Origin: a virus
Strand: one strand, 5' to 3'
Virus record (IMG/VR): IMGVR_UViG_3300021093_000075
Location: 1 to 61,926 of that record
DNA length: 61,926 nucleotides
This document shows, one piece after another, positions 1 through 61,926 of the stretch. The notes below the pieces were generated by a model. It was not told the origin of the DNA. It saw nothing but the letters and a program-made list of their open reading frames with translations, and did no database searches. A program made the position numbers and the translations under genes. Every line of letters begins with the position of its first letter. Positions within the stretch are counted from its first letter, which is position 1.

Positions 1-363
1 GTTCTTACAAAAACAGAAAACATTGTTTCTCAAAAAATAGTGGATTATTTGACCACAAACGTTATGGAACGAGTAATGAACCCAAGCTATGGCGCTAACA
101 CTTCAAAACTTTTGTTTGATAACTATGACTCTCTTGTATTTAGTGAATATAGAAACGAAGCACTGAATGGTCTTAAACAAAATGTTTCTGGGGCACAAAT
201 TCTTGATTTGAAATTAGTTGAAATAAAAAATGACACATTATCTCAATACGCAGAAAACACCGTAATGGTGGAAGTAACTTTCAGTTTGCCAGCGTTTGGT
301 GTTCGTACGGCTGTTGTTGAGATAGTAAACCCCGACGAGTTAGGTGAAGGATCAATCCTATGA
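1..363 (+). CDS. Baseplate wedge subunit, GPW/gp25 family (5' partial)
   Basis: The frame is open from base 1, so the gene begins upstream; a GTG at 40 is in frame but need not be the start. The product resembles the gp25/P2 W family, small lysozyme-like-fold proteins that join the baseplate wedge to the tail. The characteristic stretch is E-R-V-M-N-P-S-Y-G followed by L-L-F-D and a conserved region around N-G-L-K-Q. The stop overlaps the next start as ATGA, and a J-like baseplate gene follows, which supports the call. Confidence 0.75.
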   Translation, partial: VLTKTENIVSQKIVDYLTTNVMERVMNPSYGANTSKLLFDNYDSLVFSEYRNEALNGLKQNVSGAQILDLKLVEIKNDTLSQYAENTVMVEVTFSLPAFGVRTAVVEIVNPDELGEGSIL

Positions 364-2162
364 CTTTAAGTTTTGACTACACAAACCGCGATTTTGCATC
401 GATCAAGGACGCACTGCTAGAACGTGCGACGTTAATTTTTCCAGAGTGGACAAGTCGGGATCAATCTGATTTTGGCATGCTGCTTGTCGACCTGTGGGCT
501 TACATGGGAGATGTTCTGCACTATTACGTTGATAGGGCTTCAAGGGAAGCATTCCTAGAAACAGCAACGCAACGAGACTCGTTGTTGTCTATTGCAAAAC
601 TTCTTGACTACATTCCAATTGGGCGTACCGCTGCGGTGTCGTCTATCAAATTAGATGCAACGTTGTCAGAGGCAACTGATGCTTCTCCAATCCTTATCCC
701 GGCAGGTACCCGTTTCTTGGCAACCCCACTGGTTGAGGGTGCTGAAAAAGTGGTGTTTACCCTTGATCGCGATACTGCTTTTAATGTCTCTGGAACACCT
801 GTAACTGGATACGACACATATCAAAAATCGTCTTTGATTACGGTTCCTGTTATAGAAGGAGAAATCTTTTCGGAATCATTTACAAGTAACGGATTGGCTA
901 CTCAAAAATTTACTCTTAATAAAACAGGCATTGTTCACAGTTCTATTCGCGTTGACGTGTTTGAGGGCGCAGGCGGAAACGCTATACGTTACGGAAATGT
1001 TGAACGGTTGGTTGAGTACTCAAGCACGTCACTTGTGTACTCTGTTGATCTAAACGCAAATGATTCATCTACCTTGAATTTTGGTAACGGTGTCCATGGA
1101 AAAGTGCCAACTAATAACGCGTTGATTAGTATTGTTTATCGACGAAGCCGCGGCTCGGCTGGAAACGTTGGTCCAAATGCAATTAAAGAATTTGAATCAC
1201 TCACCAATAACTTTGGCCCGTCATATGACGGTATTGTCATTACTCCAAACACCTCTCGAGCATTTGGTGGATCTGATTCAGAAAGTGCCGCATCGCTTAA
1301 AAATAACATTCCGGCTGCTTTCCGTTCTCAGGACAGGGCCGTATCTTTGCAGGATTACATTGACCTAGTTCTTCGTGTTCCAGGAATTGTAAAAGCTACC
1401 GCCAAGGTAAACGTTGGTAAAACGGCTAAACGTGGTGTTGTTACAAACAAAGTTTTATCTGCAAGCGTTGCTACGTTAACTACTAGCTCCGCACATGGCC
1501 TTTCGGTTGGTGACACCATCGCAATCTTTGGTGTTGGTGAACCATTTGATGGAACTTTTGTAGTTAAAACCGGATCTTCTGGATCATCGCTTCTTTATGA
1601 TGTTGCATCGGCAAACGTTTCTTCAGCAAGTGTTGCAGCTGGGACATACATGAATGCCCAAGTTGAAATTCTTGCACTTACACCACAAGATATTTACGAT
1701 GGAACTCTTGCTGAGGGGGCAACCACAAGCCCCTTACTGTTGAGCAGTTCATACCGTGACTCAATTTATGAGTATCTACGCCCAAGGGAAATGATTGGCG
1801 TTAACTCCGTAGTTCTCCCATCTATAAGCCTACAAAACGTAAAAGTTGAATGTGACGTTGCCATACTACCGGCGTACATCCAGGAAAAAGTAGTTGACGA
1901 TGTTCGACTGGCAATAAAAGATCTATTTACTTTTGATGCCGTTACGTTTAGTCAAAAAATTACCCTTGGTGAACTCTACCGAATAATTATGAATGTTTCT
2001 GGAGTTGACTATGTAAACATTACAAAGTTCACCACGGCAACTTCTGGTATTGACACAATTAGTTCTTCTCCAAGTGTCTACGGAGTCCAGGCTGAAAACA
2101 CCAAACTGCTTCTGCTTACCAACGTAATGATAAACGGTAGCGGAGGGATTACTGAAGCGTAA
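360..2162 (+). CDS. Baseplate J-like protein (gp6-like wedge)
   Basis: This 600-residue protein matches the baseplate J/gp6 family, which forms the inner ring of contractile-tail baseplates. It has the typical N-terminal pattern around residues 5-80 (Y-T-N-R-D-F, W-T-S-R-D-Q-S-D-F-G, then A-Y-M-G-D-V-L-H-Y-Y-V-D-R), a central beta-rich region and the A-V-S-L-Q-D-Y motif near residue 330. A short beta-rich insert near residues 360-430 (A-S-V-A-T-L-T-T-S-S-A-H-G) looks like a small added domain. The start overlaps the upstream stop (ATGA) and the stop overlaps the next ATG, so the genes are translationally coupled. Confidence 0.85.
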   Translation: MTLSFDYTNRDFASIKDALLERATLIFPEWTSRDQSDFGMLLVDLWAYMGDVLHYYVDRASREAFLETATQRDSLLSIAKLLDYIPIGRTAAVSSIKLDATLSEATDASPILIPAGTRFLATPLVEGAEKVVFTLDRDTAFNVSGTPVTGYDTYQKSSLITVPVIEGEIFSESFTSNGLATQKFTLNKTGIVHSSIRVDVFEGAGGNAIRYGNVERLVEYSSTSLVYSVDLNANDSSTLNFGNGVHGKVPTNNALISIVYRRSRGSAGNVGPNAIKEFESLTNNFGPSYDGIVITPNTSRAFGGSDSESAASLKNNIPAAFRSQDRAVSLQDYIDLVLRVPGIVKATAKVNVGKTAKRGVVTNKVLSASVATLTTSSAHGLSVGDTIAIFGVGEPFDGTFVVKTGSSGSSLLYDVASANVSSASVAAGTYMNAQVEILALTPQDIYDGTLAEGATTSPLLLSSSYRDSIYEYLRPREMIGVNSVVLPSISLQNVKVECDVAILPAYIQEKVVDDVRLAIKDLFTFDAVTFSQKITLGELYRIIMNVSGVDYVNITKFTTATSGIDTISSSPSVYGVQAENTKLLLLTNVMINGSGGITEA

Positions 2163-3799
2163 TGGCTGTCGTATCTTTTCGAGTCAGGAGAGCTGACCTT
2201 GTAGCAAGCCCGGATGCAAATGCATTCGGTTCTTACCTAAGAGCAGACGATACAACAGCGCCATCCGGATTTACTCGCGTTGACTCGGACTCGGCTCTTA
2301 GGGCCGACGGTTTTATTGTTCCTGTTCCAGAACTTGATGTTGAAGCTTTTATTATCGCTCAATCAGTTGACCATAATCGTGTTCGTTTATCTTGGTCACC
2401 TTTAAATATCGTCGACCCAGAAACAAATGCATCTGGCGTTACAAACATTCAAGGAATTGTTTTGGTGTATTCACCTACTGGGTCTCCTGAAACGGTTGCT
2501 GATGGGAAAATCATTAAAACTCAAAAGCATTTTGATAACACATACGCAGTTGATCACGTGGGTGTCGAATCGGGTAAATGGGCTTACTATTCTCTTTTCC
2601 TACATTGGAATCAAAACGGGACAGGCCCTAGTGGCGTTAGTTGGTACGAGCGAGTTGCCACAATACAAGAACTCGTTCCATTTGACTATAACTCAATTGA
2701 CTCTTTGTGGAGTCGAATTCCCTATTATCAACAACAATCTGATATTTATGGGCAAGCTGACGATCCTGAAAACTTAGGCCACGGTTTGTTGTATCGCTTT
2801 TTGTACATCTTTGGTTTTGAAATGGACAAAGAACGAACACTTATTGACTCTGTTATTAACCAATACGACCCTGACAAATGTGAATCAAATTCAATTAACT
2901 ACCTTGCAAAACAAATGGGTTTGGAATCTGGGGTTGACGAACTTGGTGTTTCTAAAATAAGACAAGTACTTAAAGACATTGGTTACTACCGGCAGAGAAA
3001 AGGTACACTACAGGCAGCGATTGCTTATTTGACAGCACTTAGCGGATGTGCAGTTGATGTTGTTGAATCAAACTCAACACCTCGATTTAAGTTTCGCGTG
3101 TACGCGGAAAAAGCAAACTTGATACCTGATTCATTATTTGTCATCACGTCCGCAACTAAAAAATGGGAATTTGCTTCTCAGAACGCATCAGTTTCGTATA
3201 CCACTGCTAGTGGTGGTCTTCTTGTAACAAATACAGGGTCATCGTCTGCTCAATTTTCCGTGCAATCACTACTGGGTGTTCCAGTTGATAACACAGTTAA
3301 TTACTGGATGTCATTAAACATGACAGCAAGTGCCGGTCAGTTTTGGGGATCTCAGTGGGTTAGTTCATCAGCAACATTTTCTGATTGGTCAACAACAAAA
3401 CTTAATGATCGAATTATTCCAGCGGCGTTGTCTCCAGAAAACCGTGCTGTCATGTTAATGCCAGAAACCACCTCTGCATCATCGGCATACCCGGTTGGTA
3501 TTTTTGGAATCGATGCTGGGGCAACCATGTTAGTTACTAAATGGATGGTTGAGCCAAGGGCCTACGGAATTTTCTTTAATGGTGCATCTGACTTCGGTGG
3601 ATTTATGTATCAAAACACTTTTTCAGATCACCAGTGGTCTGGAAGCAATTACGCATCATATTCCACATACACAACAAATCGTAAAAAAACCATTGATGCA
3701 ATCGAACGCGTGTTGCCAAAACTTCTTCCTGTCACTATGCTGATTGACACATCAATTGATTACGACATAGTCTACGATTGGATCCCAAACAAAACGTAA
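2162..3799 (+). CDS. Baseplate/tail protein with P2 gpI-like domain
   Basis: The protein has 545 residues. Residues about 170-300 match the phage tail protein I family: L-W-S-R-I-P-Y-Y, then R-F-L-Y-I-F-G-F-E-M-D, and Y-L-A-K-Q-M-G-L. The N-terminal ~160 residues form a beta-rich domain, and residues 330-545 are a second beta-rich domain not needed by gpI itself, perhaps an exposed or fibre-attachment domain (inference). It is the third gene of a W-J-I order and starts on the last base of the preceding stop (TAATG). Confidence 0.75.
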   Translation: MAVVSFRVRRADLVASPDANAFGSYLRADDTTAPSGFTRVDSDSALRADGFIVPVPELDVEAFIIAQSVDHNRVRLSWSPLNIVDPETNASGVTNIQGIVLVYSPTGSPETVADGKIIKTQKHFDNTYAVDHVGVESGKWAYYSLFLHWNQNGTGPSGVSWYERVATIQELVPFDYNSIDSLWSRIPYYQQQSDIYGQADDPENLGHGLLYRFLYIFGFEMDKERTLIDSVINQYDPDKCESNSINYLAKQMGLESGVDELGVSKIRQVLKDIGYYRQRKGTLQAAIAYLTALSGCAVDVVESNSTPRFKFRVYAEKANLIPDSLFVITSATKKWEFASQNASVSYTTASGGLLVTNTGSSSAQFSVQSLLGVPVDNTVNYWMSLNMTASAGQFWGSQWVSSSATFSDWSTTKLNDRIIPAALSPENRAVMLMPETTSASSAYPVGIFGIDAGATMLVTKWMVEPRAYGIFFNGASDFGGFMYQNTFSDHQWSGSNYASYSTYTTNRKKTIDAIERVLPKLLPVTMLIDTSIDYDIVYDWIPNKT

Positions 3800-3808
3800 A
3801 GGAATAAC

Positions 3809-4063
3809 ATGGAATACATACTTGGAGCACTAGCCGTTTACAAACTCCTACAAGTGGTGGACTTACTTTTGCCCAGGGAGCCCATGACTTGGGTTAAGGT
3901 GGTCGCTGGAATAGTTGCCTCATATGCAATCTCGTTTTTGGTTGACATTGAGAACATGATTCTTGGTGGCCTTGTCATCTCCACACTTGCTGGTGCATGC
4001 CACGCCATCCTTCGATGTCTAACCTTGATGGGTGACATGGCCTTTCGTAAATCACTTAAATAG
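3809..4063 (+). CDS. Small membrane protein (holin-like size)
   Basis: The 84-residue product has two hydrophobic segments, about residues 28-46 and 49-70, and a basic C-terminal tail (R-K-S-L-K). A good ribosome-binding site (AAAGGAATAAC) precedes the ATG. Size and topology would fit a small holin, but the only lysozyme-like gene in view is 25 kb away, so that role is only a possibility. Confidence 0.7.
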   Translation: MEYILGALAVYKLLQVVDLLLPREPMTWVKVVAGIVASYAISFLVDIENMILGGLVISTLAGACHAILRCLTLMGDMAFRKSLK

Positions 4064-4072
4064 GAGAACAAC

Positions 4073-4723
4073 ATGGAACAAGAACGCATTTGCTTAATTG
4101 CCGGTAAGGGTACAGCAGGAGAAACGGTAATCCAGGCTGGACTAAATGACTTGAGAGATAATTCCCACATTGTCTATCTTTGGGATGGTAAGGCTTCCGA
4201 TGGTCAGGCACATGTGCTTGATTGGTTGATTACGTTTAAAGAGGGCCAGTTCACGGTTATCCACGACGGAACCACCAAGGTCCATCCAGTAGTCAAGGAG
4301 GCGGCTGGAGAAATACTCAAAGTTGATCATTTGATGGCTGATTTTTTTAACTTGTATCCAAAGTACACAACCCTGGTTTTGTGGGATGACGTTGATGGTG
4401 TCCCAACGGCTCTCACAACTGAGATTTGCATGTCATCACTTAGCCGTGGTATGCAGACAGTTGACCTCTGCAATGGGTTGGTTCCGTTGTACCTAGACCA
4501 GCCAGAGACTGGCTTGGCACCAGAGGCCTCTGGGAAGCCCCAGGATGCGACAAAAACTGCTACCCCTAGGGAGACAGCCCCCCAAGCTAAACCGCCTCTT
4601 AAAACGCTTCCTAATGCGTCTGACATGGTGTTTGTACTGGCATACGTAAACGACCACGGGGTACTTGAGTCATTCACTGGTTCAAGAGATCAAATCGTTA
4701 GGTTTGTCAACGCTTTGTCCTAA
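4073..4723 (+). CDS. Hypothetical protein with proline-rich linker
   Basis: I do not recognise this 216-residue protein. Residues 1-145 look like an alpha/beta domain (I-C-L-I-A-G-K-G-T-A-G near the start, T-L-V-L-W-D-D near residue 100). A low-complexity linker of Pro, Ala, Thr and Lys (about 147-185) joins it to a short C-terminal segment. The glycine-rich N-terminus is not a proper Walker A. A TAGGAGAACAAC site precedes the ATG, and a strong terminator hairpin follows. Confidence 0.75.
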   Translation: MEQERICLIAGKGTAGETVIQAGLNDLRDNSHIVYLWDGKASDGQAHVLDWLITFKEGQFTVIHDGTTKVHPVVKEAAGEILKVDHLMADFFNLYPKYTTLVLWDDVDGVPTALTTEICMSSLSRGMQTVDLCNGLVPLYLDQPETGLAPEASGKPQDATKTATPRETAPQAKPPLKTLPNASDMVFVLAYVNDHGVLESFTGSRDQIVRFVNALS

Positions 4724-4727
4724 CCAT

Positions 4728-4786
4728 CTGTGGGGGGGGCCGGGGTCAAGAAGGAAGGAAAACCCCCCGGCCACAAACCCCCACAG
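4728..4786 (+). terminator. Strong G+C-rich hairpin after the baseplate operon
   Basis: CTGTGGGGG (4728-4736) pairs with CCCCCACAG (4778-4786), and inside it GGCCGGGG pairs with CCCCCGGCC (around 4738-4772). No U-tract follows, so it could be a terminator or mRNA-end barrier. It lies in a 157-bp gap that separates the baseplate genes from the replication genes. Confidence 0.6.
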
Positions 4787-4880
4787 GACCGCAGTTGTAT
4801 TCCCGAAGGCCAGCTGCGGATTCAGGTGTATAACTTACCCTTGGGATACATAATAGCACCACAAAAGAAAGGAAGCAACC

Positions 4881-5420
4881 ATGGCAGGAAGCAAGTTTGG
4901 AGGACCGTTTATACCAGTCCCAAAGTGGGTAATGAACTACATCAAGGGCGATTCTGTATCGCTCCACGTGCTGGTTACAGCCCTAGAGTATTTAAACAAC
5001 GAAACGCAAGAACTAACCACCTCGTATGAGCATCTGGCAGAAAAGACTGGGTATAGCCGACGCACAGTCATTAGGGCAATGGCAAGACTTCACGAAGTTG
5101 GGGTGATTGAGCTCAACCACCGACACGGCAAAGGTGGTCGGCAGTTGACCAACAAGTACATGATCGACTTCAACAATCCAATGGCTCGAATTAGGGGTGT
5201 CGCGTCAGACACCCTCCCCGAGAGCAGTGTCACACCTGACACCCCCCCAGTGCCACGCCAGACACCCCTTGGGGGTGTCACTGGTGACACCCAATCAAGA
5301 AAGACTAATCTAAACCAAGACAAGACCCGGGGGCGGAGGTCTAATGGTGTACTAGATTTGTTTAACACTGATCCCAAGTGGAGACAGCAACTTAAGCCAG
5401 ATCCCAAAACGGAGGAATGA
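4881..5420 (+). CDS. Winged-helix replication-initiator-like protein
   Basis: The 179-residue protein has an N-terminal winged helix-turn-helix (about residues 8-95). Its clear recognition region is L-A-E-K-T-G-Y-S-R-R-T-V-I-R-A, followed by the wing G-V-I-E-L. Residues about 100-140 are low complexity, rich in Thr, Pro, Ser and Gly, and are encoded by clustered DNA inverted repeats (5194-5290). A basic segment and short acidic tail finish the protein. This layout resembles phage replisome organisers, in which the origin lies inside the gene. DnaC-like, DnaB-like and primase genes follow. A transcription regulator is the alternative. A clear AAAGGAAGCAACC site precedes the ATG. Confidence 0.7.
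   Translation: MAGSKFGGPFIPVPKWVMNYIKGDSVSLHVLVTALEYLNNETQELTTSYEHLAEKTGYSRRTVIRAMARLHEVGVIELNHRHGKGGRQLTNKYMIDFNNPMARIRGVASDTLPESSVTPDTPPVPRQTPLGGVTGDTQSRKTNLNQDKTRGRRSNGVLDLFNTDPKWRQQLKPDPKTEE
5194..5290. other. Candidate replication origin: GTGTCA/TGACAC inverted repeats
   Basis: Four nested or adjacent inverted repeats share one half-site: GGGTGTC-6-GACACCC (5195-5214), GTGTCA-cacc-TGACAC (5227-5242), GACACCCC-tt-GGGGTGTC (about 5261-5279) and GTGTCA-ctgg-TGACAC (5275-5290). Two are 16-bp palindromes with identical arms and 4-nt spacers. They sit in the low-complexity linker of a winged-helix gene, as in lambda O and several phage replisome organisers. An operator for that protein is the alternative. 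Confidence 0.5.
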
Positions 5421-5421
5421 T

Positions 5422-5979
5422 ATGTACCCAACCGCCTGTGTTTTGTGTGAAGCCAAAATTGAGGAAAATGATTTTTCTTGGTACCCCGAAGATGGCGACG
5501 GTCCGATCTGCGAAAGTTGTTACAGCGCCGACCTAGACAACTGCGAAACAATTTTTATTGTTGACGGTGAAGAGGTCTCAACGTATTACATTGCTAACTT
5601 TGTTCAATTGGATGAGTACGGCGATTCTCCGATTATGTGGCGAAAAAAACCTCTCAAAGTAAGAGCACAATGGGTTTCTACCAGCATGTGGCGCGGGTAC
5701 ATGGACATCACACTTCCTGGATGGACGTGCGTAGTAGACGGGTGGACAACCGGTGGATACGACGATGAAATTGGTAGACGCAAGAATGTGTTTAATCAAT
5801 GGGCCACCGATCTACTTGAACATCGAGTGCAGTACTCAACACCCATTGCGTTGGTAAATGCACACACTAGTAATCTTTTTTCAATGGCAATATCGATCAT
5901 GGTTCAAGATGAGGACGTGGAAACATTTAAAGAAGAGCTTGCAGAAATGCATGAAGCACTCCATGAATCGTTGACATGA
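5422..5979 (+). CDS. Hypothetical protein with N-terminal zinc-ribbon-like cysteines
   Basis: The 185-residue product begins with C-V-L-C near residue 6 and C-E-S-C near residue 31, a four-cysteine arrangement typical of a small zinc ribbon. The rest is not recognised and ends in an acidic helix rich in Glu. A GGAGGAATGAT site lies 5' of the ATG, inside the end of the preceding gene. Confidence 0.75.
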   Translation: MYPTACVLCEAKIEENDFSWYPEDGDGPICESCYSADLDNCETIFIVDGEEVSTYYIANFVQLDEYGDSPIMWRKKPLKVRAQWVSTSMWRGYMDITLPGWTCVVDGWTTGGYDDEIGRRKNVFNQWATDLLEHRVQYSTPIALVNAHTSNLFSMAISIMVQDEDVETFKEELAEMHEALHESLT

Positions 5980-6380
5980 TTTCTGATTCATGGGGTAAGG
6001 CGCTAGGTGAAGACGATGAAGAAAAAGTTGTTGTTCAACCAAAAAAGAAAACGTCGTTAAAGTCACTTGTTTATTATTTTAAAGACACCGTAATTCCAAC
6101 AACGATGACGTTGTCAGCTCCAGTAAACGGCGTGGCTTTAATGAAGGCATTTAAGAATTTACGACAACGTGGAATATCCAACGATGAAATTGTTTTGATG
6201 ATTGATCAGTTTGCACACGACATCAAACAGGCTCCCCTACCAACCGCTATTCCGGCGTGGCGGGGCTTTGTTTCTCGATTAGATTCTTTGTATGAAAAAA
6301 TAAAAATTGGATCGAATACCTACACCTACGAGTCGTATACTGTTGACAAGCGCTTCAAAAAAGGAAATAAAAATGGCTGA
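5976..6380 (+). CDS. Hypothetical protein before the helicase loader
   Basis: This 134-residue protein is not recognised. It has an acidic/basic N-terminus (E-D-D-E-E-K then P-K-K-K-T) and a mostly helical body. It overlaps the previous stop (ATGA) and the next gene by 8 bp, so it belongs to the replication operon. A position between an initiator-like protein and a helicase loader would suit a primosome accessory protein, but nothing in the sequence proves that. Confidence 0.7.
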   Translation: MISDSWGKALGEDDEEKVVVQPKKKTSLKSLVYYFKDTVIPTTMTLSAPVNGVALMKAFKNLRQRGISNDEIVLMIDQFAHDIKQAPLPTAIPAWRGFVSRLDSLYEKIKIGSNTYTYESYTVDKRFKKGNKNG

Positions 6381-7020
6381 GCTTAAGAGTCAAAAATACT
6401 GGAGAAAGAGACCCCTAGAGGAACGACTCCATAACACAAAGATCCCTAAAAAATATCTGGCCGCAACCCTTGATAACTATGATGAAGAACACGGAAGTCA
6501 AGATGTTGTTTTATACGCACGGCACTGGGTAAACAACGTTGAACAGAACTTAAACGAAGGCACTGGGTTGTATTTGTTTGGCGGAACCGGAAGTGGTAAA
6601 ACCCACATTGCTACGTCTATTTTGAAACGAGCAGTTGCCACAACAGAAACATGTGGGTATTTCATTACAGCAGAACAATATCTTGATGTTTCCTATTCAG
6701 CCTTAGATGACGAACGATACGACGATGAATCATCTGATGCAGATACGGTTCATTACATTGACAATGTTTACGATCTGCTGGTTCTTGATGGGTTAGGTAC
6801 TGAACGAAGACAAACAGAATTTGCAAAGAAGTCGCTTACATCTATGTTAAGTAAACGATATGAGAATCAGTTACCAACAATCATCACAACAGACATCCCC
6901 ATGAAAAAGCTTGCTCAAATTTATGGGAACAGACTTTCGTCAATTATCACCGACTGTTGTTTGTTCATTCCATTTCTTGGTGGCGATTACCGACTATGGA
7001 GAGCCAGTGGAGAGGGGTGA
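6373..7020 (+). CDS. DnaC-like AAA+ helicase loader
   Basis: The 215-residue product has a Walker A motif G-G-T-G-S-G-K-T at residues 70-77 and a Walker B region L-L-V-L-D-G-L-G near 140, as in DnaC/IstB-type AAA+ ATPases that load the replicative helicase. I chose the ATG at 6373, preceded by AAGGAAATAAAA, because upstream in-frame codons lie inside the previous gene. A DnaB-like helicase gene lies just downstream, as expected for a loader. Confidence 0.85.
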   Translation: MAELKSQKYWRKRPLEERLHNTKIPKKYLAATLDNYDEEHGSQDVVLYARHWVNNVEQNLNEGTGLYLFGGTGSGKTHIATSILKRAVATTETCGYFITAEQYLDVSYSALDDERYDDESSDADTVHYIDNVYDLLVLDGLGTERRQTEFAKKSLTSMLSKRYENQLPTIITTDIPMKKLAQIYGNRLSSIITDCCLFIPFLGGDYRLWRASGEG

Positions 7021-7447
7021 CATTTCCGCATACGCCCCACCGGGACTCGCCGTACTTTTTGAAGGGGTACTGGCCTCACCACCCGATACACTAGGTAAGG
7101 TCATTGCGAACATCCGCCTACGAGCTAACGATTATGATGCATACCTCACCTATTGGAAAGCACATGAGATTCCATTAAAACACGTAATTGACACCATTAA
7201 TCGAAAACAAATTGGCGTAGTTGTATACACACTTCTTCCGGTTGAAGTTGCCGAAGCAATTGACCGGTGGTTGATTAAGCGCAACATCTCTACTACTGTG
7301 GTCCCCTACGCTGACATAGATGATTTGACAGAGACCTCAAAGTTTTTTCCAGAAATTAAAACCATCTACGTCGCAGACCAAGAATACGCAAGAAGGATTG
7401 GCATGAAGGCAACTGTAGTTACTCCTGAAACAAGTTGGAACTTGTAA
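7007..7447 (+). CDS. Hypothetical protein in the primosome operon
   Basis: I do not recognise this 146-residue protein. The GTG at 7007 is favoured because GGAG lies 6 nt upstream and it gives a short overlap with the loader gene. The product looks like a compact alpha/beta domain, with alternating hydrophobic stretches such as I-G-V-V-V-Y and K-T-I-Y-V-A. Its stop overlaps the helicase start (TAATG). Confidence 0.65.
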   Translation: MERGDISAYAPPGLAVLFEGVLASPPDTLGKVIANIRLRANDYDAYLTYWKAHEIPLKHVIDTINRKQIGVVVYTLLPVEVAEAIDRWLIKRNISTTVVPYADIDDLTETSKFFPEIKTIYVADQEYARRIGMKATVVTPETSWNL

Positions 7448-8709
7448 TGGCTAGTGCAGAACACCTTCTTATCAGCAAGGTCATTCAAGACCAGAACATC
7501 ACCCATCCACTGAAGCTTGGTGTCAAGAACATTCACTTCACTCAAACATGGGGACAGGTTTGGGAATGGGTTCTGATCTACTGGAGAGAACACAACTCGG
7601 TTCCAACTGCTCGAGCAGTCAAGCAACAGTTTGGCGACATTACGCTTGTTGACGCTTCTAAAGAGCCGTTTAGTGGGTTGATTGAAGAGGTTTACAAAGC
7701 GTATAAACACAGGAGTTTGCTAGAAGCAGTCGCAGAAGCAATGCCAGCGCTGGAACAAAGCGCCGTTGATGCGGCCCTAACCCTGCTGACTAGAGGCGTA
7801 AACAAAGCCACTACTGACACCACCAGGCTTCGAGATGTAAACCTTATTGAGACATGGGAACAACGTGTTGAGAAATACATTGAGTTGCAAAAAACACCCA
7901 ACGGACTTCGTGGAATTCCCACCGGGCTACTTGGTCTTGACCGCATTACCTCTGGACTCCGACCACAGCAGTTGATTACCTTTGTTGGTGAAGCAAAGCG
8001 TGGTAAATCGCTTATGACGCTGTACATGGCAAACGCCGCCCACCTACACGGTAAGACACCACTGTTTGTTTCCTTTGAAATGTCAGCAGATGAACAAGCT
8101 GCTCGATACGACGCAATTGTTGCTGGTGTTCCCTACAGCAACATCTTGCGTGGATCTATGAGCGAACAGGAACTTGAAAAGGTTTCAAATACGTTACGCA
8201 TGCGCAAGAACATGCACCCATTCATCATCACTGAAGACACGTCTTCTCTTACAACAGTCGGTGCACTGGCCGCAAAAATTAAAGAATACAAACCGGACAT
8301 TTTGTTTGTTGACGGTGTGTATTTGATGGATGACGAAAACGGAGAGCCAAAGGGTTCTCCACAAGCCCTGACCAACATCACTCGTGCATTAAAGCGTGTG
8401 GCACAGAATGAAGACATCCCCATTGTCGGAACCACCCAGGTTCTGTCATGGAAACTAAATAACAGAAAATCTAGAAAGATTACGTCTGATGCAATCGGTT
8501 ACACGTCTTCGTTTGCCCAAGACTCAGACCTAGTGCTTGGTGTTGAAGCCGACCCAGATATTGAAGATCAAGCCATTATTCGCGTAGTACTTGCTCGCTC
8601 GGCTCCTCTTGGGGAAATCAAGATTAACTGGGATTGGGCAAATATGAATTTCACCGAAGTAGGAGACGATACCGATGATGACAATGACACCGACAACTGG
8701 TACTACTGA
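7447..8709 (+). CDS. DnaB-like replicative helicase
   Basis: The 420-residue protein has an N-terminal helical domain and a RecA-like ATPase core. Walker A is G-E-A-K-R-G-K-S at residues 181-188, Walker B is near D-I-L-F-V-D-G, and the DnaB motif F-V-S-F-E-M-S lies just after the P-loop. The C-terminus is acidic (repeated Asp). It would unwind the phage fork together with the upstream loader and the downstream primase. The ATG at 7447 overlaps the preceding stop; a TTG 12 nt upstream is less likely. Confidence 0.9.
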   Translation: MASAEHLLISKVIQDQNITHPLKLGVKNIHFTQTWGQVWEWVLIYWREHNSVPTARAVKQQFGDITLVDASKEPFSGLIEEVYKAYKHRSLLEAVAEAMPALEQSAVDAALTLLTRGVNKATTDTTRLRDVNLIETWEQRVEKYIELQKTPNGLRGIPTGLLGLDRITSGLRPQQLITFVGEAKRGKSLMTLYMANAAHLHGKTPLFVSFEMSADEQAARYDAIVAGVPYSNILRGSMSEQELEKVSNTLRMRKNMHPFIITEDTSSLTTVGALAAKIKEYKPDILFVDGVYLMDDENGEPKGSPQALTNITRALKRVAQNEDIPIVGTTQVLSWKLNNRKSRKITSDAIGYTSSFAQDSDLVLGVEADPDIEDQAIIRVVLARSAPLGEIKINWDWANMNFTEVGDDTDDDNDTDNWYY

Positions 8710-9604
8710 TCTTGCTGACGTTCTGCGTCGATTAGGCGTTGACGTTATTAGGGCAGGAGAAAAAGAAATATCTGCTCGATGCCCAGTCCACTTTAAGCGC
8801 ACTGGCAAGGAGGATAAGTCTCCGTCGTGGTCGATGAACGGCAATACCGGCTTGTGGATTTGTTACTCATGTGGAGCACGGGGAACTCTTTCACAACTTG
8901 TTTCTGAAATCACCGGGGAAACAGACTCCATCGTTGCGATTCATAAGTTTTTGATTACTAACAGTCTTAATCGGATATCAACTCCAAAGGTAGAAGAGAA
9001 AGCTGTACCCATTGATTGGTTTACGTTTAGCAAGTTTTCCGTACCATCAGATGCTCGACTACAGGAAAAGAACCTTGATAGGGAAGCAGTGCGTCGTTAC
9101 GGTATCCGGTGGGACACATCAACACAGTCATGGATCATTCCAATTGTTGCACCCACAGGAGAATTAATGGGTTGGCAATCTAAATCAAAGTCTCGAGTCC
9201 TTAACTATCCCACCGGCGTTTCTAAATCAAAAACTCTGTTTGGTCTTGACTCCATCAACTCAGGTACTTGTGTGTTGGTTGAGTCCCCTCTTGATGTGGT
9301 CAGGCTAAGCACAGTTATGGATGGGGTCTGTGGTCTTGCATCCTTTGGCGCACATATCAGCAAAAGCCAAATTGCCCTGCTTTCACTATATGTAAACAAG
9401 TTAGTTGTGGCCCTAGACAATGACGAAGCTGGCATTAACGCGGCAAAGAAATTAAAGCTTTCTCTCCCATCCTTTAAAAACCCTGTTACATGGTTAAGGT
9501 ATCGTCATACGTCTGTTAAGGATCTTGGTGACATGACGGACTCTGAGATCTACGAAGCAGTTACCGGTGCGTCAGTACTACCATGGTGGATCCCCAGTGT
9601 TTAA
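8675..9604 (+). CDS. DNA primase (zinc finger plus Toprim)
   Basis: The 309-residue protein has a CHC2-like zinc-binding domain with C36-P-V-H39 and C63-Y-S-C66. A Toprim domain follows: V-L-V-E-S-P-L-D-V-V near 198 gives the catalytic Glu, and A-L-D-N-D-E-A-G near 250 gives the DxD acidic pair. This is the compact form of DnaG-type primases seen in phages. AGGAG lies about 9 nt upstream of the ATG, and the gene overlaps the helicase end by 35 bp. Confidence 0.9.
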   Translation: MMTMTPTTGTTDLADVLRRLGVDVIRAGEKEISARCPVHFKRTGKEDKSPSWSMNGNTGLWICYSCGARGTLSQLVSEITGETDSIVAIHKFLITNSLNRISTPKVEEKAVPIDWFTFSKFSVPSDARLQEKNLDREAVRRYGIRWDTSTQSWIIPIVAPTGELMGWQSKSKSRVLNYPTGVSKSKTLFGLDSINSGTCVLVESPLDVVRLSTVMDGVCGLASFGAHISKSQIALLSLYVNKLVVALDNDEAGINAAKKLKLSLPSFKNPVTWLRYRHTSVKDLGDMTDSEIYEAVTGASVLPWWIPSV

Positions 9605-11138
9605 CGGAAAACTTTACCCATTCCAACAAGAGGCTGTCGACGCGATGGTCGAACGTGGGCAAATGCTTCTTGCCCTCGTCATGGGTGCTGGTAAGACGGT
9701 TACAACGCTGGCAGCCCTAGAACACCTACATGAGGGCAAAGAGATACAAAAAGCTCTCATTGTTGTCCCGGCAGCACTCAAGTATCAATGGCAACGAGAA
9801 ATACAAAAATTTACAGATGCCCATTCAACCGTTATTGATGGGGCTCAGTCAGCACGTATTGACCAATGGCGTAAATCAATTGGGTCTCGATATGTCATTG
9901 TCAACCCAGAGTCTTTAAAACGAGATCTTTCGTATTATTCAGAACACCGCTTTGACGCAATGGTTATTGACGAAGCGACAATGATTAAAACCCCCAGGTC
10001 CCAACGTTCGCGTATTCTAAAAAAGATTGGCAAGACCTACCACTATCGGTTCGCCCTTACTGGCCAACCCATTGAAAATCGTCCAGAGGAATTGTTTTCC
10101 ATTATGCAATTTGTTGATCCAAAACTATTAGGTGATTTTAAAACATTTGACCGGACATTTATTGTTAGAGACAAAATGTTTGGTAAGCCATTGCGTTACA
10201 GAAATCTTGACGTATTGAGTGAAACGTTAAAGACGACAATGATTCGTAAACGACGTGAAGACATTGCAGATCAGTTGCCCAAGATCATTCATTCAGTCAT
10301 CCCAGTTCCTTTTGATAAAGACGGGGCAAAGGCATACAGAATTATTGCCAAGGAACTACTTAACTCCATTCAAAAAGCCATTACATCATTTGGGCGTGGC
10401 TTTGACCTATGGACTCACTATTTTGGTCGACAAGACAAAACTGATCAGGGACGAATCATGTCACAAATTACCGCGCTACGTATGTTTTGCGACAACCCAG
10501 ATTTAGTTCAGTTGTCAGCCCACCTGTACGGAACCACTAACAATCAAGGTAGCGAATATGCTTATGAGCTCGTTAGTCGCGGTGTAATTGCTACACGAAT
10601 GAAATCACCTAAACTCGAGGTGCTTATTGAATACCTTGAAACTGTTCTTGCTGAAGATTCAAAGAACAAAGTTGTATTGTTTTCGTTTTATACCTACAAC
10701 TTGAAACTTATTCAAAAAGCAACAGCACATTTAACTAAAAGCGTTATTTTTGACGGAACAATGAATAACGCCCAACGAGATACAGCAAAACAATTGTTCA
10801 CCAATGACGAGTCTGTACGTTTGTTCCTATCCTCAGATGCCGGTGGCTATGGGTTGGATTTGCCCATTGCTAACTACCTAATTTCCTATGACCTGCCATG
10901 GAGCGCCGGTAAACTAGATCAGCGGGAATCTCGAATCATCAGGTTGTCATCCGAACACACCCACGTTAATATCGTGGCGTTGGTCATGGAAGGAAGCGTC
11001 GAAGAGCGTCAGTATGAAATGCTTCAAGAGAAGCGCAACATCAACAAAGCGTTCATTGACGGTGGATATGATTACAACAACAGTTATCAATTAACACTTG
11101 GAACACTCAGCGATTTTCTCAAAACAAGCGAGGTATAA
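9567..11138 (+). CDS. SNF2-family DNA helicase/ATPase
   Basis: This 523-residue superfamily 2 ATPase carries motif I (M-G-A-G-K-T), Ia (V-V-P-A-A-L-K-Y-Q-W), II as D-E-A-T, III (A-L-T-G-Q-P-I-E-N-R) and a C-terminal helicase domain ending in Q-R-E-S-R-I-I-R-L. Phage members of this family are thought to act in replication or recombination. The GTG at 9567 gives a 38-bp overlap with the primase; a GTG at 9597 with GGTGGA six bases before it is an equally plausible start. Confidence 0.85.
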   Translation: MRQYYHGGSPVFNGKLYPFQQEAVDAMVERGQMLLALVMGAGKTVTTLAALEHLHEGKEIQKALIVVPAALKYQWQREIQKFTDAHSTVIDGAQSARIDQWRKSIGSRYVIVNPESLKRDLSYYSEHRFDAMVIDEATMIKTPRSQRSRILKKIGKTYHYRFALTGQPIENRPEELFSIMQFVDPKLLGDFKTFDRTFIVRDKMFGKPLRYRNLDVLSETLKTTMIRKRREDIADQLPKIIHSVIPVPFDKDGAKAYRIIAKELLNSIQKAITSFGRGFDLWTHYFGRQDKTDQGRIMSQITALRMFCDNPDLVQLSAHLYGTTNNQGSEYAYELVSRGVIATRMKSPKLEVLIEYLETVLAEDSKNKVVLFSFYTYNLKLIQKATAHLTKSVIFDGTMNNAQRDTAKQLFTNDESVRLFLSSDAGGYGLDLPIANYLISYDLPWSAGKLDQRESRIIRLSSEHTHVNIVALVMEGSVEERQYEMLQEKRNINKAFIDGGYDYNNSYQLTLGTLSDFLKTSEV

Positions 11139-11139
11139 A

Positions 11140-11532
11140 ATGGCAGAAGTAGATAACGACTACATCAAGGGCCTTGTACGTGAGTACAAGAAAGCCAAAG
11201 AGATGATTGACGCTCTTGAAAAGCGCAACGCTGAGATGAAGACCAAACTGACAGACGCTCTTGTTGCCAATGGGTCCCCTGATAGTAACGGCCACCTATG
11301 GTTGACTCTTGATGACGTTGAGATCAAACGCGAGCGCCGCGTTAGTAAAGTATTTAATTCCGCTGCCGCTGAAGCATGGGCAAAACAAAACGGTCATTGG
11401 GATGTAGTAAAAGAAGTAGTCGAAGTACTAAACGAGGATAAGATCCTTGGGTTAGCGTGGCAAAATCCCGAATTGCAGGAACAGGTTAAATCCTTTTACA
11501 TGGAGAAAGAGTCTTGGGCACTGAAAGTATAG
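11140..11532 (+). CDS. Hypothetical protein with coiled-coil N-terminus
   Basis: The 130-residue product starts with a strongly charged helix (residues 1-45, rich in Lys and Glu) likely to form a coiled coil, followed by a small mixed domain. No function is recognised. The ATG at 11140 follows GCGAGGTATAAA and directly follows the SNF2 stop. Its last codons overlap the start of the next gene. Confidence 0.75.
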   Translation: MAEVDNDYIKGLVREYKKAKEMIDALEKRNAEMKTKLTDALVANGSPDSNGHLWLTLDDVEIKRERRVSKVFNSAAAEAWAKQNGHWDVVKEVVEVLNEDKILGLAWQNPELQEQVKSFYMEKESWALKV

Positions 11533-11948
11533 ATAACATTTTTGGGGATCTTCCCAACTATCCCGGTTCCAAAAAGCCAAAGAATAGAAAAGAGTACGAA
11601 ACTCTGGGAGACCCCTCTGCTAACGTAAAACCAACGTTTTACACCATGAACGGTGTGCGTATAGAGTTCTACACCGTAGGGCAACTGGCAAAGCTTTTGG
11701 GCCGACGACCAGTTACCGTGCGGGCGTGGGAAAGCCGGGGGCGAATTCCTCCCGCAACATACAGGAGCCCGATGCCGAAAGGAGAACAAATTCCTGGAAA
11801 AAAGACCCAGGGTCGTCGTCTTTACACTCGGGCGCAGGTAGAGTTGATCATCCAAGCAGTTGACAAATTCATTGGTGATGAACCAAGGCAGAGGTCAGCT
11901 AACTGGAATGAATTCAAGAAATACATCAAGCAACATTGGACAAAGTAA
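11514..11948 (+). CDS. MerR-like helix-turn-helix protein
   Basis: The 144-residue protein contains a MerR/excisionase-type winged helix at about residues 50-100: Y-T-V-G-Q-L-A-K-L-L-G-R, then T-V-R-A-W-E-S-R-G-R-I-P-P and R-L-Y-T. The TTG at 11514 is used because GGAGAAAGAG lies just upstream; the fold itself would survive an internal start. It could be a transcription regulator or a DNA-binding replication accessory protein. Confidence 0.75.
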   Translation: MGTESIDNIFGDLPNYPGSKKPKNRKEYETLGDPSANVKPTFYTMNGVRIEFYTVGQLAKLLGRRPVTVRAWESRGRIPPATYRSPMPKGEQIPGKKTQGRRLYTRAQVELIIQAVDKFIGDEPRQRSANWNEFKKYIKQHWTK

Positions 11949-11963
11949 CAAAGGACAAACGTC

Positions 11964-12680
11964 ATGCCAAACAAATACAATGAAGAGTTCGAGATTGACG
12001 ACACCGTCAACATGGAACAAATCACCGAAGCAGCAACCACCACGATGACAAAGAAGGCTCGGGTCGAAACTGCCCAACCCTCCACCGCATCAGCAGTGGC
12101 AATCATCCGACGTGGATGGGGAGCCGCACAAAAAGTGCAAGAGGCAACCACGCCTTACGCACAGCGCCTCAAGGTCACCGAAGATGTTCAAATCATCAAG
12201 TTCATTGAGGATGAGCCATACGCATCGTTCCGCACACACTGGGTCGAGCGCGAAGGCCAGAAGTCATTCATCTGCCTCAGCAACCACCCCGATGGATGCC
12301 CATTGTGCAAAGCCGGTCTCCGTGCCTCCAGCAAGTTCGCATTCAACGTGGCGCTGTTGGCCAGCAATGAGGAACCCGAAATCCGCTCATTGGAAGTCGG
12401 CGTTCGCCTCATTGACCAGCTCCGCAATTACCACAACGACCCCCGACAGGGACCGCTGTCCAAGCACTACTGGGCAATCTCACGCACCGGTAAGGGCGCT
12501 CAGACACAGACCCTTTTGCAGCTCGTTCGTGAGCGTGACCTTGAAGAGTTCAACCTTGAAGGGTTGACCGATGACAACATGTCGGTTTTGCGCAACAAGG
12601 CGTACTCATCCGACATCATTCAGGTTCCGTCGCACACCGATCTCTTGGAAATTGCGTCAGAGATAGTTCAAGCGGAATAA
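11964..12680 (+). CDS. Single-stranded DNA-binding-like protein with zinc motif
   Basis: The 238-residue protein has a disordered N-terminus (about 1-60) and a core beginning near P-Y-A-Q-R-L-K. A Cys/His cluster (F-I-C-L, then C-P-L-C-K-A-G) resembles the zinc site of T4 gp32-type OB-fold proteins. Its place directly before the DNA polymerase and near RecA supports a role in coating single-stranded DNA, as inferred from family layout. It is more G+C-rich than its neighbours. AAAGGACAAACGTC precedes the ATG. Confidence 0.65.
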   Translation: MPNKYNEEFEIDDTVNMEQITEAATTTMTKKARVETAQPSTASAVAIIRRGWGAAQKVQEATTPYAQRLKVTEDVQIIKFIEDEPYASFRTHWVEREGQKSFICLSNHPDGCPLCKAGLRASSKFAFNVALLASNEEPEIRSLEVGVRLIDQLRNYHNDPRQGPLSKHYWAISRTGKGAQTQTLLQLVRERDLEEFNLEGLTDDNMSVLRNKAYSSDIIQVPSHTDLLEIASEIVQAE

Positions 12681-12683
12681 TTC

Positions 12684-14726
12684 ATGGCCCTAACGGTTCA
12701 TACCGTTTCCGAAATCAACGAGATTGTTTCTGAAATACAAAAAGTTGGGGCATTCTCATTTGATATCGAGTCACGTGGGGTTCTTGAGCGTCATCCTGAT
12801 GTAATGGAGCATTTTGAAAAAGAATGTTCCGATCACATCAAAACGCTTAAGAACCCCAGTGCCGACATTGTTGCACGTTCTACAGAAGTCATACACCAGC
12901 GATATTTATCTCAGTTGGCACTTGATCCAAAACGCAATGAAGTCTTTTGGATTGGTCTTGCAACTGCTGAACAGTCGTGGGCAATTCCTATGGGTCACAA
13001 GGTAGGAAAACTAATTGCTCCAGAAGAACGAGGCGACGGTTCCACTATTCCACCGCCCGGGCATCGCAAGGTTTTGAAAGATGGAACTGAGTCTCTTGCT
13101 AAAGCCAAGTACGTAATCCCTGCCACGTTTGAACCAGCACCTCAACAACTTGACCGTTTTGAAGTATTTGAATACCTACGGCCATTGTTTTTTAGTGAGT
13201 GTTTAAAGATCAACCACAACGTCAAGTTTGACGCACGATCTATTCAAAAGTACTACGGTTCTTTACCGTCAAAACCTTATTGCGACACAATGGTGCTACA
13301 GCACATTTGTGACGAAAACATTAGTAGTTTCTCACTTGTCAGCCTTATTCAACATAACTTTGCCAACCACAACGCCTACCGCGAGGGAAAGATCGGTAAA
13401 AACATTGACAGTGTTCCCTTCGACGTGGCAGCCCGGTATGTTCATTTAGATGCACGGTGGGCATGGCTTACCTATAAAAAACTTATTGCCAAAATTAAGA
13501 TTGACTGCCCCCTTATTCCAGTCCTAGAAAAGGACATGGAGTTGTTGTATGTGATTATGCATATGGAAGAAGAGGGCATTTCCGTTGATCACCATTCACT
13601 CAAGTCCTTGCGTAAGGAACTTGACAGCAAACTTAAAGACACGTTGTTGGCTATTTCAGAAATCGCTTACCCTGGGTTTAACCCAGACTCAAATAAGGAA
13701 AAACAACAGTTTCTTTTTAACAAAAAGAGACAGGGTGGTCTTGGTCTCAAGCCACCTAAGAAAACACCAAATAACGCACCATCTGTGGATAGTGAGTCTT
13801 TGGAAAAACTTCGGGGTAAGCACCCTATTGTCCCTCTCTTACTTGAGTGGCAAGAGTTACAAAAACTTAAGTCCACTTACGTTGAGGGTCTTATTCCAAA
13901 ACTAAATAAGGGAAAACTTCACCCATCATTTCATTTGCACAGGACTGCAACAGGTCGATTGTCATCTTCAGACCCCAACCTTCAGAACATTCCGAGAGAG
14001 TCAACAGTAAGAAAACTCTTTGTACCACCGGAAGGGTACAGGATGTTAGTTGCCGACTATGACCAAATTGAACTGCGAGTCATGGCCATGTTTAGTCAAG
14101 ACAAAGAACTACTTCGTATTTTTAACGAAGGCATAGACATTCACACCGCCACCGCCGCAGCCGTATTTAAAAAACCACTAGAACAAGTAACCTCAGAAGA
14201 ACGACAGATAGGTAAAGGAGTCAATTTCCTTACCGCCTACGGCGGTGGGTATGCCAAACTTGCTAGGACCACAGGTATTAGTGATGAGCATGCCCAAAAT
14301 ATCATGGCTGCATATAGGAAAAGTTTTAAAGGGCTTACTCAGTGGAAGAACAAAGTAATTGCCGTAGCCCAAAAGAAAGGATATGTAACCACCTTGAGTG
14401 GTCGCCGTAGAAGGCTTATTGATATTACGTCGTCAGATCAAGAGAAGGTTTCGAGGGCAGAACGCCAAGCAGTTAACGCGGTTATTCAAGGATCTGCCGC
14501 AGATATATGCAAAGACGCAATGATTGAGGTGTTTTCTGTATTTAAGAACACAAAATCAAAACTTGTTGTGCAGGTTCACGACGAACTTATAGCAGTTTCT
14601 CCTGAAGATGAAGACGTTCAAGAACTTTTTATAAACGCCATGGGTCATAACCGATCTATTATGGGTGTGTCACTTAAAGTATCGTGTCACACGGCACGTA
14701 GCTGGTCGGAGGCTAAAGGCAAATGA
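12684..14726 (+). CDS. Family A DNA polymerase with 3'-5' exonuclease domain
   Basis: The 680-residue protein is a complete Pol I-type replicative polymerase. Exonuclease motifs are F-D27-I-E29 (Exo I), N-H-N-V-K-F-D-A (Exo II) and Y-V-H-L-D-A-R (Exo III). Polymerase motifs are T-G-R-L-S-S-S-D-P-N-L-Q-N-I-P, motif A (V-A-D-Y-D-Q-I-E-L-R), motif B (R-Q-I-G-K-G-V-N-F-L-T-A-Y-G) and motif C (Q-V-H-D-E-L). The motif B aromatic is Phe, the residue associated with dideoxynucleotide discrimination. There is no 5' nuclease domain. An insert lies between Exo I and Exo II. Confidence 0.95.
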   Translation: MALTVHTVSEINEIVSEIQKVGAFSFDIESRGVLERHPDVMEHFEKECSDHIKTLKNPSADIVARSTEVIHQRYLSQLALDPKRNEVFWIGLATAEQSWAIPMGHKVGKLIAPEERGDGSTIPPPGHRKVLKDGTESLAKAKYVIPATFEPAPQQLDRFEVFEYLRPLFFSECLKINHNVKFDARSIQKYYGSLPSKPYCDTMVLQHICDENISSFSLVSLIQHNFANHNAYREGKIGKNIDSVPFDVAARYVHLDARWAWLTYKKLIAKIKIDCPLIPVLEKDMELLYVIMHMEEEGISVDHHSLKSLRKELDSKLKDTLLAISEIAYPGFNPDSNKEKQQFLFNKKRQGGLGLKPPKKTPNNAPSVDSESLEKLRGKHPIVPLLLEWQELQKLKSTYVEGLIPKLNKGKLHPSFHLHRTATGRLSSSDPNLQNIPRESTVRKLFVPPEGYRMLVADYDQIELRVMAMFSQDKELLRIFNEGIDIHTATAAAVFKKPLEQVTSEERQIGKGVNFLTAYGGGYAKLARTTGISDEHAQNIMAAYRKSFKGLTQWKNKVIAVAQKKGYVTTLSGRRRRLIDITSSDQEKVSRAERQAVNAVIQGSAADICKDAMIEVFSVFKNTKSKLVVQVHDELIAVSPEDEDVQELFINAMGHNRSIMGVSLKVSCHTARSWSEAKGK

Positions 14727-15088
14727 AGCACATCATTGATAAGAGAAATTTTTATCTCATGCTCTCCTTGTACCTTGGTCAGGACATTGCATATAAACAT
14801 GGTTTTACCGGCACATCAGACGATGTTAAAGAAAAAGAACAAGAGTGGATTTCTAATCAATGGGAAATGCTGTATGAACTTGGGGTCTTTAACGAAGTTG
14901 TTGAATCGGTAGAATGGTTTTCTGAAGTGCTGACCAAAGGCATGATCGACTCCGACGACGATATGCCACAAACTGAGGCACTGGTTGAGCAGACCAAAAC
15001 AATTATCCTTGCCTACGGCGTTGCCCTGGTTCAAAAGTTGCTTATGAACGAAAAGATTGCATTATTAGGAGAAGTGGTGGTGGAATGA
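14723..15088 (+). CDS. Hypothetical helical protein after the polymerase
   Basis: The 121-residue, mostly helical, acidic protein is not recognised. It overlaps the polymerase stop (ATGA) and the next gene's start (ATGA), so it is coupled within the replication operon. Its only tryptophans cluster in the middle (residues about 38-72). Confidence 0.7.
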   Translation: MKHIIDKRNFYLMLSLYLGQDIAYKHGFTGTSDDVKEKEQEWISNQWEMLYELGVFNEVVESVEWFSEVLTKGMIDSDDDMPQTEALVEQTKTIILAYGVALVQKLLMNEKIALLGEVVVE

Positions 15089-15447
15089 GTTCCTGGTGGG
15101 AAAAGAAATTAAATGGCGATACCGAGTCGACTAAAGCTTCGTTACCGCCCACAACGCATAGGCCGGTATTGCCTGTGTTCACTCAGCAAACGACTACACC
15201 GTCACGCACCACCGTCGTACAGCAGGATCCAACAGGACAGACTACGATGGGCACGGCAATTAGAACATGGAAAGGTGGGGAAGCCCACCGACGAGATGGC
15301 AACTTGACTTGTCCTAATTGTGGAAGTAAGAATGTATTTAGTCGCTCAAACAGTGGGTTATCTACAAACCCACCAGCCCCGCGGTGTTTTGAGTGCGGGT
15401 GGAATGGGCTTTACAGACAAGCGGATCAGTCATCATGGGCAGTATAA
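15085..15447 (+). CDS. Zinc-ribbon protein with disordered N-terminus
   Basis: The 120-residue protein has a Thr/Pro/Gln-rich N-terminal 65 residues, then a C-terminal zinc ribbon: C-P-N-C-G-S near residue 75 and C-F-E-C-G-W near 102. It precedes RecA in the same operon. A DNA-binding or adaptor role is plausible but not shown. TTAGGAGAAGTGG lies before the ATG. Confidence 0.75.
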   Translation: MSSWWEKKLNGDTESTKASLPPTTHRPVLPVFTQQTTTPSRTTVVQQDPTGQTTMGTAIRTWKGGEAHRRDGNLTCPNCGSKNVFSRSNSGLSTNPPAPRCFECGWNGLYRQADQSSWAV

Positions 15448-15456
15448 GGAGCACAA

Positions 15457-16482
15457 ATGGATCAACAACAGTGGGCAAGTCTTAAGGACATCGTTGCCGG
15501 AGTTAACAAGAACTTAGGAGAATCTTGCGTCATCCTTGGCAGTGATATGCAACCGGCCTTGCCGCGCATCACCACCGGAATCTTGGCGTATGACCTCATG
15601 CTTGGTGGAGGGTGGCCCACCAATCAGTGGAGCGAAATTGTTGGAGATGAGTCGTCTGGAAAGACAGCTATTGCCCTTCGCACTATTGCCGCCAATCAAC
15701 AACTTGACCCTGAGTGGACTGCTGTATGGGTTGCCGCTGAAGAGTTTGTTCCAAGCTACGCCCTAGCCATCGGTGTTGACTTGTCTAGGTTATGGATAGT
15801 TGAAACCAATTTGATGGAACATGCCTATAACCTTGTGTTGGAAGTTATGGCCAATCGAGCCGCTGACTGTGTCGTTATTGACTCTCTTCCGGCTCTTGTT
15901 CCATCCACCGAGTCTGAAAAGTCGATGGATGAGTTTACCGTTGGTCTTGGTGCTCGAGTTACATCTAAGTTTTTTAGAAAGGCATCTGAGGCCCAAAAGC
16001 GTTCCATGATTCACAAAGAACGTTCCTGTGTTGGCATTATGATCAATCAGTGGCGTGACAAGATCGGTGTGCTATGGGGAGATCCACGCACCACCCCCGG
16101 CGGTAAAGCAAAGAACTTCCATTACTTTACGCGTGTTGAGGTAAAGCGTGATGAGTGGATAAAAGAAAAAGATGAAATTGTGGGCCAGAGCATCAAAGCC
16201 AGAACCCTGAAGAACAAGACCTATCGACCATCACAGGTTGCTGTTGTTGATTTCTATTTTACGGAGCACCATGGTTTTTCCCTTGGGTCATTTGATGTAG
16301 TAAAGGACATGATTAACATTGCCACAGTTGTAGAAATCATCACTCGTTCTGGTGCTTACTACTCATATGGAAAAGAACGTTGGCAGGGTAAAGACAAGAT
16401 GATTGCCGCTTTCCGTGAGGATGTGACAATGCAAAAAAAACTTAAAGTAGACGTTGAAAAGCACTTTGGCATTAAGCGATGA
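15457..16482 (+). CDS. RecA/UvsX-like recombinase
   Basis: The 341-residue protein has the RecA core: Walker A G63-D-E-S-S-G-K-T70, a catalytic Glu in the A-A-E-E-F stretch near 95, and Walker B C-V-V-I-D-S-L-P near 140. The C-terminal portion is a phage-type variant. It would form filaments on single-stranded DNA for recombination-dependent replication and repair, together with the nuclease genes that follow. AAGGAGCACAA precedes the ATG. Confidence 0.9.
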   Translation: MDQQQWASLKDIVAGVNKNLGESCVILGSDMQPALPRITTGILAYDLMLGGGWPTNQWSEIVGDESSGKTAIALRTIAANQQLDPEWTAVWVAAEEFVPSYALAIGVDLSRLWIVETNLMEHAYNLVLEVMANRAADCVVIDSLPALVPSTESEKSMDEFTVGLGARVTSKFFRKASEAQKRSMIHKERSCVGIMINQWRDKIGVLWGDPRTTPGGKAKNFHYFTRVEVKRDEWIKEKDEIVGQSIKARTLKNKTYRPSQVAVVDFYFTEHHGFSLGSFDVVKDMINIATVVEIITRSGAYYSYGKERWQGKDKMIAAFREDVTMQKKLKVDVEKHFGIKR

Positions 16483-16811
16483 TTTTAGGACGAGACCCAG
16501 ATAAGACCAGAAAACTCCTGAAGAAGTCAAAGAAGCAGGAGGTTAGAACGGCTGACACCTATAAGGGGTCCCGCAACGCCCGGTCAGGTGCTGGTTGGAT
16601 GCGCAAGAACGATGTACGTAGCCATAACTTTTTGATTGAGAACAAGTTGACCGCCAACATCAAGGGGATAACCTTAAAATCTATGGATTTAGTTGAACTT
16701 CGAGAACGTGCAATTTTAGAGGATCGCACCCCTGTACTACAGTTTGATTGCGGTGGGCGCAGGTACGTTGTTCTTGCCGAAGACGATTTTCTGGAGATGA
16801 TCAGTGAGTAA
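16479..16811 (+). CDS. Putative PD-(D/E)XK-like endonuclease / resolvase
   Basis: The 110-residue basic protein contains G-S-R-N-A-R-S-G-A-G-W, then K-N-D-V-R-S-H-N-F-L-I-E-N-K-L-T, an arrangement like the D-...-E-x-K active site of small phage Holliday-junction resolvases. A hydrophobic strand (Y-V-V-L-A) follows. It lies between RecA and a Cas4-like nuclease, coupled by ATGA at its start. The nuclease assignment is from motif pattern only. Confidence 0.5.
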   Translation: MILGRDPDKTRKLLKKSKKQEVRTADTYKGSRNARSGAGWMRKNDVRSHNFLIENKLTANIKGITLKSMDLVELRERAILEDRTPVLQFDCGGRRYVVLAEDDFLEMISE

Positions 16812-17667
16812 CAGTGAGTCCTACAAAAAGTTGTTGACAATGTCGGGGGATGTTCTCCCTGTCGTAGCAGTTCAGATGCTGCGTAATCAAGAAGTTCGAG
16901 ATGCCAAACGAGATTTTATGCATCTACATCCAAGTGAGTTGTCCAAAAAAGATTGGTGTCCACGAGCATCCTGGTACACCATCTCATCTGAGGAAAAGCC
17001 CCCAACAAAACCCATGTCCTATCAGCGTTTAAATATCTTTGCTGAAGGTCACGCCATCCATAGCAAGTGGCAAAAATGGATGTGGGAAGCAGGAGTGTTG
17101 GAAGGGCAATGGGGTTGTCAAGACTGCCAACATGAATGGTGGGATATTTCTCCAAAGACATGTCCAAAGTGCTCCAGTCACAAAATTTACTATCGAGAAA
17201 TTCCACTTAAAGACGACAAGTACATGATCCTTGGACACGCCGATGGCATTTTTACTAGCGGTAAAAAAAGGGCACTCATTGAAATCAAATCAGTGGGTAT
17301 GGGAACGATACGTATGGAGGCCCCAGATATTCATAAACAATACGCGGATGGAACACTTACCTACGATGGTGTGTGGAAGTCACTACGTCAACCGTTTGCC
17401 ACACATATTCGCCAAGGCATGTTGTACATGCACGTTACCGGCATTCATAAATTAATTTTTATCTATGAGTGGAAGGCTTCCCAAGAAGTCAAAGAGTTTT
17501 CTATTGAGTTCATGCCGGAACTCATTAAACCCATACTTGACAATTGTTCCAAGGTAATGGATGCTTTGGAGGATGGTATCCCGCCAGAGCGGCCAGCCTG
17601 GGCTGAAGAACAAACCCACACAACCTGCAAAAACTGTCACTACAAAGAAAGGTGCTGGAAAGCGTGA
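16804..17667 (+). CDS. Cas4/RecB-like PD-(D/E)XK exonuclease
   Basis: The 287-residue protein has the Cas4-type layout. An N-terminal cysteine lies in W-C-P-R-A-S-W-Y, and a nuclease core includes H-A-D-G and I-E-I-K-S. The C-terminal cysteine cluster C-K-N-C-x5-C would complete a four-cysteine Fe-S site with the N-terminal Cys. An extra zinc-ribbon-like insert (C-Q-D-C ... C-P-K-C-S) lies near residues 100-122. Such nucleases process DNA ends in phage recombination. There is no CRISPR array in the window. The GTG start overlaps the preceding gene. Confidence 0.85.
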   Translation: MSNSESYKKLLTMSGDVLPVVAVQMLRNQEVRDAKRDFMHLHPSELSKKDWCPRASWYTISSEEKPPTKPMSYQRLNIFAEGHAIHSKWQKWMWEAGVLEGQWGCQDCQHEWWDISPKTCPKCSSHKIYYREIPLKDDKYMILGHADGIFTSGKKRALIEIKSVGMGTIRMEAPDIHKQYADGTLTYDGVWKSLRQPFATHIRQGMLYMHVTGIHKLIFIYEWKASQEVKEFSIEFMPELIKPILDNCSKVMDALEDGIPPERPAWAEEQTHTTCKNCHYKERCWKA

Positions 17668-18158
17668 GTGTCATGTCAATTGAAACCCTTGAAGAAGAGT
17701 ACGGAAATTTTCATCAACATTTTTCGTTGCCGACTAAACCCGGCAATGAAATTCCAGATATTCCATTTAACCTTGATGATTTGACCGATTCGGAGTTAAT
17801 GAAGTATTACGCCCAATACACGGCTTGGCTTAACTACGCAAAGTCACAGTTAGTTCTTGCCGAGATTGCAGAAGAGAGCTTTTCCAACGATCTAGATTTT
17901 GCCAAAGCCACTACGTTGATTAATCAGTGGGATACCAAAATCAAAGGTGAGTTAGTCACTATTGCTAAGGCGAAAAGCAGTGTGTCAGAAACTGTAGTGA
18001 GCGCCCAAAACGCCTATACAAAAGCCCGTGCGTACCGAAAACTTGTTGATACAGTATTTGATCGATGTGAACGTGGCTCTCATCTCCTGTCAAGGGAACT
18101 GAGTCGTCGTATTAGTATTGTTCCGCACGAAAAGAAACTGTATAAATACATACCATGA
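17664..18158 (+). CDS. Hypothetical helical protein
   Basis: The protein is about 164 residues long, rich in helices, with a coiled-coil-like middle (residues about 50-130). It is not recognised. The GTG at 17664 overlaps the preceding stop; an ATG at 17673 is the main alternative. The stop overlaps the next start as ATGA. Confidence 0.7.
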   Translation: MSVMSIETLEEEYGNFHQHFSLPTKPGNEIPDIPFNLDDLTDSELMKYYAQYTAWLNYAKSQLVLAEIAEESFSNDLDFAKATTLINQWDTKIKGELVTIAKAKSSVSETVVSAQNAYTKARAYRKLVDTVFDRCERGSHLLSRELSRRISIVPHEKKLYKYIP

Positions 18159-18319
18159 TCAAAGTTAGGTGTCTAAAGTGCGGAACGATAGTTGAGCACA
18201 ACCCCCGTCAAATAACGGGTTGCGGTTGTGACCCAGATGCACCGACCTGGGTGTACATCGAAACCGATGGTCGTATTCGTGGGTTTAGTCAAGCTGAGTG
18301 GGAAAAGATCGATGGGTAA
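18155..18319 (+). CDS. 54-residue zinc-ribbon miniprotein
   Basis: The short protein has C-L-K-C-G at residues 6-10 and C-G-C at 23-25, a small zinc-binding pattern, and an E-T-D-G-R-I-R-G-F beta turn. It overlaps both neighbours (ATGA upstream, 8 bp downstream), which argues that it is translated. Confidence 0.65.
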   Translation: MIKVRCLKCGTIVEHNPRQITGCGCDPDAPTWVYIETDGRIRGFSQAEWEKIDG

Positions 18320-18728
18320 TAAACATAAAGCCAAAGGCACGTCGTTTGAGACTGCCATACGTGAATATCTTAACGCCAATGGCTTTGAGAAAGCCCACCG
18401 CACAGCGTTGGAAGGCGGGCAAGATAAAGGAGACATTCACGGCATAGAGCAGACCAGACACAATTCTGGTGTTACTATTGTCCGAAAAGCTTGTATTCAA
18501 TGCAAGAATCAAAAAACGTTTAAGTTAAGTGAGTGGCTTAACGACACCGTGGATCAGGCTGTCCGACTAGACAATGCCCCCCTTTCTGAAACTGCTTTTC
18601 GCCAAGCTGCCCTGCCCATTTTGGTGGTTAAACGCCCCGGCAAGGGAGAAAAATCACTTGGTGACTCCTACGCGGTCATGCGCTTGTCCGACATTGTTGC
18701 TATTTTAAAAGATTTGGGGTTCTGCTAA
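18312..18728 (+). CDS. PD-(D/E)XK nuclease, Hjc/VRR-like
   Basis: The 138-residue protein has the pattern S-F-E-T-A-I-R-E-Y-L near the N-terminus, then D-K-G-D-I-H-G and I-Q-C-K-N, matching the E-...-D-...-(E/Q)xK active site of Holliday-junction-resolvase-like nucleases. With RecA and the Cas4-like gene it forms a recombination cluster. The ATG at 18312 overlaps the end of the zinc-ribbon miniprotein gene. Confidence 0.75.
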   Translation: MGNKHKAKGTSFETAIREYLNANGFEKAHRTALEGGQDKGDIHGIEQTRHNSGVTIVRKACIQCKNQKTFKLSEWLNDTVDQAVRLDNAPLSETAFRQAALPILVVKRPGKGEKSLGDSYAVMRLSDIVAILKDLGFC

Positions 18729-18759
18729 ACTTGTTTTAGGTTCATTGTTAGGAGACAAT

Positions 18760-19050
18760 ATGGCTGAAGAACAGGTTACAAAGATTGACGATGTCCTTAA
18801 AGTTTCGGGAAGTAGTAATCCTCAAAGTGTAGGCTCAATTTTGGCTAGATCTGTCGTTGCTGGACATTTTCCCAAGATGCGAGCAATTGGAGCCAGTGCG
18901 GTTAACCAAGCAGCAAAATCTGCTGCTATTGCACGTGGTTTTGTTGCCCCCCGTGGTATTGATCTGACCTACATTATTGGCTTTGATGATATTATTGGAG
19001 AGAACGGAGAGAGCATTTCGGCAATCTCCTTTAAACCTGTAGTGAGGTAG
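18760..19050 (+). CDS. SpoVS-family protein
   Basis: The 96-residue protein closely follows stage V sporulation protein S: V-L-K-V-S-G-S-S-N-P-Q-S-V, A-I-G-A-S-A-V-N-Q-A-A-K-S and A-I-A-R-G-F-V-A-P-R-G-I-D-L, ending in the usual beta strand. SpoVS is a small Alba-like-fold protein needed for sporulation in Bacillus; its biochemical role is poorly defined and nucleic-acid binding has been suggested. The ATG is preceded by TTAGGAGACAAT. It begins the block of basic and disordered proteins, which fits a DNA-associated job (inference). Confidence 0.8.
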   Translation: MAEEQVTKIDDVLKVSGSSNPQSVGSILARSVVAGHFPKMRAIGASAVNQAAKSAAIARGFVAPRGIDLTYIIGFDDIIGENGESISAISFKPVVR

Positions 19051-19052
19051 TC

Positions 19053-19616
19053 ATGCCGTTGTTTCGACACAAAGGTCATCATGGTGGGCGCTACGACGAT
19101 CCGCATGGCGTGACCAAACCCCCGCCCGTACGCAACATAGATGATGTGCACCAGTCAGTAATGCGTGGGGATACAAAAAGGTATGCCAAGCCAGATGGCA
19201 GTGTTGGCTACAAAGTTCAAATCGATAGTGAGTCCACTGCTCCAGCTGTTCCGTTGTCTAAGAAAGAACAGCGCCGTAAAGACAAGGCGATGAAGGAAAT
19301 TAACAAACCCAAGAATCGTGACGAATCACAAAGGCGTGGTCGTGTTTATGACCGTGCCCGCGCAGACGAAGAACGTAGGCTTGACACTTTTGGCCAGAAC
19401 ACCTTTAGAGAAAAAAAGGATGGTCGTATTGAGTCGGTTGCCAAGGGTGGAGTTGCCGAAGCGTACGCTAAGGGCGGGTTCAAGGGTGTCGAGAAGTACG
19501 ACAAAAAGACGTATGGTAGGAAGCCACGTGCTGAAGCAGCCAAGGCTCACGAAGAAAAGCAAGCTCACGAAGAAAAAATGAAACAGGGTGAATACCACAA
19601 AGACATTAGGATCTAA
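19053..19616 (+). CDS. Highly charged basic protein
   Basis: The 187-residue protein is dominated by Lys, Arg, Glu and Asp, with an N-terminal His/Arg-rich part and a C-terminal A-H-E-E-K / A-H-E-E-K-M repeat. It is predicted to be mostly disordered or helical. No family is recognised. It starts two bases after the SpoVS stop. Confidence 0.75.
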   Translation: MPLFRHKGHHGGRYDDPHGVTKPPPVRNIDDVHQSVMRGDTKRYAKPDGSVGYKVQIDSESTAPAVPLSKKEQRRKDKAMKEINKPKNRDESQRRGRVYDRARADEERRLDTFGQNTFREKKDGRIESVAKGGVAEAYAKGGFKGVEKYDKKTYGRKPRAEAAKAHEEKQAHEEKMKQGEYHKDIRI

Positions 19617-19624
19617 GTTTTAAT

Positions 19625-20140
19625 ATGGGTTTTATTCGAAAGCACGACCAGCCCAAAGGTTCGATCACCGATATCAATGAGTATCGTGGTCGCAAAGCTT
19701 CCGCAGCTCGAGATGCTGCCCATAGCGAATCACCTGATTACAAGGTTAGGGATATTCATCCACTAGAGGCGCATTACCAAAGCCAGGTTGATCTTCCAAA
19801 GTTAGGCATGAAACGCCCGGGAACCGCTGGCCGATTTACGTCGTATGCCATGCGCACCATGGACCACATCGGCAAAAAGATGGGTGTGATTGGTCAAGAC
19901 GAAAGTCTTTATCAAGACGAACCATTGCGTAACCAAAATGAGAATTATGATAAATACCAACTACCAAAAGATTATAAAGAAACTAGGTATCCAAAAAAAG
20001 TAAAAAAAACCGATGCTGGTGGTAGCGGTAAAAAGCCGCCCAAAAAGCCCCGAATTCAAAAAGATGGTTTCCCGGATGGTTACCCCGAAGATAAAAACAA
20101 AGACAAGTGGCCCAACAAAGATGACGATTGGTATGCCTAA
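19625..20140 (+). CDS. Hypothetical protein with lysine-rich tail
   Basis: The 171-residue protein is unrecognised. The C-terminal 50 residues are mostly Lys, Pro, Asp and Gly (for example G-K-K-P-P-K-K-P-R) and are probably disordered. Its end overlaps the following small basic gene by 8 bp. Confidence 0.75.
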   Translation: MGFIRKHDQPKGSITDINEYRGRKASAARDAAHSESPDYKVRDIHPLEAHYQSQVDLPKLGMKRPGTAGRFTSYAMRTMDHIGKKMGVIGQDESLYQDEPLRNQNENYDKYQLPKDYKETRYPKKVKKTDAGGSGKKPPKKPRIQKDGFPDGYPEDKNKDKWPNKDDDWYA

Positions 20141-20240
20141 GAAAAAGAAAACCACCAAAAAGAAAGCCAAGCCCAGGCCTATTTCATCCGCTGCCGGAGC
20201 CGGTGGCGGTTTTATGACATCCATGGGCGGTAGGGGATGA
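20133..20240 (+). CDS. 35-residue Lys/Gly-rich miniprotein
   Basis: The product starts M-P-K-K-K-K-T-T-K-K-K-A-K and ends in a Gly/Ala/Ser segment. Its ATG lies inside the end of the upstream gene and its stop overlaps the next start (ATGA). Coupling on both sides is the main evidence that it is real. Confidence 0.55.
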   Translation: MPKKKKTTKKKAKPRPISSAAGAGGGFMTSMGGRG

Positions 20241-20614
20241 CTGGTAAAAAACCAATTCTTCCTGTTGTAAAACCACAGAAGTTTGGTTACAGAGCTAGTG
20301 ATATGTTAAATTCTCCCCAATGGGGAAATCTTAAGGATATAGTAAAAACCGAACGGGAACGTGGTAACGATATCCCAAAAGGGTTTTTGCGACAGTTTAG
20401 AAATCATGAGGCCATATGGGTCACACACAAGCCCGAAGACGCTGCCAGATACGCTCTTTCAGCAGATAATTGGCACAAGCCTATAAGTAGAAAAAAGGCT
20501 TTAAATTTAGTAGAACGCGTAGACGTAGCTGGTGCAGTTCCATACATTGATGACGGAGATGGTGGATACTTGTATGTACGTAAAAGAACGCCAAAGGGTA
20601 GAGGTAAGAAATGA
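20237..20614 (+). CDS. Hypothetical protein, possible ADP-ribosyltransferase-like fold
   Basis: The 125-residue protein is not firmly recognised. A segment near the middle (A-I-W-V-T-H-K-P-E-D-A-A-R-Y-A) looks like the strand-helix seen in proteins of the ADP-ribosyltransferase superfamily, but the N-terminal H-G-T motif is absent. The C-terminus is basic. It overlaps both neighbours by 4 bp. Confidence 0.65.
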   Translation: MTGKKPILPVVKPQKFGYRASDMLNSPQWGNLKDIVKTERERGNDIPKGFLRQFRNHEAIWVTHKPEDAARYALSADNWHKPISRKKALNLVERVDVAGAVPYIDDGDGGYLYVRKRTPKGRGKK

Positions 20615-21108
20615 GCCAGCAGACGCAAGCATTTGCTAACTGGAATAACCCCAGCATGCCACCCGACGCTGGGTCGCAACCTCTTCTTGGCCCCGCACCT
20701 GTTTTTCGCAGCGCAAAGGACTACCAACTAGCAGGGTATCGAACCCTGCAAGACACTACGTATCCAGACGGATACTTAGGGACAATGTCGGCCAACCGAC
20801 GACAGGACAAGATCCTTGGCACGTTGAGCCGAATGAATGCTCGACAGTACTCTCGTGGTGTTCACAAAGGTGAACGCATCAACCAAGGTGATTACCTCTG
20901 GCCTCAAGAGTTCAATCTTTACACTGGTCTTCAGTACCAACAGGCTGGTATAAAGTTTGCACCTCCGGGAGCTGAGCCTGTACGCCTAACGAACGATGGC
21001 AAAGTCGGCCCTAAAGGTTTGCCCAGGACCACCGATCAAGAAGTAACTGTCGAAGTCAATGCTGAGCGAAGGGCGCAATTGCAGACTCTGCGCCCAACCT
21101 GGAGATAA
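20611..21108 (+). CDS. Hypothetical protein
   Basis: The 165-residue protein is not recognised. It is rich in Gln, Pro, Tyr and Gly, contains Y-P-D-G-Y-L-G and Y-L-W-P-Q-E-F-N-L-Y, and probably has extended structure. It is coupled to the upstream gene by ATGA. Confidence 0.75.
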   Translation: MSQQTQAFANWNNPSMPPDAGSQPLLGPAPVFRSAKDYQLAGYRTLQDTTYPDGYLGTMSANRRQDKILGTLSRMNARQYSRGVHKGERINQGDYLWPQEFNLYTGLQYQQAGIKFAPPGAEPVRLTNDGKVGPKGLPRTTDQEVTVEVNAERRAQLQTLRPTWR

Positions 21109-21110
21109 GT

Positions 21111-22052
21111 ATGGCCCGTAAAGGCACAAGCAACTCCTTAAAGCGTTTTGATGTTGCGCCTGAGTATTTGTACCCGGTTAGCCACACAGCAATGACTAGT
21201 GCAGCTAATAATTTAATGCACGTCAAAGGATACAAACAAGATATAAAAGATTCTCAAAACTTTGAAGATGAAGATGCGAGTTGGTGGAGTCGCAGCCATT
21301 ATGCAAATCCCAATCCCGGAGAACCTTGGGATATGACCCCGCATTTTTACGAAGGAACAAGTCTTGATGACAACATGAGACACATTCCTAGTCTTGAAAA
21401 AGAAGCAAATGAGTATATGTCTGGGTTGAGGTTACCGGATGCTTTTGACATAAAAGAGGCAGCAACCGACAATTATTACAACCACTACTACAGAGAAAAA
21501 ACTGGTGGACATCTATCAGGAAAAGATTATTACCCCAAAAGAGTTTTCAGCGGGTCGTACACTGACGAAGTAGCAAGATTTGGGTATGACGAACTAGATT
21601 TTATGACAAAAGATCAACTTCCCAAAAAGGGTGTTAAACGTAAAATAAGGTCAAGAGATGATGCTGATCACAACCCAATGGACACCCTTTCCTGGGATGA
21701 TAACTCCCACCATGTAATTACTGGAAAGTGGCTTACTAAAGGCGTGGGGGCATTACCAGCTAAGGACTGGGAAACTGGTCATTATTACCCTGAATATCGA
21801 GGATTTATACAACACCAATATGACAGGGTTCGAGCAGGTCAGCCTAAAACTACTATTGAAGAATACGTAACTAACCACGTTCCAAACCACGAAGCCCTAC
21901 GACGCAACGTAGAAGAACAGAATGCCCCTAAGTCAAAAAAGAAGCCAAAGCCCAGCCCAACAAAAGTTGAAAAGCCAAAAGCCCCATCAAAACCCTTATC
22001 CAAGAACCAATTTGGCGGTGACTGGGGAGCAGAGCAATTAGAGCTCTTTTAA
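21111..22052 (+). CDS. Hypothetical protein with Lys/Pro-rich tail
   Basis: The 313-residue protein is not recognised. It is rich in Tyr, His, Asp and Asn, and residues about 270-300 are a Lys/Pro/Ser linker that ends in a short acidic peptide. It lies in the same block of low-complexity proteins and starts two bases after the previous stop. Confidence 0.75.
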   Translation: MARKGTSNSLKRFDVAPEYLYPVSHTAMTSAANNLMHVKGYKQDIKDSQNFEDEDASWWSRSHYANPNPGEPWDMTPHFYEGTSLDDNMRHIPSLEKEANEYMSGLRLPDAFDIKEAATDNYYNHYYREKTGGHLSGKDYYPKRVFSGSYTDEVARFGYDELDFMTKDQLPKKGVKRKIRSRDDADHNPMDTLSWDDNSHHVITGKWLTKGVGALPAKDWETGHYYPEYRGFIQHQYDRVRAGQPKTTIEEYVTNHVPNHEALRRNVEEQNAPKSKKKPKPSPTKVEKPKAPSKPLSKNQFGGDWGAEQLELF

Positions 22053-22070
22053 TGATATTCTGGAGGATCT

Positions 22071-23618
22071 ATGGCTGAGAAAAAGAAAGCATCTGCTGCT
22101 GACAAGGTTAAAAACTCGCGTTTGAAGCGGCATATTCGTATGCATGAACGTATTATTGCCGATCCCGGCAAGGTGTTTGGTACGGGCGAGGGCGGACAAG
22201 TACGTAGCATGGTAAGCCCAGGTGGTACAAGATATGAACCAGGTTTAACTGGCGACAAATTAAAAAAGCATCAAGACTTTTTGGCGAAGAATGTTGCAAA
22301 TAGTCAAAAAGAATTGAAGCGGCTTCTTGATCCAAAAACAGAGGAGTCATACAACCTAGAAGATACAGAAGTTAAAGAGCGAAAAGCAAGTGAGCGAAAG
22401 GATCCCACTGTGGCAAAAAAGAAAGATAAATCTTCTGAAATGAAGACTCCAGATACGCCTGCAAACGCACCAGAGGCCAAGGAAGAAAAGAAAACTGACT
22501 CCAAGAAAAAGAAGCCCGCTGCTGAGAAGCAGCCCGCCGCCGAGAAGCAGCCCGCTGCCTCCAAGGAAAAGAGGCCGCGTGGTCGTCCGAAGAAGACCAC
22601 TCCAGCAGTGGATGCTGCCGTTAATAAGGCATCCGAATCAATGGCAAAGAAAGAAGATGCTCCAGCAAAGAAAGAAGACTCCCCATCAACTGGTCCTCGT
22701 AACTTTGGCGCAAAGAAAGAAAAGAGCACCATCTGGGACGATGCAAAGGCCGCAGGTGGCGGTATGTCATACGGAGAAGCTCCTGAAGACACCAAAAAGG
22801 GCGGTACTGGTAAGCCCAAGAACTTTGGCGCAAAGAAAAAGGGTGATGGTGGCTATTGGGACGAAGAGCGTAAAGCTTCAGCCGAACGTGCAAGTCGAGG
22901 CGGCATGGAAATGATGCGTACAGACGAGTGGGATAAAGATACAGGACTCGTTAGCGAGCCTAGTAAATCTCCAGCCAAGGGTCCAGAAGTTACACCTGTT
23001 AACCCCTCAGCCCCAACTGAGGATTCTTCCAAAAAGGGTGGAAGGCTTCGAGGAACACTTGCTAAAGTTGGCAAGTGGCTTGGTGGATCTGAAGTAGACA
23101 TACGAAAGAGAGGAGAGGCACAAGCAGCGGCAGACGCTCCTCCGTCTCCTCCGACTCCACCATCTGGTTCAGGTGGTGGTGCAGTCCCTCCGACTCCTCC
23201 GGCAGGCGGTGGTAAAGGAAGGCTTCGAGGAAAAGGCCTCGAAGACGCTCCAACCTCTCCATCAGACGGTGGTGCTCCAGCGGGTGGCGGTGGTGCCCCA
23301 GCAAGTGGTCGTTCTGGTGCTTTCCAGGGCGGACATTCAGCATTTAACAATGTTGGGGCAGTCCAAGGTGTAAACATTGGCGGAAATAACAGTGGCGATA
23401 TAACCGGTGGCAGTCCGTTTTCTACCAACAACCAGACAATAAATTATGGTGGCGGTGGAGGTGCAGGCGGTGGTTTGCCTTCGACGATCACCAATAGTGG
23501 TCGTGCAGCCGGTGGTGGCAAAGGTGGGGTAATAAGTAACAGCGGTGCTGCTGCTAACCATCCTCGAGCCAAGAATGCCACACGTGGTGGTCGACGCACT
23601 ACCAAAAACAATGGCTAA
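22071..23618 (+). CDS. Large low-complexity protein with AT-hook-like motif
   Basis: The 515-residue protein begins with a charged helical segment (1-100). A Lys/Ala/Glu-rich region contains repeated A-A-E-K-Q-P units and R-P-R-G-R-P-K-K, a canonical AT-hook-like core. Two copies of N-F-G-A-K-K-(E/K) follow. The C-terminal 150 residues are Gly/Pro-rich with the motif G-A-V-Q-G-V-N-I-G-G-N-N-S-G-D-I-T-G-G, which recurs in the product of 24494-25243. The composition suggests DNA binding plus an extended or virion-associated tail (inference). GGAGGATCT precedes the ATG. Confidence 0.75.
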   Translation: MAEKKKASAADKVKNSRLKRHIRMHERIIADPGKVFGTGEGGQVRSMVSPGGTRYEPGLTGDKLKKHQDFLAKNVANSQKELKRLLDPKTEESYNLEDTEVKERKASERKDPTVAKKKDKSSEMKTPDTPANAPEAKEEKKTDSKKKKPAAEKQPAAEKQPAASKEKRPRGRPKKTTPAVDAAVNKASESMAKKEDAPAKKEDSPSTGPRNFGAKKEKSTIWDDAKAAGGGMSYGEAPEDTKKGGTGKPKNFGAKKKGDGGYWDEERKASAERASRGGMEMMRTDEWDKDTGLVSEPSKSPAKGPEVTPVNPSAPTEDSSKKGGRLRGTLAKVGKWLGGSEVDIRKRGEAQAAADAPPSPPTPPSGSGGGAVPPTPPAGGGKGRLRGKGLEDAPTSPSDGGAPAGGGGAPASGRSGAFQGGHSAFNNVGAVQGVNIGGNNSGDITGGSPFSTNNQTINYGGGGGAGGGLPSTITNSGRAAGGGKGGVISNSGAAANHPRAKNATRGGRRTTKNNG

Positions 23619-23880
23619 AACAGCAGCGTGGCAACGTAAAGAGGGTAAAAATCCCGAAGGTGGCTTGAACGCTAAAGGACGTGCGTCTGCTAAAAAAGAG
23701 GGGCACAACCTCAAGCCGCCCGTGTCACGTGAAGAAGCTTCCAAATCAAAGTCAAAGGCAAAGCGCCGAAAGTCTTTTTGTGCTCGAATGGAGGGCATGA
23801 AAAAGAAAAACACGTCGTCTAAAACCGCACGTGATCCAGATAGCCGTATTAACAAATCATTGAGAAAGTGGGACTGTTAA
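23611..23880 (+). CDS. DUF6321-like basic protein
   Basis: The 89-residue protein matches a small family widespread in environmental phages: W-Q-R-K-E-G-K-N-P-E-G-G-L-N, N-L-K-P-P-V, S-F-C-A-R-M-E-G-M-K and D-P-D-S-R-I-N-K-S-L-R-K-W. The function is unknown. The ATG overlaps the end of the upstream gene by 8 bp. Confidence 0.75.
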   Translation: MAKTAAWQRKEGKNPEGGLNAKGRASAKKEGHNLKPPVSREEASKSKSKAKRRKSFCARMEGMKKKNTSSKTARDPDSRINKSLRKWDC

Positions 23881-24039
23881 ATGTCAAAGAAAAAAGTATG
23901 GGATAAAAAGAATCCCAAGAAAAAGTCAGAGAAGCTTGACCCGTCTGAAAAGGCTGAGGCCAAGGCTCGCGCTAAAAAAGCAGGCCGCCCTTACCCCAAC
24001 CTCGTAGACAACATGGCAGTAGCAAAGAAGAAAAAGTAA
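23881..24039 (+). CDS. 52-residue lysine-rich miniprotein
   Basis: The product is almost entirely Lys, Ala, Glu and Pro with one motif, A-G-R-P-Y-P-N-L-V-D-N. Similar small proteins occur beside DUF6321-like genes in phages, as far as I recall. The ATG follows the preceding stop directly and the stop overlaps the next start (TAATG). Confidence 0.65.
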   Translation: MSKKKVWDKKNPKKKSEKLDPSEKAEAKARAKKAGRPYPNLVDNMAVAKKKK

Positions 24040-24167
24040 TGGCTAAACAAGGTCCTTGCTGGGATGGCTACGTGCAAAAAGGCATGAAGAAGAAGAACGG
24101 TAAATTAGTTCCTAATTGCGTTCCCGCAGAAAAATCAAAGAAAACTAAGAAAGCTAAGAAAAAGTAA
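24039..24167 (+). CDS. 42-residue Cys/Lys-rich miniprotein
   Basis: The pattern G-P-C-W-D-G-Y-x4-M-K-K-K-N-G-K-x-V-P-N-C-V-P is a small phage family of unknown function with two conserved cysteines, followed by a Lys-rich tail. It overlaps both neighbours by one base (TAATG). Confidence 0.65.
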   Translation: MAKQGPCWDGYVQKGMKKKNGKLVPNCVPAEKSKKTKKAKKK

Positions 24168-24487
24168 TGGCTGTCGATAACTACCGATCTCGTCGTCCGT
24201 GGCAATCACGTGAAGAGATGCTGGTAGATATCGCCCTACAATCAGCCATTTCCGATTTAGATACCATCCGACAAACCCGCCCTGTTGTTCCCCAGCAATT
24301 GATGCCCCAGACTCGAGGCTTTGTCAAGAACGAACTGGGGGTGCTTGACATATTGTCAGTGGATAGGTATGCCCCTACTTATAGGTCATGGGTGTCCGGT
24401 GCACCAGTAATGCTCCAGAGGGCACAAATGACCGACGATCAATTCAGTGGTTCGGGCAGATACTCAATGCAAAGCCTATGGGTATAA
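24167..24487 (+). CDS. Hypothetical protein
   Basis: The 106-residue protein is not recognised. It has a helical N-terminal half (R-E-E-M-L-V-D-I-A-L) and a C-terminal half rich in Ser, Gln and Met. The ATG overlaps the preceding stop. Its end contains the -10 box of the next gene. Confidence 0.7.
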   Translation: MAVDNYRSRRPWQSREEMLVDIALQSAISDLDTIRQTRPVVPQQLMPQTRGFVKNELGVLDILSVDRYAPTYRSWVSGAPVMLQRAQMTDDQFSGSGRYSMQSLWV

Positions 24488-24488
24488 T
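24483..24488 (+). promoter_or_regulatory. -10 box for leaderless transcript
   Basis: TATAAT lies 5 nt before the ATG at 24494 and no ribosome-binding site is present. The expected start of transcription is at or next to the start codon. Confidence 0.55.
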
Positions 24489-24493
24489 TAAGT

Positions 24494-25243
24494 ATGACCG
24501 CAAATCGTTTTGGATCTGTAAACACTCAGCCGATTTATAACGTTACTGGTCGTAATCCCAGGGATATGGAGCAGGGCCCTACCGCGCAACCTTTTAAAGC
24601 CCCTGCCGCTGGTGTAGCAAAGAACTTTGACGGAGACCCACGTCAACAGCCCCAGGCCGGATTTATAGGCCAACAAATGCAAAGTGTTTGGAGTCCCCTC
24701 AACCCCCTTCATAATGTTGTTTATGGCGAAGGAGGCCGCTTCGGTGGTGGTCGTCGTAGAGGCGGCGGTGGAGGCGGTGGAGGCGGTGGAGATGGTAGCA
24801 GTGGCAGTGGAAACACGTACAACATCAATTTTTCAGATCAAAAAGGTCATGGTGCATACGAAAATGCCGGAGCAGTCCAAGGTGTAACAATTGCCGGAAA
24901 CAATGAAGGCGATATCACAGGTGGGAACCCATTCTCCACAAACAACCAAAACCTTGCTAGTAGCCCAGCAGCAACCCCTGGGGCAACACCAGCCAAGCCT
25001 GCTCGCACTCGAAAGCCTGCTACTGATGAGCAGAAGGCAAAAAGAAACGAACAAGCTCGTGCTCGCAGGGCTGCTGCCAAGCAGTCCGGGGCTACGCCAA
25101 AGACGCGTACTCCACGAACACCAAAGGGTAAAGCTCCTGCCCAAAATCCGGGACAAAGCCCCGCAACCCAAACATCAAATATGAGTTTTCCTGTTCAACA
25201 AAGCGGAGATGTTACTAACGTAAAAAGCATTAACTTTCCCTGA
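24494..25243 (+). CDS. Gly-rich/disordered protein sharing a motif with 22071-23618
   Basis: The 249-residue protein has an unstructured N-terminus, a poly-Gly stretch near residues 80-105, and the motif G-A-V-Q-G-V-T-I-A-G-N-N-E-G-D-I-T-G-G followed by P-F-S-T-N-N-Q. This is nearly the same as in the large protein upstream. A Lys/Arg/Ala helix (K-R-N-E-Q-A-R-A-R-R-A-A-A-K) and a Pro/Thr region follow. The end repeats a similar beta-type peptide (Q-S-G-D-V-T-N-V). The shared motif may be a virion or partner-binding element. Confidence 0.75.
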   Translation: MTANRFGSVNTQPIYNVTGRNPRDMEQGPTAQPFKAPAAGVAKNFDGDPRQQPQAGFIGQQMQSVWSPLNPLHNVVYGEGGRFGGGRRRGGGGGGGGGGDGSSGSGNTYNINFSDQKGHGAYENAGAVQGVTIAGNNEGDITGGNPFSTNNQNLASSPAATPGATPAKPARTRKPATDEQKAKRNEQARARRAAAKQSGATPKTRTPRTPKGKAPAQNPGQSPATQTSNMSFPVQQSGDVTNVKSINFP

Positions 25244-25250
25244 TAGGTGG

Positions 25251-25256
25251 TAAAAT
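25251..25256 (+). promoter_or_regulatory. -10 box for leaderless transcript
   Basis: TAAAAT ends 6 nt before the ATG at 25263. There is no purine-rich ribosome-binding site between them. Confidence 0.55.
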
Positions 25257-25262
25257 AGAGAT

Positions 25263-25478
25263 ATGGCAATCAATAATTCACGTTCAATGAACAAAGATAT
25301 GCGTCAAGGCGCTCTCGATGGGGCGTATAAGAGCCTTACCCCAAGTCGAGGTGGTGACGTGGAACAGGCCTTCGTCAAGAAGCGCATGACTGTTCTTGAG
25401 CAAGGCACATACCCAACAATGCACGGCTTTACTGATCGCAACCCGCTTGCGGAAGTTGCCGAGCCCTACCTACACTGA
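25263..25478 (+). CDS. Hypothetical small protein
   Basis: The 71-residue protein is not recognised. It is polar with no obvious motif. Its start lies 6 nt after a TAAAAT box, so it probably heads a short transcription unit containing the next two genes. Confidence 0.7.
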   Translation: MAINNSRSMNKDMRQGALDGAYKSLTPSRGGDVEQAFVKKRMTVLEQGTYPTMHGFTDRNPLAEVAEPYLH

Positions 25479-25485
25479 GGTCAAC

Positions 25486-25728
25486 ATGGCACGAGGTAAC
25501 GATGAACGACACAATCCTGCACGACGTATTCGTCGTCCAATCATTTCTATGGGTAAGTCCGATACTCCCAATTTCGGCACGGCAATAGGCAAAGGTTTAG
25601 CGCTGGGGCTTACTGGAGCGAGGAGCGCTTCGCAACAAGCGGAGTACGATGAAGACCCAAGTACGTACCTAGTGCAAAAAATTGCTGACTCACTCGACGC
25701 AACGCCGGGAATTAAGCGCATCGAATAG
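25486..25728 (+). CDS. Small protein with MARGNDERHN N-terminus (copy 1)
   Basis: The 80-residue protein begins M-A-R-G-N-D-E-R-H-N, identical to the first ten residues of the next gene's product, and then diverges into a Gly/Ala-rich segment and an acidic helix. The function is unknown. The ATG at 25486 follows GAGGTCAAC. Confidence 0.7.
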   Translation: MARGNDERHNPARRIRRPIISMGKSDTPNFGTAIGKGLALGLTGARSASQQAEYDEDPSTYLVQKIADSLDATPGIKRIE

Positions 25729-25731
25729 GTT

Positions 25732-25980
25732 ATGGCACGAGGTAATGACGAACGTCATAACGAAAACCGAAAGGTTGATCGTTCACGCCTGACTTTTATT
25801 CTGGCTACGCACGGCGTGGAGTTGAACCAAACTCCTGTCGACATTATGGACTCTGAGGCAATGGGTCGTATTGCTAAAGAGCAACAGCCGTATCTTGACG
25901 AACTTAGCGAATATCTTGGCGGAGATCCGGCTGACATTGCCGCGTCTGTTTCGGAAGAAGACGAAGAAAACTATAAATAA
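25732..25980 (+). CDS. Small protein with MARGNDERHN N-terminus (copy 2)
   Basis: The 82-residue acidic protein shares its first ten residues with the upstream product but has an unrelated body (a helical domain around residues 18-65, acidic tail). The shared peptide may be a duplicated targeting tag. Confidence 0.7.
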   Translation: MARGNDERHNENRKVDRSRLTFILATHGVELNQTPVDIMDSEAMGRIAKEQQPYLDELSEYLGGDPADIAASVSEEDEENYK

Positions 25981-26010
25981 GTACAACTGAATAGTTATTA
26001 GGAGCACAAC

Positions 26011-26511
26011 ATGATGGAGTTGAAAGAACAAGCGCATCGTCTTTTGGTAACGTGGCGTGAAGAGCCAAACGGCAAAAAGACTGGCGCTGTCATGTACAAA
26101 ATGCGCCCCTATGACGGTGCTCCTGAGTACGACATGGAGCTCATTGACATTTTGGAACGTCATAAGGCAAAGAACCCCGACCACGAAAATTGGCGGGCGT
26201 TGATCTTCCGTACCGATAAAGAAACTGCCAGCAAACTCGACGCTGAAACGGCGATCAAGAATGAATTAAAGGCACATGACTTGTACATTCGAGATTTCCG
26301 TGACGAATTAAAGGTTGACGCGTTGCAGTGCTTCAATAGGCATAACCGCCCAAGCACTGGATGCCTGGATTGGTGCGATGAATCAAAAACCATTGGTCGC
26401 AAAATTGGTGTTCCCAAAGAGAAGCGTCAATATCTATGTATGTACTGCCCGGCTGCCGAATGGTACGCCCGTAAGGAGCGAGAAGCGCTGGGTCTCTACG
26501 ACCAGAAGTGA
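26011..26511 (+). CDS. Hypothetical protein with cysteine cluster
   Basis: The 166-residue protein has a C-terminal cysteine-rich segment: a Cys in Q-C-F-N-R-H, then G-C-L-D-W-C, and C-M-Y-C. Five cysteines and a histidine could bind zinc or an Fe-S cluster. The N-terminal half looks helical. TTAGGAGCACAAC precedes the ATG. The stop overlaps the next GTG start. Confidence 0.75.
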   Translation: MMELKEQAHRLLVTWREEPNGKKTGAVMYKMRPYDGAPEYDMELIDILERHKAKNPDHENWRALIFRTDKETASKLDAETAIKNELKAHDLYIRDFRDELKVDALQCFNRHNRPSTGCLDWCDESKTIGRKIGVPKEKRQYLCMYCPAAEWYARKEREALGLYDQK

Positions 26512-26993
26512 TTATCTTTACGCTTGATGCGCTTGCGTATCCGGTAAAGGACGAACAAACATCATTTGGGGCACGTCAGCCCATTCCCGACACTCGTCGG
26601 CTATGGCACTCGCTGTATCAGCAGTATCACGGCAAAATGATCCTTTTGGTAGCCGGAAAAACCACCAATGAGGTAATGATTGATTGGACAAAAATGGAGG
26701 GGTTCAAGTACGCCAGTATTGATCTCATCCCCAAGACTGAACCAGAGGCCGTTCGGGACAGAGTTAGGGATTTAAACGCAGTTTTTGGCAAAATTGATTG
26801 GTTTGTCGATACCAACCCCAAAACGGTCAAATTGGTCATGGAAGATGCCGTTCCCTGCTTGATGCCCTGTCTGCCGGGGTTTGTTCGCCCTGAGTGGCGC
26901 GATGGAAGAACAAAGGATCGCCCAGTGTGGGATGATTTAGTACGCGAAATAGAAGTGCAATCCCTGTATAGAGCATCGAAAGAGTCACAATGA
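26508..26993 (+). CDS. Hypothetical protein, possibly degenerate HAD-like
   Basis: The 161-residue protein has an alternating alpha/beta pattern with I-I-F-T-L-D-A at the N-terminus and F-V-D-T-N-P-K-T-V near residue 105, which recall motifs I and IV of HAD phosphatases. The first catalytic Asp of motif I is replaced, so catalysis is doubtful. A C-terminal P-C-L-M-P-C-L-P-G motif is present. It is coupled (GTGA and ATGA) to both neighbours. Confidence 0.65.
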   Translation: MIIFTLDALAYPVKDEQTSFGARQPIPDTRRLWHSLYQQYHGKMILLVAGKTTNEVMIDWTKMEGFKYASIDLIPKTEPEAVRDRVRDLNAVFGKIDWFVDTNPKTVKLVMEDAVPCLMPCLPGFVRPEWRDGRTKDRPVWDDLVREIEVQSLYRASKESQ

Positions 26994-28426
26994 AGATTTA
27001 TTTTTCTAATGCCGAAAAGTCATCTTTTCGCTCCCTTTTGATTGCCTCAAATATCACCAAATTTGCTATCAATTTGACCCATTTTCAAATCCCTAAGAAA
27101 AAGGCTGTCAACCTTGAAGAAATGTTTAAAGGCGGAGAAGTCGTTGTTTATACGTCAGAAAATGACGAAGATGTGGCCCGGTACGATGCCTTTATCCGAG
27201 AGCATATTGACCACATTCACGCTGTAATTGGCAGACCGGATTATGACGGATCGTGGATGAATGATAAATACATTCCAGTCTGGAACGACCCCGAAGACCT
27301 AGAACGCTTGTCATGGCTATGCCAGAAGTATGGTCGGGTAGCCATAAGCGACAAAGCCGTTACAGGCAAGACTGTGACCCGGATCAGAAATGCCATGTCT
27401 CGATGGAACGCCAAGTTGGTGGCTTTGTCATCCAAGCCCGAAACCCTTGAAAACATCGAGTGGGATTCCGCCATTGTTGGATCATGGACTAGCGCGGTTC
27501 GCTACGGGGAAACACAGGTTTGGGATGGTCACGGCTTGCGCCGATACCCCGCCCAGCAAAAGGAATCTTCCCGAAAGAAGCACCGAGGGGACATTATCCG
27601 TCTAGGTATAAACATTCAGGCCATTGACGAAGATGATAATGCCGAGGTGGCACGTCTGGCAATCATGTCTTGGAAGGCTTGGGAGTCGAGGAATTTTGGG
27701 GACTATGACCCCCCGAAAGACGACTCAAACGAGTTTTTGGGTCTATCAGAAATTGAGACAAATAGTAACTATATCGACCAAACACCAACTGCGCCAAAAG
27801 TGGTTTCTACAGGTACAAGTATTGATATATCAATACCTGTACCGCGGCACGAAAAAGACAAAGTATTGCTACCAGTTATGGGCGTTGAATACGTTACCCC
27901 ACAACTTGCAGAAAACTTAATGGAATCAGGGGAAAGTGAACAGCTTGGAATTGAAAAAACACCCACAATTCGGTACGAATCCAATCTTTTGAGGCAGTGT
28001 AATAGTTGCTATTTGAGCTCTCGATGTCCCATATTCAGAGAAAATTCAGAATGCGGTTTTAAACTACCTGTTGAGATCCGTACTAAAGACCAACTACAGT
28101 CTGCCCTCCGGGCAATGCTTGAGATGCAAGTAAGCCGAGTGCTGTTCGCTCGTTTTGCCGAAGAGCTCGAAGGACAAGGTCTTGACCCCAACCTGTCTAC
28201 CGAGGTGGAGAGGGTGTTTTCCCTAGTTGAGAAGTTTAAAGACATTAGCGATAACCGAGACATGGTGCGCTTAGAAGTAGAGGCCAGGGGGTCATCTGGA
28301 GTGCTTTCCCGAATCTTTGGAACACATGTCGGTGAGGCAAGCAAACAACTCCCCAATGGGGGTTTTGATCGAGGCCAGACTGACCGACTGTACACCGACG
28401 TTTTAGATTTGGGAGAGGTTACTTGA
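26990..28426 (+). CDS. Large hypothetical protein with C-x2-C-x5-C-x8-C cluster
   Basis: I cannot assign this 478-residue protein. The N-terminal ~220 residues have a repeating strand-helix pattern (K-I-Y-F-S-N-A-E, E-V-V-V-Y-T-S, R-V-A-I-S-D-K, K-L-V-A-L-S-S-K, S-A-I-V-G-S-W) that suggests an alpha/beta barrel. A polar linker follows, then a cysteine cluster near residue 330 (C-N-S-C, R-C-P-I-F, E-C-G-F), then a helical C-terminus. A radical or tRNA-transglycosylase-like barrel with a metal site is one possibility, but no diagnostic residue was found. Confidence 0.75.
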   Translation: MKIYFSNAEKSSFRSLLIASNITKFAINLTHFQIPKKKAVNLEEMFKGGEVVVYTSENDEDVARYDAFIREHIDHIHAVIGRPDYDGSWMNDKYIPVWNDPEDLERLSWLCQKYGRVAISDKAVTGKTVTRIRNAMSRWNAKLVALSSKPETLENIEWDSAIVGSWTSAVRYGETQVWDGHGLRRYPAQQKESSRKKHRGDIIRLGINIQAIDEDDNAEVARLAIMSWKAWESRNFGDYDPPKDDSNEFLGLSEIETNSNYIDQTPTAPKVVSTGTSIDISIPVPRHEKDKVLLPVMGVEYVTPQLAENLMESGESEQLGIEKTPTIRYESNLLRQCNSCYLSSRCPIFRENSECGFKLPVEIRTKDQLQSALRAMLEMQVSRVLFARFAEELEGQGLDPNLSTEVERVFSLVEKFKDISDNRDMVRLEVEARGSSGVLSRIFGTHVGEASKQLPNGGFDRGQTDRLYTDVLDLGEVT

Positions 28427-28452
28427 CAAGTTTCGCTGTATAGTGCTAAATT
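28423..28452 (+). promoter_or_regulatory. Sigma-70-type promoter (TTGACA-18-TAAATT)
   Basis: A perfect -35 TTGACA (28423-28428) and an extended -10 TGc-TAAATT (28447-28452) are 18 nt apart. The start of transcription would fall on a palindrome (28454-28469), suggesting repression at +1. The promoter drives the small accessory genes from 28485. Confidence 0.7.
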
Positions 28453-28453
28453 A

Positions 28454-28469
28454 GATAGTAGTAACTATC
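28454..28469. promoter_or_regulatory. Palindrome GATAGT-agta-ACTATC at the promoter start
   Basis: A 6+6 bp perfect inverted repeat with a 4-nt spacer covers the expected transcription start of the promoter just upstream. It is an operator candidate; which regulator binds is unknown. Confidence 0.45.
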
Positions 28470-28484
28470 GAAAGCGAGATCGGT

Positions 28485-28742
28485 ATGGCAGTGGACATGG
28501 CAATTGCCTATGAACACTCAGTAATCCGGGATTTACAGCTTTCTTTGGAGTACGCGCATACTGACAAGCGTGAACTCCGAGAAACCGTGAATGCCCTGAT
28601 TTCCAAACTTGCCAACGCAGAAAAGGTCATTAAAGCGGCCAATGGTTACTGTAGGGCAATGGAAGATGAAATCGAAGATCCGTCAGGACACATGGCTTCC
28701 TTACTTCAAGCCCTCAGTGAATGGCATCGTAACAACAAGTAA
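28485..28742 (+). CDS. Small helical protein
   Basis: The 85-residue acidic protein is predicted to be a long helix or coiled coil (residues 15-60). It is the first gene after a strong promoter. No family is recognised. Confidence 0.7.
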   Translation: MAVDMAIAYEHSVIRDLQLSLEYAHTDKRELRETVNALISKLANAEKVIKAANGYCRAMEDEIEDPSGHMASLLQALSEWHRNNK

Positions 28743-28775
28743 TTTTTCTCAAGTTCAACACAATAAGGATTTGCA

Positions 28776-29141
28776 ATGGCAATAGGTGACGACATTCGTG
28801 GCAACGCCTTTATCTTTGAATACAACAAGAACCCAAATTTCAGTGATGGCTCAGAAGTTGTTGTTGAAGCGTTCAAGCTTATCAATGGAAAACGTCAAGC
28901 TGACTACAGTCATCCGTTGAACGATTACACCAAAGTACGAGATCTTTTTGAAGCCACTACTGGGATTTCTCTTACCGTAGAACAAGCCATCTTGTTCATG
29001 GTGTGCGTAAAGTTGGCTCGACTCCGTACCAATTTAGAAAAAGACGTTCTACACCATGATTCACTTGTTGATGCCATCGGGTATTTAGGTTGTCTATCAA
29101 TGGCAATACATAAGAAAATGGAACAAAATGGAAACTCCTGA
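28776..29141 (+). CDS. DUF6378-like phage protein
   Basis: The 121-residue protein carries the family pattern K-R-Q-A-D-Y-S-H-P-L-N-D-Y, then V-E-Q-A-I-L-F-M-V-C-V-K-L-A-R-L and H-H-D-S-L-V-D-A-I-G-Y-L-G. The pattern of buried acidic and His residues on helices resembles MazG-type all-alpha nucleotide pyrophosphohydrolases, so nucleotide hydrolysis is possible (inference). AAGGATTTGCA precedes the ATG. Confidence 0.75.
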   Translation: MAIGDDIRGNAFIFEYNKNPNFSDGSEVVVEAFKLINGKRQADYSHPLNDYTKVRDLFEATTGISLTVEQAILFMVCVKLARLRTNLEKDVLHHDSLVDAIGYLGCLSMAIHKKMEQNGNS

Positions 29142-29550
29142 TTGGGTACTCGAAGCCAAGTGTCGAAGACTTAATGGAGACTTTTGGTTTCCACCCGAGG
29201 ATGTTGAAGATCAACAACCCTACTATGACATTGCTCGAGCCGTTTGCGCGTCATGTCCGGTATGGAAGCAGTGTCTTGAATCTGGAAAAAAAGAGATCTG
29301 GGGTATGTGGGGTGGGCTAACTCCAAAAGAACGCATTCCGTTTAAATCTCCACAAAAAATAAAACATTTGGCTGAAACAGAAACATTTGTTCGCTTTCGA
29401 CAAGGTTCTACCAATAAAAAGTGCGCACAAGCCCACAAAGAGGCGTGTGACACACCATACGATCTCAGTTTTGTTCCCGGTTTAGGGCAAAGCTACAAAG
29501 TTAAAAAAGTTCATTTTGCGTTGTTCAACTCCCTTGGTACGGTAAAATAG
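29128..29550 (+). CDS. WhiB-family Fe-S transcription regulator (copy 1)
   Basis: The 140-residue protein has the WhiB cysteine set C12-x27-C40-x2-C43-x5-C49, followed by the turn W-G-M-W-G-G-L-T. WhiB proteins hold a [4Fe-4S] cluster, bind host sigma factor and are almost confined to Actinobacteria and their phages. In mycobacteriophage TM4 a WhiB homologue represses host whiB2. The C-terminal ~70 residues are an additional basic domain with two more cysteines. It overlaps the upstream gene by 14 bp and is followed by a terminator. Confidence 0.88.
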   Translation: METPDWVLEAKCRRLNGDFWFPPEDVEDQQPYYDIARAVCASCPVWKQCLESGKKEIWGMWGGLTPKERIPFKSPQKIKHLAETETFVRFRQGSTNKKCAQAHKEACDTPYDLSFVPGLGQSYKVKKVHFALFNSLGTVK

Positions 29551-29555
29551 ATACA

Positions 29556-29594
29556 GGCTCAACACAGCGTCTTGCTTTGTTCGAGCCATTTTTA
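29556..29594 (+). terminator. Rho-independent terminator
   Basis: GGCTC (29556-29560) and GAGCC (29583-29587) form the base of a stem that also pairs AACA with TGTT. ATTTTTATT follows. It ends the transcript containing the first WhiB gene. Confidence 0.65.
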
Positions 29595-29616
29595 TTAACC
29601 AAACAAAGGAGACAGA

Positions 29617-30162
29617 GTGTTTAAAGTTCCTGCGGTGCTTGCCCTGATGATCACCAACCTCGTGGTTGCAACGATCTACGGAGTGACACAGCCAACAGAA
29701 TCAGAACAAAGCACTACCGAACCGGTTATTACCACCACCACCACTACTACTACCACTACCCCGGTGACAACAATAGGGGAAACAGCTACTACCACCATTC
29801 CAGACGACAAATACGTTGGAAACGAATCTGACCGACGATGCCCCAGATGGGAGCCCTATTTCAAACAGTATGGTTTGCCTCCCAAGAAGTTCTCCTACAT
29901 TGCGTGGAGGGAGTCTAGGTGTAGGATCAAGGCAGTCAACGCCAAGTGGGATGATCAAGGCAACATCACCTGGACTCTCAACAAAAATGGGTCGTACGAC
30001 TCCGGCCTACTTCAAATCAACTCGTCATGGAGAACCGTCACCAAGAACATCTGTGGTGGGGGTCTCGAGCTCTTGCTTACCCTGGACTGCAACCTCCGGG
30101 TTGCCAAGTACCTTTACGACAATGGGGGCCTTGGGCACTGGAAAGCCACTTCTGGCTCGTAA
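29617..30162 (+). CDS. Signal-anchored lysozyme/transglycosylase-like protein
   Basis: The 181-residue protein starts (GTG, after AAAGGAGACAGA) with a hydrophobic signal or anchor segment at residues 4-23. A low-complexity linker with an unbroken run of ten Thr follows, and then a lysozyme-superfamily domain from about residue 75. Its signature is A-W-R-E-S-R-C, with Glu as the likely catalytic acid, followed by S-Y-D-S-G-L-L-Q-I-N-S-S-W. Such domains cleave peptidoglycan. The anchored form with a long linker suggests action outside the membrane, as an endolysin with signal-arrest-like export or a wall-remodelling enzyme. Confidence 0.8.
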   Translation: MFKVPAVLALMITNLVVATIYGVTQPTESEQSTTEPVITTTTTTTTTTPVTTIGETATTTIPDDKYVGNESDRRCPRWEPYFKQYGLPPKKFSYIAWRESRCRIKAVNAKWDDQGNITWTLNKNGSYDSGLLQINSSWRTVTKNICGGGLELLLTLDCNLRVAKYLYDNGGLGHWKATSGS

Positions 30163-30182
30163 GTTCTACTAGACTGGCAGCT

Positions 30183-30386
30183 ATGCCAGCCACGACCTAC
30201 TATTGCGAACGCTGTGGGGCGAAGATCGTTCTCCACATCAAACCCTCTGAACCCCCTATGCACCCCTGTGGGGGAAGTTCGCACAAAGACAAATGGCTAC
30301 CCCTGACACCAGTTGTCAAAGGCGGTAAGAAGCCGTATCATGGCAACAAGGAGAACCGGGATGGAGAAACAACCTCTCAAGCTTGA
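30183..30386 (+). CDS. Zinc-ribbon miniprotein
   Basis: The 67-residue protein has C-E-R-C-G-A-K at the N-terminus and H-P-C-G-G near residue 32, a small zinc-binding pattern, and a basic tail. TAGACT lies 7 nt before the ATG with no clear ribosome-binding site, so it may be leaderless. Confidence 0.65.
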   Translation: MPATTYYCERCGAKIVLHIKPSEPPMHPCGGSSHKDKWLPLTPVVKGGKKPYHGNKENRDGETTSQA

Positions 30387-30699
30387 TGACACATGGGTAG
30401 ACACGGTGGTGTCGGAAGGAACACTGCGAACAGTCGATCTGATTGTTCGTTGCTCAGACGTACTTTTGCACTCGAGTGAGCGCAACAAAATCTACTACAA
30501 CGATGTTGTTTTGCCTGAGTGGTCTGACGTGTTCAGCAAACTCAGCCTTGAGGATTTGACCGACGAAGATCTGCAAGACCAGTACGACCTGGCTCAGTAT
30601 CTTTTTGCGGTACTGGATGTGATTGCTCCAGATGGTTGTTCTTTTACTACAACAGAAGGAGATGGAGCATTATTCGGATTTTGGAGGAACAATGAGTGA
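30361..30699 (+). CDS. Hypothetical acidic protein
   Basis: The 112-residue protein is not recognised; it is acidic and mainly helical. AAGGAGAACCGGG precedes the ATG and it overlaps both neighbours by short stretches, so it belongs to the second WhiB operon. Confidence 0.7.
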   Translation: MEKQPLKLDDTWVDTVVSEGTLRTVDLIVRCSDVLLHSSERNKIYYNDVVLPEWSDVFSKLSLEDLTDEDLQDQYDLAQYLFAVLDVIAPDGCSFTTTEGDGALFGFWRNNE

Positions 30700-30976
30700 C
30701 GATTACGTTTATGACGCTCTGACCCTTATCGAGCGTGATGACCCACAATGGAGACAACACGCCAAATGCAGGTCATCAAGTCCATCACTGTTTATTCTTG
30801 AACGCGGGGAAGATCACAAGTCAGCGATACAAGTGTGCAACTCATGTCCGGTCAAAGACCCATGTCTTAGATTCGCGCTTGACAATGACGAGGTTGGTAT
30901 CTGGGGCGGTACGTCACACAAACAACGCAGGCGTATGAAGCAAGTTGCAAAAGCTGATGGTGAACTGGTAGTGTGA
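30692..30976 (+). CDS. WhiB-family Fe-S transcription regulator (copy 2)
   Basis: The 94-residue protein is a compact WhiB: C26-x22-C49-x2-C52-x5-C58, then G-I-W-G-G-T-S and a basic tail (K-Q-R-R-R-M-K-Q). It differs from the first WhiB in spacing and lacks the extra C-terminal domain, so the two are divergent paralogues or separate acquisitions. GGAGGAACA precedes the ATG. Confidence 0.88.
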   Translation: MSDDYVYDALTLIERDDPQWRQHAKCRSSSPSLFILERGEDHKSAIQVCNSCPVKDPCLRFALDNDEVGIWGGTSHKQRRRMKQVAKADGELVV

Positions 30977-31308
30977 TCAACATGGCAAAGTGGAGCGAAA
31001 ACCCAAACCGAATTGAAGAAAATAACACTCAAATAATCACATCCATTGTGAACGCACCAACCATCGGTTTAGATCCCCGGTTGTGTATGTCGTTCATGGC
31101 ATCAGATTTGCGATACGAACTAACCCATAATGAACACCTATCTACCAAAGAGATGCGTAAGTGGTGGCTTGAGCGTTCAGACGCTCAGATCGAATCAATC
31201 GGGTACTACGTTCTTGGCGGAGATGACATTTGGAGAGCATTTATTCAGGAGGTGTCACACGCAATGGAAATCGTGCGTAAGCAAATTGAGGGCACAAGTG
31301 ATGAATAA
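30973..31308 (+). CDS. Hypothetical protein
   Basis: The 111-residue, mostly helical protein is not recognised. GTG at 30973 overlaps the WhiB stop (GTGA); an ATG three codons later is the alternative start. Confidence 0.65.
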   Translation: MINMAKWSENPNRIEENNTQIITSIVNAPTIGLDPRLCMSFMASDLRYELTHNEHLSTKEMRKWWLERSDAQIESIGYYVLGGDDIWRAFIQEVSHAMEIVRKQIEGTSDE

Positions 31309-31465
31309 TGAAAAGTGGGGTGACTGGGCCATGCCAATGAGAAACGAATACAAATACGTTAGAAAGTATCGTACATTTGGTAAGTATTTGCTTACCGGTG
31401 GAATCCTGCTTTACTTTGTATTTATGGCCGCTTTAGCGTCATCGTGCATTGGGAACAACTTCTGA
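31301..31465 (+). CDS. 54-residue membrane protein
   Basis: A basic N-terminus (R-K-Y-R-T-F-G-K) is followed by one transmembrane segment at about residues 28-49. It overlaps both neighbours (8 bp upstream, TGATG downstream). Confidence 0.6.
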   Translation: MNNEKWGDWAMPMRNEYKYVRKYRTFGKYLLTGGILLYFVFMAALASSCIGNNF

Positions 31466-31653
31466 TGACGAGCAGGGACACCCACGACATCGAGGAATAC
31501 AAGCGAGAACAAAAAACAACGAACATTCAGCCTGCTTTACTCATCAAGTTAATGATGGATTCTGAGCCATGTTTGTTTGTAAATCAAAACAAACCTGCCA
31601 TTGAGCCCCGCGAACTACCCGCCAAAAGTCACGCACCGGAGCAAGTTAAATGA
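31465..31653 (+). CDS. Hypothetical small protein
   Basis: The 62-residue protein is polar and unrecognised. The ATG overlaps the upstream stop (TGATG), and the stop overlaps the next small gene (ATGA). Confidence 0.6.
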   Translation: MTSRDTHDIEEYKREQKTTNIQPALLIKLMMDSEPCLFVNQNKPAIEPRELPAKSHAPEQVK

Positions 31654-31730
31654 GCAAATCAATGGTGTTTTACTATTTATTCGTTGTTACGATGCTCTCA
31701 TTGATCTACTTAAAAGTACGAGGAGACTGA
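31650..31730 (+). CDS. 26-residue transmembrane peptide
   Basis: The tiny product is a single hydrophobic helix (residues 5-21) with a charged end (K-V-R-G-D). It overlaps the upstream stop by ATGA, has GGAG upstream, and holds the next gene's ribosome-binding site. Translation is likely but unproved. Confidence 0.45.
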   Translation: MSKSMVFYYLFVVTMLSLIYLKVRGD

Positions 31731-31731
31731 C

Positions 31732-32130
31732 GTGGGTGCTGATTTCAACTTTTCCATCAATGAACTTCAAGTGACTGAACTTCAAGCCAAAAAGAACGCA
31801 CAAAAACTTGTAGACAATGAGAACTTTGAAAAGACACTCAACACTTTGGCAAGCGAGTTCTATCTGTTTGATGACCCAGATCGAGAAATCTTGCCACGAG
31901 ATGTTCTGTTTTTTCTGAACAGTTGTGTTGAAACCGTCTACGACGAAAAGCGTCGTGACTCCGGCAGATACAAGTTTGCGAACGGCATGACCATTGCACT
32001 CACCGGGGGAGAATCATGGGGAGATGATCCAACTGACTCATTTCAAGCTTTCATGGTATGCGAACGCCTCAACATCACTTTGAAAGACTTGGGTAAAAGG
32101 CCGAACAAGAATAAGAAAGTAAAAAAGTAA
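31732..32130 (+). CDS. Hypothetical protein
   Basis: The 132-residue protein is not recognised. It has a helical N-terminus and a Lys-rich end. The GTG start is preceded by GAGGAGACTGAC; the stop overlaps the next ATG (TAATG). Confidence 0.7.
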   Translation: MGADFNFSINELQVTELQAKKNAQKLVDNENFEKTLNTLASEFYLFDDPDREILPRDVLFFLNSCVETVYDEKRRDSGRYKFANGMTIALTGGESWGDDPTDSFQAFMVCERLNITLKDLGKRPNKNKKVKK

Positions 32131-32735
32131 TGGGAGCAATGCAAATCTATTCCATGCTTGGTGAGTATTACGCCTGGCTGGAAAACGGTGAGTTGAACGA
32201 GCCCCCTATGACACTCGAAGACATTATGGAGTGGCATCTCACGTCTAATCACTATCCGCGTGTTGACCGAGTTTTTGTCAAGCCCTGCATTGACGCGATA
32301 ACCCTCATCTTTGAAGGGAACGACCCGGAAACTACCCTTATCGAGCTACCAAATGAAACACTGTATGATGTTTTTCCTGCCCCGGTGACAGCTAGAACAC
32401 TGTGTGATGCTTTCAACCTTGAGGCATTTTTGGAGTTTCATCACGACTGGCATAACGTGCCTAATGCACGAACCTCTGTCCGGCACCAAGATCCACAAGA
32501 ATCGCATGGTATGACCCAAGTTCCACAATGCACGTCAAGACATCTCATCAACCTGATCGATGGCCGGATAATGACTATTACGCTTACAGACGAGGGCATT
32601 GTGTTCGACGTGTATGAGCGTGGTGACAACGACCCATTCACTCGAGCTATGACCTATGATGAGTGGGCTAACTGGGTAGAAGATACCGACCCTAAAAATG
32701 GAGGAGAACTACCTATGAAGGATACGGAAGTATGA
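32130..32735 (+). CDS. Hypothetical acidic protein
   Basis: The 201-residue protein is not recognised. It is acidic and rich in Thr, Asp and Trp, with probable alpha/beta content. It is coupled by one-base and four-base overlaps to its neighbours. Confidence 0.7.
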   Translation: MGAMQIYSMLGEYYAWLENGELNEPPMTLEDIMEWHLTSNHYPRVDRVFVKPCIDAITLIFEGNDPETTLIELPNETLYDVFPAPVTARTLCDAFNLEAFLEFHHDWHNVPNARTSVRHQDPQESHGMTQVPQCTSRHLINLIDGRIMTITLTDEGIVFDVYERGDNDPFTRAMTYDEWANWVEDTDPKNGGELPMKDTEV

Positions 32736-32929
32736 TCACACCAACATTTGAGAACCTCGACCCAGAAACCTTTGATAAATACATTAACCGGGCAACTGAT
32801 GAACTTGTTGCGTCTGTACGCCTTCCCTTGTCCGAAGAAGTCTGGGAAACCGACAAGTACGCTGACATGATCTACGACAAGGCCAAAGAACTGTACGAAG
32901 AGGAGCACAATGTCGACAGCCGGAAATGA
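32732..32929 (+). CDS. Hypothetical small protein
   Basis: The 65-residue acidic, helical protein is unrecognised and coupled to the upstream gene by ATGA. Confidence 0.65.
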   Translation: MITPTFENLDPETFDKYINRATDELVASVRLPLSEEVWETDKYADMIYDKAKELYEEEHNVDSRK

Positions 32930-33152
32930 CCTGACCTATGAAGAGTTTCTTGAAAAGGTGGATCGCAACCATCTGACACTAGGTTCTGAATGGCGGTATG
33001 GGCAAACCTACTTCAACACCCTGTCCTCGATGCGCCCCCGACTGGCTGAGGCCATTCGCGGCACTATCCACGATCCATTCCACCGCGTTAGTGTGCCAAC
33101 CACAACGCACGATTATGTCTATCGACTCTGGATGGAAGATAAAAAAGACTAA
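32910..33152 (+). CDS. Hypothetical small protein
   Basis: The 80-residue protein is unrecognised. It overlaps the previous gene by 20 bp, has GAGGAGCACA before its ATG and ends inside a stem-loop that marks the end of this operon. Confidence 0.65.
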   Translation: MSTAGNDLTYEEFLEKVDRNHLTLGSEWRYGQTYFNTLSSMRPRLAEAIRGTIHDPFHRVSVPTTTHDYVYRLWMEDKKD

Positions 33153-33224
33153 CTACTCCTTGAGTTAGTCACCCGGAGGCGTTGCCTGCTCTCTTTGGTT
33201 GGGAGGGAGTCAATGCCTCCGGGT
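33148..33224 (+). terminator. Double hairpin at the operon end
   Basis: ACTAACT (33148-33154) pairs with AGTTAGT (33163-33169), and ACCCGGAGGC (33171-33180) pairs perfectly with GCCTCCGGGT (33215-33224) around a 34-nt loop. There is no long U-tract. It separates the A+T-richer left part from the G+C-richer block to the right and may be a terminator or a stable 3' end. Confidence 0.55.
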
Positions 33225-33252
33225 TGTAAATGTCACACCCCCCTGCTATCGT
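33224..33252 (+). promoter_or_regulatory. Promoter (TTGTAA-17-TATCGT)
   Basis: The -35-like TTGTAA and -10-like TATCGT are 17 nt apart. They lie 38 nt before the ATG at 33290, which carries AAGGAGACAAGTA. The spacer is C-rich, as in other promoters of this block. Confidence 0.45.
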
Positions 33253-33289
33253 GCGTAGTACCAGTAATCACACAACAAGGAGACAAGTA

Positions 33290-33514
33290 ATGAAGACCAA
33301 GAAGAGGCGCAAGCCGAAGTTCGTGACACCGAAGTACGCTCGCGCCTTCATGCTCAAAGCTCGTGATGTCTACATCGAGGACTTGCTCAAGGGGACGGAT
33401 GGAGAGTGGATTTGCGAGGACAACCACAGCACCGAGAAGGCCGTGATGAAGTGTCCGTACTGCACCGAGTACTACCGTCGCATGGATGAACTCAACGAGG
33501 CGTTTCCGCAATAA
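33290..33514 (+). CDS. Small protein with zinc-finger-like residues
   Basis: The 74-residue protein has a basic N-terminus (K-T-K-K-R-R-K-P-K) and C-E-D-N-H then C-P-Y-C, a possible Cys/His zinc site. AAGGAGACAAGTA precedes the ATG. Confidence 0.7.
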   Translation: MKTKKRRKPKFVTPKYARAFMLKARDVYIEDLLKGTDGEWICEDNHSTEKAVMKCPYCTEYYRRMDELNEAFPQ

Positions 33515-33531
33515 GATCACATCAGTCAATA

Positions 33532-33555
33532 CAACAACAACAACAACAACAACAA
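33532..33555 (+). repeat. (CAA)8 leader repeat
   Basis: Eight CAA units run straight into the ribosome-binding site (CAAGGAGACAAC) of the next gene. Such leaders cannot fold and can raise translation. It may also be slippage-prone. Confidence 0.75.
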
Positions 33556-33564
33556 GGAGACAAC

Positions 33565-33948
33565 ATGAAACCGAAACCGCTATCCACGTCACGGAGAGTC
33601 ACACATAGCTCGACCAGCAACACCGGGGGAGCGGTTGACCTCTCAGTGTACGATCTCACGCCAGATGACATTGGCGTTGACATTCAGAATCACGAAACTT
33701 TCAGCACTCTGCAAGTCAACTTCGGAAACGTCAGTGTAAGTTGCATTATCAAGGGAGATCACCAAGCAGCCACAGTTGATGGCCAACTGTGCATTGCAAA
33801 TCTTGAGGTGATTGACCGACTCATCAACAAGCTCGTTGACGTAGAACTCGACCTGCGCTTGAAACTGCGAAAACTTGAGCGTGACAAGTCTCGAAAACAT
33901 CCTCTCTTTGGAGTCGCGGAACTCGTCAGCACTGAGAGCCCACAATGA
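33565..33948 (+). CDS. Hypothetical protein
   Basis: The 127-residue protein is not recognised. It has a Ser/Thr-rich N-terminus and a helical basic C-terminus (D-L-R-L-K-L-R-K-L-E-R-D-K). The ATG has an AAGGAGACAAC site after the CAA repeat. Confidence 0.7.
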   Translation: MKPKPLSTSRRVTHSSTSNTGGAVDLSVYDLTPDDIGVDIQNHETFSTLQVNFGNVSVSCIIKGDHQAATVDGQLCIANLEVIDRLINKLVDVELDLRLKLRKLERDKSRKHPLFGVAELVSTESPQ

Positions 33949-34139
33949 TCGACGATTCAATCTCCATCGGCACTCACGTTGCCAAGATCTTCAAGCAACT
34001 TGTCGATGCCCAGAAATGCCATGATTGCGGGGCATTCGTGCCGGAGGGACTGGGACACTATCCCAACCCGGAACGGTACATTCGAGTGTGCTCAAAGTGC
34101 CTGCCCAAATACGTCCCTACCAGTGTTGGTTCTGACTGA
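33945..34139 (+). CDS. Zinc-ribbon small protein
   Basis: The 64-residue protein has C-H-D-C-G near residue 25 and C-S-K-C-L near 50, a standard zinc ribbon. It overlaps the upstream stop (ATGA). The promoter for the next unit starts inside its end. Confidence 0.7.
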   Translation: MIDDSISIGTHVAKIFKQLVDAQKCHDCGAFVPEGLGHYPNPERYIRVCSKCLPKYVPTSVGSD

Positions 34140-34154
34140 CCATCCTGGTACAGT
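34126..34154 (+). promoter_or_regulatory. Promoter (TTGGTT-17-TACAGT)
   Basis: The -35-like and -10-like elements are 17 nt apart and precede the ATG at 34178, which has AAGGAGGGACA. Confidence 0.45.
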
Positions 34155-34177
34155 GAACACACCTACAAGGAGGGACA

Positions 34178-34363
34178 ATGCCAGAAGCACATCAACTACC
34201 CGGTGATTCAAACACTTTAGTGTGGGCATCATTCATCACGCGAGAAGCGGTTGAAAACTGGTCAGAAGGACAGATCAACGCATTACGCGAGGCTCTTGAC
34301 CGCATGGTGCAAGTGACATTCGAAGACTTCGAGCAGTTCCGTATTGCTGTGGAGGAAAAGTGA
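34178..34363 (+). CDS. Hypothetical small protein
   Basis: The 61-residue acidic, helical protein is unrecognised. AAGGAGGGACA precedes the ATG, and the stop overlaps the next ATG (TGATG). Confidence 0.65.
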   Translation: MPEAHQLPGDSNTLVWASFITREAVENWSEGQINALREALDRMVQVTFEDFEQFRIAVEEK

Positions 34364-34572
34364 TGAGGCCGATAGACACAGCGTTCGACCAGTGGGCAAC
34401 CTACATCTGTGCCAGAGTCAGGTCACAGATGACACATGATGATAAACCACTCATCTTCTCTTACTGCCAACTGTGCGGTAGGGGATTGGGAGCAGTCAAC
34501 GGCTTACGCATTGGTCGCTGTTCTGAAGCCGGACAACCATGCAAGACCAACGAGGAGGGACAGAAGAAATGA
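34363..34572 (+). CDS. Small cysteine-containing protein
   Basis: The 69-residue protein has C-Q-L-C-G-R-G and later R-C and P-C, giving a four-cysteine zinc-ribbon-like set. The ATG at 34363 is preferred to the GTG three bases upstream because it forms TGATG with the preceding stop. Confidence 0.65.
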   Translation: MRPIDTAFDQWATYICARVRSQMTHDDKPLIFSYCQLCGRGLGAVNGLRIGRCSEAGQPCKTNEEGQKK

Positions 34573-34820
34573 CCAGGAAACGCAAGGTCAACTACTATGC
34601 GTTCCACGCCGGAACGGGGACACTCATCGACGCAGCCGATGGCACGTTCGTCTTCAGCGACGAGAACTTCACCGAAGACGAACTGGATGCCCTGGAACAG
34701 GGTGACGCGGAGGTAGCGAAGGGCGCAGGAGTGAGCCTGATGACGCTCGTACGCCTCTACGAGAGGAAGTGCGCCGAGGAAACCGCCAGGGCGAGGAAGA
34801 AACGGAAGAAGGGTAAGTGA
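34569..34820 (+). CDS. Hypothetical basic/acidic small protein
   Basis: The 83-residue protein has a beta-type N-terminal third, an acidic centre and a strongly basic C-terminus (A-R-A-R-K-K-R-K-K-G-K). It is coupled to its neighbours by ATGA and TGATG overlaps. Confidence 0.65.
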   Translation: MTRKRKVNYYAFHAGTGTLIDAADGTFVFSDENFTEDELDALEQGDAEVAKGAGVSLMTLVRLYERKCAEETARARKKRKKGK

Positions 34821-35377
34821 TGCACACCGGGATTCTTCTAGCTGTTGAGGCCGTAGACGTGGATGAAGCATTCGACCTGATCGAGGAGTTCAATAGCATT
34901 TACGCCGACTGGTCGGATTGGAACGAAGCATGGGGCAGGTGGAAGAGTGATTTCCCCAACGGAGCACTGTGCCACCGGGACAACCCCGATAAGTTTATGT
35001 CTTTCATTGACCAGTATCGTGCGTACACCATGAACGCAATGTACGAAGATCTCCAGCGCGTCGGTTCTTTGACCGTGTGGGAACTGGTGATGCTGAAAGC
35101 CAACCGATCCGGCGATGGATTCGATGACCCTGCAATGGTCAACGCCACCCGGAAGTTGGGCAAAGATGGAACTGCCTCTAGTCAATCCGCCCACAATGAG
35201 GACTTTCTCAATGTCTACAGAACGACAAGTCTGCTCGAACTTGTATCGGGGGATTTCACTAGCGGACAACACTTCTTTGACGTAACCGCCCACACTCCGA
35301 ACAAGGATGCAGTGCTGAAACGAGTTGCACAGAGATCGGAAGACCAGTGGCTCATCGTATGGGATTACCACTACTAA
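34820..35377 (+). CDS. Hypothetical protein
   Basis: The 185-residue protein is not recognised. It is Asp/Trp-rich in the first 50 residues and probably alpha/beta. The stop overlaps the next start (TAATG). Confidence 0.7.
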   Translation: MHTGILLAVEAVDVDEAFDLIEEFNSIYADWSDWNEAWGRWKSDFPNGALCHRDNPDKFMSFIDQYRAYTMNAMYEDLQRVGSLTVWELVMLKANRSGDGFDDPAMVNATRKLGKDGTASSQSAHNEDFLNVYRTTSLLELVSGDFTSGQHFFDVTAHTPNKDAVLKRVAQRSEDQWLIVWDYHY

Positions 35378-35751
35378 TGACCTGGCACATCATTCACTCA
35401 GAACACTGGGCAGGAAGCACTCACCTGCTCGATACACGCATCGACGCAATGTACGCCTATGACGATCTACACGGTGCTCGACACGTCACCAGCGATGATG
35501 ATGCCGGGGAAGTGTGTTTCGAGCTGCCGGATGAACGCATTGTCTGGTTGACGAGCACCGACCTCGAGTTTGTCTGGCCTTTCGATGACGATTGCCTGCG
35601 AACTGACAGCCCATGCCAGCGTGACTACTCGTGGTCACAGATCGCAGAACTGAACCACGAACGGCAGGTCAATACCTTTGGCTGGTGCAGTTGCGAAACA
35701 GATGAACCGCCATACAATGATTGTCCTATCAAGGAGGAAGGCAATGCCTGA
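35377..35751 (+). CDS. Hypothetical acidic protein
   Basis: The 124-residue acidic protein is unrecognised. It has several cysteines in the C-terminal part (W-C-S-C-E, D-C-P). It is coupled upstream and overlaps the next gene by 8 bp. Confidence 0.7.
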   Translation: MTWHIIHSEHWAGSTHLLDTRIDAMYAYDDLHGARHVTSDDDAGEVCFELPDERIVWLTSTDLEFVWPFDDDCLRTDSPCQRDYSWSQIAELNHERQVNTFGWCSCETDEPPYNDCPIKEEGNA

Positions 35752-36565
35752 GTTAGTCCATGTCCACAAGAACGTCTACACGCTCGATGAACTAGCACCC
35801 GGTGCTCGACGCAAGGCGTTAGAAATCCTGACTCAACAGATGTGGGAAATGTTCCCTAACGAACTGATTGACGAGATGATCTACGAAATGTTCTGTAAGA
35901 AAGCTGGTCGGTTAGATTTAGCAGACGGAAATCAAGTCAAGAACATTCAGAAACTTGGACTTCGCATTGGCTGGTCGGTGTCCTACACGCAGAGTGATTG
36001 TGTCGAACTGACTGGGAAGATTCGCATTGAAGACTTCCCAGGCTTCAGCACCTATGGCCCGATCTCATGGCCGCGAAATGTCCCCATGATTGAAGTCTCG
36101 AGGGGTCGACTCACTGCACAGGAGTACGACCAAGAGGCCACAGATCGCATCGCTGATGGTGTTGACAACTACTCGAAAGAGTGGACTCAGTCAATGGACT
36201 TCGTGAGGGGCATCCAGCACGATCTCTACTGGTATGCCCGGGATTGCGTTGATGCGATGATGGCAGAATCCGAGGTTGTCGAGCAGTACCACACGCAGAT
36301 GTATCCACGCAGGTTCATCGAAGACGGAAGACTCGCCCCGGCAGATTTCTGGCAAGAGGCTGATTATGTTGCGCCAGTGGTCATCAAGTGGACTGAGCAT
36401 GACGTTGTGGCATTGCTGGGAAACGGTGATGAGACAGCAATCGACATTGAGAAGGCCAGGGATGTGTTTGCCCGGGTCAGTAAGCACCTGAAAGACCGTT
36501 CTATTGAACTGGGCTGGGGAGTGCTGGAAACACTCGTCGATTATGACCGGGTTGTGAAAGACTGA
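35744..36565 (+). CDS. Hypothetical protein
   Basis: The 273-residue protein is not recognised. The first part includes Y-T-L-D-E-L-A-P-G-A-R-R-K-A-L, a pattern seen in several phage proteins of unknown role. AAGGAGGAAGGC precedes the ATG. Confidence 0.7.
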   Translation: MPELVHVHKNVYTLDELAPGARRKALEILTQQMWEMFPNELIDEMIYEMFCKKAGRLDLADGNQVKNIQKLGLRIGWSVSYTQSDCVELTGKIRIEDFPGFSTYGPISWPRNVPMIEVSRGRLTAQEYDQEATDRIADGVDNYSKEWTQSMDFVRGIQHDLYWYARDCVDAMMAESEVVEQYHTQMYPRRFIEDGRLAPADFWQEADYVAPVVIKWTEHDVVALLGNGDETAIDIEKARDVFARVSKHLKDRSIELGWGVLETLVDYDRVVKD

Positions 36566-36581
36566 AACGCCCCACTATGAT
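36552..36581 (+). promoter_or_regulatory. Promoter (TTGTGA-18-TATGAT)
   Basis: TTGTGA (36552-36557) and TATGAT (36576-36581) are 18 nt apart, 44 nt before the ATG of the XRE regulator gene. Confidence 0.5.
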
Positions 36582-36625
36582 GCTCTCGTGGCACATCAGT
36601 GTCACAGAACCAACAAGGAGACAAC

Positions 36626-36853
36626 ATGAAACAGCAACTAAGTAAGAACCGAAAGATTGTCGCACAGCGTCTGTGCGATGCTCGAATCAAGCAGAACAGG
36701 TCACAGGAAGAAGTGGCGCGAAAGGCTGGCGTAGATCGCAAGACCGTCAACCGCATCGAGAACAATCACTTCTCACCAACACTTGACACTCTGTTCCGGC
36801 TGTGCAGGGTGCTCAACATCAAGCCAGTATCGCTATTCACTTCAATCAAGTAA
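36626..36853 (+). CDS. XRE/Cro-type transcription regulator
   Basis: The 75-residue protein is a single helix-turn-helix domain: R-L-C-D-A-R, then S-Q-E-E-V-A-R-K-A-G-V-D-R-K-T-V and R-I-E-N-N-H, followed by P-T-L-D-T-L-F-R-L-C. It has its own promoter, AAGGAGACAAC site and no lysogeny partner in view, so it is more likely a local regulator than a prophage repressor. Confidence 0.85.
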   Translation: MKQQLSKNRKIVAQRLCDARIKQNRSQEEVARKAGVDRKTVNRIENNHFSPTLDTLFRLCRVLNIKPVSLFTSIK

Positions 36854-36880
36854 TCAACCAACCAACAAGGAGAAACAACC

Positions 36881-37345
36881 ATGACAACGAAGAAACCAAT
36901 CATCGAAGTTGCCAAGCAACTCGAGGAAACAATCAACAGCGAGATCGGGTTCAGTGAGGTGAAAGCCGTTCTGATGGGAATCAGCAACATTCACACCGAA
37001 ATGTCCTGGCAAGTTGCCAGTCGACACGGCGATGTGTACGAGTTGCTCTCGTCACCGAACGCCATTGACACGGCTCGTCACAGCGACGCAGTTGCGGTCA
37101 TTACTTGCGGTTGGGCTGCGCCAGTCGGTCACGATGAGGCCGATGACATTCCACCTTCGATCCACCCGGCTCGTCGACGTGTGCGTCTGTGCATCGTCGC
37201 TGACAACGCTTCCCGGCGAGTTTCTGTGTTGCGTTTCCAAGATGACCCAGACAACACCATCGTCGAAGAGGGCACTGCGAAAGGCTCGCTTGCTGATGCA
37301 GTTGCTGACCTGTTCAAGCAGGCTCAGGGCGGAGGGTATCTCTAA
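36881..37345 (+). CDS. Hypothetical protein
   Basis: The 154-residue protein is not recognised, with mixed alpha/beta content. AAGGAGAAACAACC precedes the ATG, and the stop overlaps the next ATG. Confidence 0.7.
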   Translation: MTTKKPIIEVAKQLEETINSEIGFSEVKAVLMGISNIHTEMSWQVASRHGDVYELLSSPNAIDTARHSDAVAVITCGWAAPVGHDEADDIPPSIHPARRRVRLCIVADNASRRVSVLRFQDDPDNTIVEEGTAKGSLADAVADLFKQAQGGGYL

Positions 37346-38010
37346 TGCCCAACCATTGCTCGAACTGCCTGCTCGTAGGAGCATCTGACGATTACCGGGG
37401 CGAACTCGATGCGTTTCACGCACTTGTTTCGACCCCGGTTGAGAAGACCCACACCAACATTCACGGTGAGACAACGACAGCACTCGTGGAGGGAATCGCA
37501 ATGTGCGACAACATTCTTCCCTGCCCGAAAGAGCTTTCGGCTAACTCGACGCTGGATGAGCATCCTGAGAACATTGCCAAGTACGGCTTCAGTGGCTGGT
37601 ATGACTGGTGCAACTTCAACTGGGGCACGAAGTGGGGTGACTACGACACCGACTGCATCCATGAGTGGGGAACACCGAACCTCCGGGCGTATCGCTACAC
37701 CACCGCCTGGAATCCGATGACCCGGGCGATCCAGCAGTTCTCTAAGAAGTTTCCCAACCTCGTGTTCGTCAACACATTCGAGGAAGGTGGCTGTGCAATC
37801 TTAGGGGCGGAGTGCGCCATCAACGGCGAGTTATTCGAGGCCGAAGACCAGTATCCCGAAGTCAACTGGGATGAAGACGAACCGGGGTTCGAGAAAGTCG
37901 GGGAGGCTCAGGTGGCCTGCGTTCGCAGTGTGCTTGATAGTGCTCTCGACAACACCGACATTTCATTTGATGAAACCATCTTCGATCCATTCTTCCGGGG
38001 GATGGCATGA
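37345..38010 (+). CDS. DUF1281/Api92-like ferredoxin-fold protein
   Basis: The 221-residue protein starts P-N-H-C-S-N and later has C-P-K-E-L, Y-G-F-S-G-W-Y-D-W-C and N-W-G-T-K-W, then T-A-W-N-P-M, a pattern found in a widespread phage/plasmid family of unknown function (DUF1281 or Api92-like). It overlaps both neighbours. Confidence 0.75.
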   Translation: MPNHCSNCLLVGASDDYRGELDAFHALVSTPVEKTHTNIHGETTTALVEGIAMCDNILPCPKELSANSTLDEHPENIAKYGFSGWYDWCNFNWGTKWGDYDTDCIHEWGTPNLRAYRYTTAWNPMTRAIQQFSKKFPNLVFVNTFEEGGCAILGAECAINGELFEAEDQYPEVNWDEDEPGFEKVGEAQVACVRSVLDSALDNTDISFDETIFDPFFRGMA

Positions 38011-38234
38011 GCAAGAAGAAGAAAGCATCTAACGAGCGCGTGGTCATCAACATCAACGATGGCACAGTCACCGATCTCGAGGGCTGTCTCGTTGTGGAGT
38101 TGACCGACATGGTGTCCGAAGACGAACGCTGGCTCGATTGGCTCGATTGTGGAGATGACAGTTCTGCAATCGAGGTTGCTAAGAAGTACGGCAAGCCCAT
38201 CCGCATCATCGGCGGTGACTGGTCGGTGGAATGA
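38007..38234 (+). CDS. Hypothetical small acidic protein
   Basis: The 75-residue protein has a basic start (S-K-K-K-K-A) and an acidic body with repeated D-W-L-D. It is unrecognised and coupled by ATGA on both sides. Confidence 0.65.
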   Translation: MSKKKKASNERVVININDGTVTDLEGCLVVELTDMVSEDERWLDWLDCGDDSSAIEVAKKYGKPIRIIGGDWSVE

Positions 38235-38491
38235 TGGTCACGAAAGTAATCAGCATGAAGACCATCGTGAATGCGAAACGTCGCTATGACAGACGCATGG
38301 TGGTGAAGACCCACAACCTTGTCGGTGCTCACGAGATCGCCCAGCGATTGAACCGGGCACACCCGACAATCGTGCATGCATGGGCGAGGCGTGACCTCAA
38401 CTTCCCACCCCCGGCTGCCGTTCTTCAGGCTGGCAAGTTCTGGGATTGGTCACAGGTCGAGCGTTGGGCGAAGGAAACCGGGAGACTGTGA
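38231..38491 (+). CDS. Small helix-turn-helix protein (excisionase-like)
   Basis: The 86-residue basic protein carries L-V-G-A-H-E-I-A-Q-R-L-N-R then A-W-A-R-R-D-L-N-F-P and W-D-W-S-Q-V-E-R-W, a winged-helix pattern of the AlpA/excisionase type. Without an integrase nearby it is more likely a regulator. It overlaps the preceding stop (ATGA). Confidence 0.7.
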   Translation: MMVTKVISMKTIVNAKRRYDRRMVVKTHNLVGAHEIAQRLNRAHPTIVHAWARRDLNFPPPAAVLQAGKFWDWSQVERWAKETGRL

Positions 38492-38493
38492 CC

Positions 38494-38559
38494 ATGAGCC
38501 TTCTAGCCTTCGTCGTGGCAACTTTAGTCTTCATGGTGTGGCTGGCAACCAAGAACTAA
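38494..38559 (+). CDS. 21-residue transmembrane peptide
   Basis: The tiny product is one hydrophobic helix ending in A-T-K-N, starting 2 nt after the upstream stop with GGGAG just before. It is a candidate only; no other support is available. Confidence 0.35.
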   Translation: MSLLAFVVATLVFMVWLATKN

Positions 38560-38566
38560 GCACACG

Positions 38567-38596
38567 TTGTGACACCCCCTGCGTAACCTGTAGCCT
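38567..38596 (+). promoter_or_regulatory. Promoter (TTGTGA-18-TAGCCT)
   Basis: A -35-like TTGTGA and a weak -10-like TAGCCT are 18 nt apart upstream of the DUF932 gene. A TAACCT at 38584-38589 is a possible alternative -10. Confidence 0.35.
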
Positions 38597-38643
38597 CGAG
38601 AACATCATCAACCGGGGGCAACCCCAGATCAAGGAGAAATGCA

Positions 38644-39693
38644 ATGTCAGCAGAAACCAATAAGTGGCTCAACACCATGACGCTCATTGGCAACGTGCTC
38701 AAGCGTGGCAAGGCTTGGCACTGGCGTGAAGCGGAGCAGGGCGATGAGCCCAACCACTACGAGGGATTCATCCCAATGGATGACGTTCGTCGAAGGCTCT
38801 TCAACTGGACTGCGGAGGAAGTTCCGGTCTACATCAAGACCCAACAGGGAACATTCCGTCAGATCGAAGACCGCAAGGCCGTGATGCATTCCACAACTGG
38901 CAAGGTCTTCAATGTGTTCAGTGACCGCTACAACGTGCACCAATACGAGCAAACGCTGTTGAAGAACCTCACCGAAATCATCGACTCACACGACCTCGGT
39001 ATTGACAGTGCCGGACTTCTGCGTGAGGGTGGCAAGGCGTGGGTTCAAATCTCAGTGCCAGAGAACATCTCGAGCACTGCCGGATTCGAGTTTCGCCCGA
39101 CGCTGCTGGCATCAACCGCACATGACGGTTCGCTGGCAACGACCTACCGCCGGGTGATTCAGGCTGTGGTGTGCGATAACACTCTGCACACCGCCCTCAA
39201 CGAGAAGACCGACAGCGTGGTGAAGTTTCGTCACAACACCGACGCATCGCTCGATGGGTCGCTGGCGCGAATCCGCGAGGCTCTGGAGATCATCTACCAG
39301 ACCGCCGAATCATTCCAGCACGAACTTGACGCACTCACTGCGTGGGCAGTCACCGATAACGAGTTCACGAAACTCGTTGAGCAGGTGTATCCCATCAACC
39401 TCTTGGGTGACGGTTCACAGAATCCGAACAGTGCCAGCAAGATGACACCGAAGCGTGACGCACTCGAGAGCCTGTGGAGGAACGACGAGCGTGTGAGCCC
39501 CTGGAGGAACACCGCACTCGGCGTAGTGCAGGCCTTCACCACTGCCAACCAGCACGTCTTTGGTAAGCAGGAGACTCGAGCACAGCGCAACTACAACAAG
39601 TTGCTCAGTGGTTCGCAGTTCACTGAAGATGCCCTCGTGCTCGAGCGTTTGCGTGAGATCACCAGAGCAGAGCCGGAGTGGGCAATGGCATAG
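38644..39693 (+). CDS. DUF932 phage/plasmid-like protein
   Basis: The 349-residue protein fits the DUF932 (TIGR03299-like) family: I-P-M-D-D-V-R-R near residue 43, V-F-S-D-R-Y-N-V-H-Q-Y near 90, E-G-G-K-A-W-V-Q-I, then V-C-D-N-T-L and a long helical C-terminus. The family is common on plasmids and phages; its job is not firmly known. AAGGAGAAATGCA precedes the ATG; a strong terminator follows. Confidence 0.8.
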   Translation: MSAETNKWLNTMTLIGNVLKRGKAWHWREAEQGDEPNHYEGFIPMDDVRRRLFNWTAEEVPVYIKTQQGTFRQIEDRKAVMHSTTGKVFNVFSDRYNVHQYEQTLLKNLTEIIDSHDLGIDSAGLLREGGKAWVQISVPENISSTAGFEFRPTLLASTAHDGSLATTYRRVIQAVVCDNTLHTALNEKTDSVVKFRHNTDASLDGSLARIREALEIIYQTAESFQHELDALTAWAVTDNEFTKLVEQVYPINLLGDGSQNPNSASKMTPKRDALESLWRNDERVSPWRNTALGVVQAFTTANQHVFGKQETRAQRNYNKLLSGSQFTEDALVLERLREITRAEPEWAMA

Positions 39694-39754
39694 CATTCGG
39701 TGCTCGTGAAGGGTGTACCTCTTCATCTGGATGACCCTCCCACGAGTAATCGAG

Positions 39755-39830
39755 CCCCCACGTCAAGCACTTCCCGGTGTCGTAATCCGCAATCTTCACC
39801 CTTCGATGCTCGGCGTGGGGGTTTCGCTTT
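39755..39830 (+). terminator. Rho-independent terminator
   Basis: CCCCCACG (39755-39762) pairs with CGTGGGGG (39814-39821), followed by TTTCGCTTT. It ends the DUF932 unit and lies immediately before a leaderless-type promoter. Confidence 0.65.
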
Positions 39831-39832
39831 GC

Positions 39833-39838
39833 TAGGAT
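39833..39838 (+). promoter_or_regulatory. Extended -10 for leaderless SNF2 transcript
   Basis: TGc-TAGGAT has its last base 6 nt before the ATG at 39845. No ribosome-binding site fits better than AGGA inside the -10 itself. Confidence 0.5.
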
Positions 39839-39844
39839 GCCCCC

Positions 39845-41326
39845 ATGAACATCAAGACAGCGATACCTCTACTCGCTCACCAAGTCGAAGCAGTCGAGTA
39901 CGCACTCGAGAACCGTCGAGTCATCATCGGTGACGAGATGGGCGTTGGCAAGACCCCGACTGCCATTGCCATCGTGGCAACAGAAATCCGGCGTGAGAAA
40001 CGTGCAGGCTGGAAAGTCGACCCATTTCTCGTGGTCGTGCCACCCTCGATGCGTCTTCAGTGGGAGCGTGAGTTTGCCCGGTTTGCCCCCGATCTCAGAA
40101 TCAAGACGCTCACAGGCCGCTCACCAGTCGATGACCGTCGACGTGCGTGGGATGTACCGAAGGCTGATGTGCTCCTCATTGGTGACTCATCGCTGTCCGG
40201 GTACGCCAAGTATCTGAAGGGAAAGATTCACGGCATCATCGTCGATGAGTGCCAGCGTCTGAAGAATCGCAAGGCTCAACGCTCGCTCGGTGCAGTCAAT
40301 GTTGTGTCGATGCTTCATCGAGATGCGATTCGAGTTGTCATGTCGGGCACACCGCTAATCAACAATCCCATCGAACTCGTGCCATCACTACAGGTGATCG
40401 ACAGGCTCGAAGACTTCCGTGATGGTGCACAGTCCGGTTATGAGTCATTCCTGAATCGCTACGCACCACGCATTGACCGTTTCGGGACTCGAGGTACAGC
40501 GAACCTGCCGGAGCTGCACCGCAGGCTGTGCGATGGATTCATGCTTCGACGCAGGCGTTCAGAAGTGCTCGAGTTGCCAGCGAAAGGTCGAATCACCAGC
40601 GAGGTGACGCTCACGCAACGGAGCATCGAGCAGTACCAACGAGCAGAGCGTGACTTATTCGCATTCATCGAGGATGCGAAAGGGAAGCCCCAAGCAGAAC
40701 GTGCCATGAGAGCAGAAGCCATAGTCCGGCTCAACACGCTTCGCTCGATACTTGGACAGGGCAAGATCGACGCTGTCGTTGACTACGCACTCAACATCAT
40801 CGAGCAGGGCGAGCAGTTGTTCATCACCTGCACTCACACGCTGGTGCTCACGCAACTTGTCACCCGGTTGAATCGACACGCCAAGACCGTGAAGGTTGCT
40901 GGTGGCATGACAGACCGGGAGAAGATGAACGCAGTCGATGCATTTCAGAACGGCAATGCGCGAGTGCTCGTTGGCAATGTCGTTGCCTCGGGCGTAGGAC
41001 TCACGCTCACTGCTGGCAGGCATCACATCAGCGCAGAACTCCCCTGGACTTCTGCTGACCTGCTGCAATGCGAAGACCGACTGTCTCGACATGGACAGAA
41101 GCGTGAAGTCGTTTCGCACATCCTGCTTGCTCAGCACATCGACGGACAGCCTTCACTCGACTGGCGTATGTTCGCACTGCTCGACCAGAAGCTTGGAATC
41201 GTGAGTCAGGTCATGGATGGCTCGACAGACGTGCTCGTCAACCATGACAGCGAATCCGTCGCTTTCGGCGTTCTTCGCTCTTACGGCTGGACTGTCGTGA
41301 GAAACACCTCTCCAGATCGTTCCTAA
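39845..41326 (+). CDS. Second SNF2-family helicase/ATPase
   Basis: The 493-residue protein has motif I G-D-E-M-G-V-G-K-T (residues 29-37), Ia V-V-V-P-P-S-M-R-L-Q-W, II as D-E-C-Q (instead of DEAH), III M-S-G-T-P-L-I-N-N-P, and a C-terminal helicase half with Q-C-E-D-R-L-S-R-H-G-Q-K. It is distinct from the helicase at 9567-11138 and lies in the more G+C-rich block. It may act in late recombination or in counter-defence; nothing in the neighbourhood decides. Confidence 0.85.
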   Translation: MNIKTAIPLLAHQVEAVEYALENRRVIIGDEMGVGKTPTAIAIVATEIRREKRAGWKVDPFLVVVPPSMRLQWEREFARFAPDLRIKTLTGRSPVDDRRRAWDVPKADVLLIGDSSLSGYAKYLKGKIHGIIVDECQRLKNRKAQRSLGAVNVVSMLHRDAIRVVMSGTPLINNPIELVPSLQVIDRLEDFRDGAQSGYESFLNRYAPRIDRFGTRGTANLPELHRRLCDGFMLRRRRSEVLELPAKGRITSEVTLTQRSIEQYQRAERDLFAFIEDAKGKPQAERAMRAEAIVRLNTLRSILGQGKIDAVVDYALNIIEQGEQLFITCTHTLVLTQLVTRLNRHAKTVKVAGGMTDREKMNAVDAFQNGNARVLVGNVVASGVGLTLTAGRHHISAELPWTSADLLQCEDRLSRHGQKREVVSHILLAQHIDGQPSLDWRMFALLDQKLGIVSQVMDGSTDVLVNHDSESVAFGVLRSYGWTVVRNTSPDRS

Positions 41327-41430
41327 CGCACGAACCGATACCGGGTGGCGGTAGTAGTACCCCCCAGTTGTGGCACTCCGCTATGCTCGAGTACGTCGAG
41401 CATCCGCCCGACCCAATCAAGGAGAAACAC

Positions 41431-41745
41431 ATGAAGCACTACGAAGTGAGAGTCACCATCGACGTGGGCGTGACGTTCGTCGTTCACGCACCCGACGAAG
41501 AGAGCGCACACCACTGGTACGAACTGCCCCAGCAGTCGGTGCTCGTGCAGGGATTCGAAGTCGACTGGAATCGAGCGTGGGATGTTGCTGAGTACGACAA
41601 CCGAGCGTTCGTGGCACTCGATGAGAAAGACATTCGAGGAACGCTCGAGCACATCGTGACCGAGTTGCGTCGAAATGCGTTCCTGCCCGAGACACCGAAC
41701 CGTGACACCGCAGTCACCGTCGAGTTCACCGAGGTGCAGCGATGA
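41431..41745 (+). CDS. Hypothetical protein
   Basis: The 104-residue protein is unrecognised and has a beta-rich N-terminal half (Y-E-V-R-V-T-I-D-V-G-V-T-F-V-V). AAGGAGAAACAC precedes the ATG at 41431. Confidence 0.7.
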   Translation: MKHYEVRVTIDVGVTFVVHAPDEESAHHWYELPQQSVLVQGFEVDWNRAWDVAEYDNRAFVALDEKDIRGTLEHIVTELRRNAFLPETPNRDTAVTVEFTEVQR

Positions 41746-41906
41746 CCGGGAAGAAGACCCTTCCAGAACTGACCTGCTACATCTGTGGTCGAGTGACCGA
41801 CATTGACAAGTGTGAAATCTTCGAGTGTGCCAGCGACGGAACTGTCTACTCCGTCGAATGCCACGAGTGCACTCCACCAGATGCGTGGTATGACGATGCC
41901 TGCTAA
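41742..41906 (+). CDS. 54-residue cysteine-rich miniprotein
   Basis: The product has C-Y-I-C-G and C-H-E-C (with two further cysteines between), a typical zinc-ribbon set, and an acidic end. It overlaps the upstream stop by ATGA. Confidence 0.65.
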   Translation: MTGKKTLPELTCYICGRVTDIDKCEIFECASDGTVYSVECHECTPPDAWYDDAC

Positions 41907-42180
41907 ACACTTGCCCCCAGTCGATCCGAACCAAGAGGTCATCATCATCGGTGCGTGGGCTGACGTGCGCTGGAATGATTCCGGCGAAGTCATCCATCGC
42001 TACTTCTCGTTCGGTGATTACGACCACAAGACCGACCAAGACGAGTTCGGTATTCGAGACGAGCACATCTTCTTCTACACCGGGTCGAGTGACGAGTTCG
42101 AGGCTCTCACCGCCGAAGACAACGGCGAGGACTTCGTGGTGCTCGAGGAAACCATCATGTGGGAGGTTCGCATCGCTTGA
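41896..42180 (+). CDS. Hypothetical acidic protein
   Basis: The protein is about 94 residues long, acidic, and has an I-I-I-G-A-W-A-D-V-R-W strand. Several ATGs (41881, 41890, 41896) are possible starts; 41896 gives the shortest overlap with the previous gene. A terminator follows. Confidence 0.65.
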   Translation: MPAKHLPPVDPNQEVIIIGAWADVRWNDSGEVIHRYFSFGDYDHKTDQDEFGIRDEHIFFYTGSSDEFEALTAEDNGEDFVVLEETIMWEVRIA

Positions 42181-42199
42181 CGGCCTGCCCCCAGCAACG

Positions 42200-42241
42200 C
42201 CCCCAGTGCCCTAAATACCGGGTGCTGGGGGTTCTTGCGTT
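42200..42241 (+). terminator. Rho-independent terminator
   Basis: CCCCCAG-tg-CCC pairs with GGG-tg-CTGGGGG (42200-42231), followed by TTCTTGCGTT. It resembles the terminator at 43530. Confidence 0.6.
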
Positions 42242-42264
42242 GTGCCCCCCAGTGTGCCTACACT
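42235..42264 (+). promoter_or_regulatory. Possible promoter (TTGCGT-18-TACACT)
   Basis: The elements are 18 nt apart, overlap the tail of the preceding terminator, and lie upstream of the ATG at 42305 with AAGGAGACATA. The -35 is weak. Confidence 0.35.
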
Positions 42265-42304
42265 CGAGTCGTGCTCATCCGAGCACCTAATCAAGGAGAC
42301 ATAC

Positions 42305-42862
42305 ATGACTACTACCGCCCTACCCGATGACAGGCTCATTGCCTTGTCCCGAGAACTGCTCGAGGAGCAGACGCTGCTGACCGGACTCAGCGATGTGCAC
42401 AAGCACATCAACGAGATCCGTTCGACGCTCGAGTCTCTTCAGCAGTCACTGATGGACTTCGAGAAGTCCATCGACATCCGCCCCAATGGCAAGCACGTCG
42501 TGAACATCGAACTTGTCGCGGCTCATTCAGCAGTGATGACATACGCAATGAAACTGCTGAAAGAACCAACCGCCTCGCTCGACACGGTGCTCAACATCCT
42601 CGTCGAGCAGTGCGATGCGATTGAGTGTCGCTTCGACAGGACAGAGTGCCCCCGGTGCGGTCAGGTCATCCCAAGCGTCGAGCATCGAGGTGAATACATC
42701 GGTGCTATCTCGAGGCTGGACAACCGGACTGAAATCTGCTCGACGTGTGGCAAAGAAGAAGCGTTCGGTGGCTTGATGGGAGCGTGGCACACGCTCATCT
42801 CGTCGGTCATCGAGGGCAAGTACCGCCACGCTCATCCAGAGCTTTACCAGAAGGGAGCGTGA
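42305..42862 (+). CDS. Hypothetical protein with C-terminal zinc ribbon
   Basis: The 185-residue protein has a helical N-terminal part and a zinc-binding C-terminal part: C-P-R-C-G near residue 117 and C-S-T-C-G-K-E-E-A near 150, a motif common in small phage proteins. AAGGAGACATAC precedes the ATG. Confidence 0.75.
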   Translation: MTTTALPDDRLIALSRELLEEQTLLTGLSDVHKHINEIRSTLESLQQSLMDFEKSIDIRPNGKHVVNIELVAAHSAVMTYAMKLLKEPTASLDTVLNILVEQCDAIECRFDRTECPRCGQVIPSVEHRGEYIGAISRLDNRTEICSTCGKEEAFGGLMGAWHTLISSVIEGKYRHAHPELYQKGA

Positions 42863-42863
42863 C

Positions 42864-43298
42864 ATGGGAGACAGGTGCACGTTCATCTTCGCTGACACGC
42901 TCGAAGCCCCCGAGGGAGTCGAGCACCACGATCCGATTGTGACGATGCTCTACTCACACTGGGGTGGAGAAGCCCGGCATGAGGAACTCGCTTACGCCAT
43001 CGCAATGGCTGTGCCCCGGTGGAGTGACCCGGGATACGCCACTCGAATCTGCGTGAGTCAAATCATTGGCAGTGACTGGAATAACGAGGCTGGGTTCGGG
43101 CTCTACTCGTTGAGACTCAGTGAGTGCATGAACGAATACATCTGGACTAACCGTGAGCCTCTGCTGGTGAACTGGCATGAGCAGACGGTCAGCATCCATG
43201 AGTCCGGCGAAATCATCACGCTCGATGCCTACGTTCGACGCTGGCTCGACCCGGACAGTTCGGCGTTCGAGGAGTACCGACAGGCGGTGAGCGCATGA
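42864..43298 (+). CDS. Hypothetical protein
   Basis: The 144-residue protein is unrecognised. It starts with R-C-T-F-I-F-A-D and has H-W-G-G-E, a pattern I also associate with small phage proteins of unknown role. AGGGAGCGTGAC precedes the ATG. Confidence 0.7.
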   Translation: MGDRCTFIFADTLEAPEGVEHHDPIVTMLYSHWGGEARHEELAYAIAMAVPRWSDPGYATRICVSQIIGSDWNNEAGFGLYSLRLSECMNEYIWTNREPLLVNWHEQTVSIHESGEIITLDAYVRRWLDPDSSAFEEYRQAVSA

Positions 43299-43495
43299 AG
43301 CATCCCGAGATCCAAACGCTGCATCGAGTCTTCATGTCTGCCTCACGGCACTTCGATGAAGACCGAGCATTCGGATTCGACGTGCCAAGTCGAGAGTCGG
43401 TCACTGCGCTGTGGATGCTTGTGGCAGAACTTCTACACACGCACCTCACGCCGAAGCACTCCCCCGAGATGAAAGACAGATTGGAGAACGTATGA
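43295..43495 (+). CDS. Hypothetical small protein
   Basis: The 66-residue His-rich helical protein is unrecognised, coupled to the upstream gene by ATGA, and is the last gene before the repeat-rich non-coding region. Confidence 0.6.
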   Translation: MKHPEIQTLHRVFMSASRHFDEDRAFGFDVPSRESVTALWMLVAELLHTHLTPKHSPEMKDRLENV

Positions 43496-43529
43496 CCTGA
43501 CACCTACATCAACCCCCACCCCCCACGTC

Positions 43530-43576
43530 GAGTCCCTCAGCACTACCCTCCCCCAGTGCTGGGGGACTCTTCTTTG
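43530..43576 (+). terminator. Long perfect-stem terminator
   Basis: GAGTCCC-t-CAGCACT (43530-43544) pairs with AGTGCTG-g-GGGACTC (43555-43569), followed by TTCTTTG. It closes the G+C-rich block. Confidence 0.7.
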
Positions 43577-43742
43577 CCCGGAATCGCCCTCGAGGCTCGA
43601 ATCCCCGGTCAGAACACCTCTCCAGATGCTCTAGGTTGCGTCGAACAGACCGGGATGGTATCTCCATAGCCCCCCATTCCGGCATCGCACCGGGGACTCC
43701 GTAGCGGCTCTCCGGCATCGAGCACCGGGCGAGTGCCCGGGC

Positions 43743-43784
43743 GATTCGCCCCGGATGATTCGCCCCGGATGAATCCACCCGGAG
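43743..43784. repeat. Three 14-bp tandem repeats
   Basis: GATTCGCCCCGGAT occurs twice without a gap (43743-43756, 43757-43770), followed by a diverged copy GAATCCACCCGGAG (43771-43784). Confidence 0.75.
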
Positions 43785-44341
43785 TCATTCTCACTCATTC
43801 CTATTCGCCCTGGCTGATAAGGCCGTGTGAGTGAACGTCGAGTCACTCGAAGTGCAGCATGGATCGGAACGCACTCGAACTAGGCAATGGAATCGGTGTG
43901 AATCGAGTGTGCGCGAATACCGGCATCGAGTCGCTCGAGTGTGCGAAGCACGACGGAGTCGAAGACTCACTGGTAGTAACTACCGAGCATCGAGTGATGC
44001 GTGAAAGCCTCCACCTATCCCCCAATCACTCCCCCGGATGAGTCCATAGACCTATTCGCACTCGATGACTCTTCGCATGACGTGCGAATAAGCATGAGAT
44101 GCGTGATGCTCGACGCTCGACGTGCCGTAGGCACACTGAGCACCGAGCGTTATCGCAGAATGCCACCAGAAGCGTCAGGATGCGTTCTGAGCGTCGATAA
44201 TGCCCGACCCCTACCTAGACAGCCCTCATGCTATTCCGGCTCATCCTAGAGCATCCTATTGCGTGTCTACTACCTGTAGTAGGTGCGGATCGAGCTGCCA
44301 CACTACCTATGGTGGTGGGGGAGAGTACCCTCACCCTTTAG

Positions 44342-44447
44342 TTGAGGGTTAGGGTTGGGGCAGGCGGAGTACCCGCACTCCGAGGACACACCACCCCTAA
44401 ATAGACCCACCCCAAAAAAACTGGACACCCCCAACCCTAACCCTCAA
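44342..44447. repeat. 19-bp perfect inverted repeat, telomere-like
   Basis: TTGAGGGTTAGGGTTGGGG (44342-44360) is exactly complementary to the sequence at 44429-44447. ACCCTCA at 44327-44333 can also pair with TGAGGGT at 44343-44349, so two alternative structures are possible. The G-rich arm has several G-runs and could form a quadruplex. The repeat lies directly before the effector island. Confidence 0.8.
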
Positions 44448-44454
44448 GTAGACC

Positions 44455-44460
44455 TATACT
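44455..44460 (+). promoter_or_regulatory. -10 box for leaderless transcript
   Basis: TATACT ends 6 nt before the ATG at 44467; no ribosome-binding site is present. The C-rich arm of the inverted repeat lies where a -35 would be. Confidence 0.6.
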
Positions 44461-44466
44461 GTTTAA

Positions 44467-44868
44467 ATGACCCGACGAATTGTCTACCATGGAACTGTCG
44501 AGTCTGATCCACCCCACCTACAAGGGTTTCCTTTCCATGCCGGTACTCGCCGAGCTGCCCAGGAGCGCATTGACGACGAAATTTCCCATGGAATCTCCGT
44601 AGACGAGCCCAAAAGGGTTACGGCCTCGTATCACGCCTACGAAATCAGTGATGATGCCCCAATGTCAAAACGAACATGGCAAGATCCAATGTTCCATCAG
44701 GATGCAAAAAAAGCAGTCCCGGAGCACAAAGAGAACAGGATTTACCCATATACCAATGAGCGCGAAGATCGCGGGTCTACTTCCTATGTAATTCCGTCGT
44801 CATTTGTTGGTAGGCACGTAAAACACCTTGGTGTGCAGTTTAAGGAATTTTACGACCTAGAGCCATAA
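44467..44868 (+). CDS. YHGT/FHAGT-family protein (copy 1)
   Basis: The 133-residue protein begins with R-R-I-V-Y-H-G-T and continues P-P-H-L, F-H-A-G-T, A-Q-E-R-I, Y-H-A-Y-E-I, D-R-G-S-T-S-Y-V-I-P and H-L-G-V-Q-F. The same series is found in three other products here (49606-50130, 50962-51501, 52520-53206). The Y-H-G-T start and strand pattern suggest an ADP-ribosyltransferase-like fold, but the catalytic Glu cannot be placed. It is the first gene of the effector island. Confidence 0.75.
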   Translation: MTRRIVYHGTVESDPPHLQGFPFHAGTRRAAQERIDDEISHGISVDEPKRVTASYHAYEISDDAPMSKRTWQDPMFHQDAKKAVPEHKENRIYPYTNEREDRGSTSYVIPSSFVGRHVKHLGVQFKEFYDLEP

Positions 44869-44870
44869 CC

Positions 44871-44876
44871 TATAAT
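44871..44876 (+). promoter_or_regulatory. -10 box for leaderless transcript
   Basis: A perfect TATAAT ends 6 nt before the GTG at 44883 and heads a five-gene block (44883-46962). Confidence 0.65.
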
Positions 44877-44882
44877 GTTTGG

Positions 44883-45368
44883 GTGTCAGCGTCAGATCAT
44901 CTTTCTCCAGATCAATTACGCGCCCACGTCAAAGCTCATTTAAATAAATGGTCTGAAACGTACCACACACCCGAATGCGCCGATGGGTTGTGCTGGCATG
45001 CAACAAGGGCGTATATTCATAAAGCAGTAGAAGACGGGCATGAGGCCCATTACAAGACTTTTGATCTAGATCATGACGAGCCAGTACCTCCCAACCCTGG
45101 TTATAGGCACGGCACTCACACCGTTGCCGGTGTGCAAACATCCCGCGGGCCTTACATAGTTGACCTGACGCATCGTCAGTTTGACGCAAAATCCCCATAC
45201 CCAGTGATAGAGCCGGAACACCGGTTTATGAGTAGAGACATAATGAAACCATTCAAGTATGTCGAAGAATATGACATTGATACAGGCGAAGGCTATTGGG
45301 AAGGCTTCGATGAATTCCCACACCCCTCCGACGGCTCTTCCCGAGATCTGCGTGAGGAACCGTTTTAG
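44883..45368 (+). CDS. Tagged papain-like protein (copy 1)
   Basis: The 161-residue protein starts with the island's N-terminal signature (S-A-S-D-H-L-S-P-D-Q-L). It then has C37 in G-L-C-W-H-A, H79 in H-T-V-A-G-V, and D94 in Y-I-V-D-L-T-H-R-Q-F-D. The ordered Cys, His and Asp with a strand-G-x-x-(I/V)-V-D layout match papain-like or transglutaminase-like folds. Three island proteins share it. It could be a protease, deamidase or deacylase. GTG start, leaderless. Confidence 0.7.
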   Translation: MSASDHLSPDQLRAHVKAHLNKWSETYHTPECADGLCWHATRAYIHKAVEDGHEAHYKTFDLDHDEPVPPNPGYRHGTHTVAGVQTSRGPYIVDLTHRQFDAKSPYPVIEPEHRFMSRDIMKPFKYVEEYDIDTGEGYWEGFDEFPHPSDGSSRDLREEPF

Positions 45369-45373
45369 TACTT

Positions 45374-45853
45374 ATGTCGGCTTTAGACCACCTTTCCCCG
45401 GCCCAACTACGTGCTCATGTGCAAAAACACTTAGAGGAACGTCGTTCAACCGCCGATTGGCCCGAAGAATATGACACTCCAGAGTGTGCTGAGGGCGAAT
45501 GCGGCGTAGCGTCGGAAGAATACGCCAGAAGGGCAATAAAAGACGGTCATCAGACTGATTTACATAGTTATTTTATCCCAGAAGACGCACCTAGAAATCT
45601 CAGTACACATTTTTTTAATACGCACACTGTTGCAAACGTACAAACGTCGCGTGGGCCGTACATAGTTGACCTAACTCATCGTCAATTTGATGCAAACGCT
45701 CCGTACCCAATCGTAGAACCACAACACGAGTTTCTGAAAAGAGAGTCAATGCAGCCATTTACCACCTACCAAGTTCACAAAAAGGTTAGCGGTGGGTGGA
45801 AAGACGTTTGGTCGTCAAAATCTGACGATCTTCCAATACAAGGTAGGGAGTAA
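45374..45853 (+). CDS. Tagged papain-like protein (copy 2)
   Basis: The 159-residue paralogue of the upstream gene has the tag S-A-L-D-H-L-S-P-A-Q-L and putative catalytic C43 (G-E-C-G-V-A), H84 (H-T-V-A-N-V) and D99 (Y-I-V-D-L-T-H-R-Q-F-D). The regions between these residues are diverged, so the pair is not a recent duplication. The stop overlaps the next ATG (TAATG). Confidence 0.7.
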   Translation: MSALDHLSPAQLRAHVQKHLEERRSTADWPEEYDTPECAEGECGVASEEYARRAIKDGHQTDLHSYFIPEDAPRNLSTHFFNTHTVANVQTSRGPYIVDLTHRQFDANAPYPIVEPQHEFLKRESMQPFTTYQVHKKVSGGWKDVWSSKSDDLPIQGRE

Positions 45854-46233
45854 TGGCAGCATCAGATCACCTAAACGAGGTCTTGTTCCATGGAACAGGG
45901 TATAAATTTAAAAAAGGTGATGTCATTTTGCCCGCGTCGCAAATCGACGTGAAGCGCAATTGGGGAGCCAAATCCAAGAACGACCCGAATTACGCCTACG
46001 CGACGAACGACATGGACCAGGCCAAATACTTCGCGCACATCGCCTCCCTGTTCGGCGGCGGCAGGCATCCGCGTGTCTATCAAGTCGAACCAGTGAACCC
46101 TGATACCGCTGGGTGGAGGGTGAAAAATTTCCCCGGAGGCAGTGGCGGCGGGTCGCGGTCGTTCAGAGAACACGCCTCTTCTGAGGGTTACCGAGTGCTA
46201 AAACAAGTCTGGAAGAGGCCAAAAAAGACATGA
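45853..46233 (+). CDS. Tagged Arr-like ADP-ribosyltransferase (copy 1)
   Basis: The 126-residue protein has the tag (A-A-S-D-H-L-N) fused directly to L-F-H13-G-T-G-Y-K-F-K-K-G-D-V-I, then Y-A-Y-A-T-N-D and V-Y-Q-V-E-P-V, ending in G-Y-R-V-L-K. This is the layout of rifampin ADP-ribosyltransferases (Arr), small NAD+-dependent enzymes with a His-Tyr-Asp active site. The middle of the gene is clearly more G+C-rich than its neighbours, suggesting domain exchange. GGGAG lies upstream. Confidence 0.75.
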   Translation: MAASDHLNEVLFHGTGYKFKKGDVILPASQIDVKRNWGAKSKNDPNYAYATNDMDQAKYFAHIASLFGGGRHPRVYQVEPVNPDTAGWRVKNFPGGSGGGSRSFREHASSEGYRVLKQVWKRPKKT

Positions 46234-46592
46234 GCGCTTCAGAACACCTCAATCCGGATCAACTTCGCCTGTTTATGCAGGCTAAGGAGTTGATGAACGT
46301 ACATACGTTAGAAGCGACTCAATGGGGCAACCATTATCGCACTATGAACGATGATTCTTCTTTGTATCTTAGTAAAGTGAGAGAATCCGTTTCCGGGTAT
46401 GAGCACGATACGTACAATACGGCAAAAAAAGGACAAGAAAACCTGTATGACAGCATAAAAAAAGAGGGGGTAAAGTCCCCTGTGACGTTGTCAGATAGAG
46501 CAGGATTACTGAATATTGAAAACGGTCATCACCGTATTGCAGCAGCCAATGCCATTAACGAGGATATGTATATACCGGTACGTTATGAGTAA
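46230..46592 (+). CDS. Tagged ParB/Srx-like protein
   Basis: The 120-residue protein starts S-A-S-E-H-L-N-P-D-Q-L and has a C-terminal ParB-like domain: L-Y-D-S-I-K-K-E-G-V, P-V-T-L-S, I-E-N-G-H-H-R-I-A-A-A and I-P-V. ParB/Srx-fold domains bind nucleotides or cut DNA in some families. It overlaps both neighbours. Confidence 0.7.
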   Translation: MSASEHLNPDQLRLFMQAKELMNVHTLEATQWGNHYRTMNDDSSLYLSKVRESVSGYEHDTYNTAKKGQENLYDSIKKEGVKSPVTLSDRAGLLNIENGHHRIAAANAINEDMYIPVRYE

Positions 46593-46962
46593 CTTACATC
46601 CTGAGCAGTTTCAGGATCTTAACGAGTTCGTTAATAATTTAAAGATCTATCACGGAACCCCAGTAACCCATTTACAACCTGGGGATATTATAAAGTCACC
46701 TGACCCACGACCTGATTCTTGGGATAGAGGAAAAGTGTTTGGCACAGACAACCCCGCATGGGCGCGTATGTACGCTAATAAGAACACTCGTCCTTCCTAC
46801 ACGGCAACCGAAACCGATGGTGCGGTTTATGAAGTAGAGCCAGTTGGGGCGCTAGATCGATTTACCGATGAACAGGTGAACAAAGCATTTAAAGACATGG
46901 GAGTTCCCTACACTGCCGAATACGCCGCTGATGCGTGGCGGGTTCTTGGCAAATACGAGTAG
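46585..46962 (+). CDS. Tagged Arr-like ADP-ribosyltransferase (copy 2)
   Basis: The 125-residue protein has a shorter tag (L-H-P-E-Q-F), then I-Y-H23-G-T-P, L-Q-P-G-D-I-I, V-F-G-T-D-N-P-A-W-A, V-Y-E-V-E-P-V and W-R-V-L-G. These match the order of Arr motifs. The ATG overlaps the end of the preceding gene by 8 bp. Confidence 0.75.
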   Translation: MSNLHPEQFQDLNEFVNNLKIYHGTPVTHLQPGDIIKSPDPRPDSWDRGKVFGTDNPAWARMYANKNTRPSYTATETDGAVYEVEPVGALDRFTDEQVNKAFKDMGVPYTAEYAADAWRVLGKYE

Positions 46963-46968
46963 TATCAT
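46963..46968 (+). promoter_or_regulatory. -10 box for leaderless transcript
   Basis: TATCAT directly follows the upstream stop and ends 6 nt before the ATG at 46975. Confidence 0.55.
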
Positions 46969-46974
46969 TAACAC

Positions 46975-47424
46975 ATGGCTTCTTGGGAACATATGAGCAA
47001 AGAACAGTTCTATGGGCCGTATTTGTATCATGGAAGTTCTAAAAAATTTCCCGTAGGTGACATTATCAAGACACCTGTAGAAATCAATCCGGATGACGCA
47101 ACGTACGCAACTGAAGACATTGTGTACGCAGGCGGTTTTGGCCACATACACAAAGTCGTGCCCACGGATTGGGAAGAAGCTGAACCTTTTGAACCGGGTA
47201 ACGACCCAGAAGAACTACAGGCTCATCCAGAACCACCCCATAGGCATGGTGATGTTTATTGGAATTTTGCTTCAAATAAAGGTTTTAGGGTAATTGGGCA
47301 TTCAAACTTTGTAACACCCACAGATTTGAGTTTTAACCCAGACCCAGACTCTCCTACGGGCGGAGAATGGACTTCTGGTGGTAAGCGCTGGCATCGACCT
47401 GTTCGCGGCAGCGGGCAGGATTAG
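46975..47424 (+). CDS. Tagged Arr-like ADP-ribosyltransferase (copy 3)
   Basis: The 149-residue protein starts A-S-W-E-H-M-S-K-E-Q-F, then L-Y-H19-G-S-S-K-K-F-P-V-G-D-I-I, Y-A-T-E-D, H-I-H-K-V-V-P and G-F-R-V-I-G. It has a longer C-terminal tail with acidic and Pro-rich stretches. It has its own leaderless-type promoter. Confidence 0.7.
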   Translation: MASWEHMSKEQFYGPYLYHGSSKKFPVGDIIKTPVEINPDDATYATEDIVYAGGFGHIHKVVPTDWEEAEPFEPGNDPEELQAHPEPPHRHGDVYWNFASNKGFRVIGHSNFVTPTDLSFNPDPDSPTGGEWTSGGKRWHRPVRGSGQD

Positions 47425-47452
47425 TTCTATTATTGCTCCCAACGGTGGCTGA

Positions 47453-47458
47453 TACCAT
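47453..47458 (+). promoter_or_regulatory. -10 box for leaderless transcript
   Basis: TACCAT ends 6 nt before the ATG at 47465; there is no ribosome-binding site. Confidence 0.5.
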
Positions 47459-47464
47459 TAAGAT

Positions 47465-47854
47465 ATGACGTTGAGCCAAGACCAGTTTGACGGTTTTGAA
47501 TACAGAGGTGTAAGAATCAGTAACATTCGCAGCGGTGTACACGGTAAGAACACTAAGAATGTTACAAGTCGAGTCGTACCAATCATGTTTGAGTACCAAA
47601 GCGGTGAGGTAAAAGAAGGAGCACAAATTAGCGCTAGTAAAGAAAAAGCAAAGCGTTTTCTAGACAATGCTCTGCATGAAAAGTTCGGTGGTAGGGCAGA
47701 AGAAGGAAAACTGCGTATGAGTCGAATCAACTACCGTGCAATGGGTGAACAGGCAGAACACAAATCCGTTGAGGAGTTAACCTCTCCGGAGGAGTACGTT
47801 CGTAAATACAAGAACTGGATAGCCCAGGGCGGCTTTGACCCAGGATTAGAGTAA
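47465..47854 (+). CDS. Island protein of unknown fold with partial tag
   Basis: The 129-residue protein begins T-L-S-Q-D-Q-F, which retains the L-x-x-x-Q-F core of the tag. The rest is basic, with a beta-type first half and a helical second half, and is not recognised. It converges with the minus-strand operon that ends at 47890. Confidence 0.65.
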   Translation: MTLSQDQFDGFEYRGVRISNIRSGVHGKNTKNVTSRVVPIMFEYQSGEVKEGAQISASKEKAKRFLDNALHEKFGGRAEEGKLRMSRINYRAMGEQAEHKSVEELTSPEEYVRKYKNWIAQGGFDPGLE

Positions 47855-47889
47855 ATAAAAAATTTCCGGTGAAGGGACTATTCCGTTTC

Positions 47890-48246
47890 CTACCTACGAC
47901 GAGGTCCCGTGTTGCGGGGTGGAAGACGTTTACTAACACTACGTGCCCATGCGTCACCTTCGTCGGTGCGGTCCATTGAGTGTTTAGGCGGTTGTACGCC
48001 CCTAGTTGTTTTTGCCATTTCGTGGGCGTAATTCCACATACCGGTAGCAATTCCCTGTCTACGGTAGTTTGCTTCAACAAATATGTTTGAAATGGTTTGA
48101 CCATGAGGAAACCATTCCAACTCGCCTACATAGTCCGAACCTTCCTCAGCAACGACTCTGTGGCGTTGTTCTTTTCCAATTGGGGATCGGGCATTTCCCT
48201 TTTCAAACCTGAATTGGACACCATTGATGTTATCTCTAGCAGCCAT
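47890..48246 (-). CDS. Tagged GNAT-like acetyltransferase (copy 1)
   Basis: The 118-residue protein starts A-A-R-D-N-I-N-G-V-Q-F and contains the GNAT motif A region: I-F-V-E-A-N-Y-R-R-Q-G-I-A-T-G-M-W. GNAT proteins transfer acetyl groups from acetyl-CoA to amines. The domain is minimal. It is the last gene of the eight-gene minus-strand block and starts on the previous stop (TAATG). Confidence 0.72.
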   Translation of the reverse strand: MAARDNINGVQFRFEKGNARSPIGKEQRHRVVAEEGSDYVGELEWFPHGQTISNIFVEANYRRQGIATGMWNYAHEMAKTTRGVQPPKHSMDRTDEGDAWARSVSKRLPPRNTGPRRR

Positions 48247-48530
48247 TACTCACCTTTTTCTTTACTTGCAGAATCAAGTAATTGGTCTTTTTTATATTTT
48301 GGAAGGGTATCCCACCTAGATTTCCAGTTGTTTTTCCACTCCTGAACGCTTGGGTGGTCAATTGCGTCTTCCCAATCATCCCAATCTGCTGCACTGTGCT
48401 TAGCAATAAGCCCTATGCGCTCACTTTTAGGAGTTTCAGCAGGCCCTGTCCAGCGTCCCTCTGGAACATAACCCCATTTAAAGGTTTTTCCGTAGTGTTG
48501 GTCCCAATTCAAGTGGTCTTTAGCTGCCAT
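48246..48530 (-). CDS. Tagged protein of unknown fold
   Basis: The 94-residue protein begins A-A-K-D-H-L-N-W-D-Q-H. The body is rich in Trp, Lys and Asp and looks helical; no family is recognised. ATG at 48530 overlaps the upstream stop. Confidence 0.65.
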   Translation of the reverse strand: MAAKDHLNWDQHYGKTFKWGYVPEGRWTGPAETPKSERIGLIAKHSAADWDDWEDAIDHPSVQEWKNNWKSRWDTLPKYKKDQLLDSASKEKGE

Positions 48531-48925
48531 TACGTGTAAAGGTCCTTTACCGTAGTATCCCAATATGGCTTACCCAGCCTGTTTACTTTTATTCCACGAT
48601 CAGTGAACCGTTTTTCATAGTCTTGGATTGGCTCCACGATGGGCATTTGTGCAGTTGGGTCAAATTGAAGGTAGGTAAAGTCAACAATATGTGGGCCTTC
48701 TGAAGTAGGCACGTGATTTACGGCGTGTGGGATGTCTTCGTCAAACTCGTATGACTGTACAAGAGCGTCAGAAACGCCGCCATGTGCGGTGAAATGCCCC
48801 GAATAATCGTAACAACAGCCCGTATCACGCTTTTCTGGGTCTTTGTAGTTACGGAAGTACTTGTCACCATGTGCAGTTGCAATATTACGCAATTGGTCAG
48901 GGTTTAAATGGTCAGAAGCAGCCAT
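48530..48925 (-). CDS. Tagged papain-like protein (copy 3)
   Basis: The 131-residue protein starts A-A-S-D-H-L-N-P-D-Q-L and has C37-C38, H71 (V-N-H-V-P-T-S) and D82 (H-I-V-D-F-T-Y-L-Q-F-D), in the same order and spacing as the two plus-strand papain-like copies. It overlaps both neighbours by one base. Confidence 0.7.
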   Translation of the reverse strand: MAASDHLNPDQLRNIATAHGDKYFRNYKDPEKRDTGCCYDYSGHFTAHGGVSDALVQSYEFDEDIPHAVNHVPTSEGPHIVDFTYLQFDPTAQMPIVEPIQDYEKRFTDRGIKVNRLGKPYWDTTVKDLYT

Positions 48926-49224
48926 TATTCAACCACAAATCCATGTCGACTGGTCATTACAGTTCGCGCTGGGTAGCGCTCTAGGTCTTCTGGGTCGTCT
49001 GGGTCTGCAAACGTTTCGTAAGCATCATCATGCATGTATGTTTCAACGCTGGTGTCGTGCAGTAAGGGGCGAACTGAGTAGGGGGTTCCCCAGTTGTTGG
49101 CAAAGTCATAATCTGGAGTGGCATACACTTCACCGCCATATCGAGGGTCGATGACTTCTCCGGGCTTAAACGACTGTTCTGTTCCGTGGAACAACTCCGG
49201 GTGTAGGTGATCTTTAGCTGCCAT
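48925..49224 (-). CDS. Tagged Arr-like ADP-ribosyltransferase (copy 4)
   Basis: The 99-residue protein starts A-A-K-D-H-L-H-P-E-L-F with the tag merging into L-F-H13-G-T-E, then K-P-G-E-V-I, V-Y-A-T-P-D-Y and V-R-P-L. It is the shortest Arr-like copy, ending T-S-R-H-G-F-V-V. ATG at 49224 is chosen over an upstream in-frame codon because it places the tag at the N-terminus. Confidence 0.7.
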   Translation of the reverse strand: MAAKDHLHPELFHGTEQSFKPGEVIDPRYGGEVYATPDYDFANNWGTPYSVRPLLHDTSVETYMHDDAYETFADPDDPEDLERYPARTVMTSRHGFVVE

Positions 49225-49603
49225 TATAAAAAATTCCTTTTCGTTCCATCGCCTCAGCAAACTCGTACCCTTCTTCTGTTTCACTGTACGCACGTTGCGG
49301 CGGAGGAATTATTCCCTTAGATGCCTTAGCTATTTTTTGACCATGTAGAACCATGCCAGTCGCAACTCCTCTACGCTGATGTTTTGGATCAACTTGGATA
49401 TTAAACATAGGACCATCCATGTGGTAAAGAATTTGCCCAACAACCTCACCGGTAGGCTTATACACAGCGTCTATTTTGTGATCGTACAGCGTACGTCCTT
49501 CTTCAAGTTCGTCAGCAAAATAATCTCCGTCTAACCACTCTCGTTGTGGGCCGGTGGGGCGATATCTAAACTGATATTTATTAAGATGATTTTTGGCAGC
49601 CAT
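49214..49603 (-). CDS. Tagged GNAT-like acetyltransferase (copy 2)
   Basis: The 129-residue protein begins A-A-K-N-H-L-N-K-Y-Q-F and has G-E-V-V-G-Q-I-L-Y, then F-N-I-Q-V-D-P-K-H-Q-R-R-G-V-A-T, the acetyl-CoA-binding motif. It overlaps the next gene by 11 bp. Confidence 0.72.
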   Translation of the reverse strand: MAAKNHLNKYQFRYRPTGPQREWLDGDYFADELEEGRTLYDHKIDAVYKPTGEVVGQILYHMDGPMFNIQVDPKHQRRGVATGMVLHGQKIAKASKGIIPPPQRAYSETEEGYEFAEAMERKGIFYNGS

Positions 49604-49605
49604 TG

Positions 49606-50130
49606 TTAATTGCTTACTTCTTTATATATGTCGTATAGCTTTTCTTTTTCTCTAAAAGTCATTGGGGCAACATGGCTATAACCTGAAGATACAAAACTTT
49701 TATGCTCTACATCAGTGATGTATTGTTTTGCTTTATTTATTACGTTGTCAAGATTGTTGGAAAATTGTGGCCCTAAATGACGGACGTAATCTCCAACAAA
49801 TTTTGTTGGAATAACCAATGAAGTTGACCCAGGATCCTCAACGTTGTTCCAATATCTGTGGATTTTTCGGATATTTCCTTCCGGAACAGGGTTGCCGTCA
49901 GTTGGGTCACCAAACATTCTTTTTGACATTGGGGCAGATTTTTGAATTTCATATGCGTGTATTTGTGCGGAACCAGGAACATACTCATCATCCCAAGTTC
50001 CGCTGTCTTCCATTTTGTGCAAAATTCTGTCTAAAGCAGATTCTTTAGTTCCAGCATGAAACAATTGATTCTCAGAAACCATATGCGGTGCTTTGCCCGC
50101 CAACGTACCGTGATAAACAATCCTACGCAT
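49606..50130 (-). CDS. YHGT/FHAGT-family protein (copy 2)
   Basis: The 174-residue paralogue of the 44467 product has R-R-I-V-Y-H-G-T, A-P-H, L-F-H-A-G-T, A-L-D-R-I, I-H-A-Y-E-I, E-D-P-G-S-T-S-L-V-I-P and H-L-G-P-Q-F. A 50-residue C-terminal helical extension is new. Like the other members it lacks the N-terminal tag. Confidence 0.75.
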   Translation of the reverse strand: MRRIVYHGTLAGKAPHMVSENQLFHAGTKESALDRILHKMEDSGTWDDEYVPGSAQIHAYEIQKSAPMSKRMFGDPTDGNPVPEGNIRKIHRYWNNVEDPGSTSLVIPTKFVGDYVRHLGPQFSNNLDNVINKAKQYITDVEHKSFVSSGYSHVAPMTFREKEKLYDIYKEVSN

Positions 50131-50132
50131 TG

Positions 50133-50513
50133 TTAATCTTCTTCGTAATTGGGTTCGTCGTTATCCCAGTCGTAATCGTTTGGGCCGGGGCGTGACGACA
50201 ATCCCCTATTATAAATTTCCCAAGCCCAATCATCGCCTTCTTTAGTCCTAAAACGAGAAGGAATTGGTTCTGGGTAGTGGAAAGGCTGATCCTTGTGCGC
50301 TTGCCCTGCACGTTTCCACATTTCTGTTGCCAAACCTTGTCTTCGATATTCTGGGTTAACTGATACATGCTCAAGTTGTTTTTCGCTCCACGCCATGTTT
50401 CCAACTTTTAATCCAGTAATAGCATCAATTGCGGTTATTTCCGCCGAACCGTATTTTTCATAAAAGGGGTAATAATTAAACTGGATAGCATTAAGGGAAT
50501 TTTTGGCAGCCAT
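50133..50513 (-). CDS. Tagged GNAT-like acetyltransferase (copy 3)
   Basis: The 126-residue protein begins A-A-K-N-S-L-N-A-I-Q-F and has V-S-V-N-P-E-Y-R-R-Q-G-L-A-T-E-M-W plus a C-terminal E-G-D-D-W-A-W-E-I-Y-N-R-G-L-S shared with copy 4. Confidence 0.75.
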   Translation of the reverse strand: MAAKNSLNAIQFNYYPFYEKYGSAEITAIDAITGLKVGNMAWSEKQLEHVSVNPEYRRQGLATEMWKRAGQAHKDQPFHYPEPIPSRFRTKEGDDWAWEIYNRGLSSRPGPNDYDWDNDEPNYEED

Positions 50514-50932
50514 TAGTAATCCTCGTCGTACGTGTTGTCGGGAGGTTTAGCCGACAGTCCACGATCATACATACCCCACGCCCACTCGTCACCTTCGGGT
50601 GTTCGATAATCCGAGTGTTTTATTTTTGGGTAATGCCACGGTTGTTGGTTATGTAATTGTTCAGCTAATTTCCACATTTCAGTGGCAATGCCTTTTCGTT
50701 GGTGTTTATCCGCTACGTCTATATCAATAATTCTTCCCTCGTATGTGTCTATGAGCTCTGGAGAAGTTTTAGGATTAGTCCAACTTAATTTACCAACATA
50801 ATTGTTTTTGTGATCTGTTACTTCAATGAAAGGGTTGTTTGGATAAAAATCGGCGTGGGGTTCTTGTTTGGGGCCATACATTACTTTGTAGGCCCCAAAC
50901 AGGGCAGAATTAAGATTATCTTTGGCAGCCAT
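50513..50932 (-). CDS. Tagged GNAT-like acetyltransferase (copy 4)
   Basis: The 139-residue protein begins A-A-K-D-N-L-N-S-A-L-F and has I-D-V-A-D-K-H-Q-R-K-G-I-A-T-E-M-W, then E-G-D-E-W-A-W-G-M-Y-D-R-G-L-S. It is the first gene of the minus-strand block and is preceded by a leaderless-type -10. Confidence 0.75.
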   Translation of the reverse strand: MAAKDNLNSALFGAYKVMYGPKQEPHADFYPNNPFIEVTDHKNNYVGKLSWTNPKTSPELIDTYEGRIIDIDVADKHQRKGIATEMWKLAEQLHNQQPWHYPKIKHSDYRTPEGDEWAWGMYDRGLSAKPPDNTYDEDY

Positions 50933-50938
50933 TGGTAT

Positions 50939-50955
50939 ATTTTATCTTGTATTAT
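50939..50955. promoter_or_regulatory. Divergent pair of leaderless -10 boxes
   Basis: On the minus strand TAAAAT (50944-50939) ends 6 nt before the ATG at 50932. On the plus strand TATTAT (50950-50955) ends 6 nt before the ATG at 50962. The whole intergenic space is 29 bp, so the two polymerases would compete. Confidence 0.6.
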
Positions 50956-50961
50956 TAGTTA

Positions 50962-51501
50962 ATGTTTGATGACGACCAACACCTGTATAAACCCAATAGG
51001 CGGGTTTATCATGGCACCTGGGGAAACGTGGCTCCTCACAACGCCAGCCAACCAGACTTCCACGCTGGTACTTACCAATCCGCCCTAGACCGGTTAAAAA
51101 CCGAGTCTTTCTTTGATTATTACGACACACAAACCGAATCATTTGATGAGAATGCTGAACCAAGCAACAGAGCCACAATTCATGCCTATGAATTAAGTGA
51201 AAAGCCTTCTCATTTAATTTACGACGACCCCCATTTTGGAACTTGGCAAGAATCCCACGTTCCAAAACGGTACAGAGAACGTGTGCCTATGTTAAACAAA
51301 TTACAATCTAAAATGGTTGATCCATTAATTGTTACTGACCATGCTTCACGATGGGGCCAAGGTCCAATACGCAGATATACAAATCTTTATGAAGACCCCG
51401 GTAGTATTTCTTATTTAATACCCGTAAATGCTGTTAGTCAGCGGCGTGTGCGGTATTTAGGTCCACAGTTCCTAAGTCGTGAAGATTTAGAAGATATGTA
51501 A
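50962..51501 (+). CDS. YHGT/FHAGT-family protein (copy 3)
   Basis: The 179-residue protein has R-R-V-Y-H-G-T, A-P-H, F-H-A-G-T, A-L-D-R-L, I-H-A-Y-E-L, Y-E-D-P-G-S-I-S-Y-L-I-P and Y-L-G-P-Q-F. A larger central insert separates the conserved blocks. Leaderless promoter. Confidence 0.75.
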   Translation: MFDDDQHLYKPNRRVYHGTWGNVAPHNASQPDFHAGTYQSALDRLKTESFFDYYDTQTESFDENAEPSNRATIHAYELSEKPSHLIYDDPHFGTWQESHVPKRYRERVPMLNKLQSKMVDPLIVTDHASRWGQGPIRRYTNLYEDPGSISYLIPVNAVSQRRVRYLGPQFLSREDLEDM

Positions 51502-51504
51502 ACA

Positions 51505-52119
51505 GTGGCTCATCACGTTTGTAGTATCCCCCGCCCAATGTATGGGTACGTCAAAAACGAGTTTCTTTACGACATGCAGGAAGGGTTTGGGCAAACCACC
51601 CCAGCACTGTTGTATGGGCTTTCAGCCCTACCTAATCGAGCTTGGGGTATTTCAGCCCTTTTGTCAAACGGGGCGTTAATCCAACATTTACCTGTTCATG
51701 CTTTCTTAAAGAACCCAACAAGCCCACATAACCATCAGTTAGGTGAACTCCAGGTTTGGTCATGTTACGGACAGGATTTTGGTGTTGAAGAATTTAGTGC
51801 CTTGTCGGAATTGTCCGTAAGGGCGTATCTAAAAGGATCGTGGGAATCCGCCCACTATTGGTTTACAGCCGCCCCATACGACGATGTATATTCACGAACT
51901 CCAGACCAACACAAGCATTTTAATTTTATCTGGCTTGACTGCGGGCATTTAGCAGCATTGCCGGGAAACCGATTGCTTGTACACGACCCATCATTTACGG
52001 TAGACATGCCCAAGTGGGGAGATCGCCCTAGATACAAAGTCAACACTCAATACTGGTATCCAGAAGCTTTTGACCAAAAGCCACAATTTGATTCAACTAT
52101 TGACGATCAAACTGCCTAG
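51505..52119 (+). CDS. Island protein of unknown function
   Basis: The 204-residue protein is not recognised. It is rich in aromatic and His residues (M-Y-G-Y-V-K-N, W-S-C-Y-G-Q-D-F-G, F-I-W-L-D-C-G-H-L). A GTG start lies 3 nt after the preceding stop. Its end overlaps the end of the converging gene by 4 bp. Confidence 0.7.
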   Translation: MAHHVCSIPRPMYGYVKNEFLYDMQEGFGQTTPALLYGLSALPNRAWGISALLSNGALIQHLPVHAFLKNPTSPHNHQLGELQVWSCYGQDFGVEEFSALSELSVRAYLKGSWESAHYWFTAAPYDDVYSRTPDQHKHFNFIWLDCGHLAALPGNRLLVHDPSFTVDMPKWGDRPRYKVNTQYWYPEAFDQKPQFDSTIDDQTA

Positions 52120-52517
52120 GGGAATGGTTCTATCTTTAAAATATTATGAGGTGCAATTTTCCCAACGTTCAAAACTGAACCAGTTTGTTTTAATGAGTTT
52201 TTCCAATCAACTCCGCTTCTAAGTTGTGTTTCATCAAAATCTCTAGGCAAACCTGTATGAACTGGCTCTTCAAACGAGTTGTAATCAGGAGTTAAATTGC
52301 GAGGATTTGCTCTTATTGTAATGATTGACGTTGGTGTTTCTAATCCACCATAATCAGATTGCCTAAGCGCGTAGTGTTCTGCAAGTTCGTAATCGTTTGT
52401 TAGATATGAATTAGGGCCTAAACCTTGAGCCTTTATATATTCAAGATTTTTATCAGTGGTGGCATGAAACAAATGTAAATGAAATTGCCCATCGCTAATG
52501 TGGTCTCTAGCAGCCAT
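52116..52517 (-). CDS. Tagged ART-like protein
   Basis: The 133-residue protein starts A-A-R-D-H-I-S-D-G-Q-F, then L-F-H18-A-T-T-D, I-K-A-Q-G-L, Y-L-T-N-D-Y-E-L-A-E-H-Y-A and I-I-T-I-R. The H-A-T and L-T-x-D pattern matches an ADP-ribosyltransferase-type fold different from the Arr-like copies. It is second in a two-gene minus-strand unit. Confidence 0.68.
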   Translation of the reverse strand: MAARDHISDGQFHLHLFHATTDKNLEYIKAQGLGPNSYLTNDYELAEHYALRQSDYGGLETPTSIITIRANPRNLTPDYNSFEEPVHTGLPRDFDETQLRSGVDWKNSLKQTGSVLNVGKIAPHNILKIEPFP

Positions 52518-52519
52518 AA

Positions 52520-53206
52520 CTAACGTTTATAGAATGGAAACAGCTCATCACCAGACGGTTTGCCAGATGTTAATGGATACCCATCATCTGGAACTCCCAT
52601 TTCTCCTTTTACGTACTCGTGAACGTCTGAAAGCTCTCCACCATCGTACGGAATTCTAAATTGCTGGCTGCTTAAATGCTTAACATATCCTTCGTTAACG
52701 GCGTTCTTTGAGATAACAAACGAAGTAGAGCCGGGATCTTCCCATCGATTGACATATTTGTGAACAAATGGTTTTCCATCCTTTGACCGCTCTGGAACTT
52801 GTAAGTCCTCAACGTAGTCACTAGGCCAATCTTGGTCTTCAGAATACCCTTGAGTGTGTGGGTCTTCAAACGTAAGCATTGTGGGTCGACGCAGTATTTG
52901 ATACGTGTGAAGGTTGAATGAGGGGTCTGGGCCCTCACCATGCGTAAACAGGCTTTCATGCGCAGCCTGTTTTTTGTTGGTATCTGTTATTTCTGGAAAA
53001 TGGTCGTCGGTATAGTATTCAGACATTTGGAGATTTGTTTGATACGCGGCTCGATCAAGGGCAGCATTTAGTGTTCCGGCATGGAATGATGGTCCACCAG
53101 CGCCTTCTGAGAGATGCGGAGCTTTATGTTCAGGTGCATTTGCGTGGTAAACAATAAGCGGCTTACCACGCCATCGAGGAGAATCATATTTCTTTTTAAT
53201 AGCCAC
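52520..53206 (-). CDS. YHGT/FHAGT-family protein (copy 4)
   Basis: The 228-residue protein is the largest family member: L-I-V-Y-H-A-N-A (His kept, Gly-Thr changed), A-P-H-L, F-H-A-G-T, A-L-D-R-A, L-H-T-Y-Q-I, E-D-P-G-S-T-S-F-V-I and V-K-H-L. A C-terminal extension follows. GTG start after a leaderless-type -10. Confidence 0.72.
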   Translation of the reverse strand: MAIKKKYDSPRWRGKPLIVYHANAPEHKAPHLSEGAGGPSFHAGTLNAALDRAAYQTNLQMSEYYTDDHFPEITDTNKKQAAHESLFTHGEGPDPSFNLHTYQILRRPTMLTFEDPHTQGYSEDQDWPSDYVEDLQVPERSKDGKPFVHKYVNRWEDPGSTSFVISKNAVNEGYVKHLSSQQFRIPYDGGELSDVHEYVKGEMGVPDDGYPLTSGKPSGDELFPFYKR

Positions 53207-53212
53207 TGGCCC

Positions 53213-53242
53213 ATTTTACCGTTAATTTAACTAGGGTATAAT
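53213..53242. promoter_or_regulatory. Divergent pair of leaderless -10 boxes
   Basis: On the minus strand TAAAAT (53218-53213) ends 6 nt before the GTG at 53206. On the plus strand TATAAT (53237-53242) ends 6 nt before the ATG at 53249. Confidence 0.6.
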
Positions 53243-53248
53243 TTTGTA

Positions 53249-54646
53249 ATGCCCCAACTTGGTTCACAGTTTGAAAATACCTACACTGTAGAGCCTGGGA
53301 AGACCGTGTCTAAGGTGGTCAAGGAAAAAAAAGACCTTGAGTCTGGTTTAACCCAAATAGAAAAACGGCAGGCTGAGCATCAGGGAAAGCCGTTTAGGGA
53401 CTTTGATTATGTCAAAGAGGAAGTTGAAACCCCAGATACAGTAACGGATTACGATGTTACAGAACATCCGCAAGGTATGTTGTTTGCTCCGGAAACCGGT
53501 ACATTTAGGCCTGGGGATCCGCTTTACCCAAGAGAACAGCGTTTGGCTGATGTTAAAAAGAATTACCCAGTAAGTATTAAAGGGTCAACTCCTAAATCAA
53601 AAATTGAAGAAGTTCAAAACATGATTGCTAATACTAGTTATTCTAAACAAGAGTTAGAACAGGGAGCGGCTGATATTAGAATTGAAACAACACGAGGATA
53701 CGCAGGTTCGTACGACTCGTCTGTTAACCGTATTTACTTGCGAGATGATGCATCTTTATCAGCAGACTTGGAAAGCAGTATCTTTTCTCACGAACTGGGA
53801 CATGCGTTTGATTCAAAACTTAGGATAACAAGGGGACCAAAGCGAGAACGTGAGCAAGACGTAATGATGGAGAAAAAGGGAAGGTTTACTATTTCTCCAA
53901 CTGAAGAGGGCATAGCTGACGGTATGGGTGACCGCTACGGCCATGTTACAACCGAAACCCCTGAGTGGTACAAACCTGAAGTCACCACTGAACCAACCAT
54001 GTCTGAAAACGAACGTCGATTGCACCCTTCGCACCCTGATCGGCGGATTGACATGAAATCTTACGGGTACAGTACACAAAATGATGCTTGGTCAAATAAA
54101 CAAGAGCAGGCTTTGTACGCTGCCACTCGACTACATGTGGGTATGCATGGGCCAAAAGGTATCGCTGACATGCCGGATATGAATGAACTTGTACACAAGC
54201 ACTTACATGAAGAAGGAACAAAATGGGTAAAAAACAAAAGAGAAGAAAATGAACGCGAGTTTTGGGGTGATCGAGGTTTTGATAGGCCAGATGCCCCTAA
54301 AAAAGTGCATGACTACGATTATTTAAAAACCCCAACATTCAAAAACCAAGCACGGGCTTTGTTTTTGGGTAAGCTTTTACATGAAAATACAGCCGTACAT
54401 GAAAGCATGCATAGTCTTGGTTTTGGGGAAATTGCAACACATGCAGTAGATACATACAAGTATCACGAGGCTGTGCACCAACAAAAACAGACTCAGAACC
54501 AATTGAAACTGTGGGATGAGCCTGATCCCAAGTTGACTCCCCCTAAAAAACTAACGCGTCAGCAAATGCGTAGAGATGATTACAGACCAAAAAAGAAAAA
54601 TGAGTTTGATCGCCTTGATAGGCTGTTTGGTGGCTGGAAACAATGA
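53249..54646 (+). CDS. HExxH zinc metalloprotease-like protein
   Basis: The 465-residue protein has S-H181-E182-L-G-H185-A-F-D, a complete zincin active site on a helix. E-E-G-I-A-D-G (about residues 219-225) may supply the third ligand, as in gluzincins with a downstream Glu. The first ~110 residues are polar and probably disordered, and the last ~60 are basic. A second H-E-S-M-H (near residue 390) has the same HExxH spacing and may be another site or chance. Likely cytoplasmic. Leaderless promoter; last gene of the island. Confidence 0.75.
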   Translation: MPQLGSQFENTYTVEPGKTVSKVVKEKKDLESGLTQIEKRQAEHQGKPFRDFDYVKEEVETPDTVTDYDVTEHPQGMLFAPETGTFRPGDPLYPREQRLADVKKNYPVSIKGSTPKSKIEEVQNMIANTSYSKQELEQGAADIRIETTRGYAGSYDSSVNRIYLRDDASLSADLESSIFSHELGHAFDSKLRITRGPKREREQDVMMEKKGRFTISPTEEGIADGMGDRYGHVTTETPEWYKPEVTTEPTMSENERRLHPSHPDRRIDMKSYGYSTQNDAWSNKQEQALYAATRLHVGMHGPKGIADMPDMNELVHKHLHEEGTKWVKNKREENEREFWGDRGFDRPDAPKKVHDYDYLKTPTFKNQARALFLGKLLHENTAVHESMHSLGFGEIATHAVDTYKYHEAVHQQKQTQNQLKLWDEPDPKLTPPKKLTRQQMRRDDYRPKKKNEFDRLDRLFGGWKQ

Positions 54647-54664
54647 TGTATCATTGCTCAACGT

Positions 54665-54814
54665 ATGAGTAAACAATTAGGCTTGGGTGAATACGGAAAG
54701 CAACGTATTAAAAACTTGCTTTCTACAGTTGGAACCCAGGTTACCCCTAAAGAGCAGAAGCTGTATACAACACTTGGGATTTTGAATAAAGATGAACAAA
54801 AACCGGTTAAGTGA
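54665..54814 (+). CDS. 49-residue basic miniprotein
   Basis: The small protein is Lys/Gln-rich and unrecognised (G-L-G-E-Y-G-K-Q-R-I). It overlaps the next small gene by 23 bp. TATCAT lies 10 nt before the ATG. Confidence 0.55.
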   Translation: MSKQLGLGEYGKQRIKNLLSTVGTQVTPKEQKLYTTLGILNKDEQKPVK

Positions 54815-54953
54815 CCAGTTCTTTTCGTCTTACGAAGAAGACGACGATACAGTAGATGACAGGTGGGAAGCCCATCTAGGTAAAAAGAATCGCATGACAT
54901 CAAATGATCGTCGGTCTAAAAAGAAAATTCGTAAATTTCATAAAGATAGTTGA
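54792..54953 (+). CDS. 53-residue charged miniprotein
   Basis: The product has an acidic centre (Y-E-E-D-D-D-T-V-D-D) and a strongly basic end (R-R-S-K-K-K-I-R-K). It is unrecognised. Its stop codon lies within the -35 element of the next promoter. Confidence 0.55.
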   Translation: MNKNRLSDQFFSSYEEDDDTVDDRWEAHLGKKNRMTSNDRRSKKKIRKFHKDS

Positions 54954-54978
54954 CACGGACAGGAAACCTTGATAAGGT
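54950..54978 (+). promoter_or_regulatory. Promoter (TTGACA-17-TAAGGT)
   Basis: A perfect -35 and a good -10 are 17 nt apart. The -10 ends directly before the ATG at 54979, so transcription would start a few bases inside that frame. Confidence 0.6.
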
Positions 54979-55134
54979 ATGGTCGTTACATACAACATCA
55001 CTACTCCAGCAATGAACGATGCACGAAACCAAGCCATTAAGCTTGCCAAAGCTCAGGGCTACACCAAGTTCATGGTTTTGTCCATCGATCAGGTAGAGTA
55101 CGGGGTGTACGCGGTAACACTACAAGTCAACTAG
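54979..55134 (+). CDS. Small hypothetical protein (51 or 40 residues)
   Basis: The frame encodes an alpha/beta peptide (Q-A-I-K-L-A-K-A-Q-G, F-M-V-L-S-I). If the promoter above is used, the ATG at 54979 lies upstream of the mRNA start and the ATG at 55012 would be the real start; otherwise the gene is part of the upstream unit. Confidence 0.5.
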   Translation: MVVTYNITTPAMNDARNQAIKLAKAQGYTKFMVLSIDQVEYGVYAVTLQVN

Positions 55135-55142
55135 GAGACATT

Positions 55143-55406
55143 ATGAAAAAGAAGAAGATGAGTTTTGATGAGTGGTTGGAGTACGGCGTTAGCCAAAAAT
55201 GGTGTTTGTGGCCAGTGTGCTACGTCCACGACGGTGTGCCACTAACAGTGGATGAGGAATTTGAATTTGACGAAGGGCACGACCCCTGCGTTCATGTCAT
55301 CCGTGTTTTGGAAAGCCCAGAACAGTGGGAAGAAGCCTTGCAACACATGGGTTCCCATCTTCCATATCGTATGCCAAGGGACATGGTTCCCCAAGATATC
55401 GAGTAG
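55143..55406 (+). CDS. Hypothetical small acidic protein
   Basis: The 87-residue protein starts with four Lys in K-K-K-K-M and then becomes acidic, with W-C-L-W-P-V-C-Y in the first third. It is unrecognised. CTAGGAGACATT precedes the ATG. Confidence 0.7.
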   Translation: MKKKKMSFDEWLEYGVSQKWCLWPVCYVHDGVPLTVDEEFEFDEGHDPCVHVIRVLESPEQWEEALQHMGSHLPYRMPRDMVPQDIE

Positions 55407-55409
55407 AAT
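55404..55409 (+). promoter_or_regulatory. -10 box for leaderless transcript
   Basis: TAGAAT overlaps the upstream stop and ends 6 nt before the GTG at 55416. Confidence 0.5.
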
Positions 55410-55415
55410 ATTGGG

Positions 55416-55559
55416 GTGACTGACGAAGTTCCTGCCCCAGATTCACAAGATACGAGTGAGCAATGTGTTCGCTGTGGCTGCCACATGCGCCCAGAGCATG
55501 CTCACTACAGATGCGACAACTGTGGTTGCCGTGATGCCTGTTGTGAAGGAGTATATTAG
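55416..55559 (+). CDS. 47-residue cysteine-rich zinc miniprotein
   Basis: The product contains C-V-R-C-G-C-H and C-D-N-C-G-C then C-C, with His between, as in a double zinc ribbon or knuckle. GTG start, leaderless; the stop overlaps the next GTG. Confidence 0.6.
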   Translation: MTDEVPAPDSQDTSEQCVRCGCHMRPEHAHYRCDNCGCRDACCEGVY

Positions 55560-55747
55560 TGACTACTAGCGAAAAGACAGCAGAAGAAGCAAAAGCTGAA
55601 GCTGAACAACGTGCGGAACAAATCCGCGACGTATGGCTTCAACTTCTAAAAGAAGACCGCGCAACCGCCGTAGAAACAGCCAAGGCGAAACTTGCCGCCA
55701 TCGGACTTCCCGAAGCAGAAATCAACAAAATGTTTGGAAGTTCGTGA
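55559..55747 (+). CDS. Helical small protein before tail-fibre genes
   Basis: The 62-residue Glu/Ala/Lys-rich helix is probably a coiled coil (residues 5-50). It may be a tail-associated or chaperone-like element because structural genes follow in an overlapping series. Confidence 0.6.
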   Translation: MTTSEKTAEEAKAEAEQRAEQIRDVWLQLLKEDRATAVETAKAKLAAIGLPEAEINKMFGSS

Positions 55748-56469
55748 TGCCCACCACGGTTAATTATTCCATTGTTCGTGGTTTACCCTGGGAGCGACAA
55801 ATCTGTGTTAAAAGCAGACAAACTCGTTGGCGTTTAAAAGTAACCAACTTAAACGCCTATATTCAAATTGATAAAAACCATAAAAAAGAAATTGACGCTA
55901 CCGTTATGGGAAGCAACAACATTTTGTTGTGCTTAAACGCTGATGAGACTTTGGATCTGCCAGAGGGTTATTTATCGTATGATGTTTGGGCGACTGTTCA
56001 AATAAACAATCGTACTTCGGTGCACCAACCGGTAGCCAAAGGTCGAATACATGTCAGCACCTACGGCTCAATCACCCCATTGGAGGATGACGACGAAATG
56101 GAACTTCGATACACGCAGCGCACAGACTTTCGTCGCACCTTTTCGTGGAAAGACGAAGACGGGGATGTGTTGGCTGTACAAAAAGCCCATATGCAGGCCA
56201 AGGACGCTACTGGAACAGTAGTCCTAGACATCCGCTGGTACGCCACCCCGCCCAGTGAGGCAACCATTGCTGAATTGCCAGCATCCCGCCGCGGGTATCT
56301 TGCCCCCGCCGCTGGCGCAACTTTACAATTGCATATTTCCAATTTAAACAACATTGCTGCTGGATCTTACAGTTATGATTTGTTTGTACAAGATAGCGCT
56401 GGGGATTGGGACCAATTAGTTAAGGGGACGTTTGTTGTTGAAGAGGCTGTGTCAGTAGAGCCTGTATGA
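55747..56469 (+). CDS. Tail-associated structural protein
   Basis: The 240-residue protein is beta-rich with two similar halves, each containing a W-x-D or W-x-L strand and an A-T/G-S-rich stretch. The ATG at 55747 overlaps the preceding stop. It probably belongs to the tail-fibre assembly because it is coupled to fibre genes. Confidence 0.6.
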   Translation: MPTTVNYSIVRGLPWERQICVKSRQTRWRLKVTNLNAYIQIDKNHKKEIDATVMGSNNILLCLNADETLDLPEGYLSYDVWATVQINNRTSVHQPVAKGRIHVSTYGSITPLEDDDEMELRYTQRTDFRRTFSWKDEDGDVLAVQKAHMQAKDATGTVVLDIRWYATPPSEATIAELPASRRGYLAPAAGATLQLHISNLNNIAAGSYSYDLFVQDSAGDWDQLVKGTFVVEEAVSVEPV

Positions 56470-56855
56470 CCATTGAAATAACCAGAAAACGTAAAACCGT
56501 TTCGGTTACGGAAAAGAAATCTGACATTATTCAGGTTACCGAACCCGGAGTAGCAGGTCCACCAAACACCTTAACTGTTGGTACAGTCACTGTAGGTGAA
56601 ACAGCGACCACCATTACAGGCACAGCCCCCAATCAAGTGTTAAATCTTGTTCTTCCTCCTACAGGAAGGCATATCCATGCACAAACAACACCAGCTACGT
56701 CGTGGACAATAACCCACACATTGGGCGGTTATCCGTCTGTTTCCGTGGTAGACAGTGCAAAAACCGTTGTGTACGGAGAAATTACGTATATCAGCACTTC
56801 ACAAGTTGTAGTAAACTTTTCATCGGCGTTTTCCGGAAACGCCTTCCTAACGTAA
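56466..56855 (+). CDS. Tail-fibre-like protein (short)
   Basis: The 129-residue protein is Thr/Val-rich with a P-G-V-A-G-P collagen-like bit and a C-terminal domain S-W-T-I-T-H-T-L-G-G-Y-P-S-V that is common at phage fibre tips. ATGA overlap with the upstream gene. Confidence 0.7.
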   Translation: MTIEITRKRKTVSVTEKKSDIIQVTEPGVAGPPNTLTVGTVTVGETATTITGTAPNQVLNLVLPPTGRHIHAQTTPATSWTITHTLGGYPSVSVVDSAKTVVYGEITYISTSQVVVNFSSAFSGNAFLT

Positions 56856-56865
56856 GGACTTTTTA

Positions 56866-58173
56866 ATGGCCCAGAAATTCCTGACAAACATTGATCTTAA
56901 CCAAAATCAATTGCTTAATGCCACCTTTGAGGTGCTTGCTACCGATCCCAATACGGGAAATTTTGATGGCCGACTCATCTTTAACAGCACCGAGGGTGTT
57001 ATTAAGGTTTACGATGCGGGTATTCCGGGTTGGCGTAAAGCCCTAACCTCACTTAGTGCTGCTGGGTCGCATTCTACGGCCCTTACTATTAGTGAGTCTA
57101 ATGGATCAGTTACTGTTACGCCAAACCTTGCTACTTCGGCAAATGCTGGCCTTATGTCGGCCTCCGACTACAGCAAATTGGAAGATGCCACATCTGAAAA
57201 TACTGCCAGCAAACTTGTTATTCGTAATGCCAGCGGTCAAGCAAAGTTTAGCACCCCAACCGATGATGCCCATGCTGCTACTAAGAGCTACGTTGACGCT
57301 GCCCGACAGGGTCTTGATGTCAAAAAGTCGGTGCGCGCAGCGACAACGGCGGCAATCAACCTCGCCACGGACCTTGAGGCTGGCGACGTAATCGACGGGG
57401 TAACCCTCGTAGCTGGCGACAGAGTCCTCGTCAAGAACCAAGTCACCGCCTCAGAAAACGGCATCTACGTCGCCGTTGCATCTGGCGCGGCTTCTCGCTC
57501 GTCCGATGCCAACGGAACCGCGGACACTGGCGAAATGTCGGGCGGCACGTTTACGTTCGTCGAGGAAGGCACCACGAACGCAGACCACGGGTTTGCCGTT
57601 TCATCCAATGGACCGCTTACCGTCGGCACGGATGCGATCAACTGGACGCAATTCTCTGGTACTGGTTCGTTTATCTCTGGTGATGGTTTGGTCAAGGATG
57701 GCAACACCATCAACGTCGTTGGAACTTCAAACAGAATTACGGTCAGTGCAGATGCGGTCGACATTGCCGCCGCCTACGTCGGTCAAGCAAGCATCACGAC
57801 ACTTGGAACAATTACTACAGGTGTTTGGAATGCAACCGACGTTGCAGTTGCGGACGGTGGTACTGGATCATCTACTGAATCTGGTGCACGTACTAATCTT
57901 GCATCTGCTGCGTCTGAGTCAACTGGTCGTACAACCAGCACCCCAGCGTTGGCTCGTGTTGCCAAACAAGGTTGCGCAGCAAGCGCTTCTGGCGTTTCAA
58001 CCACCACCGTTACCCATAACTTTGGCACTACTGACGTAGTTGTGCAGATTTACGAAGTTGCAACTGGCGCAACCGTTATTGGTGATGTAACCCGCTCCAA
58101 CGGCAACACGTTGTCGATTGTTCTACAAGGAACAATTGCGGCAAACGACTACACCATTGTTGTAACTGGTTAA
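56866..58173 (+). CDS. Tail fibre protein
   Basis: The 435-residue protein starts M-A-Q-K-F-L-T-N-I-D-L-N-Q-N, a common phage fibre N-terminus, then has A-A-T-K-S-Y-V-D-A and V-A-G-D-R-V-L-V-K-N-Q modules (residues about 140-260), and ends with the fibre-tip domain T-T-T-V-T-H-N-F-G-T-T-D-V. DNA of the central module (about 57306-57700) is more G+C-rich than the flanks, indicating mosaic exchange. Confidence 0.8.
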   Translation: MAQKFLTNIDLNQNQLLNATFEVLATDPNTGNFDGRLIFNSTEGVIKVYDAGIPGWRKALTSLSAAGSHSTALTISESNGSVTVTPNLATSANAGLMSASDYSKLEDATSENTASKLVIRNASGQAKFSTPTDDAHAATKSYVDAARQGLDVKKSVRAATTAAINLATDLEAGDVIDGVTLVAGDRVLVKNQVTASENGIYVAVASGAASRSSDANGTADTGEMSGGTFTFVEEGTTNADHGFAVSSNGPLTVGTDAINWTQFSGTGSFISGDGLVKDGNTINVVGTSNRITVSADAVDIAAAYVGQASITTLGTITTGVWNATDVAVADGGTGSSTESGARTNLASAASESTGRTTSTPALARVAKQGCAASASGVSTTTVTHNFGTTDVVVQIYEVATGATVIGDVTRSNGNTLSIVLQGTIAANDYTIVVTG

Positions 58174-58219
58174 TAAAACATTAGGCCTTGAGGGGCAAGC
58201 ATAGAAAGCGATTGAGGTC

Positions 58220-59149
58220 GTGGCACAGAAATTTACAGTACCTATTACTGTCAAGCAGCTTAGTTCTGCTGGGTCCGATGCCATTACTGTTTTTGTTGAT
58301 GCTGATACTTATGCCAGATTAAAAATTGAGGCTGGTGGTCGACTTACTTGGGGCCCCGGTAACGGTGTTGGGGATGTAAACCTTTATCGAGCTGCGGCAA
58401 ATGTTTTAAAAACAGACGACACATTTAAAACCCCAACTTTGTTTGTTGATGAAATTGAAATTGATCCAACGGGTGCTCAATCTGATCACGTTCTTAAATT
58501 TGATGGAACTAAATTTGTTTCTGCTTCAGCGTCTTTTGGTAGTGCTAATAGTTCAACCATTTCTGTTTCTTCAAACTCACCAGAATCTCCTACTGAAGGA
58601 AACCTGTGGTTTGACTCAGAAACTGCACAGACATTTATCTATTACGATTCAAACTGGGTTGAGGTTGGTGGTTCTACTAATGGTGCGATCATGCAGGTCA
58701 GTTCTTCTGCGCCTGGGTCGCCACTTGAAGGCAGTATGTGGTTTGACTCCGACACCGCGCAAACATTTATTTACTACGACTCGCAGTGGGTTGAGGTCGG
58801 CGCGTCGGCAATGGCGGCTACCGTTTCCTCAAACGCACCGGTCAGCCCGATTTCTGGTCAGATATGGCTTAACGCAGATACGGGCGGTGTGTATGTGTAC
58901 TACTCTAATGTGTGGATTGAAGTTGGCGCAGTCCCACAACTGACGAGCGCCGTTATAACTACAGCGTTGGGGTACACACCATCGCCACCATTGACAAGCG
59001 CCGCCATAACCACGGCGTTGGGTTACACGCCAGCGCCACCATTGACGAGCGCCACCATCAATACGGCGCTAGGATACACGCCAGCAAATTCATCAACAGC
59101 GGCAACAACGGGCAAGGCAATTGCCATGTCCATCGTGTTCGGAGGATAA
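58220..59149 (+). CDS. Tail fibre protein with repeated modules
   Basis: The 309-residue protein starts (GTG) with M-A-Q-K-F, like the upstream fibre. It has three repeats of about 35 residues with W-F-D-S-D-T-A-Q-T-F-I-Y-Y-D-S, and then three exact-length repeats of 17 residues (L-T-S-A-x-I-T-T-A-L-G-Y-T-P). Such repeats form fibre shafts and permit length variation. Confidence 0.8.
   Translation: MAQKFTVPITVKQLSSAGSDAITVFVDADTYARLKIEAGGRLTWGPGNGVGDVNLYRAAANVLKTDDTFKTPTLFVDEIEIDPTGAQSDHVLKFDGTKFVSASASFGSANSSTISVSSNSPESPTEGNLWFDSETAQTFIYYDSNWVEVGGSTNGAIMQVSSSAPGSPLEGSMWFDSDTAQTFIYYDSQWVEVGASAMAATVSSNAPVSPISGQIWLNADTGGVYVYYSNVWIEVGAVPQLTSAVITTALGYTPSPPLTSAAITTALGYTPAPPLTSATINTALGYTPANSSTAATTGKAIAMSIVFGG
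58940..59092 (+). repeat. Three 51-bp in-frame tandem repeats
   Basis: Units start at 58940, 58991 and 59042 and encode the L-T-S-A-x-I repeats of the fibre shaft. Silent differences between units show they are not freshly duplicated. Confidence 0.85.
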
Positions 59150-59152
59150 ACC

Positions 59153-59830
59153 ATGACAGCACCAAACATCGTTGGAGTTACGACGATAAAGGGACAAACG
59201 GCATTCCTTGCCGTTACGACAACCCCGACGACCATCTTGAAAAACGAGGGCAGTAGCGCGGGCACGACCATCGTGGTCACCAACAGCGGTGCATCCGCTT
59301 ATGTTGTTGGTGGTTCAAATAATGCAACCTTGAACCTTACACGTGGCGCAACCTATACATTTCAGGTGAATGCAGTCGGTCATCCGTTTTGGATCCAGAC
59401 TTCGTCGGGTGCTTACAACGCAGCAAACGTCGTGACCTCTGGCATCAGGAACAACGGCATCGAACTTGGCTACATCACTTTTCAGGTTCCCGCCGACGCA
59501 CCGAACACCCTGTATTACGTCTGCCAAAACCATTCGGCTATGGCTGGCACAATAAACGTGGTAGGCACGGCGAGCAACTCCAACAAGGTGCTCAAGGTCA
59601 ACGCGCTGTACGTCTCCAACGTAGACGGGACGAACAACACAGATGTAACGGTGGACATTGTTCGGTCGGGAACTTCATACCGGATTGCCTCGACAATAAC
59701 CGTCCCAGCGGATGCGACATTAGACATCATCTCCAAGTCAATTTATCTTGAGGAAGGCGATCTACTTCGCGTCACCGCGTTCACTGCCGGTGACCTTGAA
59801 GCGGTCTGCTCGTACGAGGAGATTAGTTGA
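59153..59830 (+). CDS. Tail protein with cupredoxin-like domain
   Basis: The 225-residue protein has an N-terminal beta domain and, at about residues 47-137, a cupredoxin-like fold with H77 (V-G-H-P-F-W) and C124-x2-H127-x2-M130 (Y-Y-V-C-Q-N-H-S-A-M-A-G). This is the ligand set and spacing of type 1 copper sites such as amicyanin. A C-terminal beta domain (about 145-225) resembles other fibre-linked proteins. Similar cupredoxin-like modules occur in some environmental phage structural genes. Copper binding is inferred. Confidence 0.75.
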   Translation: MTAPNIVGVTTIKGQTAFLAVTTTPTTILKNEGSSAGTTIVVTNSGASAYVVGGSNNATLNLTRGATYTFQVNAVGHPFWIQTSSGAYNAANVVTSGIRNNGIELGYITFQVPADAPNTLYYVCQNHSAMAGTINVVGTASNSNKVLKVNALYVSNVDGTNNTDVTVDIVRSGTSYRIASTITVPADATLDIISKSIYLEEGDLLRVTAFTAGDLEAVCSYEEIS

Positions 59831-61188
59831 TGCGTAAGCGTGGTGGACGAACAGGACCGCACCAAGATATAAATTCGAGTGCTGCTTCTGGGATGTGGGA
59901 TTTAACCACCCATCAACAAACTAAGGGCGCAGGCTCTTGGGTACTACCCTCAACTCCACCTCAGTTTGCACCTACGAACCTTGCCCTCGTCTCAAAAACC
60001 CAGACCACGGCTACGGTTTCTTTTACCCCTCCCCCTGATGCTAACCCTCCCATCACTAACTACAAATACTACGTTTGGTCATCTGGAGGAGGGCCAGTCG
60101 AAGGTGAACTCAGCCCGGTGGATATAACAAGTCCAATAACTGTTACTGGACTAACGCATACAACAAGTTACACTTTATACATCGCCGCGGTCAACTCTTT
60201 GGGGGTAGGTCCCTGGAGCTCTTCCCTCAGTTTCTTCACTGATTGGAATAACGCACTTTTGAGTGTATTCATGTGCGGAGGAGGCGGTTCTGGTGGCACA
60301 TATGGCGGAGGCGGCGGTGGCGGCAACTGGGTGGAGTTGACAACTGCAAATGCTCAGTTCATCACGCCTGGAGTAACCTACTCAGTAGTAGTTGGCGCAG
60401 GCTCTTCAGGTACCGCAATTGAAGTCAATGCCTCAACAGGTGGTGCGTCATCGGCATTTGGTCAAGTAGCGTATGGCGGTGGTGATGGAGGTAGGTACAA
60501 CAATCGGGGCGCGGGCGGTGGTACAAATAACGGTGGTAGTGGTGCGTACATACAATCTAAATCCAATGGCGGATCGCTGCCGCCCCTAAACACTAGCTGG
60601 GTAGGGCAAACATCCGGCTACCGGGGTGGGGCGTTCCACATGGGAGGAGCATATGGTAGCGGTGGTGGCGCTGGATCCGCGTGGGATGGCGAGGATGCTC
60701 AAACCCCTCCCCAAAATTACTGGTGGATGACAAACGGTGGCAAGGGTGGAGATGGAAAATCGTTCTACAACCCAGTCATTGGGTCTTTCTGGTTCGGCGG
60801 TGGAGGTGGTGGAAGTGTCTTTGCGGGAGGCACCAGTTATTCAGGAACCGCAGGTGCTGGCGGTTACGGTGGCGGTGGAGGTGGAGGCGGCGGTTACACG
60901 TCGTCATATGGAGGCTGGGGAAACACAGCCTACGGCGGCTTTGGTCAGAGTGAGGCGAATGGTGGCCGGGGTGGTAATGGTGTTCCCAACTCTGGCGGTG
61001 GAGGTGGTGGAACCTCATATCTGCCCAGCAACGGCAGCACCCCTGGCGGCAACGGCGGCTCCGGAATAGTCATCATTACCACTCCTCCTAGTGCACCCTT
61101 AGCCACGGTCACGGGCAATCCGACCGTCAGCGATACCTTCTATTCCAAGAACTACATCTTTTATTCTTCTGGCTCAATAAGGTGGTAA
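59830..61188 (+). CDS. Glycine-rich tail adhesin with fibronectin III domain
   Basis: The 452-residue protein has a fibronectin type III domain (about residues 46-137: P-T-N-L-A-L-V, T-T-A-T-V-S-F, V-T-G-L-T-H-T-T-S-Y-T-L). A glycine-rich region with many G-G-G-G blocks follows to about residue 420, recalling the polyglycine-sandwich receptor-binding tips of T4-like gp38 adhesins. It is the best candidate in view for host-receptor recognition. Confidence 0.78.
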   Translation: MRKRGGRTGPHQDINSSAASGMWDLTTHQQTKGAGSWVLPSTPPQFAPTNLALVSKTQTTATVSFTPPPDANPPITNYKYYVWSSGGGPVEGELSPVDITSPITVTGLTHTTSYTLYIAAVNSLGVGPWSSSLSFFTDWNNALLSVFMCGGGGSGGTYGGGGGGGNWVELTTANAQFITPGVTYSVVVGAGSSGTAIEVNASTGGASSAFGQVAYGGGDGGRYNNRGAGGGTNNGGSGAYIQSKSNGGSLPPLNTSWVGQTSGYRGGAFHMGGAYGSGGGAGSAWDGEDAQTPPQNYWWMTNGGKGGDGKSFYNPVIGSFWFGGGGGGSVFAGGTSYSGTAGAGGYGGGGGGGGGYTSSYGGWGNTAYGGFGQSEANGGRGGNGVPNSGGGGGGTSYLPSNGSTPGGNGGSGIVIITTPPSAPLATVTGNPTVSDTFYSKNYIFYSSGSIRW

Positions 61189-61199
61189 ATGCTATGTTC

Positions 61200-61205
61200 T
61201 ATAAT
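61200..61205 (+). promoter_or_regulatory. -10 box with short leader
   Basis: TATAAT lies 30 nt before the ATG at 61236, which has TAGGAG as ribosome-binding site. No clear -35 is seen. Confidence 0.5.
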
Positions 61206-61235
61206 GTAAACCGACCGTCATAGGAGCGTAATCAA

Positions 61236-61604
61236 ATGGCACATTTTGCTCAAATCAACTCAGACAACGTGGTCACCCAAGTGATCGTCGTGTCCAACGA
61301 CGATTGTGGCGGAGGAACGTACCCCGCAAGCGACGCAATCGGTGCCGCGTTCTGCAGCAACCTGTTGGGTGGCACGTGGAAACAGACCTCGTACAACAAC
61401 AACTTCCGCAAGCGCTACGCGGGAATTGGGCACACTTTCAACAGTGCACTCGATGCCTTCATTACCCCCAAGCCGTACCCGTCCTGGACGCTGAACGAAG
61501 ACACCGCCGATTGGGAAGCGCCAGTTGAGCGACCTGAAGAAGGCATGTGGGCTTGGAACGAGGCCGATCAAAGGTGGGACGAATTTGAATTACTGGGGGC
61601 GTAA
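61236..61604 (+). CDS. Conserved phage tail-region protein
   Basis: The 122-residue protein matches a family common near tail fibres in environmental phages: M-A-H-F-A-Q-I, V-T-Q-V-I-V-V-S-N, G-T-W-K-Q-T-S-Y-N-N-N, Y-A-G-I-G-H-T-F and P-Y-P-S-W-T-L-N-E-D-T. The function is unknown; it is thought to be structural. Confidence 0.75.
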   Translation: MAHFAQINSDNVVTQVIVVSNDDCGGGTYPASDAIGAAFCSNLLGGTWKQTSYNNNFRKRYAGIGHTFNSALDAFITPKPYPSWTLNEDTADWEAPVERPEEGMWAWNEADQRWDEFELLGA

Positions 61605-61607
61605 TTC

Positions 61608-61926
61608 GTGCCCCTTTCCTTCCCTGCCAATCCGACAGTGGGACAGACCTACACGGTAGGAACTCGTACCTGGCAATGGGACGGAAGTATTTGGGCTATG
61701 CAGGCGATGACGCTCGGCGTAGCGAGCGTCTCCACGAGCGAGTTGGTTGATAGTGCGGTGACTACAGCAAAGATTGCTAATGCAAATGTTACTGCTGCAA
61801 AACTTGCGGCGACTGCCGCCATCCAACCAACGATTGTAGACGCTAAAGGTGATTTGATTGTCGGAACGGCAGATGATACGCCTGCCAGGTTGGCGGTCGG
61901 TACGAATGACCAAGTGTTAATGGCTC
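61608..61926 (+). CDS. Tail fibre protein (3' partial)
   Basis: GTG at 61608 begins a frame open to the window end. It starts F-P-A-N-P-T-V-G-Q-T-Y-T and includes W-Q-W-D-G-S-I-W-A, then T-A-K-I-A-N-A-N-V-T and D-A-K-G-D-L-I-V-G-T-A-D-D, all typical of phage tail-fibre N-termini. Confidence 0.72.
   Translation, partial: MPLSFPANPTVGQTYTVGTRTWQWDGSIWAMQAMTLGVASVSTSELVDSAVTTAKIANANVTAAKLAATAAIQPTIVDAKGDLIVGTADDTPARLAVGTNDQVLMA

What the first reader, a model, noticed from the sequence alone, without database searches (positions are those of the whole stretch)
44883..52517. Shared N-terminal tag on 15 unrelated island proteins
Fifteen products begin with variants of one 10-12 residue signature (for example A-A-S-D-H-L-N-P-D-Q-L, A-A-K-D-H-L-N-x-x-Q, A-A-R-D-H-I-S-D-G-Q-F). 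It is joined directly to ART, GNAT, papain-like, ParB-like or unknown domains. A short conserved N-terminus on different folds is hard to explain by common descent of the domains. It suggests a functional tag: virion packaging and injection, docking on one partner, or stability control. T4 internal proteins carry a capsid-targeting sequence, which is a precedent for the first option. The YHGT/FHAGT members and the protease lack the tag.
Basis: partly seen in the sequence, partly recalled or inferred. Interest (0 to 1): 0.93.

Follow-up and report, generated by a model that had tools for sequence, protein, structure and literature searches.

The report
Shared address tag on phage effectors
A group of uncultured bacterial viruses puts the same roughly 12-residue "address label" on many unrelated small enzymes, most likely so that all of them are loaded into the virus particle and injected into the host, and nothing like it is recorded for this virus group.

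Summary
Thirteen island genes begin with the full tag (consensus M-[A/S]-A-x-[D/E]-[H/N]-L-[S/N]-x-x-Q-[F/L]). Two have a clipped form and the neighbouring metalloprotease has a short form (LGxQF). The four "untagged" YHGT proteins carry the same core near their C-terminus. So 20 of 21 island proteins have one copy; 1 of 81 other window genes has one.

In IMG/VR the tag marks 95 non-redundant proteins (ART, GNAT, ParB-like, papain-like and other bodies) on 39 contigs. Every contig with a detectable head gene belongs to one lineage: actinomyoviruses related to Streptomyces phage BRock. Five cultured Borockvirus isolates and 257 Gb of bacterial and archaeal genomes lack it. Selection acts on amino acids: codons vary freely and bodies are unrelated.

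At least 23 tagged genes lie inside or beside head operons (between gp143 and gp142, beside portal, beside major capsid), with different bodies at one site. This favours a capsid-packaging address, analogous in role to T4's capsid-targeting sequence but not shown to be homologous. Tagged genes overall are not enriched near head genes, and no virion proteome exists. Packaging is the best explanation, at about 0.6.

The parts
44467..44868 (+). YHGT/GSISY-family protein; no N-tag, core motif KHLGVQF near C-terminus
44883..45368 (+). Papain-like (Cys/His/Asp) protein, full tag MSASDHLSPDQL
45374..45853 (+). Papain-like protein, full tag MSALDHLSPAQL
45853..46233 (+). ART (Arr-ms PF12120, E 2e-7, domain starts at residue 11), full tag MAASDHLNEVLF
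46230..46592 (+). ParB-like (GHHR) protein, full tag MSASEHLNPDQL
46585..46962 (+). ART-like (YHGT) protein, clipped tag MSNLHPEQF (start here rather than 46516 is my choice)
46975..47424 (+). ART-like protein, tag MASWEHMSKEQF
47465..47854 (+). Unknown body, clipped tag MTLSQDQF
47890..48246 (-). GNAT, full tag MAARDNINGVQF
48246..48530 (-). Unknown body, full tag MAAKDHLNWDQH
48530..48925 (-). Papain-like protein, full tag MAASDHLNPDQL
48925..49224 (-). ART-like protein, full tag MAAKDHLHPELF
49214..49603 (-). GNAT, full tag MAAKNHLNKYQF
49606..50130 (-). YHGT/GSISY family; no N-tag, C-terminal core RHLGPQF
50133..50513 (-). GNAT (AlphaFold2 pLDDT 88.6), full tag MAAKNSLNAIQF
50513..50932 (-). 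GNAT, full tag MAAKDNLNSALF
50962..51501 (+). YHGT/GSISY family; no N-tag, C-terminal core RYLGPQF
52116..52517 (-). ART-like (FHAT) protein, full tag MAARDHISDGQF
52520..53206 (-). YHGT/GSISY family; no N-tag, C-terminal core KHLSSQQF
53249..54646 (+). Putative metallopeptidase (DUF6782, E 1e-4, below cut-off), short tag MPQLGSQF

Best explanation
The motif is a lineage-specific packaging address. Its core (hydrophobic residue, small or N-cap residue, one or two variable residues, Q, F/L) looks like a helix-capping turn. It is displayed once per protein, usually at the N-terminus, sometimes near the C-terminus. It would bind one shared head-assembly component (scaffold, capsid, portal or the gp143/gp142 neck region) while the prohead is built. 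Unrelated small effectors (ADP-ribosyltransferases, acetyltransferases, ParB-like and papain-like enzymes, a metallopeptidase) would then be enclosed in the head and injected with the DNA to act early on the host. Shown: the tag, its reality, lineage restriction, amino-acid-level conservation, interchangeable bodies and head-operon sites. Inferred: the binding partner, packaging, injection and the effector targets.
For: Strictly start-site tag on unrelated bodies. Between-class tag identity is 0.45-0.60, while bodies of different classes do not align by BLAST, except 2 ART-GNAT hits. All six Leu codons but one of the CTN/TTR set and both Ser codon boxes are used, so selection is on the protein. 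All head-bearing tagged contigs are BRock-like. Twenty-three tagged genes lie within 1.2 kb of same-strand head genes, often with 4-bp overlaps or gaps of a few bases. A tagged gene lies between gp143 and gp142 in 4 of 13 long contigs against 0.2 expected, and in 10 of 20 overall against 3.4, with ParB, ART, GNAT and unknown bodies at that one site. Published work predicts virion packaging of ART, GNAT and ParB domains in polyvalent proteins (PMC5512222) and of ARTs coded near head genes in myoviruses (PMC9503650). T4's 10-residue CTS shows that such an address works (PMC9026906).
Against: Over all tagged genes there is no enrichment near head genes (p 0.42 and 0.26); only contigs with 1-2 tags show it (p 0.002). 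Large islands, including this window's, lie outside the head module. Operon-first genes of the window island have host-like -10 elements about six bases before the start codon, which do not suggest late-only expression. No binding partner unique to tag carriers was found. There are no virion proteome data.
Confidence: 0.6

Rival explanations
1. The tag docks all these proteins on one non-virion partner, for example a phage-made complex or a host machine (RNA polymerase, ribosome, nucleoid), during infection, so that the enzymes act together at one place.
For: One motif per protein, N- or C-terminal, fits any docking peptide. Most tagged genes are not beside head genes. Window promoters look host-type.
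Against: It does not predict insertion of tagged genes between portal, scaffold, capsid and neck genes with tight coupling, nor confinement to one virion lineage.
Confidence: 0.22
2. The tag is part of each domain's fold or controls stability or translation of the start region.
For: In the GNAT model the second half of the tag is a short turn leading into strand 1. In ARTs the tag's F can be the F of FHGT.
Against: The Arr domain profile starts after the tag. Linkers of several residues separate tag and ART fold in some members. The same YHGT domain occurs with and without the N-tag and, in L203, with neither motif. Codons are unconstrained, which argues against an RNA element.
Confidence: 0.1
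3. The shared 5' end is a recombination anchor that lets the phage swap gene bodies; the peptide itself has no function.
For: Different bodies occupy the same genomic site.
Against: The DNA of the tag is diverged, with free synonymous variation and no shared nucleotide block. The core also occurs at the C-terminus of YHGT proteins.
Confidence: 0.04

Closest known systems
T4 capsid-targeting sequence (CTS) of internal proteins IPI-IPIII
   Same: A roughly 10-residue N-terminal address on otherwise divergent proteins; suggested in the literature as a way to load various proteins into T4-like heads, which also carry the ART Alt (PMC9026906).
   Different: No S77 or S78 prohead protease was detected (the S77 search had no positive control). 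The phage lineage and motif differ. The core can also sit at the C-terminus. Up to about 20 proteins per phage carry it here.
Polyvalent proteins of phages and conjugative elements
   Same: Overlapping domain repertoire: ART, GNAT, ParB-like, peptidases; a YHGT/GSISY domain occurs inside a 1,127-aa multidomain protein (L203).
   Different: Here each domain is a separate small protein with its own tag rather than a fusion.
Streptomyces phage BRock and relatives (Borockvirus)
   Same: Homologous terminase, portal, scaffold, major capsid, neck, sheath and baseplate genes.
   Different: The five isolates lack the tag. gp143 and gp142 are 3-4 bp apart there, the site that carries tagged genes in uncultured relatives.

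Membership tests
T4-type capsid-targeting sequence | Short N-terminal peptide shared by otherwise divergent proteins | tested here: met
T4-type capsid-targeting sequence | Cleavage by a homologous prohead protease (gp21, S77) | tested here: inconclusive
   No PF03420 or PF04586 match in 15 records; the S77 search rang in no control genome, so absence is not proven
T4-type capsid-targeting sequence | Tagged proteins are in the virion and are ejected | not testable with these tools
   Needs virion proteomics
Polyvalent proteins | Several effector domains fused in one polypeptide | tested here: not met
   Tagged proteins are 53-225 aa and apparently single-domain
Polyvalent proteins | Characteristic domain repertoire (ART, GNAT, ParB, peptidase) | tested here: met
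BRock-like actinomyoviruses (lineage of the carrier phages) | Homologous capsid, portal, terminase and sheath | tested here: met
   MCP 57-73% identity to BRock in related contigs. The window itself holds only baseplate and tail-type homologs of BRock, but shares its island with L001, whose contig (G001) has the full head module

The most novel reading that the evidence does not exclude
A position-independent packaging address, unrelated to T4's, turns the BRock-like virion into a modular injector: about 20 separate effectors in one phage each carry one copy of a Q-F turn motif, N- or C-terminal, and bodies are swapped freely at fixed sites in the head operon. It would be an unfused counterpart of the polyvalent protein.
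Probability: 0.4. Interest if true: 0.85.

Novelty: new variant of a known kind. Interest (0 to 1): 0.74.

Why it matters
If the tag is a packaging address, it identifies dozens of otherwise unannotated phage proteins as injected effectors by sequence alone. It would give a second, independent system beside T4 for asking how small proteins are sorted into a capsid, and a short portable peptide for loading chosen proteins into virions of soil-bacterial phages.

Tried and rejected
tblastn of whole tagged proteins and of 22-26 aa consensus pieces against 50,697 phage records found nothing but Arr-2-type integron genes, which lack the tag. A scan without the ATG requirement returned zero because its fixed Ser codons excluded AGY; it says nothing. 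A global test of closeness to head genes was not significant and is reported as counter-evidence. A search for a receptor gene present in all tag carriers and absent from BRock found none. Leaderless promoters upstream of tagged genes were tested across contigs and are not general. PADLOC found no defence family. A structure prediction for the papain-like protein could not be run. The eight genome-collection hits of the tag pattern are not convincing tagged genes: most are short or cut, and three lie far inside long reading frames.

Full report
What is there. The window is an IMG/VR virus record with a T4-type baseplate wedge protein at its left end, best matched by Streptomyces phage BRock, and two WhiB-like genes, which point to an actinobacterial host. 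Between 44.4 and 54.7 kb lie 21 small genes on both strands. Thirteen begin with the full tag, two with a clipped form, one (the putative metallopeptidase at 53249) with a short form MPQLGSQF. Four YHGT-type proteins have no N-terminal tag but carry L-[GS]-x(-x)-Q-F near the C-terminus. Only the phrog_3704 protein at 51505 lacks the motif. Of 81 other genes in the window, one matches the core at its N-terminus.

Is it more than chance. A PSSM built from tags was run over 20 contigs. Start-codon sites gave dozens of hits above 20 bits. Among 845,000 non-start positions only seven exceeded 14 bits and one exceeded 20, the latter being the start region of an ART ORF. The PSSM was trained on tags found in these same contigs, so the start-site counts are partly by construction; the internal positions are the fair control. 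Codons in the tag vary freely: four Ala codons, CTN and TTR for Leu, TCN and AGY for Ser. Selection therefore acts on the peptide, not on DNA or RNA.

How widely does it occur. Pattern scans of 2.9 million viral contigs brought in tagged genes that collapse to 95 non-redundant proteins on 39 contigs. Motif classification gives ART-like about 31, ParB-like 18, GNAT 15-16, papain-like 7, YHGT/GSISY 3 or 4, two zinc-ribbon-like and a remainder of unknowns; these classes rest on sequence motifs plus Pfam or PHROG hits on examples. The stricter pattern in 257 Gb of bacterial and archaeal genomes gave eight stretches, none a convincing tagged gene. Every contig with a detectable head gene is BRock-like, with MCP 57-73% identical to BRock; smaller contigs without head genes share many genes with tagged BRock-like contigs. 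Five cultured Borockviruses have no tag by profile search. A short form, M-x-A-x-D-H-L-G-x-Q-F, is also real: ten further stretches, most on sizeable ORFs, several beside head genes.

Portability. The YHGT/GSISY family offers a natural test. Members without an N-tag have the core at the C-terminus; members with an N-tag or an N-terminal variant do not. A FastTree tree places N-type members in at least three separate positions, one (L199) nested among C-type members. The sample is about 22 sequences with shared ancestry, several N-terminal variants were recognised by eye, and the 'HLG' part is shared with the fold, so I treat this as suggestive. The same domain inside a 1,127-aa multidomain protein of another phage (L203) has neither motif, so the motif is not needed for the fold.

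Structure. AlphaFold2 on the GNAT at 50133-50513 (16 sequences) gives pLDDT 88.6. Residues 1-4 are disordered, residues 7-9 form one helical turn, and Q11-F12 enter strand 1. Foldseek's best matches are GNATs, at E about 0.01 but with high probability. The sequence L-[S/N]-P-x-Q-F reads as a helix-capping box with a hydrophobic staple (my inference). Arr-type ART profiles begin at residue 11-12, right after the tag, and some ARTs have a linker between tag and fold.

Genome context. Tagged genes occur in two settings: islands of up to 13 full-tag genes away from head genes, as here, and single or paired genes inside or beside the head operon. Twenty-three tagged genes lie within 1.2 kb of same-strand head genes: between gp143 and gp142, directly upstream of portal, between portal and scaffold, between major capsid and gp146, near terminase. 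Gaps are often a few bases, with 4-bp overlaps in some. In the isolates gp143 and gp142 are 3-4 bp apart. Permuting tags among ORFs within contigs, a tagged gene lies between gp143 and gp142 in 4 of 13 long contigs against 0.2 expected and in 10 of 20 overall against 3.4, with none of 10,000 permutations reaching either. The broad test of closeness to any head gene is not significant, except for contigs with one or two tags (p 0.002). The location evidence is thus specific to certain junctions. The functions of BRock gp142 and gp143 are unknown; gp148 is annotated as scaffold in relatives.

Interpretation. The domains are those predicted to be packaged and injected as polyvalent proteins (PMC5512222), and ARTs coded near head genes of myoviruses are thought to be packaged (PMC9503650). 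T4 shows that ten N-terminal residues can direct a protein into the head (PMC9026906). A shared address for loading unrelated effectors into the head explains the tag, its single copy per protein, its confinement to one virion lineage and the head-operon sites. A docking role on a non-virion partner remains possible. I searched the held papers with seven queries and found no description of this motif; that is not proof of novelty.

Limits. No expression, binding or proteomic data. Gene starts are mechanical. Contigs are metagenomic fragments and hosts are inferred. The S77 protease search had no positive control. Host identity beyond Actinobacteria is unknown.

Noticed in passing
window 44467, 44883, 50932(-), 50962, 53206(-), 53249: Genes that begin island operons have a TANNNT hexamer about six bases before the start codon and no Shine-Dalgarno, as in leaderless actinobacterial mRNAs; several head genes of the related contig have AGGAG-type sites. 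Not general in other contigs.
   Followed up: partly
window 50932-50962: Two divergent start codons are only 29 bp apart, so both promoters must overlap each other and probably the opposing gene.
   Followed up: no
window 51505-52119: The only island protein without the motif matches phrog_3704, labelled ferredoxin (E 5e-32), and looks far better conserved in L001 (4519-5133) than its neighbours.
   Followed up: no
L203:19-3399: A 1,127-aa multidomain protein of another phage contains the YHGT/GSISY domain, linking this family to polyvalent proteins.
   Followed up: partly
G005 (record of L012) 36.4-41.3 kb: The portal homology is split into several blocks by up to about 1.5 kb of extra DNA, suggesting introns, inteins or homing elements.
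   Followed up: no
L042:9545(-) and L044:3437(+): Near-identical tagged proteins of only 53-55 aa with a highly charged, apparently disordered body lie upstream of the portal gene.
   Followed up: no

Follow-up and report, generated by a model that had tools for sequence, protein, structure and literature searches.

The window, by which we mean the whole stretch of DNA analysed here, is a 61,926-base IMG/VR virus record. It encodes a gp6-like baseplate wedge protein (E 5.4e-52) and also carries genes for a DnaB-like helicase, a primase, a DNA polymerase and a UvsX-like recombinase, a gene set from which we concluded that it belongs to a myovirus-like phage. For both the gp6-like protein and the polymerase, the best-ranked phage records were Streptomyces phages, at about 30-35% identity. 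Fibre-type genes lie at the right end of the window, where 56866-58173 and 58220-59149 match tail-fibre or virion families. The gene under study and its immediate surroundings are organized as follows:

58220-59149, plus strand: tail-fibre-like gene directly upstream of the 225-aa gene (phrog_9729 tail fiber protein, E 4.9e-14)
59153-59830, plus strand: gene for the 225-aa protein with a cupredoxin-like domain; its closest homologues, in viral contigs, are 73-92% identical and have the same neighbours
59153-59263, plus strand: N-terminal part of the carrier protein (aa 1-37), aligning with aa 1-35 of relatives without the cupredoxin domain; pLDDT below 50
59264-59569, plus strand: inserted cupredoxin-like domain (aa ~38-139), as indicated by a phrog_677 C-terminal match, AlphaFold2 and PDB profile matches
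59570-59827, plus strand: remainder of the carrier on the C-terminal side (aa 140-225); this is another beta domain and is related to phrog_1276, a family of unknown function
59827-61188, plus strand: directly downstream gene, encoding a protein with fn3 and glycine-rich domains (PF00041, E 7.5e-13; PF21722, E 3.9e-11)

Context and homology support calling the 225-aa product a tail protein, through its tail-fibre-like neighbours and the match to phrog_677 detailed below.

A few other genes of the window deserve mention. The product of 26990-28426 resembles queuine tRNA-ribosyltransferases (phrog_887, E 1.4e-35) and might act, as a DpdA-type enzyme, in the 7-deazaguanine modification of DNA. 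The 204-aa protein encoded by 51505-52119 matches phrog_3704, labelled 'ferredoxin' (E 5.3e-32), but no Pfam family, and this label may be wrong for it. The window encodes a pair of phrog_62 helicases, at 9567-11138 (E 2.8e-101) and 39845-41326 (E 6.1e-84). Upstream of the fibre cluster, 53249-54646 encodes a 465-aa protein with a sub-threshold match to DUF6782, a putative metallopeptidase family (E 1.4e-4).

The original prediction was that H77 and C124-x2-H127-x2-M130 of the 225-aa protein reproduce the ligand set of cupredoxins such as amicyanin. In the translation of the open reading frame these residues are present exactly as claimed, with the amicyanin spacing:

59381-59383, plus strand: H77, predicted N-terminal His ligand, in the loop between strands 3 and 4, with Pro next to it
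59522-59524, plus strand: C124, predicted thiolate ligand
59531-59533, plus strand: H127, predicted second His ligand
59540-59542, plus strand: M130, predicted axial Met ligand

The 225 residues include no His, Cys or Met beyond these four, M1 and C219. In near relatives, CAT and CAC are swapped at H77 and H127, and TGC and TGT at C124, the His and Cys residues being kept. When Cys, His and Met, in unchanged numbers, were redistributed at random over the 225 positions, about 2 of 100,000 trials gave the pattern together with its upstream His. Conservation across homologues makes the case against chance much stronger than random placement alone, and the two together rule out a chance motif. A disulfide as the role of C124 was likewise ruled out: 50 of the 55 site-bearing domains described below have a single Cys, so that an intradomain disulfide cannot explain its conservation. 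A C124-C219 bond was rejected as well, C219 being also found in relatives without the inserted domain. On the minus strand, an antisense frame (59315-59533) also reads C-x2-H-x2-M (YCASHSRM), which was judged to be a coincidence of codon complementarity.

The AlphaFold2 model, built with 34 sequences, shows a domain predicted with confidence (pLDDT averages of 80 to 97 per block of 10 residues over aa 41-140), with strands at 38-45, 49-52, 60-63, 67-73, 79-82, 105-111, 119-124 and 131-137. H77 lies between strands 67-73 and 79-82 (strands 3 and 4), C124 ends strand 119-124, and H127 and M130 are in the loop preceding the last strand. Residues ~38-137 are thus predicted to form an eight-strand cupredoxin-like domain, and in the model both the strand count and the ligand loops match those of type 1 copper proteins. 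The positions of these loops are consistent with four ligands that come together. The likeness to amicyanin and plastocyanin (PF00127) extends from the predicted eight-strand sandwich, with a His on loop 3-4, to the Cys-x2-His on the last loop, the Met close behind it (at the amicyanin spacing) and the Tyr or other aromatic residue two positions before the Cys. The phage domain differs from them by having His-Pro instead of His-Asn and by its sub-cut-off Pfam score; furthermore, it is part of a virion-type protein, whereas amicyanin and plastocyanin are soluble electron carriers.

Kinship with cupredoxins was also sought at the sequence level, with a profile (A1) made from 44 diverse phage domains, down to 23% identity to that of the window. 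Against PDB sequences, A1 matched copper nitrite reductase (6.9e-7), plastocyanin (2.5e-4), rusticyanin (0.0015) and amicyanin (0.0028). In the alignments shown, the Cys-His-Met residues are in register, and so is the first His for the small blue copper proteins. Ligands were also in register when amicyanin, with a sequence checked against 1aac, and poplar plastocyanin were aligned with the phage domain. The best PDB matches were to the cupredoxin domain of copper nitrite reductase (9cck, 6hbe), with C-x2-H-x2-M-x-G-x-I-x-V in register. Copper nitrite reductase is an enzyme with an additional type 2 site, of which the phage proteins show no sign.

Since the ligands alone could drive such PDB matches, a profile with the ligands blanked was made. 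Cupredoxins accounted for 12 of its 26 PDB matches at E<=10 (a nitrite reductase, auracyanin B, eight rusticyanins and two plastocyanins), each of them weak individually (E 0.024 and up), and the top match was an unrelated protein. When amicyanin and poplar plastocyanin were each tested singly, the ligand-masked profile missed both. The high ranking of cupredoxins with the masked profile nevertheless weakens the view that the apparent homology comes from the ligand motif alone. For the window domain and the 44 members of A1, all matches to the Pfam copper families were below the curated cut-offs: the window domain scored 14.1 bits (E 0.064) with PF00127 Copper-bind, the cut-off of which is 21.2 bits, and among the 44 members the best Copper-bind E value was 0.001, while the domain at L082:4040-4354 scored 19.8 bits. 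As to the Pro that follows the first His, in place of the usual Asn of small blue copper proteins, it is not fatal to a copper reading, since multicopper oxidases have His-Pro in their HP-x-HLHG motif.

Among close relatives of the carrier are 117-aa proteins in which the equivalent of aa 1-36 is joined straight to that of ~aa 140-225. The C-terminal part of the window protein (aa 140-225) is 66-78% identical to these insert-less proteins, which match phrog_1276 with E values of 2e-5 to 1.4e-4. In three contigs (L055, L067 and L035) the 117-aa gene directly follows a relative of the tail-fibre-like gene 58220-59149; in two of them, L055 and L067, it also precedes relatives of 61236-61604 and 61608. 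The long form (L002-L004, L011 and L023) has the same placement as the short one, so that synteny with the upstream tail-fibre-like gene is kept in relatives with and without the insert. The presence of short and long forms at the same locus, between the same neighbours, indicates that the cupredoxin domain was inserted, or cleanly deleted, at one locus.

The other family match concerns phrog_677 (baseplate wedge tail fiber protein connector): aa 32-138 align with positions 300-410 of the 412-position profile (E 5.9e-23). This alignment spans only the C-terminal 110 of the 412 profile positions, and no match to the gp9-like N-terminus was obtained. The 225-aa protein was therefore not considered as a gp9, homology being limited to a shared C-terminal domain. 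In marine cyanophages the domain forms the C-terminal domain (~100 aa, with all four ligands) of gp9, the baseplate wedge tail fiber connector; it is also found inside gp7 and in tail-fibre, hypothetical and structural proteins. The architecture is different: in cyanophage gp9 the domain is fused to a T4-gp9/gp10-like N-terminus, whereas in the window protein it is inserted in a 117-aa carrier.

By tblastn, 355-360 of the 50,697 phage records were matched. Cyanophages make up nearly all of these; the others were a few uncultured marine phages, one freshwater Actinomycetia phage and a few Pelagibacter phage records. Among the latter, HTVC033P was matched through the carrier domain only, and the cupredoxin domain was not found in it. 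The laboratory cyanophages Syn19 and P-SSM2 have the domain, and no copy turned up in T4 or Syn5. No close relative came up when 84,980 genomes of bacteria and archaea were scanned with a pattern, a method that detects near relatives only. Many of the 21 phages submitted to a whole-genome HMM scan have several copies of the domain. In five metagenomic phages (L018, L019, L040, L046 and L047), two copies lie within a few kilobases.

The alignment of ligand conservation across phage homologues had been set as a check in the original prediction. The first homologue search used peptide patterns that contain the ligands, and the resulting bias was checked by tblastn, by the HMM genome scan and by a ligand-masked HMM. 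Many A1 members come from annotated phage genomes found by tblastn, where the ligand pattern was not used; across the 44 members just five columns never vary, namely those of the four ligands and of the Tyr located two residues before the Cys. The ligand-masked HMM was run at 80% non-redundancy on all fetched loci, some of which had been retrieved via ligand-containing patterns, and found the H-C-H-M set complete in 55 of 63 domains; the refuting outcome of non-conserved ligands did not arise. One of the eight others (L142) has C-x2-H-x3-M, i.e. a loop one residue longer, just beyond the aligned stretch; the remaining seven are degenerate, Cys and Met being gone and, for most of them, the whole site. 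The genome scan found the domain in 20 of the 21 phages, with 37 distinct copies possessing all four ligands. In the degenerate copies, which are mostly extra ones within large proteins of the fibre or baseplate, the Cys-His-Met loop is missing as a block. To judge from these alignments, the four-ligand site is under strong selection.

Degenerate repeats without metal site were noted at L102:4426-4737 and L096:4475-4816, and in L143, L147, L149 and L152-L154. They are embedded in large fibre and baseplate proteins of cyanophages, some of them in open frames of 6,000-7,000 aa, and constitute natural negative controls for metal binding.

That such ligand-less copies persist in the same phage proteins implies that the fold can serve without metal, and lends some weight to the idea of a structural relic, where the fold would be kept for adhesion and the ligands for packing, the virion site being metal-free. 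The ligands, on the other hand, rank with the best-conserved positions of the domain and are lost together, not singly, and packing alone would not pick out exactly four of them. All-or-none loss fits the prediction of a metal site, unlike a packing relic; the earlier argument that a complete ligand set is more than a relic would be expected to retain holds up on this point, and we regard a metal-free site kept for packing as improbable.

If a metal is bound, it need not be copper. A Cys-His-His-Met set can bind Zn or Cu(I), and free copper is scarce in the bacterial cytoplasm, where the protein is made; the site might then be filled in vivo by zinc, iron or some other metal. We grant this a similarly small chance, given that a conserved Met as fourth ligand is typical of copper sites and that the nearest solved relatives are copper proteins.

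The metal could also act as bait, the virion copper docking on a host metal-uptake receptor. Several groups of phages do carry the domain on tail and baseplate proteins; its presence on baseplate proteins, besides the fibre, nevertheless counts against such docking. A type 1-like site holds its metal partly buried, unlike the exposed metal of siderophore mimicry, and there is no receptor evidence. A precedent exists for metal on a phage tail, with the iron-binding HxH motifs of T4 gp37 and of marine phage fibres, and an iron Trojan Horse hypothesis of phage entry has been proposed (PMC11705849). These motifs, however, form His-only octahedral iron sites within a fibre, whereas the window domain has a cupredoxin fold. 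We see docking through virion copper as unlikely.

Equally doubtful is a redox sensor or switch, by which a true blue-copper centre would change state near the host surface and help to trigger adsorption or fibre movement. The ligand set is that of electron-transfer cupredoxins, and in cyanophages the domain sits on gp9 and gp7, at the joint between baseplate and fibre. A redox partner domain is absent, though, and the window phage has no known phototroph host. Light-dependent adsorption was considered as a role, and one phage speaks against it: S-PM2, reportedly a light-dependent adsorber, has a single copy, which is degenerate and lacks the site, so light dependence does not require the site to be intact. 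P-HM2, in contrast, would fit, since it has intact copies according to the HMM scan and is reported to fail to adsorb in the dark (PMC7112961). The broader proposition, that in many aquatic phages the redox state of a blue-copper centre on the tail or baseplate acts in host contact or triggering and makes adsorption redox- or light-sensitive, appears more doubtful still.

Considering the computed evidence (the residues, the fold prediction, the selection on the ligands, their all-or-none loss and the insertion into a domain-less orthologue), the explanation that we prefer, and hold to be reasonably probable, is that of a metal-stabilized, probably copper-containing, decoration or contact domain of the tail or baseplate, inserted into a small structural protein. 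On this view, one of the small structural proteins encoded by the tail-fibre cluster has received, in a loop, a domain of cupredoxin type whose mononuclear copper-type site is intact. After release from the cell, the domain would bind a single copper ion (or another soft metal of similar kind), and the bound metal would tie the His loop to the Cys-His-Met loop. The metal-tied domain would then form a stiff and resistant module on the tail or baseplate which, from the gene context, may act as decoration, spacer or host-contact unit. Metal binding by the domain in such a stabilizing role is quite likely; that the metal is copper in particular is favoured with somewhat less assurance, and virions with the conserved site probably carry bound copper. 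On the whole, the evidence suggests stabilization or host contact over electron transfer, for which no partner is in evidence and which the explanation does not need.

No report of cupredoxins in phage virion proteins was found in the open-access papers that the search covered. Plastocyanin, encoded by petE, is a cupredoxin known as an auxiliary metabolic gene product of cyanophages (PMC3037559); phage petE is a separate photosynthesis gene, whereas the cupredoxin of the window is a domain of a virion-type protein. What appears new here is the place and use of a known fold and metal site; cupredoxins, phage petE and fibre iron were already known.

A metalloprotein fold appears to be used here as a swappable insert, in the manner of Ig-like domains. 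Should the sites be occupied, virion-bound copper would be a feature of a group of phages common in aquatic settings (355-360 of the 50,697 records, mostly cyanophages), and copper would join iron in the discussion of phage-metal cycling. Filled sites would also offer a spectroscopic handle on phage tails, and would make a seemingly unasked question, 'are phage tails copper proteins?', testable on isolates such as Syn19 and P-SSM2.
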